Shown here one piece after another: positions 1-22,199 of a stretch of DNA of 22,199 bases. The stretch covers positions 1 to 22,199 of IMG/VR virus record IMGVR_UViG_3300007640_010386; one strand, written 5' to 3'. The number at the start of each line of letters is the position of its first letter. The first letter of the stretch is position 1. Position numbers and translations under genes: made by a program. The notes beneath the pieces were generated by a model, which saw only the letters and a program-made list of their open reading frames with translations, was not told where the DNA came from and did not search any database. The stretch comes from a virus.

Positions 1-792
1 ACAACAGGTACTTCAGGTACTTCGGGAACTACACCACCTTCAGCTGATTGCGCTGATAGCGTTAAAATTTTTAGTCAAAGTGTAGATACTACTGGATATT
101 CTCCAATGGGGGTATTTGCTACTTCTAGTGATGGCTCTTGCATTTATCTCTCAGCTAGCCATGATTTCTTCATATCTAGTATAAATAATGGAGGAATTGA
201 TGGAGGAGATACCCAAGAATTTGTTTTTGCTGATACAGGATCACTCAGTACTCATGCCTTAGTTACTAGAGCCCCATTTAGAATGCAAACTGGGTCATAC
301 ACAATAGCTTCTGCTAGTATGATGTATAAGTATAATTATATTACATCTGTTAATGTAGGAAGTATACCAGTTGGAAATTTAGATCTAATTACATTTAAAG
401 TACCAGACACTGTATTTAACCAAGAAAGTGCTCCTTTAGGGGGTAACAGAGTAATACATCCTTTCTCATCATCTTTTGATTACATGCAAGTTCGTCATTA
501 TGCTAAAACTACTCCTTCTACCCCTTACACTAGAATTCAATCATTTACTCACACATTAGTATGGACAAGGGAAGATCAAACAGGAGAAGGAACAGCAACC
601 AATTTAACTATTAACACAGTAGAAGATGCAAAATTTCCTAGTAACGCTTCTATTATAGATGCTGGATCTGTTACCGCCTCATTTGATGTAGATGGTAATA
701 TAGTATTAACTGCTTACCATTATAATGTAGATTATGTAAATCACCACTTTGATTATACGGTAATGGGTGATGTATCTAAACAAGGAACATAA
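1..792 (+). CDS. Tail/virion structural protein, 5' truncated by window edge
   Basis: The reading frame is open from the first base, so the ATG at 106 is probably an internal methionine and the gene starts outside the window. The visible part is about 263 residues. It begins with a Thr/Gly/Ser/Pro-rich linker (residues 1-15) and continues as Ser/Thr- and aromatic-rich sequence with alternating beta-type hydrophobics, as in phage tail fibre or baseplate appendage proteins. No signal peptide or membrane segment is visible. The stop overlaps the next start as TAATG, so the two are probably translationally coupled. I do not recognise a specific family; the structural role is inferred from composition and from the adjoining run of similar proteins ending in a clear fibre-like protein. 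Confidence 0.6.
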   Translation, partial: TTGTSGTSGTTPPSADCADSVKIFSQSVDTTGYSPMGVFATSSDGSCIYLSASHDFFISSINNGGIDGGDTQEFVFADTGSLSTHALVTRAPFRMQTGSYTIASASMMYKYNYITSVNVGSIPVGNLDLITFKVPDTVFNQESAPLGGNRVIHPFSSSFDYMQVRHYAKTTPSTPYTRIQSFTHTLVWTREDQTGEGTATNLTINTVEDAKFPSNASIIDAGSVTASFDVDGNIVLTAYHYNVDYVNHHFDYTVMGDVSKQGT

Positions 793-1328
793 TGCCCTTA
801 TATAATAAAGATAAACAAGGAATTAAATTAACACCTTCAGGGGAATCAGGAGTAACTTACGATACCCAAACCCCAATGAGAAGTTCATACAGTGCACTTG
901 GAGATTTTCAAAATGTGTGGCATTATAAACCTATATACAATATTATTAAACCTACTGTTAATAGTGTAGACTTATTTACTTTACGTCAAGGATATTTTAC
1001 TATTAGTGATAATAGAGAATTCACTATGTTACACATGTACCTTTCTGTGATAAGCCCATCCACTAGAGGAACAACCTCAGGTGCTGCTTTTGTAGAATAT
1101 AAATATTTTACAAATGTTACATCATTTAATTCAGGAACAGGTACTGGGGAAACCGTAGATGCTACTATGTTACTAACCATAGAAAACAACAATGGAAACA
1201 TTGGTATTTATCCTACAATAGGAAATCAAGGGGTATCATATAATATTAATGGAACTTTAGGAACTACAACTTTTACAGTACATGGGGAACCTAGTGCTTT
1301 TATTAGAGGAATATATTCGTACATATGA
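792..1328 (+). CDS. Putative virion structural protein (178 aa)
   Basis: I do not recognise this family. The protein is Thr/Ser/Asn/Gly/Tyr-rich with predicted beta content, no cysteine, no signal peptide and no transmembrane segment. It ends in a short Gly-aromatic tail (GIYSYI) that resembles the ends of the next two proteins (GHYIFM and GMYYMF). An internal stretch HYKPIYNIIKP may correspond to the NFTPVIGSY and YTPIIQGF segments of those neighbours, so the three may be distant paralogues. It overlaps the upstream stop by one base and the downstream start by four bases. A tail or fibre-tip component is inferred from the neighbourhood. Confidence 0.55.
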   Translation: MPLYNKDKQGIKLTPSGESGVTYDTQTPMRSSYSALGDFQNVWHYKPIYNIIKPTVNSVDLFTLRQGYFTISDNREFTMLHMYLSVISPSTRGTTSGAAFVEYKYFTNVTSFNSGTGTGETVDATMLLTIENNNGNIGIYPTIGNQGVSYNINGTLGTTTFTVHGEPSAFIRGIYSYI

Positions 1329-1882
1329 GTAGTTATGAAAGAATAGGATTTCAAGTAGAAAACGCTACAACATCATCAGTAGCCACTACAAATTTTACCC
1401 CAGTTATAGGAAGCTATACTAGTAATGAAGTTTTTTTGCAGGGAGGAACCGTTACTCTTTCTCTTTTTTTATATACCCCTAATAATACTAATCTTGATGG
1501 AATTAATACTTTTTTTAAATTACCTTATAATACTTTTATATTAAAAGGAGTACTTTATGAAGAACAAGCCCAAGGTTCTTCAGTACCTCCTACAGGATAT
1601 ACTATACGATTTACTAAAGATTATATGCTTAGTATTCTTTCACCCAATCCACAACTTATTAATACTACCTCTGGTTTTCTAGTTGAAAACACTGAACCTT
1701 ATGTTGAAATACACGCTACAAACCCAAATTATTCCTACCTAGCAACATCTATTATTGTTAGTTCTACTGCATTAAATACAACTATTACACCCTCAAGAAT
1801 TACTTTAGGATTTAATCTTACACCTACAGGAATATCAAATAGAAGTAATTTAAGTACTAAGGGACATTATATTTTTATGTAA
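1325..1882 (+). CDS. Putative virion structural protein (185 aa)
   Basis: Unrecognised beta-rich, Thr/Ser/Asn-rich protein without signal peptide or membrane segment. Its N-terminus (YERIGFQVE, then TPVIGSY at about residues 25-31) parallels the next protein (LNRIELHSS, then TPIIQGF), and both end in Gly plus aromatic/hydrophobic residues, so the two look like diverged tandem duplicates. The ATG lies inside the last codons of the upstream gene (ATGA overlap), and the next gene starts immediately after the stop with no gap. This points to one tightly coupled late operon. The structural role is inferred from position and composition. Confidence 0.55.
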   Translation: MSSYERIGFQVENATTSSVATTNFTPVIGSYTSNEVFLQGGTVTLSLFLYTPNNTNLDGINTFFKLPYNTFILKGVLYEEQAQGSSVPPTGYTIRFTKDYMLSILSPNPQLINTTSGFLVENTEPYVEIHATNPNYSYLATSIIVSSTALNTTITPSRITLGFNLTPTGISNRSNLSTKGHYIFM

Positions 1883-2377
1883 ATGAATACTTTAAACAGA
1901 ATAGAATTACACAGTTCTTCAAGCACTTTTAGTGATATAGGACAATCTCCTTATACCCCTATAATACAAGGGTTTTCTACTATTATAGATGAAAGTCAAA
2001 GTACTAATAATTTTTATACTTATTTAACAATAAATCCTATAGAATTTTCGCCTTCAGATAATAGATCATATACAGCATTAGTTGAAGGACAAATTAAATC
2101 TTTAGATTTAAATAAAAATTTTGGGCTTAATTTTAGACATTATATTATAAGGAGTGAAAATGAGGATAATATTTCCTTTGATTTTGAAGCTACAATACCT
2201 AATTCTATTAACCCCGCTTTTTGGGATATTTATAATATAAACCCTATTATCCCTACAACAGAAGCCTCTAACTATCAAGAAGTAACAATAAACTTAGACG
2301 GTGAATATGTTTTTCAGTTATATTTATCACCAGATTTCGTTTCAGCTTCAATATCTGGAATGTATTATATGTTTTAA
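1883..2377 (+). CDS. Putative virion structural protein (164 aa)
   Basis: Unrecognised family. It is Ser/Asn/Ile/Tyr-rich with beta-type alternation, no cysteine and no membrane segment. Its TPIIQGF segment near residue 25 and Gly-aromatic C-terminus (SISGMYYMF) match the layout of the preceding protein, supporting a tandem duplication. The codons are very AT-rich even for this window. It starts directly after the upstream stop and ends three bases before the fibre-like gene. It could be a baseplate or fibre accessory, or a small decoration protein; nothing in the sequence decides between these. Confidence 0.55.
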   Translation: MNTLNRIELHSSSSTFSDIGQSPYTPIIQGFSTIIDESQSTNNFYTYLTINPIEFSPSDNRSYTALVEGQIKSLDLNKNFGLNFRHYIIRSENEDNISFDFEATIPNSINPAFWDIYNINPIIPTTEASNYQEVTINLDGEYVFQLYLSPDFVSASISGMYYMF

Positions 2378-2380
2378 AAA

Positions 2381-4105
2381 ATGCCAGTATTTAACAATTT
2401 AGGTTTAACAATTGCTTCTTCAGGATCAGAAATTACTGCTTCTTTCCCTGTACTAGATGTGTATTTTAATTCCCCTAGTTATGGAGCTTTTAATCCTGCT
2501 GCTACTATAGGAAGTATTCAAGCCCAAGTAATAAATTATAACAACTCAGGCTCAGCGGGTGAAATTTTATTTAATGTAACATCATTAGAAAATTCAGGTT
2601 CTTCAGGAGTACCCGTTTTAGTTATAGCTGCTACAGGTAGTAATAATGAACCTAGAGTAGGTGTGGGATTTACAGGAAGTGAAAGACCCATTAAAGCATT
2701 TGATGTAAAATCTAAAACAGACACAGCTGAAGGTACCGAATTTTTAATACGATCCTCAAGATTAACAGAAGGGGCACAAATAGGAGATTTAGGGGGATCT
2801 ATAAGATTTGTTATTGACAGCTCATCTTTTGGAGATATTACATCATCAGGTTCAGTTGCCGAAATAGATAGTATAGTTACAGATGTAACGTCTAATGGAG
2901 TTCGTGGGGATTTATCTTTAAAAATTGGAATACAAAAAGAAGGAAACCCCACTGAAGTTATAAGGTTTAGAAATAATGATGGTGCCCCACTTGCTACCCT
3001 TACAGGAAGTCTTGTGACAAGTGGTTATATAAGAAGTGCAGACGAAATAATTGTAGGAGATGTAACTATAGACGGAACAGGAGTTAGCGCTAATAGTTTT
3101 ACAGCCTCTGCTGATATAAGTGCAAGTGGAGCTATACTTACTACAATTGCAGGTCCTAGTGATCAATTAGTAGAATTAGGAAATTATCCTATAGGATATG
3201 ATGTAGCCTCAGCCTTCCCTATTACGGGCTCAGGGATTATAGTTAGTGCTTCTACTTTAGCTTCTAATCATTATAATATGATTAAAGTAGGAGATATTGA
3301 GCTTGTAGATCTTAAGTCACTAATCAATCCTAACACATTTTTAATACACAACGTAGACCAATTCTCAATCACCTCAGGAAGTGATTCAGGGGATATTGCT
3401 AGTGCTAATTATTTAATGACTCACACTGGTGAATCTTTTGTATTACATAATAATGGAAGTAATATGCTTTCTATTACTAATGGGGCAGTATCATTTACAA
3501 CTAACACTACACAATTTACAGTACAAAACAGCACAGGAGATATAAATTTAATCCCTGCTACTGGAGATGTTAAACATCGTGTTAATAACACAGCTACTAC
3601 TAGTTCGGTTCATAGTTTTTCTGTATATGATGCCGACCCTTCTACTACTACAGGGGCATCAGTTAAAAACCTACCAGCTTCAGACGTAATTCTTAAAGGT
3701 ACAATAATATCAGGTAGTTTAGTATACTTTGGAGAAGAAAGTGGTGACCTAAGTACAGGTGTAAGTAATGGATATCAATTCTCGTATGGTAATGGTGCTA
3801 CAGGCACTATTGGTATACCAGTCCCAGTTGATTGTTATGCTAAAAAATTAATGTTTCAAGCAGAAACTTTTGGAACAAGCTGCACTATAGACTTATATAC
3901 AGGATCGATAACAACAAACCCCGCCACAGATACAGGAGAAGGTATGACTATTACAGGTACTGAGCACGGTAAAGTAGTGGACATAAACCCCGTATTTATT
4001 GCTGCAGGCCATTATCCTATATTTAGAACTACAGCCACTTCAGGTACCTATGGAAATGTAAGAGTAGGAGTATTTTTAGAATACCCCATGGAAATAGGAG
4101 TTTAA
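2381..4105 (+). CDS. Putative tail fibre protein (574 aa)
   Basis: A long, almost cysteine-free protein (two Cys near the C-terminus) dominated by Ser, Thr, Gly, Ala and Val in beta-repeat-like sequence, with repeated SGS/SGSG turns. The segment around residues 105-130 (PIKAFDVKSKTD, then FLIRSSR) resembles the start of modules seen in phage fibres that describe a particle state followed by repeats. The last 130 residues or so (from about VYFGEESGD to the end) read as a separate compact beta domain, a plausible receptor-binding or trimerisation tip. There is no signal peptide and no intramolecular chaperone-like endopeptidase motif. It closes the structural block and is followed after 37 bases by glycosyltransferases. 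Its Ser-rich beta architecture makes it a candidate substrate for them (inference). Confidence 0.65.
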   Translation: MPVFNNLGLTIASSGSEITASFPVLDVYFNSPSYGAFNPAATIGSIQAQVINYNNSGSAGEILFNVTSLENSGSSGVPVLVIAATGSNNEPRVGVGFTGSERPIKAFDVKSKTDTAEGTEFLIRSSRLTEGAQIGDLGGSIRFVIDSSSFGDITSSGSVAEIDSIVTDVTSNGVRGDLSLKIGIQKEGNPTEVIRFRNNDGAPLATLTGSLVTSGYIRSADEIIVGDVTIDGTGVSANSFTASADISASGAILTTIAGPSDQLVELGNYPIGYDVASAFPITGSGIIVSASTLASNHYNMIKVGDIELVDLKSLINPNTFLIHNVDQFSITSGSDSGDIASANYLMTHTGESFVLHNNGSNMLSITNGAVSFTTNTTQFTVQNSTGDINLIPATGDVKHRVNNTATTSSVHSFSVYDADPSTTTGASVKNLPASDVILKGTIISGSLVYFGEESGDLSTGVSNGYQFSYGNGATGTIGIPVPVDCYAKKLMFQAETFGTSCTIDLYTGSITTNPATDTGEGMTITGTEHGKVVDINPVFIAAGHYPIFRTTATSGTYGNVRVGVFLEYPMEIGV

Positions 4106-4142
4106 CTTGTTTTTTTAAATTAAAGTTATTATATTATAAGTT

Positions 4143-5084
4143 ATGCAAAAGTTACTTTATGTAACCCCCCACTTATCAACAGGAGGGTTACCACAATACC
4201 TTTTAAAAAAGATAGAGCATTTTAAGTCTCAATTTGATATCTATGTAATAGAGTATCAAGATTTAAGTTGGGAATATGTTGTTCAAAAAAATAAAATAAA
4301 ACAATTACTAGGGGAAGATAAACTTATCACATTAACTAAAGATAAACAAATTATATTAGATCATATAAAAAATATTAATCCTAATATAATTCATTTTGAA
4401 GAAATCCCTGAACATTTTATAGATCCTCTTATATTACAAAAAATATTTAGTTTATCCCAATATTCTATTATATCTACTACTCATTCTTCAAATACAAATC
4501 CTTCTACTCTAACTTCAACTCCTGATAAATTTATTTTAGTATCTGAATGGAGTAAAAATAAATTTGAATCTGTAGTAAATGTTCCTTGTGACATTTGGGA
4601 GTATCCTATTGAGGATTTAACCCCTAATAAAGAAAAATACCAAAAAGAATTAAAATTTGATCCTAATTATAAACACATAATTAACGTAGGATTATTTACC
4701 CCTGGTAAAAATCAAAGTGAGGTATTTAAAGTTGCTAAACAACTTGTAGATAAAAATATAATATTCCACTTTATAGGAAACCAAGCAAGCAATTTTGAAG
4801 ATTATTGGGGTCCTCTAATAAAAAATAAACCTAAGAATTGTAAAGTATGGGGGGAAAGAAATGATGTAGAAAAATTTCTACAAGCAGCTGATCTATTTTA
4901 TTTTAGTAGTATTCTAGAATTAAATCCTTTAGTAGTTAAAGAGTCTCTTTCTTATAAACTTCCTGTTATAATGAGAAAACTCCATACGTATGAAAATACT
5001 TACGATAATAATAATCTAATAACTTTTATAGATAATAATTTAGAAAAAACTAAAAGTATAATTTTAGAAAAATTAAAGTTATGA
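4143..5084 (+). CDS. GT4-like glycosyltransferase (GT-B fold)
   Basis: Predicted nucleotide-sugar glycosyltransferase of 313 residues. The N-terminal Rossmann-like half begins with LLYVTPHLSTGG at residues 4-15, the usual acceptor-side glycine loop of GT4 enzymes. The C-terminal half has the IINVGLFTPGKNQ segment (179-191, with the basic residue typical of the donor site) and an E-x7-E motif (E259...E267 in ELNPLVVKE), the donor-binding signature of the family. At 313 residues it is short for GT4 (usually about 350-400). It shares an ATGA overlap with the next glycosyltransferase, so the two are probably made together. The donor and acceptor are unknown. Phage tail protein glycosylation or alteration of a host surface glycan are the main options. 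Confidence 0.75.
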   Translation: MQKLLYVTPHLSTGGLPQYLLKKIEHFKSQFDIYVIEYQDLSWEYVVQKNKIKQLLGEDKLITLTKDKQIILDHIKNINPNIIHFEEIPEHFIDPLILQKIFSLSQYSIISTTHSSNTNPSTLTSTPDKFILVSEWSKNKFESVVNVPCDIWEYPIEDLTPNKEKYQKELKFDPNYKHIINVGLFTPGKNQSEVFKVAKQLVDKNIIFHFIGNQASNFEDYWGPLIKNKPKNCKVWGERNDVEKFLQAADLFYFSSILELNPLVVKESLSYKLPVIMRKLHTYENTYDNNNLITFIDNNLEKTKSIILEKLKL

Positions 5085-6244
5085 TATATGACAATTTAAC
5101 AAAAAAGCATTCTTACACAGTTAAAGATAAAATAGATATTTCTTTTATAGACGGTGCAAAAGTTGCAATTACTAGTCCTTCCAAAACCAATTACACAGTT
5201 AAATTTTTTAACCATAAAAATAATGATTTAGTATGGGTAGATACTATAACAGATGGAATGTGGACTAAACCTAGTATGATTTATTTTGTAAAATGGAGAG
5301 TAGAAGTTTGGAAAGATGATATTAAAGTAAAAGAACATATATTTAATTGTAAAAATAAAAGAATTTATATACATTTAGATTCTAAATCTTTAGGGGATAC
5401 TATAGCATGGTTTCCTTATGTAGAAGAATTTAGAAAAAAACATAAGTGTGAAGTAATTTGCTCAACTTTTCATAATGATTGGTTTTATAAACAATATCCT
5501 GAAATTAATTTTACGGATCCTGGTAGTGTGGTTCATGATATATATGCTTTATACCGAATTGGATGGTACTACAATAAAGACAACACTCCAAAACTATCTT
5601 CAAACCCTACAGACTTTAGGAAATACCCTTTACAAAAAACTGCAAGCGATATTTTAGGGTTACAGTATAAAGAAATTAAACCTAAAATTTATGTAAAAAA
5701 TCCAAATAACAATATAAAAGAAAAATATGTTGTAATAGCCCCCCATGGAAGTAAACATTCTTCATATTGGCATTACGAACAAGGATGGCAGTATATAATA
5801 AATTGGCTAAATAAAGCAGGATATAAAGTAGTTTTATTATGTCAAGAACCTTTAGGAGATGCTTGGCACGACTCTAAATTAGGGGGTACACTGCAAAATG
5901 TTATAAATAAAACAGGTGATATCCCTCTCCAAGAAAGATTTACTGATATACTAAACGCAGAAGCTTTTATTGGGATAGGAAGTGGATTGTCATGGATAAG
6001 TTGGGCATTAGGTACCCCTACTGTACTAATTTCTGGGTTTAGTGAAGAATACACTGAATTCCAGGACTGTGAAAGGATTAGTGCTTCTCCTAATGTTTGC
6101 AGTGGATGTTTTAATACTCATAGATTAGACCCTGGGGATTGGAAATGGTGCCCCCACCATAAAGATACAAACAGACATTTCGAATGCTCAAAATCTATAA
6201 CCCCAGATTTGGTTGCTGATGCCCTTGTTCGTATATTGGGATGA
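5081..6244 (+). CDS. TibC/Aah-like autotransporter-type O-heptosyltransferase
   Basis: The whole 387-residue protein matches the layout of the Aah/TibC/BAHT family, which transfers heptose to Ser residues of autotransporter beta-helices. It has an N-terminal beta domain (about 15-90), then a GT-B body with SLGDTIAWFPYVEEF (103-117; D106 matches the catalytic-site Asp region), APHGSKHSSYWH (220-231) and a donor-side GIGSGLSWISWALGTP (298-313). It ends in a cysteine finger C340-x2-C343-x13-C357-x11-C369, which in TibC binds iron. All four cysteines are present, so the enzyme looks intact. The family is known from bacteria; its placement directly after phage fibre genes and an ATGA-linked GT4 is unusual. 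The sugar may differ from heptose, as no heptose biosynthesis genes are in view. Confidence 0.87.
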   Translation: MIYDNLTKKHSYTVKDKIDISFIDGAKVAITSPSKTNYTVKFFNHKNNDLVWVDTITDGMWTKPSMIYFVKWRVEVWKDDIKVKEHIFNCKNKRIYIHLDSKSLGDTIAWFPYVEEFRKKHKCEVICSTFHNDWFYKQYPEINFTDPGSVVHDIYALYRIGWYYNKDNTPKLSSNPTDFRKYPLQKTASDILGLQYKEIKPKIYVKNPNNNIKEKYVVIAPHGSKHSSYWHYEQGWQYIINWLNKAGYKVVLLCQEPLGDAWHDSKLGGTLQNVINKTGDIPLQERFTDILNAEAFIGIGSGLSWISWALGTPTVLISGFSEEYTEFQDCERISASPNVCSGCFNTHRLDPGDWKWCPHHKDTNRHFECSKSITPDLVADALVRILG

Positions 6245-7501
6245 ATGTTTTGGCTTATAGAGAATAACGAACAATTAGCCCAACTTAGAGAAAAAGGATT
6301 TAAAAAAGTTTTTGTTGAACCTATATGGTCTAATGAAAACGTTCACCCTTACCATAGGGGAATCCAAGGGTTTTATATTAGGGAAGTAAACTATAAAAAA
6401 GGATTTATAGTTGTACTACAACATAGCGAAACCACTAGTTGTGGTATGGATGAAATTTATGATCTAATATATAGTTTTGATGAAATATTTGTAAGGGATA
6501 GGAAAGCATTTTTAAATATAGCGCCTAATAAAAAGCTTAGCGACATAGACTATATATATCCTACAGATATCCCAGACTCATTCCCATGCCACGATTTTTT
6601 CTATAGGCAATACCCTAACATAGCCAATATAGGTAGCATCATTCCCATAGTAAAGCATTATGAACGTTGTGAAACGATATTCAACGCGGTTAAACATGTG
6701 TTTTCTATGGAGAAACCACCACACTTTGAGTTTTATAACACCAAAGCTACAAATGTGTTTTATTGGATTGAACAAGAGGGAATTAAGGTAGATCCCGAGT
6801 TATTTGAAAAGTATTTTAAAGCTAATGTGACTCCTTGGGATCATGTTTATACGTGCTTTAATTTAAAAACAACTACTACGCGACCCTCAAACACTTATGG
6901 TGGTGTAAATTATATGGCGTTGGATAAAAAAAGTGGTTGTCGAGAAGCGTTTATACCCAAAAACGATTTTCTATTAGAGATTGATATTAGTGCTTATCAC
7001 CCTACATTAGCGGCACAATTGGTAGGATATGAATTTGAGCATGAAGACATACACCAAGCATTTGCTGACATGTATGGAGTTGATTATAAAAAGGCTAAGG
7101 AGTTAACTTTTAAACAGCTATACGGAGGGGTATTTAAGGAATATAAAGAGTTAGAGTTCTTTAAGCGTGTAGAAAAATATATAGAGGATATAAGTAGTAA
7201 GGAAGAATACAAGTGTAAATCTGGGTATGTTTTTAAAACAGATATGAAGCCCCAAAAGCTGTTTAATTACATACTTCAAAACACGGAAACGTATTATAAT
7301 GTGCTTATTTTAGAAGAAATGATACATATACTCAAAAATAGTGAAACTAAGATTGTTCATTATACTTATGATTCATTCTTGTTAGATGTATCCAAAGATG
7401 AGAAATATGTAGTGTTGTCTATCCTCGCTGTATTTAAGAAATATGGATTTTCTACTAAAGTAGAGGCGGGTCCCAATTATAGTTCTTTAGAAAGGGTGTG
7501 A
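6245..7501 (+). CDS. Divergent family A DNA polymerase with degenerate exonuclease-like N-terminus
   Basis: Residues 205-418 contain the Pol I fingers/palm motifs in order: TTRPSNTYGG (R213, equivalent to the conserved Arg before motif A), motif A EIDISAYHP (D247), motif B KAKELTFKQLYGG (K285, F289, Y293, G294) and motif C YTYDSFLLDV (D376). Both metal-binding Asp residues are kept. Motif A has His (H252) where Pol I has the steric-gate Glu, and motif C reads YDS rather than HDE. Residues 20-60 align with the first exonuclease segment of Pol I, but the DxE metal pair is replaced (FVEP), so proofreading is probably lost. At 418 residues it is short. It starts immediately after the heptosyltransferase stop. 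It is probably the replicative polymerase, or a specialised second one if a family B enzyme lies elsewhere. Confidence 0.8.
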   Translation: MFWLIENNEQLAQLREKGFKKVFVEPIWSNENVHPYHRGIQGFYIREVNYKKGFIVVLQHSETTSCGMDEIYDLIYSFDEIFVRDRKAFLNIAPNKKLSDIDYIYPTDIPDSFPCHDFFYRQYPNIANIGSIIPIVKHYERCETIFNAVKHVFSMEKPPHFEFYNTKATNVFYWIEQEGIKVDPELFEKYFKANVTPWDHVYTCFNLKTTTTRPSNTYGGVNYMALDKKSGCREAFIPKNDFLLEIDISAYHPTLAAQLVGYEFEHEDIHQAFADMYGVDYKKAKELTFKQLYGGVFKEYKELEFFKRVEKYIEDISSKEEYKCKSGYVFKTDMKPQKLFNYILQNTETYYNVLILEEMIHILKNSETKIVHYTYDSFLLDVSKDEKYVVLSILAVFKKYGFSTKVEAGPNYSSLERV

Positions 7502-7508
7502 TATTTAT
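7501..7508 (+). promoter_or_regulatory. Possible phage promoter element ATATTTAT
   Basis: ATATTTAT lies in the 22-base gap before the next gene and is one of six intergenic copies of ATATTTA(T/C) in the window. It lacks the following CGAAAGTT block seen at three other sites. In such AT-rich DNA a single copy could be chance. Confidence 0.3.
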
Positions 7509-7523
7509 ATATAAAGCCCAAGC

Positions 7524-7910
7524 ATGAACAACAAGCTATTTTGTACCTTTACTTCTTTAGAGGATTTAGAGAGGACATTATTGGAGGTAAAATCTAGCTA
7601 CGATATACTCTATAAAAAGATTTTTGTTTTATATATAAAAAGTAATGACGAATATGTTTGTACATATAACGTAGAGCCGAGCAGCGTAGAGAGAATTTTA
7701 CCCGAAACCATATTAGTCCACAGAAAAAAAGAATCCAATACTTTATATACAATTAACGCCCTTAACGAACTAATTAAGTCTTTAAACGGAGGGGTAGTTG
7801 ATGTGAGATATAAGGTGAATTGGCAACATTACAGAAACACCATTTTGCTCACTCAGCACAATGAGTTAAGACAATTAAAGACAAGGATTCACAAGATTAT
7901 TGAACTTTAA
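7524..7910 (+). CDS. Conserved-looking phage hypothetical protein (128 aa)
   Basis: Soluble, mixed alpha/beta, no signal peptide or membrane segment. The sequence (KLFCTFTSLEDLERTL near the start, ILVHRKKESNTLYTINALN at about 84-102) reminds me of a small uncharacterised protein family found beside replication genes in marine T4-like phages, but I cannot confirm that without a search and no function is known to me. It sits between the polymerase and ssb regions, 22 bases after the polymerase stop, with a possible promoter element in the gap. It has a Lys/Arg/His-rich C-terminal third (YRNTILLTQHNELRQLKTR) that could be a helical partner-binding segment. Confidence 0.6.
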   Translation: MNNKLFCTFTSLEDLERTLLEVKSSYDILYKKIFVLYIKSNDEYVCTYNVEPSSVERILPETILVHRKKESNTLYTINALNELIKSLNGGVVDVRYKVNWQHYRNTILLTQHNELRQLKTRIHKIIEL

Positions 7911-7920
7911 CGGTTTTGTA

Positions 7921-7928
7921 ATATTTAT
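7921..7928 (+). promoter_or_regulatory. Possible phage promoter element ATATTTAT
   Basis: ATATTTATCAA occurs 18 bases before the next start codon in a 36-base gap. It matches the ATATTTA(T/C) core found after the window's terminators, but no CGAAAGTT block follows. Confidence 0.33.
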
Positions 7929-7946
7929 CAATAAAAAATAGAAAAT

Positions 7947-8366
7947 ATGAGCTTTGATTATAAAAAATATTTAGCAGAAGGTGGTGTTGAGGGTCATTTA
8001 AATGAAGGCGTAAATAAACCCCTCCCAGATTTTTTTAAACCTATATTTGCTAAGTTAGCACAAGCTGGAGGAGGGGTACAAAATTTTGATAGAAATCCTT
8101 CCCCCAAACAACTTACTGATTTAAGAAACAATCCTAAAAAACCTTATGCTTTATTTAGTTATGATAAGATTCCTGCTCAAGAAAACTTACTTGTTATTTA
8201 TATAAAAGACAGCCCTACAGATAAGGTTATGAAAGAACTTGAAAGTAAAATACCTAAAGCTGATCCAATGAAAACTGATAATCCTAAAGATGAGATACTT
8301 AGTGCTGGAGAAAGGGTAAAAAATGGAGAAGTTCTAGAACAAACCTTTTTTAGAATCACCCAGTAA
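7947..8366 (+). CDS. Hypothetical protein (139 aa)
   Basis: Not recognised. A short charged protein beginning MSFDYKKYLAEGG, a type of N-terminus I associate loosely with small marine phage proteins. A Pro/Asn/Lys-rich middle (FDRNPSPKQLTDLRNNPKK) is followed by a hydrophobic beta-like strand (ENLLVIYIKD) and a C-terminal helix with many Glu/Lys. No cysteines, signal peptide or membrane helix. It stands alone between a possible promoter element and the strong terminator that ends this transcription unit just before ssb, so it is the last gene of the polymerase unit. Confidence 0.55.
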   Translation: MSFDYKKYLAEGGVEGHLNEGVNKPLPDFFKPIFAKLAQAGGGVQNFDRNPSPKQLTDLRNNPKKPYALFSYDKIPAQENLLVIYIKDSPTDKVMKELESKIPKADPMKTDNPKDEILSAGERVKNGEVLEQTFFRITQ

Positions 8367-8387
8367 AAATAAAAAATATTTTAAATT

Positions 8388-8415
8388 AAGCTTGGCTTCG
8401 GTCAAGCTTTTTTTT
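8388..8415 (+). terminator. Intrinsic terminator with UUCG tetraloop upstream of ssb
   Basis: A 9-bp stem AAGCTTGGC / GTCAAGCTT (one G-U pair) closes a TTCG tetraloop between C and G, followed by six further T after the stem. It separates the polymerase unit from the ssb-uvsX-helicase operon. A TTG that could extend the ssb frame lies inside this stem and is therefore not a credible start. Confidence 0.85.
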
Positions 8416-8434
8416 ATATTTATCGAAAGTTACA
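8416..8434 (+). promoter_or_regulatory. Putative phage promoter of the ssb operon
   Basis: ATATTTAT directly abuts the terminator T-run and is followed by CGAAAGTTACA, 17 bases before the ssb start. The same two blocks in the same order follow the terminator before the M43 protease gene, and a variant precedes the small membrane gene. TATATTTA also resembles the Bacteroidota -7 box (TAnnTTTG). The promoter role is inference from recurrence and position. Confidence 0.55.
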
Positions 8435-8451
8435 TTTTAAACAGTTATATT

Positions 8452-9258
8452 ATGGATTTAAACGCAATTCGCAGTAAGCTGAATTCCCTACAGCAGCAAA
8501 ATAAGGGAAATGGAGGTTCTGATAAGAGCCTATTTTGGAAACCAAGCATTGGTAAACAGGTAGTACGTATTGTACCTAATAAGTTTAACAAAGCAAATCC
8601 TTTTACGGAAGTATACTTTCACTATGGGATTGGTGAACGTGTTATGATTTCACCTATCAATTATGGTGAAAAGGACCCAATCGTTGAGTTTGCGAAGCAA
8701 CTTCGTACAACTAGTGATAAGGAAAATTGGCGTTTGGCTAAGAAGCTTGACCCTAAAATGCGTATCTTCGTACCTGTAATTGTACGTGGTGAAGAAGATC
8801 AAGGTGTTAAGCTTTGGCAGTTTGGTAAAAATACTTACCTCGAATTCCTTTCACTTGCTGATGATGACGATATTGGTGACTACACTGACATTCATCAGGG
8901 ACGTGACATTACAGTTGATACTGTAGGCCCTGAGGTAACAGGAACCGCTTATAATAAGTCTTCGGTTCGTGTTAAGACTAAGCAAACCCCACTTGGTGAT
9001 GCCGACCAGATCCAAAGCTGGTTAGATAACCAATCAAATCCTCTTGACGTGTTTAAGCGTTATTCATTTGAGGATATGAAAAACAATCTCCAAACATTCT
9101 TGGCACCTGAAGATGAAGCTCAAGAAGGAGACATTATTGATGAAGGAAAAGGCGACGACCTCCCTTTTGATAATGGGGGGTCTCAAAACAATTATGCTCT
9201 AAAGACTCCCCCAACAAAAACGAGCAAAGTAGATCAATTTGATGAATTATTTAGCTAA
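8452..9258 (+). CDS. ssb: gp32-like single-stranded DNA-binding protein
   Basis: T4 gp32-type SSB, predicted to coat ssDNA during replication and recombination. The chosen start (MDLNAIRSKL) gives 268 residues; an upstream TTG in frame falls inside a terminator hairpin. The order is typical: a basic N-terminal cooperativity segment, LFWKPSIGKQVVRIVP (about 27-42), an OB-fold core with FHYGIGERVMISPINYGEKDP and a conserved Trp/Phe series, then an acidic linker (DEAQEGDIIDEG) and an acidic tail (VDQFDELFS) for partner binding. The protein has no cysteine at all, so the structural zinc site of T4 gp32 (His-Cys3) is absent. Its stop overlaps the uvsX start as TAATG. It uses more CGT and CTT codons than the structural genes, consistent with high expression. 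Confidence 0.88.
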   Translation: MDLNAIRSKLNSLQQQNKGNGGSDKSLFWKPSIGKQVVRIVPNKFNKANPFTEVYFHYGIGERVMISPINYGEKDPIVEFAKQLRTTSDKENWRLAKKLDPKMRIFVPVIVRGEEDQGVKLWQFGKNTYLEFLSLADDDDIGDYTDIHQGRDITVDTVGPEVTGTAYNKSSVRVKTKQTPLGDADQIQSWLDNQSNPLDVFKRYSFEDMKNNLQTFLAPEDEAQEGDIIDEGKGDDLPFDNGGSQNNYALKTPPTKTSKVDQFDELFS

Positions 9259-10334
9259 TGCCTAGGAAAAAAGCATCACTTACAGAGGCTGTATCCCAAG
9301 AGCTTAAAGCAAATTTCGACCTTGGTAAGTTCAAGGAAAAGAAAATGCTTAATGCTAATGCTAAGTTTAAACCTCAACAATGGATCCCACTTTCCCAAGC
9401 ATTCCAGGATGTAACTTCAATCCCAGGCATACCTGCAGGACATATTGTTCTACTAAGAGGCCATTCTGATACCGGTAAGACAACCGCCTTGATTGAGGCG
9501 GCTGTCTCCGGCCAGAAACGAGGAATACTCCCTGTGTTTATTATCACAGAGATGAAATGGAGTTGGGAACATGCTAAAATGATGGGTCTTGAAATCAACG
9601 AAGTAGTTGATGAAGAAACTGGTGAAATTACAGATTATAATGGTAACTTTATTTATGTAGATAGAGAAACTATTAATTCTATTGAAGACGTAGCAGCATT
9701 TATTTTAGATTTGATTGATGAACAAAAGAAAGGTAACCTACCTTACGATCTATTGTTCTTGTGGGACTCAATTGGCTCAGTACCATGCGAAATGTCACTT
9801 AAATCAAATAAAAATAATAATGAATGGAATGCTGGAGCTATGTCTACCCAATTTGGTAACAATGTAAACCAGCGTATTGTTCTTTCACGTAAAGAAAGTA
9901 GTCCATATACTAATACATTAGTTTGTATTAATAAGGTGTGGACACTTAAACCTGAATCACCTATGGGTCAACCTAAGTTAATGAACAAAGGTGGATACGC
10001 TATGTGGTTTGATTCAACATTTGTAGTAACATTTGGCAATGTAATGTCTGCGGGTACATCTAAAATTAAAGCAATCAAAGATGGTAAGCAGGTAGAATTC
10101 GCTAAACGTACCAATGTTCAGATTGATAAAAACCACATTAATGGAGTTACTACCAGAGGTAAAATTGTTATGACGCCTCATGGGTTTATCAATGATAATG
10201 ATAAAGAAATTAAAACCTACAAGGACGCTCATGCAGAAGCTTGGAGAGCTATTTTAGGGGGTATTGATTTTGATATCATGGAAGAAGATCAGGAAGTACA
10301 AGATATTTCTCACTTCGAAAAAGAACCTGATTAA
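9258..10334 (+). CDS. uvsX: UvsX-like RecA-family recombinase
   Basis: RecA/UvsX-type strand-exchange ATPase of 358 residues (T4 UvsX is about 390). The Walker A motif is GHSDTGKT at 68-75 in the context PGIPAGHIVLLRGH, and Walker B is DLLFLWD (D170) followed by SIGS. The segment after Walker B carries long Asn-rich stretches and QFGNNVNQRI, as in DNA-binding loops of phage recombinases, and the C-terminus is acidic (EEDQEVQDISHFEKE). It would form filaments on SSB-coated DNA for recombination-dependent replication. It is coupled to ssb upstream (TAATG) and to the FEN/RNase H gene downstream (one-base overlap). Confidence 0.9.
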   Translation: MPRKKASLTEAVSQELKANFDLGKFKEKKMLNANAKFKPQQWIPLSQAFQDVTSIPGIPAGHIVLLRGHSDTGKTTALIEAAVSGQKRGILPVFIITEMKWSWEHAKMMGLEINEVVDEETGEITDYNGNFIYVDRETINSIEDVAAFILDLIDEQKKGNLPYDLLFLWDSIGSVPCEMSLKSNKNNNEWNAGAMSTQFGNNVNQRIVLSRKESSPYTNTLVCINKVWTLKPESPMGQPKLMNKGGYAMWFDSTFVVTFGNVMSAGTSKIKAIKDGKQVEFAKRTNVQIDKNHINGVTTRGKIVMTPHGFINDNDKEIKTYKDAHAEAWRAILGGIDFDIMEEDQEVQDISHFEKEPD

Positions 10335-11371
10335 TGAATAGGAAGGATTATTTGGAAATGCTCAATAACATTGAGCAAGGGGAACCGACTGCTAAACCTG
10401 GTCAACATGAGAGGGTGGTGTTTATTGATGGTTTAAACTTATTTTTGCGTAATTTTGCTATGCTTAAATTTGTTAACCACACAGGCACACATATAGGGGG
10501 GTTGTCTGGGTTTTTACGTTCGTTAGGTTCTCTTATAAACCAAATACAACCTACCTCTATATATATAGTATTCGATGGAGTGGGTGCCTCCACTAATAGG
10601 AGGTACCTACTCCCCGAATACAAAACAGGTAGAAACTTAACTCGTATCACTAATTGGGATATTTTTGACAGTGTTGATGATGAAAATGATGCTAAAGTAG
10701 ATCAAATCATCCGCTTAATCCAATACCTAAAATGCTTACCAGTTAAAGTGGTATCAATAGATAAAGTAGAAGCAGATGATATTATAGCTTATATGTCAAA
10801 AGATATGGCTAAACGCTTTAATACAAAGTCATATATTGTTTCTAGTGACAGGGATTTCCTTCAATTAGTAGATGATAACGTAACAGTTTACCGTCCTATA
10901 GAACGAGAATTTTATGACCCACGTACTGTAAAGGAAAAATTTGGTATTATACCTCAAAATTTTATCCATTATAAAGTGTTAGTAGGTGATGCCTCTGATA
11001 AAGTACCTGGTATTAAAGGCTTAGGTAAAAAAGGTGTGCTAAAGCGTTTCCCTGAGTTAGGGGAAGGTGAACTTGAATTTGATCAACTATTTAAAATTAG
11101 TGAACAAAAGCTAAAAAATAGTGTAGTATATGCTAGGGTAATTCAAGATTGGGACAAGCTTTTAAACACTAAAAAGATTATGGACTTAAGTGAACCCATG
11201 CTATCAGAAAAAGAAAAGCAAGATTTATCTCAACTAACCGAGGAACCATTAAATGAACTCCGTATACTTGAGTTCATGAGTTTATACAACGAAGATGGTA
11301 TGACCCATATTATTAAAAATACAGAATTTTGGTTAAAAGATACATTTACAAGATTAGTCTATGACGCTTAA
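10334..11371 (+). CDS. rnh: FEN/RNase H-type 5'-3' exonuclease
   Basis: Flap/5'-3' exonuclease family protein of 345 residues, comparable to T4 RNase H (305), which removes RNA primers during lagging-strand synthesis. The full acidic metal set is visible: D32 in VFIDGLNLFLR, D81 in IVFDGVG, E146/D148/D149 in VEADDI, and D172/D174 in SSDRDFLQL. The helix-hairpin-helix DNA-binding segment GDASDKVPGIKGLG is at 218-231. The active site looks intact. The last 11 bases overlap the start of the helicase gene, giving strong translational coupling within the replisome operon. Confidence 0.9.
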   Translation: MNRKDYLEMLNNIEQGEPTAKPGQHERVVFIDGLNLFLRNFAMLKFVNHTGTHIGGLSGFLRSLGSLINQIQPTSIYIVFDGVGASTNRRYLLPEYKTGRNLTRITNWDIFDSVDDENDAKVDQIIRLIQYLKCLPVKVVSIDKVEADDIIAYMSKDMAKRFNTKSYIVSSDRDFLQLVDDNVTVYRPIEREFYDPRTVKEKFGIIPQNFIHYKVLVGDASDKVPGIKGLGKKGVLKRFPELGEGELEFDQLFKISEQKLKNSVVYARVIQDWDKLLNTKKIMDLSEPMLSEKEKQDLSQLTEEPLNELRILEFMSLYNEDGMTHIIKNTEFWLKDTFTRLVYDA

Positions 11372-12722
11372 TAGTCTCTCAACATATGGTACATCCTTTC
11401 AAGTAAAGGTTCTATCCTCTTTGCTTACACACAAAGAATTCCTTCAAAATATACATGATATATTAACTGAAGAATACTTCGACAATTCAGCACACAAGTG
11501 GATTATTGGACAAATTTTAGATTATTACGAACAATACCACACAACACCCACAATGGAAGTGTTGAGGGTAGAAATGAAAAAAGTAGAAAATGATGTTCTC
11601 CAACTATCTATTAAAGAACAACTTAGAGAAGCTTATCAAGCCTCAAACGAAGATCTAGAATATGTTGAAAAAGAATTTTCATCTTTTTGTAAGAACCAAC
11701 AACTCAAAAAAGCCCTACTTAATTCTGTGGACTTACTTAACTCTGGTGATTTTGAATCTATTAGGAATCTTATTGATAATGCATTAAAAGCAGGTGCAGA
11801 AAAAAACATAGGACATGAATATATTAAAGATACTGAAGCTCGTTATCGAGAAGAAGCAAGAGCAGTTGTACCAACTCCTTGGGATAAATTTAATGACCTT
11901 ATGCAGGGGGGTCTGGGCAACGGAGATTTTGGTCTTATATTTGGTAATCCTGGAGGAGGTAAATCGTGGACTTTGGTTGCGCTTGGTGGTTACGCCGTAA
12001 AATTAGGCTTTAATGTAGTTCATTATACGTTGGAACTTGGCGAGGATTATGTAGGTCGACGCTACGATGCATTCTTCACAGGTAAGCCAGTAGATACATT
12101 ATTTAAAAATAGAGAACGAATAGACGAAATAGTTAAAGAATTACCTGGCCAGCTTATTATTAAAGAATATGCCCCTGGTCAAGCAACTATAAATACTCTC
12201 CGTTCTCACCTCCAAAAGTGCGAGGATTTAGATTTTAAACCTGATTTAGTTATTATTGATTATGTAGATCTTCTTTCATCTAAAAAGCGAGTTCAAGATA
12301 GGAAGGGAGAAATAGATGATATTTATATTAGTACTAAAGGTCTCGCTAAAGAGTTACAATTGCCTGTTTGGTCTGTTTCCCAAGTAAACAGAGCGGGGGC
12401 AAAAGATGATGTAATTGAAGGTGATAAGGCAGCTGGCAGTTATGATAAAATTATGATTACTGACATTGCAATATCTCTTTCACGCAAAAAGGAAGATAAA
12501 GTAAATGGCACAGGTAGATTTCACATTATGAAAAATAGATACGGAATGGATGGTATGACATTCTCAGTTAACGCAGATACATCTACAGGTCATTTTGAAG
12601 TTATGGATCACCATTTTGACGATAGTGAAGGTCCCTCTCCTGTACAACAAATCGATGGGACAAGTATGAATACCCTAGATCGAGACCTTCTAGCACAACA
12701 ATTTTTTCAACTTAATTCTTAA
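11361..12722 (+). CDS. DnaB/gp41-like replicative helicase
   Basis: Hexameric 5'-3' replicative helicase of 453 residues, similar in size to T4 gp41 (475). An N-terminal helical primase-interacting region (about 10-150) precedes the RecA-fold motor. Walker A is GNPGGGKS at 195-202, followed by HYTLELGEDYVGRRYDA (the glutamate region of H1a). Walker B is DLVIIDYVDLL (D300). WSVSQVNRAG at about 332-341 is the H3 sensor Gln, and the arginine-finger region follows (MKNRYGMDG). The final 40 residues are low-complexity and acidic. The neighbours ssb, uvsX and FEN fit a replisome operon. A separate gp61-like primase is not in this window. Confidence 0.9.
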   Translation: MTLNSLSTYGTSFQVKVLSSLLTHKEFLQNIHDILTEEYFDNSAHKWIIGQILDYYEQYHTTPTMEVLRVEMKKVENDVLQLSIKEQLREAYQASNEDLEYVEKEFSSFCKNQQLKKALLNSVDLLNSGDFESIRNLIDNALKAGAEKNIGHEYIKDTEARYREEARAVVPTPWDKFNDLMQGGLGNGDFGLIFGNPGGGKSWTLVALGGYAVKLGFNVVHYTLELGEDYVGRRYDAFFTGKPVDTLFKNRERIDEIVKELPGQLIIKEYAPGQATINTLRSHLQKCEDLDFKPDLVIIDYVDLLSSKKRVQDRKGEIDDIYISTKGLAKELQLPVWSVSQVNRAGAKDDVIEGDKAAGSYDKIMITDIAISLSRKKEDKVNGTGRFHIMKNRYGMDGMTFSVNADTSTGHFEVMDHHFDDSEGPSPVQQIDGTSMNTLDRDLLAQQFFQLNS

Positions 12723-12732
12723 AAACACTTAA

Positions 12733-13719
12733 ATGGCAAACAGCAAACTATTGCAGGAGAGAGTAGTCTATAAACCCTTTGAATATCCCGAAGCACATAA
12801 CTATTGGCTAAAACAACAACAGGCACATTGGCTTCATACTGAAGTACCAATGATGAGTGATGTAAATGATTGGAAACAAAACTTAACAGAAACCGAAAAA
12901 AATATAGTAGGATCCATTTTAAAAGGTTTTGCTCAAACTGAAACTGTAGTAAATGATTACTGGAGTGGTTTGGTAACTAAATGGTTCCGTAAACCCGAAA
13001 TAATTATGATGGCCACAACGTTTGGGGCCTTTGAAACAATACATGCGGAAGCATATTCACTATTAAATGAAGAACTTGGACTTGATGACTTTTCAGAATT
13101 TCTCGAAGACGAAACTACGATGGCTAAGATTGAAAACCTTATGTCAGTTAGGGATAGTTTTAATGGCGAAAAAGATTGGCACGAAATCGCTAAATCCCTC
13201 GCTATATTTTCTGCTTTCACAGAAGGGGTCAATTTATTCTCCTCTTTCGCCGTACTCTTATCTTTTAAAATGCGAAATAAGCTTAAGGGAGTGGGACAAA
13301 TTGTTGAGTGGAGCATTAGAGACGAATCAATGCACTCAGAAGCAGGATGCTGGTTATTTAGAACACTTATCCAGGAAAACCCTGAGCTCAACACTCCGGA
13401 GCTCAAAACAGCAATAACAGAAGCTGCATTACTTTCACTTCATCTCGAACTTGAGTTTATTGAGAAAGTATATGAATTGGGTGATCTTGAAGGGTGTTCT
13501 AAAGAAGATTTAATTTCATTTATTAAACATAGAGTTAATACCAAAATGGGGGATTTAGGATATGAGGGTGTAGTTAATGGAATTGACCCTAACGCACTTA
13601 AAAGAATGAAATGGTTTGATAGTTTATCAGCAGGTAAACAACACACTGATTTCTTCGCAAACAGAGTCACAAATTACAGTAAGGGCCATATGGAATGGGA
13701 TGCTGAAGCAATATTTTAA
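12733..13719 (+). CDS. nrdB: Class I ribonucleotide reductase beta subunit
   Basis: Radical-generating R2 subunit of aerobic RNR, 328 residues. Ferritin-like metal ligands are E101 and H104 in ETIHAEAY, E164 in FTEGVNLF, and E198 and H201 in RDESMH. The radical tyrosine is Y108, seven residues after E101 as in E. coli (E115/Y122). Spacing places E70 (FAQTE) where E. coli has the ligand D84, so the first ligand appears to be Glu rather than Asp, while the Tyr is kept. It works with NrdA, encoded three bases downstream, to make dNTPs for replication. The beta-before-alpha gene order is reversed from the common nrdAB order. Confidence 0.92.
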   Translation: MANSKLLQERVVYKPFEYPEAHNYWLKQQQAHWLHTEVPMMSDVNDWKQNLTETEKNIVGSILKGFAQTETVVNDYWSGLVTKWFRKPEIIMMATTFGAFETIHAEAYSLLNEELGLDDFSEFLEDETTMAKIENLMSVRDSFNGEKDWHEIAKSLAIFSAFTEGVNLFSSFAVLLSFKMRNKLKGVGQIVEWSIRDESMHSEAGCWLFRTLIQENPELNTPELKTAITEAALLSLHLELEFIEKVYELGDLEGCSKEDLISFIKHRVNTKMGDLGYEGVVNGIDPNALKRMKWFDSLSAGKQHTDFFANRVTNYSKGHMEWDAEAIF

Positions 13720-13722
13720 GTT

Positions 13723-15432
13723 ATGGACGGAAATTTAGTAGCAGATACAACAAATTGGGTTGCAGGAAAGGATTACCCTGAATGGATGGATGAAGTAGGT
13801 GTAGCAACTATATCTAAAGGATATTTATTACCGGATGAAACACCAAAGAAAGCATATAGAAGAGTTGCACACGCAATCGCGACCAGAATTAATAGACCGG
13901 ATCTGGAAAATAAGTTCTACAGATATATTTGGAACGGTTGGATTGGCCTTGCTTCTCCCGTGTTGTCTAACACTGGGACCGATAGGGGTCTTCCCATCAG
14001 CTGTTTTGGTATTGATACACCTGATAGCGTTAGGGGAATTGGATTAACAAATGCTGAACTTATGAAACTTACTGCTTTAGGTGGTGGTGTAGGTATTAGT
14101 GTTTCTAGAATTCGCCCTAGAGGAACTACAATTACAGGAAATGGTAAAAGTGAAGGTGTAGTACCATGGTGTAAAATCTATGACTCAGCTATAATAGCAA
14201 CTAACCAAGGTTCAGTTCGTAGAGGTGCTGCTTCTGTAAACTTAGATATCAATCACCTTGATATTGATGAGTTTATGCAGATTCGTAGACCTAAAGGCGA
14301 TCCTAATAGACAGTGCCTTAATCTACACCAATGTGTTGTAGTAGATGATACTTTTATGAGACGTCTACAAGATAGGGACAGCAATGCTATGAAACTTTGG
14401 CTTGAGATACTTAAAACACGTGTAGAAACAGGTGAACCATATATTATGTTTAAGGATAATGTTAATAAAAACAACCCTTTAGCATATGCTATGAATAACC
14501 TTGATGTCAGTATGACTAATATTTGTACTGAGATTACACTCCACACAGATGAAGAGCATAGTTTTATTTGCTGTTTAAGCTCTTTAAACCTCGCAAAATA
14601 CGATGAGTGGAAAGATACTGATGTGGTAGAAACATCTATTCGCTTTTTAGATGGTGTAATGCAAGAGTTTATTGATAAAAGTGCAGGTAAAGAATCACTT
14701 ATTCGTACTTGGAGACACGCTAAAAAAGGTAGAGCATTAGGATTAGGTGTAATGGGTTGGCACTCATTCCTCCAACAAAAAGAATTACCATTTAATTCTA
14801 TTGCTTCAACAGCTTGGACTCATACTATTTTTAGTGATATTAGAAGTAAAGCAGAAGCTACTTCAAGACAACTTGCTGAAGAATATGGTGAACCTACTTG
14901 GTGTAAGGGTACAGGTATGAGAAATACACACTTACTTGCTATTGCACCTACAGTCTCAAATTCTCGTCTAAACAATTGTTCAGCAGGCATTGAACCCATC
15001 CCAGCTAATATCTACACTTTTAATGGTGCTAAAGGAACATTTATTGTTAAAAATAAAGAATTGGAATGTTTATTAGAAGGTAAAGGACACAACACAGATA
15101 AAGTATGGGATCAAATCTTAGCAGACAATGGTTCTGTTCAAAATTTATCTGAAGATATATTATCACCTGACGAAAAGGAGGTATATTTAACATTTAGTGA
15201 GGTAAATCAACTTGAATTAGTTAGGCAAGCAGCTATTAGACAAAAATATATTGATCAAACACAATCTCTAAACCTTTCATTTGATCCTACTGATTCCCCT
15301 AAATGGATTAACCAGTGTCATATGGAAGCTTGGAAATTAGGAGTTAAAACTTTATATTATCTTCGCACAGATTCTGTGATAAAAGGAGATTTAGGATCTC
15401 GTACTGCAGAATGCGTTTCTTGTGATGGGTGA
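13723..15432 (+). CDS. nrdA: Class I ribonucleotide reductase alpha subunit
   Basis: Catalytic subunit reducing NDPs to dNDPs. Active-site residues are all present: C94 (ISCFGI) and C283 or C284 (ICCLSSLNL) as the redox pair, N266-C268-E270 (TNICTE) for the thiyl radical and its partners, Y545/Y546 (LYYLRT) in the radical path, and the C-terminal swinging pair C564/C567 (ECVSC). At 569 residues it is much shorter than E. coli NrdA (761). The N-terminal ATP-cone is missing, since the protein enters the ten-stranded barrel almost at once, so dATP feedback inhibition through the cone is not expected. This suits a phage that needs uncontrolled dNTP supply. It is followed by a short gap with a possible promoter element before the lysis genes. 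Confidence 0.93.
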   Translation: MDGNLVADTTNWVAGKDYPEWMDEVGVATISKGYLLPDETPKKAYRRVAHAIATRINRPDLENKFYRYIWNGWIGLASPVLSNTGTDRGLPISCFGIDTPDSVRGIGLTNAELMKLTALGGGVGISVSRIRPRGTTITGNGKSEGVVPWCKIYDSAIIATNQGSVRRGAASVNLDINHLDIDEFMQIRRPKGDPNRQCLNLHQCVVVDDTFMRRLQDRDSNAMKLWLEILKTRVETGEPYIMFKDNVNKNNPLAYAMNNLDVSMTNICTEITLHTDEEHSFICCLSSLNLAKYDEWKDTDVVETSIRFLDGVMQEFIDKSAGKESLIRTWRHAKKGRALGLGVMGWHSFLQQKELPFNSIASTAWTHTIFSDIRSKAEATSRQLAEEYGEPTWCKGTGMRNTHLLAIAPTVSNSRLNNCSAGIEPIPANIYTFNGAKGTFIVKNKELECLLEGKGHNTDKVWDQILADNGSVQNLSEDILSPDEKEVYLTFSEVNQLELVRQAAIRQKYIDQTQSLNLSFDPTDSPKWINQCHMEAWKLGVKTLYYLRTDSVIKGDLGSRTAECVSCDG

Positions 15433-15433
15433 T

Positions 15434-15441
15434 ATATTTAT
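15434..15441 (+). promoter_or_regulatory. Possible phage promoter element ATATTTAT before holin gene
   Basis: ATATTTATACATGAA begins two bases after the nrdA stop and 33 bases before the holin-like start. It matches the ATATTTA(T/C) core of the window's other candidate promoters, with a weak ATGAA in place of CGAAAGTT. No terminator precedes it. Confidence 0.33.
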
Positions 15442-15466
15442 ACATGAATCTTAAAAACAAATTATT

Positions 15467-15652
15467 ATGAAAGACAAAGTATTAGGAATTGTAAGACACG
15501 CTTTAACATTTGTTGGTGGTGTTTTAGTAACACAGGGTGTCCTTGATGACGCTACTTTTATGGAATTATTTGGTGCAGTAATGACACTCGTTGGTGGTGT
15601 TTGGTCTGTAATCGATAAGAACAAAGCTGAAGCTGCCGAAGCAGAAGCTTAA
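15467..15652 (+). CDS. Small holin-like membrane protein (61 aa)
   Basis: Two hydrophobic segments (about 10-26, ALTFVGGVLVTQGVL, and 33-48, MELFGAVMTLVGGVWSV) joined by a short acidic turn, with a charged C-terminus (DKNKAEAAEAEA). This matches small class II holins of marine phages, which often start with a charged helix then RHALTFVGG. Holins form inner-membrane lesions that time lysis. The role is supported by the next two genes, which look like a spanin pair. No endolysin is visible in the window. The leader is A-rich without a Shine-Dalgarno site. The gene is closed downstream by a strong terminator. Confidence 0.75.
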   Translation: MKDKVLGIVRHALTFVGGVLVTQGVLDDATFMELFGAVMTLVGGVWSVIDKNKAEAAEAEA

Positions 15653-15673
15653 TAAAACAAAAAAACTTAACTT

Positions 15674-15718
15674 GGGGGTCTAATCAGTTACATAAATACT
15701 GGTTAGACCCTCTTTTTT
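15674..15718 (+). terminator. Strong intrinsic terminator after the holin gene
   Basis: A long stem (GGGTCTAATCAGT paired with ACTGGTTAGACCC, 13 bp with one G-U pair, extendable by two more pairs) encloses the 9-base loop TACATAAAT and is followed by TTTTTT. It ends the holin transcript 10 bases before the i-spanin start. Unlike the other three terminators it is not followed by the ATATTTAT element. Confidence 0.88.
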
Positions 15719-15727
15719 ATTAAATAA

Positions 15728-15994
15728 ATGAAGTCACCTATAACATTTGAGCAGTTTACTAAAAACCCAGTTGCAGCAATAGCATTCGCGGCTATAGTAG
15801 TAATAGGGTATTTGTATGTAGACATGATGAAAATTCATGAGGCTCAACTCGAAAATTTAGAATCTTCTTGTGTGCAAAGGATTGAGGATCATAAAGAAAG
15901 GATTGAATCCTTAGAAGAAACTATCCTTAGGTACGAAGAAAAACTAGAAGTAATTAACGAAAAGTTGTTAGAATGTTTAGACACACGAGATTAA
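15728..15994 (+). CDS. Putative inner-membrane spanin (i-spanin)
   Basis: An 88-residue protein with one N-terminal transmembrane segment (about 15-33, VAAIAFAAIVVIGYLYVDM) followed by a long charged coiled coil rich in Glu/Lys/Leu heptads (about 38-82) and a periplasmic Cys at 48 and 83. N-in/C-out signal-anchor topology and length fit Rz-type i-spanins, which join with an outer-membrane lipoprotein to fuse the two membranes at the end of lysis. Its 3' end overlaps, in another frame, the start of a lipoprotein gene, the usual overlapping spanin arrangement. Spanins are very diverse, so the call rests on topology and gene order. Confidence 0.72.
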   Translation: MKSPITFEQFTKNPVAAIAFAAIVVIGYLYVDMMKIHEAQLENLESSCVQRIEDHKERIESLEETILRYEEKLEVINEKLLECLDTRD

Positions 15995-16506
15995 TACTAG
16001 CTGTACTATTAGTAGGCTGTGGGGTAGAAGCAGGAGAAGACATAAAAACCCTTGCAAAAGTAGATGCATCCCCATCAGTTGAACTTAATGAAGATTTATT
16101 AGCAACTGTAGATGCTACTTTAGAAGTAGCAGATATAGCTCTTGATGAAATCCTTGAAGACAAAATTAAAACAAGAAATCAGATTCGTCAATTACAGTAT
16201 ACAGTAAATCAAGAAGAAGCCCTATTAACAAATCTATCAGGAGAATTAGGAGCTAAAGATAGTTTACTTTTTGCCTACCAAGCAAATAATTTATTTCTTG
16301 AAGAAAAAATCCAAGAAGTAGAAAACAATTTAAATCATGCTTTACATAAGTGTGGTAATGAATGTTACCCCACAATCATAAGATTAAATCAAGAAAACCA
16401 AGATTTATTAAATTATGTAGACTCTTTACAAAATTGGGTTTTTTATTTAGATTCATTAGTAGAAACTAACAAAAAGTTAAGTAAAAAAAATACTTTTCCT
16501 CACTAA
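15973..16506 (+). CDS. Putative outer-membrane lipoprotein spanin (o-spanin)
   Basis: It starts inside the last 22 bases of the i-spanin gene in a different frame. The N-terminus has a lipoprotein signal (RLILAVLLVGC) with lipobox LVGC and acylated Cys16. The mature part (about 160 residues) is mostly coiled coil (KTRNQIRQLQYTVNQ, then FLEEKIQEVENNLNHA) with a Cys pair at about 127 and 131 (KCGNEC). The lipobox and overlap with a TM/coiled-coil protein support an o-spanin. At 177 residues it is larger and less proline-rich than classical Rz1 proteins, so an alternative is a lipoprotein that alters the envelope. Both proteins contain Cys that could form intermolecular disulfides. Confidence 0.68.
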   Translation: MFRHTRLILAVLLVGCGVEAGEDIKTLAKVDASPSVELNEDLLATVDATLEVADIALDEILEDKIKTRNQIRQLQYTVNQEEALLTNLSGELGAKDSLLFAYQANNLFLEEKIQEVENNLNHALHKCGNECYPTIIRLNQENQDLLNYVDSLQNWVFYLDSLVETNKKLSKKNTFPH

Positions 16507-16515
16507 GTTTTAAAA

Positions 16516-16881
16516 ATGGTTTTATATTATTACAATGCTAAGCTTGATAGAGTTGTTGATGGTGATACTATTGACGCCTTAGTAGATTTAGGTTTTGATA
16601 CATGGAAACATGTCCGTATTAGGTTAAACGGAATAGATGCCTATGAATCTCGAACTAGGGATTTAGATGAAAAAGAAAAAGGATTAAGAGCTAAAACAAG
16701 AGTAGAAGAACTCTTAGCCCTCACAGACGGCCAGTTTTTCCTTTACTCAAAAGGAGTAGACAAATATGGTAGATGTTTAGGTGATGTAAGAATAGAACCT
16801 AACGCCCATAATCACATTAATTTAAGTGAAAAATTATTAGCTGAAAATTTAGCAGTGCCTTATTACGGGGGTAAAAGATAA
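16516..16881 (+). CDS. Staphylococcal-nuclease-like (SNase/thermonuclease) protein
   Basis: A compact SNase OB-fold domain of 121 residues with no signal peptide, so it should act in the cytoplasm. It has the calcium/catalytic motif VVDGDT (D15, D17, T18), RIRLNGIDAYES carrying R36, D41 and E44 (equivalents of R35, D40, E43 of the staphylococcal enzyme), and DKYGRCLG with R86 (equivalent of R87). All key catalytic residues are in place, so it is probably an active DNA/RNA phosphodiesterase. It lies between the spanins and the DNA-modification cluster. Host DNA degradation or nuclease activity released at lysis are possible roles (inference). Confidence 0.85.
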   Translation: MVLYYYNAKLDRVVDGDTIDALVDLGFDTWKHVRIRLNGIDAYESRTRDLDEKEKGLRAKTRVEELLALTDGQFFLYSKGVDKYGRCLGDVRIEPNAHNHINLSEKLLAENLAVPYYGGKR

Positions 16882-16918
16882 ATTTGGATCTTTAAATTTT
16901 TATTCGTATATTCACCTC

Positions 16919-17428
16919 ATGCACACAATTGAGGTTATCGAAGAGCAGTTGTCGCAACTCCAAAAATTGAATTATAATCAATTCTTTTGGTGGCGTAGGT
17001 GGGGCCGTAAGGGTCAGTCTTTACACAATTATGCTCCATTAATTGATAAAATTCGTAATGGTGACTACGACCCAAGTCCTTATTTGTGGCAAATTCATTA
17101 TTGCCAATGGGAAATTGATCAAAAATACAAAAAATATGAAGGTGATGGTCAAGCCCAAGCTGCTGAGACCCGTCTTGATAAAAACCGTCGCCGTCGTCTT
17201 GTTGATGATCATGAAAAGTATGAAAAGGAAAATCTGACCCAATTGCGTAAAGATTTTACTACCACATTTCGTATGACCAAACAAGATTTTGATCATGATG
17301 TAGTTGAGGTTGGAGGTACGCTGGAGGAATTTTATAATTATTGTGAAGACAAATACGGTAAATACAATCGTCCCACTACAGCACCCCGTAGAGGTCGACC
17401 ACCAAAAAATAAAGAATTATATTTTTAA
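16919..17428 (+). CDS. Basic protein with C-terminal AT-hook (169 aa)
   Basis: Family not recognised. A Trp/Arg-rich N-terminal part (FFWWRRWGRKG at 22-32) is followed by Tyr/Trp/Lys-rich helices, a run of four Arg at 90-93, and a C-terminal PRRGRPPK (156-163), which is the AT-hook core for minor-groove binding of AT-rich DNA. This suggests a DNA-binding protein acting in the cytoplasm, but no catalytic motif is visible. The next gene, the DpdA-like transglycosylase, starts on the base after its stop, so the two are co-translated and it might assist DNA modification (inference). The 37-base leader upstream has TATATTCACC, a weak relative of the promoter-like element. Confidence 0.6.
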   Translation: MHTIEVIEEQLSQLQKLNYNQFFWWRRWGRKGQSLHNYAPLIDKIRNGDYDPSPYLWQIHYCQWEIDQKYKKYEGDGQAQAAETRLDKNRRRRLVDDHEKYEKENLTQLRKDFTTTFRMTKQDFDHDVVEVGGTLEEFYNYCEDKYGKYNRPTTAPRRGRPPKNKELYF

Positions 17429-18247
17429 ATGAGTATAGAAGCATCAGCAAAAGGAGCAATAGTATCACATGAGATACCTTTTGCCTACCTACAAGCTAGT
17501 CTAGAATTTAACGACTATGACTATTTACTCCCTCATTTATATGATCAATTTGAGGAGTACAAAGAATTCTTCCAAAGGAGCAACCATGCAGGTAAGCGTC
17601 ACATTATAATGGATAATTCTCTCCATGAACTTGGAGCACCTTACTCAAAAGGTAGAATGATTTCTATTATTGAGGAAATAAAACCCGATGAATTTATAGT
17701 ACCAGATGCTTGGGAAGACGCCACCCAATCAATGCGCCAAGCTAAAGAATGGAGCTTTATTGAATTACCTGAAGGGGTAAAGAAAGTTGCAGTAGTACAA
17801 GGTAAATCATTTGATGACGTAGTAAAGTGTTATCAAACATATAAGTGGTTGGGTTATACCAAAATTGCATTTTCATATGGAGCTAGCTATTATAACGATA
17901 TATTCCCACATCCTAATAAGGATATTGGAAAAGCATTAGGTCGTCAATTAGTTATTAGCAAAATGATTAATATGGGTCTTATTGGAAAAAGCGACAAAAT
18001 TCATCTTTTAGGTTGTTCCCTCCCACAAGAGTTTTTATATTATAAGGATATAAAACAAATTGTAAGTATAGACACTTCAAATCCTGTAATGGCTGCATTT
18101 GATGGCACTCTTTATAATAGTTGGGGTTTAGATTCTAAACCTAAAACTAAAATAGATGAAGTAATTGATGCTAAATTTGATGAAGCCATATACGAAGCTA
18201 TACGACATAATACTACATACTTTAAATTAATTAATAATATAACATGA
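17429..18247 (+). CDS. dpdA: DpdA-like 7-deazaguanine DNA transglycosylase
   Basis: TGT-superfamily TIM-barrel protein of 272 residues, predicted to swap guanine in DNA for a 7-deazaguanine base. Motifs in order: HIIMDNSLHELG (58-69; D62 candidate acid/base), PDEFIVPDAWEDATQSM (86-102), VVQGKSFDDVV (122-132), KIAFSYGASYY, IHLLGCS (191-197), and IVSIDTSNPVMAAFDG (211-226), where D215 would be the nucleophile by analogy with tRNA-guanine transglycosylase. The tRNA-enzyme zinc motif (CxCxxC...H) is absent; only two Cys exist. The assignment is reinforced by direct linkage to queC-like (ATGA overlap), queD-like and queE genes, a combination known from phages that modify their genome. A tRNA substrate is less likely given the short length and the phage context. 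Confidence 0.8.
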   Translation: MSIEASAKGAIVSHEIPFAYLQASLEFNDYDYLLPHLYDQFEEYKEFFQRSNHAGKRHIIMDNSLHELGAPYSKGRMISIIEEIKPDEFIVPDAWEDATQSMRQAKEWSFIELPEGVKKVAVVQGKSFDDVVKCYQTYKWLGYTKIAFSYGASYYNDIFPHPNKDIGKALGRQLVISKMINMGLIGKSDKIHLLGCSLPQEFLYYKDIKQIVSIDTSNPVMAAFDGTLYNSWGLDSKPKTKIDEVIDAKFDEAIYEAIRHNTTYFKLINNIT

Positions 18248-19080
18248 ATAAACAAGCAGTTTTATCTTTAAGTGGAGGAATGGACAGCTCTACAGTTTTG
18301 CTAAGACTATTAGCAGAAGGCTACGAGGTTACAGCTTTGAGTTTTGATTATGGACAAAAACATAAAGTTGAACTCTCCCGTGCTCGTGAATTAGTGAGCC
18401 ACCTTAATACAGTTAGACTTGAACAATCCCCACTAGGTGAATTTAGAGAAAAATACCCAGAAATTAAATATGGAGTAATTAAACTTGATGGTTTGGCTCC
18501 TATGCTTAATAGTGCCCTTGTAGAAGGTGGAGATGAGGTGCCTGAAGGACACTATGAACAGGAAAACATGAAGGAAACAGTTGTTCCTAATAGAAATAAA
18601 ATTTTCTCATCAATAATTCAAGCGGTAGCACTATCAATAGCAAATGAAAAAGATACTGAAGTATATATTGCGATGGGTATTCACGCAGGTGATCATGCTA
18701 TATACCCCGATTGTAGACAAGAGTTCAGGGACGCTGACTATGCAGCTTTCACCGAAGGTAATTGGAACGCTGAGCGCGTTACCTATCATACCCCTTACCT
18801 CAGTGGGGATAAGTATGATATTTTGCTTGATGGAAGAAGATGCTGCGATGAATTGGGACTTGATTTCAACCGAGTTTATTCCCTTACAAATACTTCTTAT
18901 AAGCCCCTTAGTTTTGGTGATAAGTGGTACAGCGACTATAAATCTGCTTCTTCGGTGGAACGTGTCGAAGCGTTTATTAAGTTGGGGACAGAGGATCCGG
19001 TACAATATGCTGATGAGAGAGGACCCGTTACATGGAATACTGTAAAACAACATGTTGAACAAGTTTTAGCTGAAGCCTAA
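18244..19080 (+). CDS. queC: QueC-like preQ0 synthase lacking the zinc cysteines
   Basis: PP-loop ATPase of the QueC family, which converts 7-carboxy-7-deazaguanine to preQ0 with ATP and ammonia. It has SGGMDSS at 10-16, ALSFDYGQKH (31-40), VVPNRNKIF (113-121), GIHAGDHAIYPDCRQEF (145-161) and TPYLSGDKYDIL. The C-terminal zinc site is gone: where QueC has TWSCY and CGxCxxC before R-x2-AF, this protein has TNTSY and Ser/Asp at the matching places (S218, D231, S234, S237). At 278 residues it is longer than typical QueC (about 220-230). It overlaps dpdA by ATGA and queD by one base. It may still make preQ0 by another fold-stabilising means, or make a related base such as the amide. Confidence 0.83.
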   Translation: MNKQAVLSLSGGMDSSTVLLRLLAEGYEVTALSFDYGQKHKVELSRARELVSHLNTVRLEQSPLGEFREKYPEIKYGVIKLDGLAPMLNSALVEGGDEVPEGHYEQENMKETVVPNRNKIFSSIIQAVALSIANEKDTEVYIAMGIHAGDHAIYPDCRQEFRDADYAAFTEGNWNAERVTYHTPYLSGDKYDILLDGRRCCDELGLDFNRVYSLTNTSYKPLSFGDKWYSDYKSASSVERVEAFIKLGTEDPVQYADERGPVTWNTVKQHVEQVLAEA

Positions 19081-19538
19081 TGTTTATATCAACTAAAGTA
19101 TTTGATGGGTTTAGCTGTGTGTTTCGTCAAGCTAAAGCAGAAGGCACACATTGTAGATTTCTTCATGGTTATGGAATCTCGTTTAAAGTATGGTTTAAAG
19201 GGGAACTAGACGAACGTAATTGGGTTTGGGATTTTGGGGGTATGAAACGTGCTAAAACCGAAATAGATGGTATGAGCCCTAAAGCTTGGATGGACCATAT
19301 GTTTGATCATACTATGCTTGTAGCAGAAGACGATCCATTCCTAGAATCATTCCGTAGAATGGATGAAGCAGGTGTAATTCAACTTAGAGAAATACCAGCA
19401 ACTGGAGCAGAGCGTTTTGCTCAGTATATTTATGAGAAACTTAACAAGTTTGTATTAGAAGAAACAGATGGACGTGTTAAGGTTATGCAAGTAGAATTTA
19501 GAGAACACGGAAAAAACACAGCAATCTATGCTGAATAA
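19080..19538 (+). CDS. queD: QueD-like 6-carboxytetrahydropterin synthase, variant zinc site
   Basis: Tunnelling-fold protein of 152 residues related to QueD, which converts 7,8-dihydroneopterin triphosphate to 6-carboxytetrahydropterin, the QueE substrate. EGTHCRFLHGYGISF (21-35) aligns with EGHKCGRLHGHSF of E. coli QueD, giving the catalytic Cys25 and ligand H29. The second His of LHGH is Tyr31, and the first ligand in FxAAH is not seen. WVWDFGGMK (48-56), FDHTMLVAEDDP (75-86, D76-H77 catalytic) and EFREHG (139-144, E142) follow. I associate this CVFRQ/LHGY form with a QueD-like clade in marine phages. It is coupled to queC by a one-base overlap. Confidence is high for the fold, lower for the exact reaction. 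Confidence 0.8.
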   Translation: MFISTKVFDGFSCVFRQAKAEGTHCRFLHGYGISFKVWFKGELDERNWVWDFGGMKRAKTEIDGMSPKAWMDHMFDHTMLVAEDDPFLESFRRMDEAGVIQLREIPATGAERFAQYIYEKLNKFVLEETDGRVKVMQVEFREHGKNTAIYAE

Positions 19539-19566
19539 ATAAAAGTTAATAACAAAAATCAAAATT

Positions 19567-20187
19567 ATGAAAAAAACAATTATGGCCTTTGGGTTGGCCT
19601 TAACCACCCTAGTTAGTTCTGCACAAACAACTGTTGTTGATGTTATTGTAAATAGCGAAGACCACACCTTGTTAGAAGCTGCAGTAGTAGAAGCAGGATT
19701 AGTTGAAGCTTTAAGCGACACAACAGGAACATTTACAGTATTTGCACCTACAGACAGTGCATTTATTACTTTAGCAACCTCACTTCAACTCGAACCTACT
19801 GATCTATTAGAGTTACAAAACTTGACAGATATTCTTACATATCATGTTGTGGGAACCACAGCTCTAAGTACTGATCTGTATGATGGTATGGAAGTAACAG
19901 CACTAAACAATGGTACTTTAACTATTGGTGTAGATAGCACAGGAGTCACAGTTGAATATGCCATGGTCACAGTTGCTGACCTTGTCACAGATAATGGTGT
20001 TGTTCATGTTATTGATGCTGTTCTTGTACCTAGTAGTACTAATTCAATACTAGAGCTAGAAAATAAAACCCCACAAAATAATATTTACTATAATATTATG
20101 GGTCAAGAAATTGATAGTTACGATCAAATTCCCTTTAACTCCATTTATATTAAAAATGGTGAAAAGTTTCTAAAGATCGAAAGATAA
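19567..20187 (+). CDS. Secreted FAS1 (fasciclin) protein with T9SS-like C-terminus
   Basis: A 206-residue exported protein. It has a signal peptide at 1-20 ending SSAQ, then a single FAS1 adhesion domain (about 22-155) with the H1 motif TFTVFAPTDSAF (55-66), the YH motif (92-93, LTYHVVG) and H2 NGVVHVIDAVLVP (143-155). After a linker, the last 35 residues or so (YYNIMGQEI, then IPFNSIYIKNG and KFLKIER) resemble the type A sorting domain of type IX secretion substrates, which occur only in Bacteroidota. FAS1 proteins mediate surface adhesion; in a phage the product may modify the infected cell surface or be a host-derived moron. It sits between queD and queE, interrupting the modification cluster. 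Confidence 0.85.
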   Translation: MKKTIMAFGLALTTLVSSAQTTVVDVIVNSEDHTLLEAAVVEAGLVEALSDTTGTFTVFAPTDSAFITLATSLQLEPTDLLELQNLTDILTYHVVGTTALSTDLYDGMEVTALNNGTLTIGVDSTGVTVEYAMVTVADLVTDNGVVHVIDAVLVPSSTNSILELENKTPQNNIYYNIMGQEIDSYDQIPFNSIYIKNGEKFLKIER

Positions 20188-20188
20188 T

Positions 20189-20207
20189 ATGCTTAAAAGG
20201 ATAGAAG
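20189..20207 (+). repeat. 19-bp direct repeat, copy 1 (duplicate of queE start)
   Basis: These 19 bases are identical to the first 19 bases of queE (21022-21040), including the ATG. They begin one base after the FAS1 stop and end at the first base of the terminator stem. An exact match this long is not expected by chance in 22 kb. Confidence 0.9.
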
Positions 20208-20243
20208 GCTGCTTCCTTAATGGGGAGCAGCCCTCTATTTTTT
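20207..20243 (+). terminator. Intrinsic terminator after the FAS1 gene
   Basis: A 7-bp stem GGCTGCT / AGCAGCC with a 12-base loop, followed by CTCTATTTTTT. It would end the transcript from the dpdA-queC-queD-FAS1 unit and is immediately followed by a promoter-like element. Confidence 0.78.
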
Positions 20244-20245
20244 GT

Positions 20246-20264
20246 ATATTTACAACGAACGTTT
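20246..20264 (+). promoter_or_regulatory. Putative phage promoter before the small membrane gene
   Basis: ATATTTAC followed by AACGAACGTTT, two bases after the terminator T-run. This is a variant of the ATATTTAT...CGAAAGTTACA arrangement seen before ssb and the M43 gene. It would drive the small membrane gene, the secreted protein and queE. Confidence 0.48.
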
Positions 20265-20291
20265 AGTAGAACTTAATTAAAAAACACAATA
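20262..20291 (+). repeat. 30-bp direct repeat, copy 1
   Basis: TTTAGTAGAACTTAATTAAA and ten more bases recur at 20533-20562 with a single C/T difference. This copy forms the untranslated leader of the small membrane protein gene. Confidence 0.92.
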
Positions 20292-20298
20292 AAATAAA

Positions 20299-20547
20299 AT
20301 GAATTATATAATTTTTGTAATAGTACTTGGAGCTATTTTTGGTGGAATAGCATATATGGGGAAATCTACAAGTAAAAATACCCCTACACCCCCTGATACC
20401 CTTTCTAAAGAGAAAAATTTAAACAACACAATGGAGAACGATATTTCAATAATTAAAAAGTGGGTTAGCTTTTTTGGATGGTTAACCGTTATTAACTTAG
20501 TAATAGCATTTGGGTATGTTATGTCTTTAGTATTTAGTAGAACTTAA
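20299..20547 (+). CDS. Small two-TM membrane protein (82 aa)
   Basis: Not recognised. Transmembrane segments at about 3-20 (YIIFVIVLGAIFGGIAYM) and 56-78 (VSFFGWLTVINLVIAFGYV), with a hydrophilic Thr/Pro/Lys/Asn-rich loop between them (22-52). No cysteine and no enzyme motif. The gene lies between two near-identical 30-bp repeats; the second copy encodes its last residues and stop. It could be an accessory holin/antiholin, a superinfection-exclusion membrane protein or an unrelated moron; the sequence does not decide. The leader is A-rich and lacks a Shine-Dalgarno site. Confidence 0.6.
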   Translation: MNYIIFVIVLGAIFGGIAYMGKSTSKNTPTPPDTLSKEKNLNNTMENDISIIKKWVSFFGWLTVINLVIAFGYVMSLVFSRT

Positions 20548-20562
20548 TTAAAAAACATAATA
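20533..20562 (+). repeat. 30-bp direct repeat, copy 2
   Basis: 29 of 30 bases match 20262-20291. This copy spans the last codons and stop of the small membrane gene and serves as the leader of the next gene, ending two bases before its ATG. Confidence 0.92.
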
Positions 20563-20564
20563 GC

Positions 20565-21008
20565 ATGAAAAAAATAGTTTTGACAATAGGATTAGCAGCT
20601 ATCTCTGCTATTGGGTTTGGGCAAATTACTTTCATCCAAAATTATATGAATGGGATGGAAGTAGGAGATTATAAATATACTTGTACTGATTCTACTATTA
20701 CTTATGAAGCCATAGGTAAAAAATCAATTGAAACCTCTATGAAAATGGGATTACCTATTACCTCTACTCAAAATGCTAAATTAGTTTCTACTAAAAAAGT
20801 AGGAGAAGGAAGTATAGTTTACACATATAATGCTTCTTATGTTGATTTTTTAGGATTTGATGTGAGGCAATCAATTACAATAGTTTATAACCCTAACCCA
20901 GTCATCCTTTTCGGGGAACAAGTGGGGTCATGGAGTACTACGACAAAACAATTTTCTACTTTTGATAATAGTTCTACTGAGACTTTTACTATGTATATGA
21001 AGCTTTAA
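20565..21008 (+). CDS. Secreted hypothetical protein (147 aa)
   Basis: Not recognised. It has an N-terminal signal peptide (KKIVLTIGLAAISAIGFGQ) with a ..GQ end typical of Bacteroidota exported proteins, then about 127 residues of Thr/Ser/Tyr-rich beta-type sequence with one Cys (residue 40) in the mature part. The fold looks like a small all-beta periplasmic or surface protein. It lacks a T9SS-like tail and a lipobox. It follows the repeat-flanked small membrane gene and ends 13 bases before queE, so it belongs to the cassette that seems inserted at the queE start. It may be a host-derived moron (inference). Confidence 0.58.
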   Translation: MKKIVLTIGLAAISAIGFGQITFIQNYMNGMEVGDYKYTCTDSTITYEAIGKKSIETSMKMGLPITSTQNAKLVSTKKVGEGSIVYTYNASYVDFLGFDVRQSITIVYNPNPVILFGEQVGSWSTTTKQFSTFDNSSTETFTMYMKL

Positions 21009-21021
21009 AAAAGAAAAGTAA

Positions 21022-21040
21022 ATGCTTAAAAGGATAGAAG
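21022..21040 (+). repeat. 19-bp direct repeat, copy 2 (functional queE start)
   Basis: The first 19 bases of queE, identical to 20189-20207. The two copies bracket the terminator, promoter-like element, small membrane gene and secreted-protein gene, giving an 833-bp repeat period. Confidence 0.9.
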
Positions 21041-21795
21041 ATTACGATAAAGTATTACCTGTATTAGAGGTATATCGATGCGTGCAAAGTGAGGGCTCCC
21101 GTTTCGGGCGCCCCACTATTGCCGTTCGAACTACAGGATGTACCCACCGCTGTTGGTTTGGTGAAGGTGGGTGGTGTGATTCGTGGTATACTTCAATCCA
21201 CCCTGAAAAAGGTACGTTTACATTTAATGACATTATCAATATTTATGATGAGAATCCTCAAGTAAAAGAGATGATGTTAACAGGGGGTTCACCAACAATG
21301 CATGCTGCCCTTGTAAATGAACTTACCCATTTTGCCAACGAAAGAGGAATTCTTATTACAATCGAAACCGAAGGGTCTCACTTCGTGGAAACGGATTTTC
21401 CACTTGGTCTCGTATCCCTTAGCCCTAAGTTTTCTAATTCTGTCCCTCGTGTGGGTATTACTACTCCCGGTGGTAAAGTGGTTGATGAAAGGTTTGTCAC
21501 TCAGCATAACAAGTTTAGACTCCATTATGAGAACATTCAGAAAATGATTGATTTTCATAGTGATTATCATTACAAACCAGTTTGGGATGGTACCGATGAG
21601 TGTTTAGCTGAAATTGAGGAATTTAGAGTTAAAATGAATATTCCTAAAAATAAAACATTTGTTATGCCTGCAGGTGATACAAGAGAAACACTAGTTGAAA
21701 TGTACCCTAAAGTATTTGAAATGGTCGCTGAGCATGGATATAATATGACTGGTCGAGACCATATTATAGCTTATAATACAGAACGTGGAGTTTAA
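21022..21795 (+). CDS. queE: QueE 7-carboxy-7-deazaguanine synthase (radical SAM)
   Basis: Radical SAM enzyme of 257 residues that converts 6-carboxytetrahydropterin to 7-carboxy-7-deazaguanine. The N-terminal VLEVYRCVQSEGSRFGRP (14-31) and VRTTGC are QueE-typical. The cluster-binding cysteines are C40, C44 and C52 in the spacing C-x3-C-x7-C, with WFGEGGW inserted where E. coli-type QueE has CxxxCxxC. LTGGSPTMH matches the GGE/SAM-contact region, followed by IETEGS and LVSLSPKFSN (substrate loop). It supplies CDG to the QueC-like protein and so the base for DpdA. It is separated from queD by the FAS1 gene and a two-gene cassette, and a terminator follows its stop. Confidence 0.9.
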   Translation: MLKRIEDYDKVLPVLEVYRCVQSEGSRFGRPTIAVRTTGCTHRCWFGEGGWCDSWYTSIHPEKGTFTFNDIINIYDENPQVKEMMLTGGSPTMHAALVNELTHFANERGILITIETEGSHFVETDFPLGLVSLSPKFSNSVPRVGITTPGGKVVDERFVTQHNKFRLHYENIQKMIDFHSDYHYKPVWDGTDECLAEIEEFRVKMNIPKNKTFVMPAGDTRETLVEMYPKVFEMVAEHGYNMTGRDHIIAYNTERGV

Positions 21796-21814
21796 CGACT
21801 TACAAATTTATGCC

Positions 21815-21842
21815 AAAAAGGGCACCTTCGGGTGCCTTTTTT
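21815..21842 (+). terminator. Intrinsic terminator with UUCG tetraloop after queE
   Basis: GGCACC / GGTGCC stem around a TTCG loop, flanked by AAAAAG and TTTTTT that can extend the pairing. Same cUUCGg design as the terminator before ssb. It closes the queE transcript. Confidence 0.88.
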
Positions 21843-21843
21843 A

Positions 21844-21865
21844 ATATTTATAACCGAAAGTTACA
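21844..21865 (+). promoter_or_regulatory. Putative phage promoter before the M43 protease gene
   Basis: ATATTTAT, three bases, then CGAAAGTTACA, beginning just after the terminator T-run and 33 bases before the start codon. The two blocks are identical to those before ssb over 8 and 11 bases, with only their spacing changed. Confidence 0.55.
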
Positions 21866-21876
21866 ACCAAACCGCT

Positions 21877-22199
21877 ATGAAAAAACTGATTTTCCTATTT
21901 TTACTACTTATGACATTGCCCCTTTTTGGGCAAGATAGATGTGGCACAGATGCTCTTTTTGAACAACAGCTACAAGACCCTAAATTTAAACGAAGCTATT
22001 TAAAACTTGAAAAAATAGCTAAGGAAGCAGAAGAAGCTAAAAGAACTTCATCTATGCCTGATCTTCCTATAACTGTACCGGTTATTGTCCATATTATTCA
22101 CCTTGGTGAGCCCTATGGAGTGGATAACCATTTACCTATTGAATATGTTCAAGAAGCTATTGATAATGCTAACCAAAACTTTGCAGGTGAGTTTAGTGA
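21877..22199 (+). CDS. M43-type (pappalysin-like) metalloprotease, N-terminal part only
   Basis: The gene runs off the right edge; 107 residues are visible. A signal peptide (KKLIFLFLLLMTLPLFGQ) precedes DRCGTD at 20-25, the start typical of secreted Bacteroidota M43 proteases. A charged helical propeptide (about 35-58) follows, then ITVPVIVHIIHLGEPYGVDN (65-84) and PIEYVQEAIDNANQNFAGEF, matching the conserved beginning of the M43 catalytic domain (VPVVVHVIY...I...qI...N.dF). The zinc motif HExxHxxGxxH would lie beyond the window, so activity cannot be judged. It has its own terminator-promoter unit upstream, suggesting an independently expressed accessory gene. It could degrade host surface proteins (inference). 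Confidence 0.75.
   Translation, partial: MKKLIFLFLLLMTLPLFGQDRCGTDALFEQQLQDPKFKRSYLKLEKIAKEAEEAKRTSSMPDLPITVPVIVHIIHLGEPYGVDNHLPIEYVQEAIDNANQNFAGEFS

Follow-up and report, generated by a model that had tools for sequence, protein, structure and literature searches.

The genes at 4143..5084 and 5081..6244 of an IMG/VR virus record are likely to form a minimal phage module whose target for O-glycosylation is a giant collagen-like tail fibre. The record, referred to here as the window, comprises 22,199 bp and carries phage-like replication genes. The first gene of the pair encodes a GT4 glycosyltransferase (PHLSTGGLPQYL type) of 313 aa (PF00534, E 1.4e-13). The second encodes a TibC-like GT9 protein O-glycosyltransferase of 387 aa, identified by the TIGR04414 profile, phmmer, a structure model compared by Foldseek, and residue checks. 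Both genes lie on the plus strand, and the stop of the GT4 frame and the start of the TibC-like frame overlap in an ATGA at 5081-5084, which bears out the coupling of the two enzymes claimed in the original prediction. On the same strand, the window begins with the 3' end of a collagen-like tail-fibre gene (1..792), which is cut by the contig edge and has an open frame from base 1. It is followed by four Ser/Thr-rich genes for putative fibres or adhesins (792-1328, 1325-1882, 1883-2377 and 2381-4105). That a Ser/Thr-rich block precedes the enzymes had been predicted as well, and the upstream ORFs at 106-4105 indeed contain 20-26% Ser and Thr.

The protein encoded at 5081-6244 is a full-length relative of TibC and Aah. 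The profile TIGR04414 (hepto_Aah_TibC) matches it with 302.7 bits over 370 residues, the curated equivalog cut-off being 200 bits, and phmmer finds the TibC crystal-structure chains 4rb4/4rap with an E-value of 1e-56. LPS heptosyltransferases of family GT9 score far weaker on the same ORF (28-31 bits). Together with the superposed structure model, these matches confirm the earlier observation of full-length similarity including the four-cysteine iron-type finger. The structure was predicted with homologues as input and without templates and reached a pLDDT of 90.7. In Foldseek it aligns with TibC (4rap) at E 2.6e-35, with a TM of 0.85 and an rmsd of 2.6, and the predicted fold contains the N-terminal beta-barrel and the GT-B domain of TibC. 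Asp106 corresponds to the catalytic base D110 of TibC and is Asp in 68 of 68 phage-clade enzymes. The equivalents of Arg286 and Trp305 are kept, and the cysteines of the iron finger (340/343/357/369) are present in the window enzyme and, judged from sequence, invariant in the phage clade (68/68). In all these features the enzyme resembles the TibC/AAH family (BAHT, TIGR04414). WaaC/RfaC and RfaQ, which also belong to GT9, share the fold and the C-terminal donor-binding domain but have neither the TibC barrel nor the iron finger.

The phage branch differs from TibC/AAH at several positions. At the TibC thumb tip F265/V266, phage enzymes carry Asp (65/68) and a mostly polar residue, the model shows a helix (261-267) where TibC has its beta-hairpin thumb, and some of the other clade-1 enzymes lack this segment altogether. 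The TibC dodecamer needs this thumb tip; a TibC-type dodecameric ring is therefore doubtful for the thumbless phage branch. Phage enzymes have Gly at the position of TibC Pro300. The position of TibC Lys230 is Lys in 63 of the 68 enzymes of the phage clade and Ser in the window enzyme; it is Ser or Ala in all five members of the window subclade that were examined (window, L028, L029, L033 and L036), which have in common a Lys three residues before it. The label of heptosyltransferase in the original prediction therefore calls for caution as to sugar and oligomeric state. The partners differ too, being an autotransporter for TibC/AAH and a collagen-like fibre in the phages; a Pfam scan, which covered part of the genes of a fragmentary window, found no autotransporter beta-barrel. 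Because the window enzyme is TibC/AAH-like but lacks the thumb and Lys230, we set it apart as a variant, and we propose that the phage enzymes constitute a distinct TibC-like branch for proline-free collagen-like tail fibres.

Of the fibre itself, the window contains little repeat. Positions 1-33 encode TTGTSGTSGTT, followed by a non-repeat C-terminal domain, and PF01391 gives no score on this fragment alone, in which only three repeat triplets are present. In a near-identical phage (L029, uvsX 99% identical) the same gene pair is preceded by 223 GSS/GTS triplets, and the fibre protein of this phage matches PF01391 with E 2e-95; from this phage we infer the full repeat of the window fibre. That the collagen-like partner is a tail fibre is established in another relative, L052, whose ORF of 1,915 aa matches PF01391 (E 1.6e-155) as well as tail-fibre PHROG families and carries a C-terminal Peptidase_S74 chaperone domain. 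On gene maps of 25 viral relatives, giant ORFs rich in Ser, Thr and Gly are located near the TibC-like enzyme in many cases. Across 10,107 triplets from 45 proteins, X is Thr in 48% and Ser in 29%, Y is Ser in 56%, and Pro is outside the 12 commonest residues at both positions. A chance origin of the repeat was considered and ruled out, as it occurs in no control locus even at looser cut-offs and its Ser residues are encoded by both TCN and AGY codons. In L052 (301-6045), long stretches of the G-X-Y repeat are interrupted fairly regularly, roughly every 24 residues. Relatives of the C-terminal domain at 1-789 of the window were sought in viral contigs and none was confirmed.

The TibC-like enzyme and the collagen-like repeat are coupled across viral genomes. 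Out of at least 589 stretches, 80 viral relatives were kept, to which bacterial relatives were added, and uvsX- and sheath-anchored viral loci served as controls. Associations were assessed by Fisher tests with loci treated as independent, after dereplication at most, and p values are indicative in view of shared ancestry. An S/T-rich G-X-Y ORF is present in 37 of 39 TibC-positive viral loci of at least 15 kb and in none of 120 TibC-negative control loci, the relaxed cut-off included. The survey of related phages for co-occurrence with fibre genes, suggested together with the original prediction, therefore yields a strong link, namely to the collagen-like fibre. In a test at the same genomic position (sheath-anchored loci, dereplicated at 95%, with at least 6 kb of sequence upstream), 32 loci had both parts, 3 the enzyme alone, none the repeat alone and 14 neither (p 1e-9, kinship ignored). 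The corresponding numbers for sheath-retrieved loci only were 6, 1, 0 and 14 (p 1.3e-4, likewise ignoring kinship). When whole records were searched with a DNA pattern, the repeat was detected in 18/18 TibC-positive and 0/10 TibC-negative records (p 8e-8, again with kinship ignored). Named phages, with the repeat in one of two TibC-positive and neither of two TibC-negative genomes, bring these totals to 19/20 and 0/12: LR756501 has enzyme and repeat, Flavobacterium phage immuto and LR756508 have neither. The megaphage LR756504 (L485) encodes a diverged thumbless TibC-like enzyme and has no GTS repeat in 636 kb.

Several individual records qualify these counts. Two records drawn first as uvsX controls carry both enzyme and repeat, and G073, counted as TibC-negative, matches the enzyme weakly and in part. 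In L069 and L083 a proline-rich collagen is encoded in the locus beside the enzyme, and GTS repeats lie elsewhere in the records, with one match only in L083. The reverse test started from 50 repeat-bearing records, drawn from 120 that had been retrieved by pattern alone: the enzyme was found in 23 of them and in 18 of the 24 with a length of at least 60 kb, so that it is absent from about one quarter of the long repeat-bearing records. The presence of the GT4 gene tracks that of the enzyme, with a homologue in 55 of 56 TibC-positive viral loci that have at least 5 kb of sequence upstream, versus 0/68 TibC-negative controls. Among cultured phages, the Microcystis phage Mel-JY01 carries both enzyme and repeat. 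Its protein WWT39291.1 (L027, 4750-8430) is annotated only as FkbM methyltransferase, and a TibC-like domain matches at 7336-8391.

The same pairing occurs in bacteria. In a midpoint-rooted tree, the phage enzymes and the bacterial enzymes L109-L114 and L117 make up one half (clade 1), and TibC and the other bacterial enzymes the other (clade 2); the phage-containing clade has a support of 0.92 in the reduced tree. A (GTS)n ORF is encoded at 6 of 7 bacterial clade-1 loci, and none of the bacterial clade-2 (TibC-side) loci passed the S/T-rich G-X-Y test. In L109, 3 bp separate the end of the (GTS)n ORF from the enzyme frame that follows; in L113 the ORF is located about 5 kb from the enzyme. 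Judged by eye, the N-termini of the (GTS)n proteins are signal-like in L109 and L111 and lipobox-like in L114.

The enzymes could instead act on the short Ser/Thr-rich fibres encoded at 792-4105 or on further proteins of virion or host, in which case the link to collagen would reflect common location in the variable tail-fibre region. In both the window and L029 the short genes do separate the repeat gene from the enzymes, and the region is variable. We nevertheless regard this explanation as improbable, since enzyme and repeat co-occur even when apart, as in G016 (L024) with no repeat near the enzyme and 35 matches elsewhere in the record, and since the bacterial pairs lie outside phage tail regions. 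Furthermore, relatives have only partial homologues of the short window genes or none. L029 and L035 each have, in the corresponding position, a homologue of the gene at 2381-4105; in the block as a whole, no Pfam family exceeded the cut-off and only weak phrog matches were obtained. The four proteins are possible secondary substrates. The original prediction was that the phage may glycosylate its own beta-rich fibres, by analogy with autotransporter beta-helices. Action on the phage's own fibres is supported by the two-way association, whereas the beta-rich fibre is probably wrong as main substrate and the collagen-like (G-T/S-S)n tail fibre fits the co-occurrence better. Glycosyltransferases beside phage tail-fibre genes are usually interpreted as altering host LPS or phage DNA, and modification of LPS or surface polysaccharide, which might for example exclude other phages, has been proposed for such enzymes of pelagimyophages (PMC7029224). 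GT9 contains LPS heptosyltransferases and GT4 enzymes are common in LPS pathways. For the pair described here such a function seems rather unlikely: over its full length the TibC-like protein matches the branch of protein O-heptosyltransferases, barrel and iron finger included, and not WaaC/F, and an LPS substrate does not predict that the enzyme tracks a collagen-like fibre in both phages and bacteria.

A further question is whether the enzyme of the window subclade still transfers heptose. It may use another donor or may have become an inactive scaffold for the GT4 enzyme. The alanine mutant of TibC K230 is crippled, with activity abolished or largely diminished (PMC4358343), and with this residue replaced in the five members examined, heptose remains a candidate sugar. 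The equivalents of D110 and W305 and the four cysteines are kept, however, and the Lys that the subclade has acquired three residues upstream might perhaps stand in for K230. The frame is open and identity within the subclade amounts to 60-70%, which argues for continued constraint. We therefore consider a loss of heptosyltransferase function unlikely, if less so than the two explanations above.

A search for ADP-heptose genes, also suggested at the outset, gave a largely negative result for the phages themselves: gmhA was absent from all 18 phage records searched, and rfaE-like domains were detected in a few of the 18 as weak matches below the cut-off. In cellular genomes, rfaE domain II exceeded the cut-off in 6 of 9 clade-1 bacterial or host genomes and in 39 of 52 genomes from the family of a Flavobacteriales genome, a plausible host family. 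Among named phages, Flavobacterium phage immuto has the DnaB nearest to that of the window (56%) and also a similar replication block; a flavobacterial host is thus plausible for the window phage.

Taken together with the enzyme data, we infer that the fibre is glycosylated during infection. The TibC-like enzyme would add a sugar to Ser, and perhaps Thr, of the Gly-Thr/Ser-Ser triplets; TibC is known to target Ser on repeats (PMC4358343). The sugar would most likely be heptose, supplied by the ADP-heptose of the host. As the probable second enzyme, the GT4 protein would lengthen the glycan, and in other phages FkbM methyltransferases, further GT4 enzymes and carbamoyltransferases may decorate it. 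The sugars would probably substitute for proline and hydroxyproline, stabilise a collagen helix that lacks proline, and coat the fibre. A carbamoyltransferase gene was observed within a large-phage glycosylation cluster in L011 (6314-7939) and relatives.

Glycosylated collagens are known from other systems. According to a review (PMC8968730), X in bacterial collagens is often Pro and Y often Thr. The BclA-type proteins of the Bacillus exosporium share the Gly-X-Y pattern, and their triple helix is believed to benefit from the attached sugars (PMC8968730). Unlike these, the phage repeats have Thr or Ser at X and Ser at Y with Pro uncommon, the enzyme family is a different one, and for the phage fibre the glycosylation is a prediction. 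Known phage collagen-like tail fibres (PF01391, PHROG) are likewise giant G-X-Y proteins, and L052 has the Peptidase_S74 domain; a dedicated glycosyltransferase partner for them is not described in the open-access literature searched. In the open-access papers searched, to which the novelty of this finding is limited, we found none tying BAHT enzymes to phages or collagen.

More tentatively, and as a scenario on which we remain slightly on the sceptical side, the widespread phage TibC-like branch may have switched from beta-helix autotransporters to proline-free (Gly-Thr-Ser)n fibres. O-glycosylation would then replace proline hydroxylation, the thumbless enzyme would work without a ring, and small secreted (GTS)n proteins of free-living bacteria would be the cellular version of the system. 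The link holds in both directions and concerns a specific fibre, each chain of which offers hundreds of possible Ser/Thr sites, so that glycosylation of phage virions becomes testable. It also suggests how a collagen-like helix could be stable without proline, and it gives a family known for the glycosylation of virulence adhesins a broad relative in the environment with another predicted substrate.

The remainder of the window holds some additional features. The glycosyltransferase pair sits directly upstream of a gene at 6245-7501, as it does in L029, and in L023 and L024 a TibC fusion is located just downstream of the homologue of this gene. The encoded protein of 418 aa shows weak likeness to DNA polymerase (phrog_17, E 2e-6). 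The region 17429-21795 encodes QueC, QueD and QueE homologues and an uncharacterised phrog_19058 protein. This set fits the synthesis of 7-deazaguanine (preQ0), possibly for DNA or tRNA modification. A protein with a fasciclin domain (PF02469, E 1.7e-27), whose N-terminus resembles a signal peptide, is encoded at 19567-20187.
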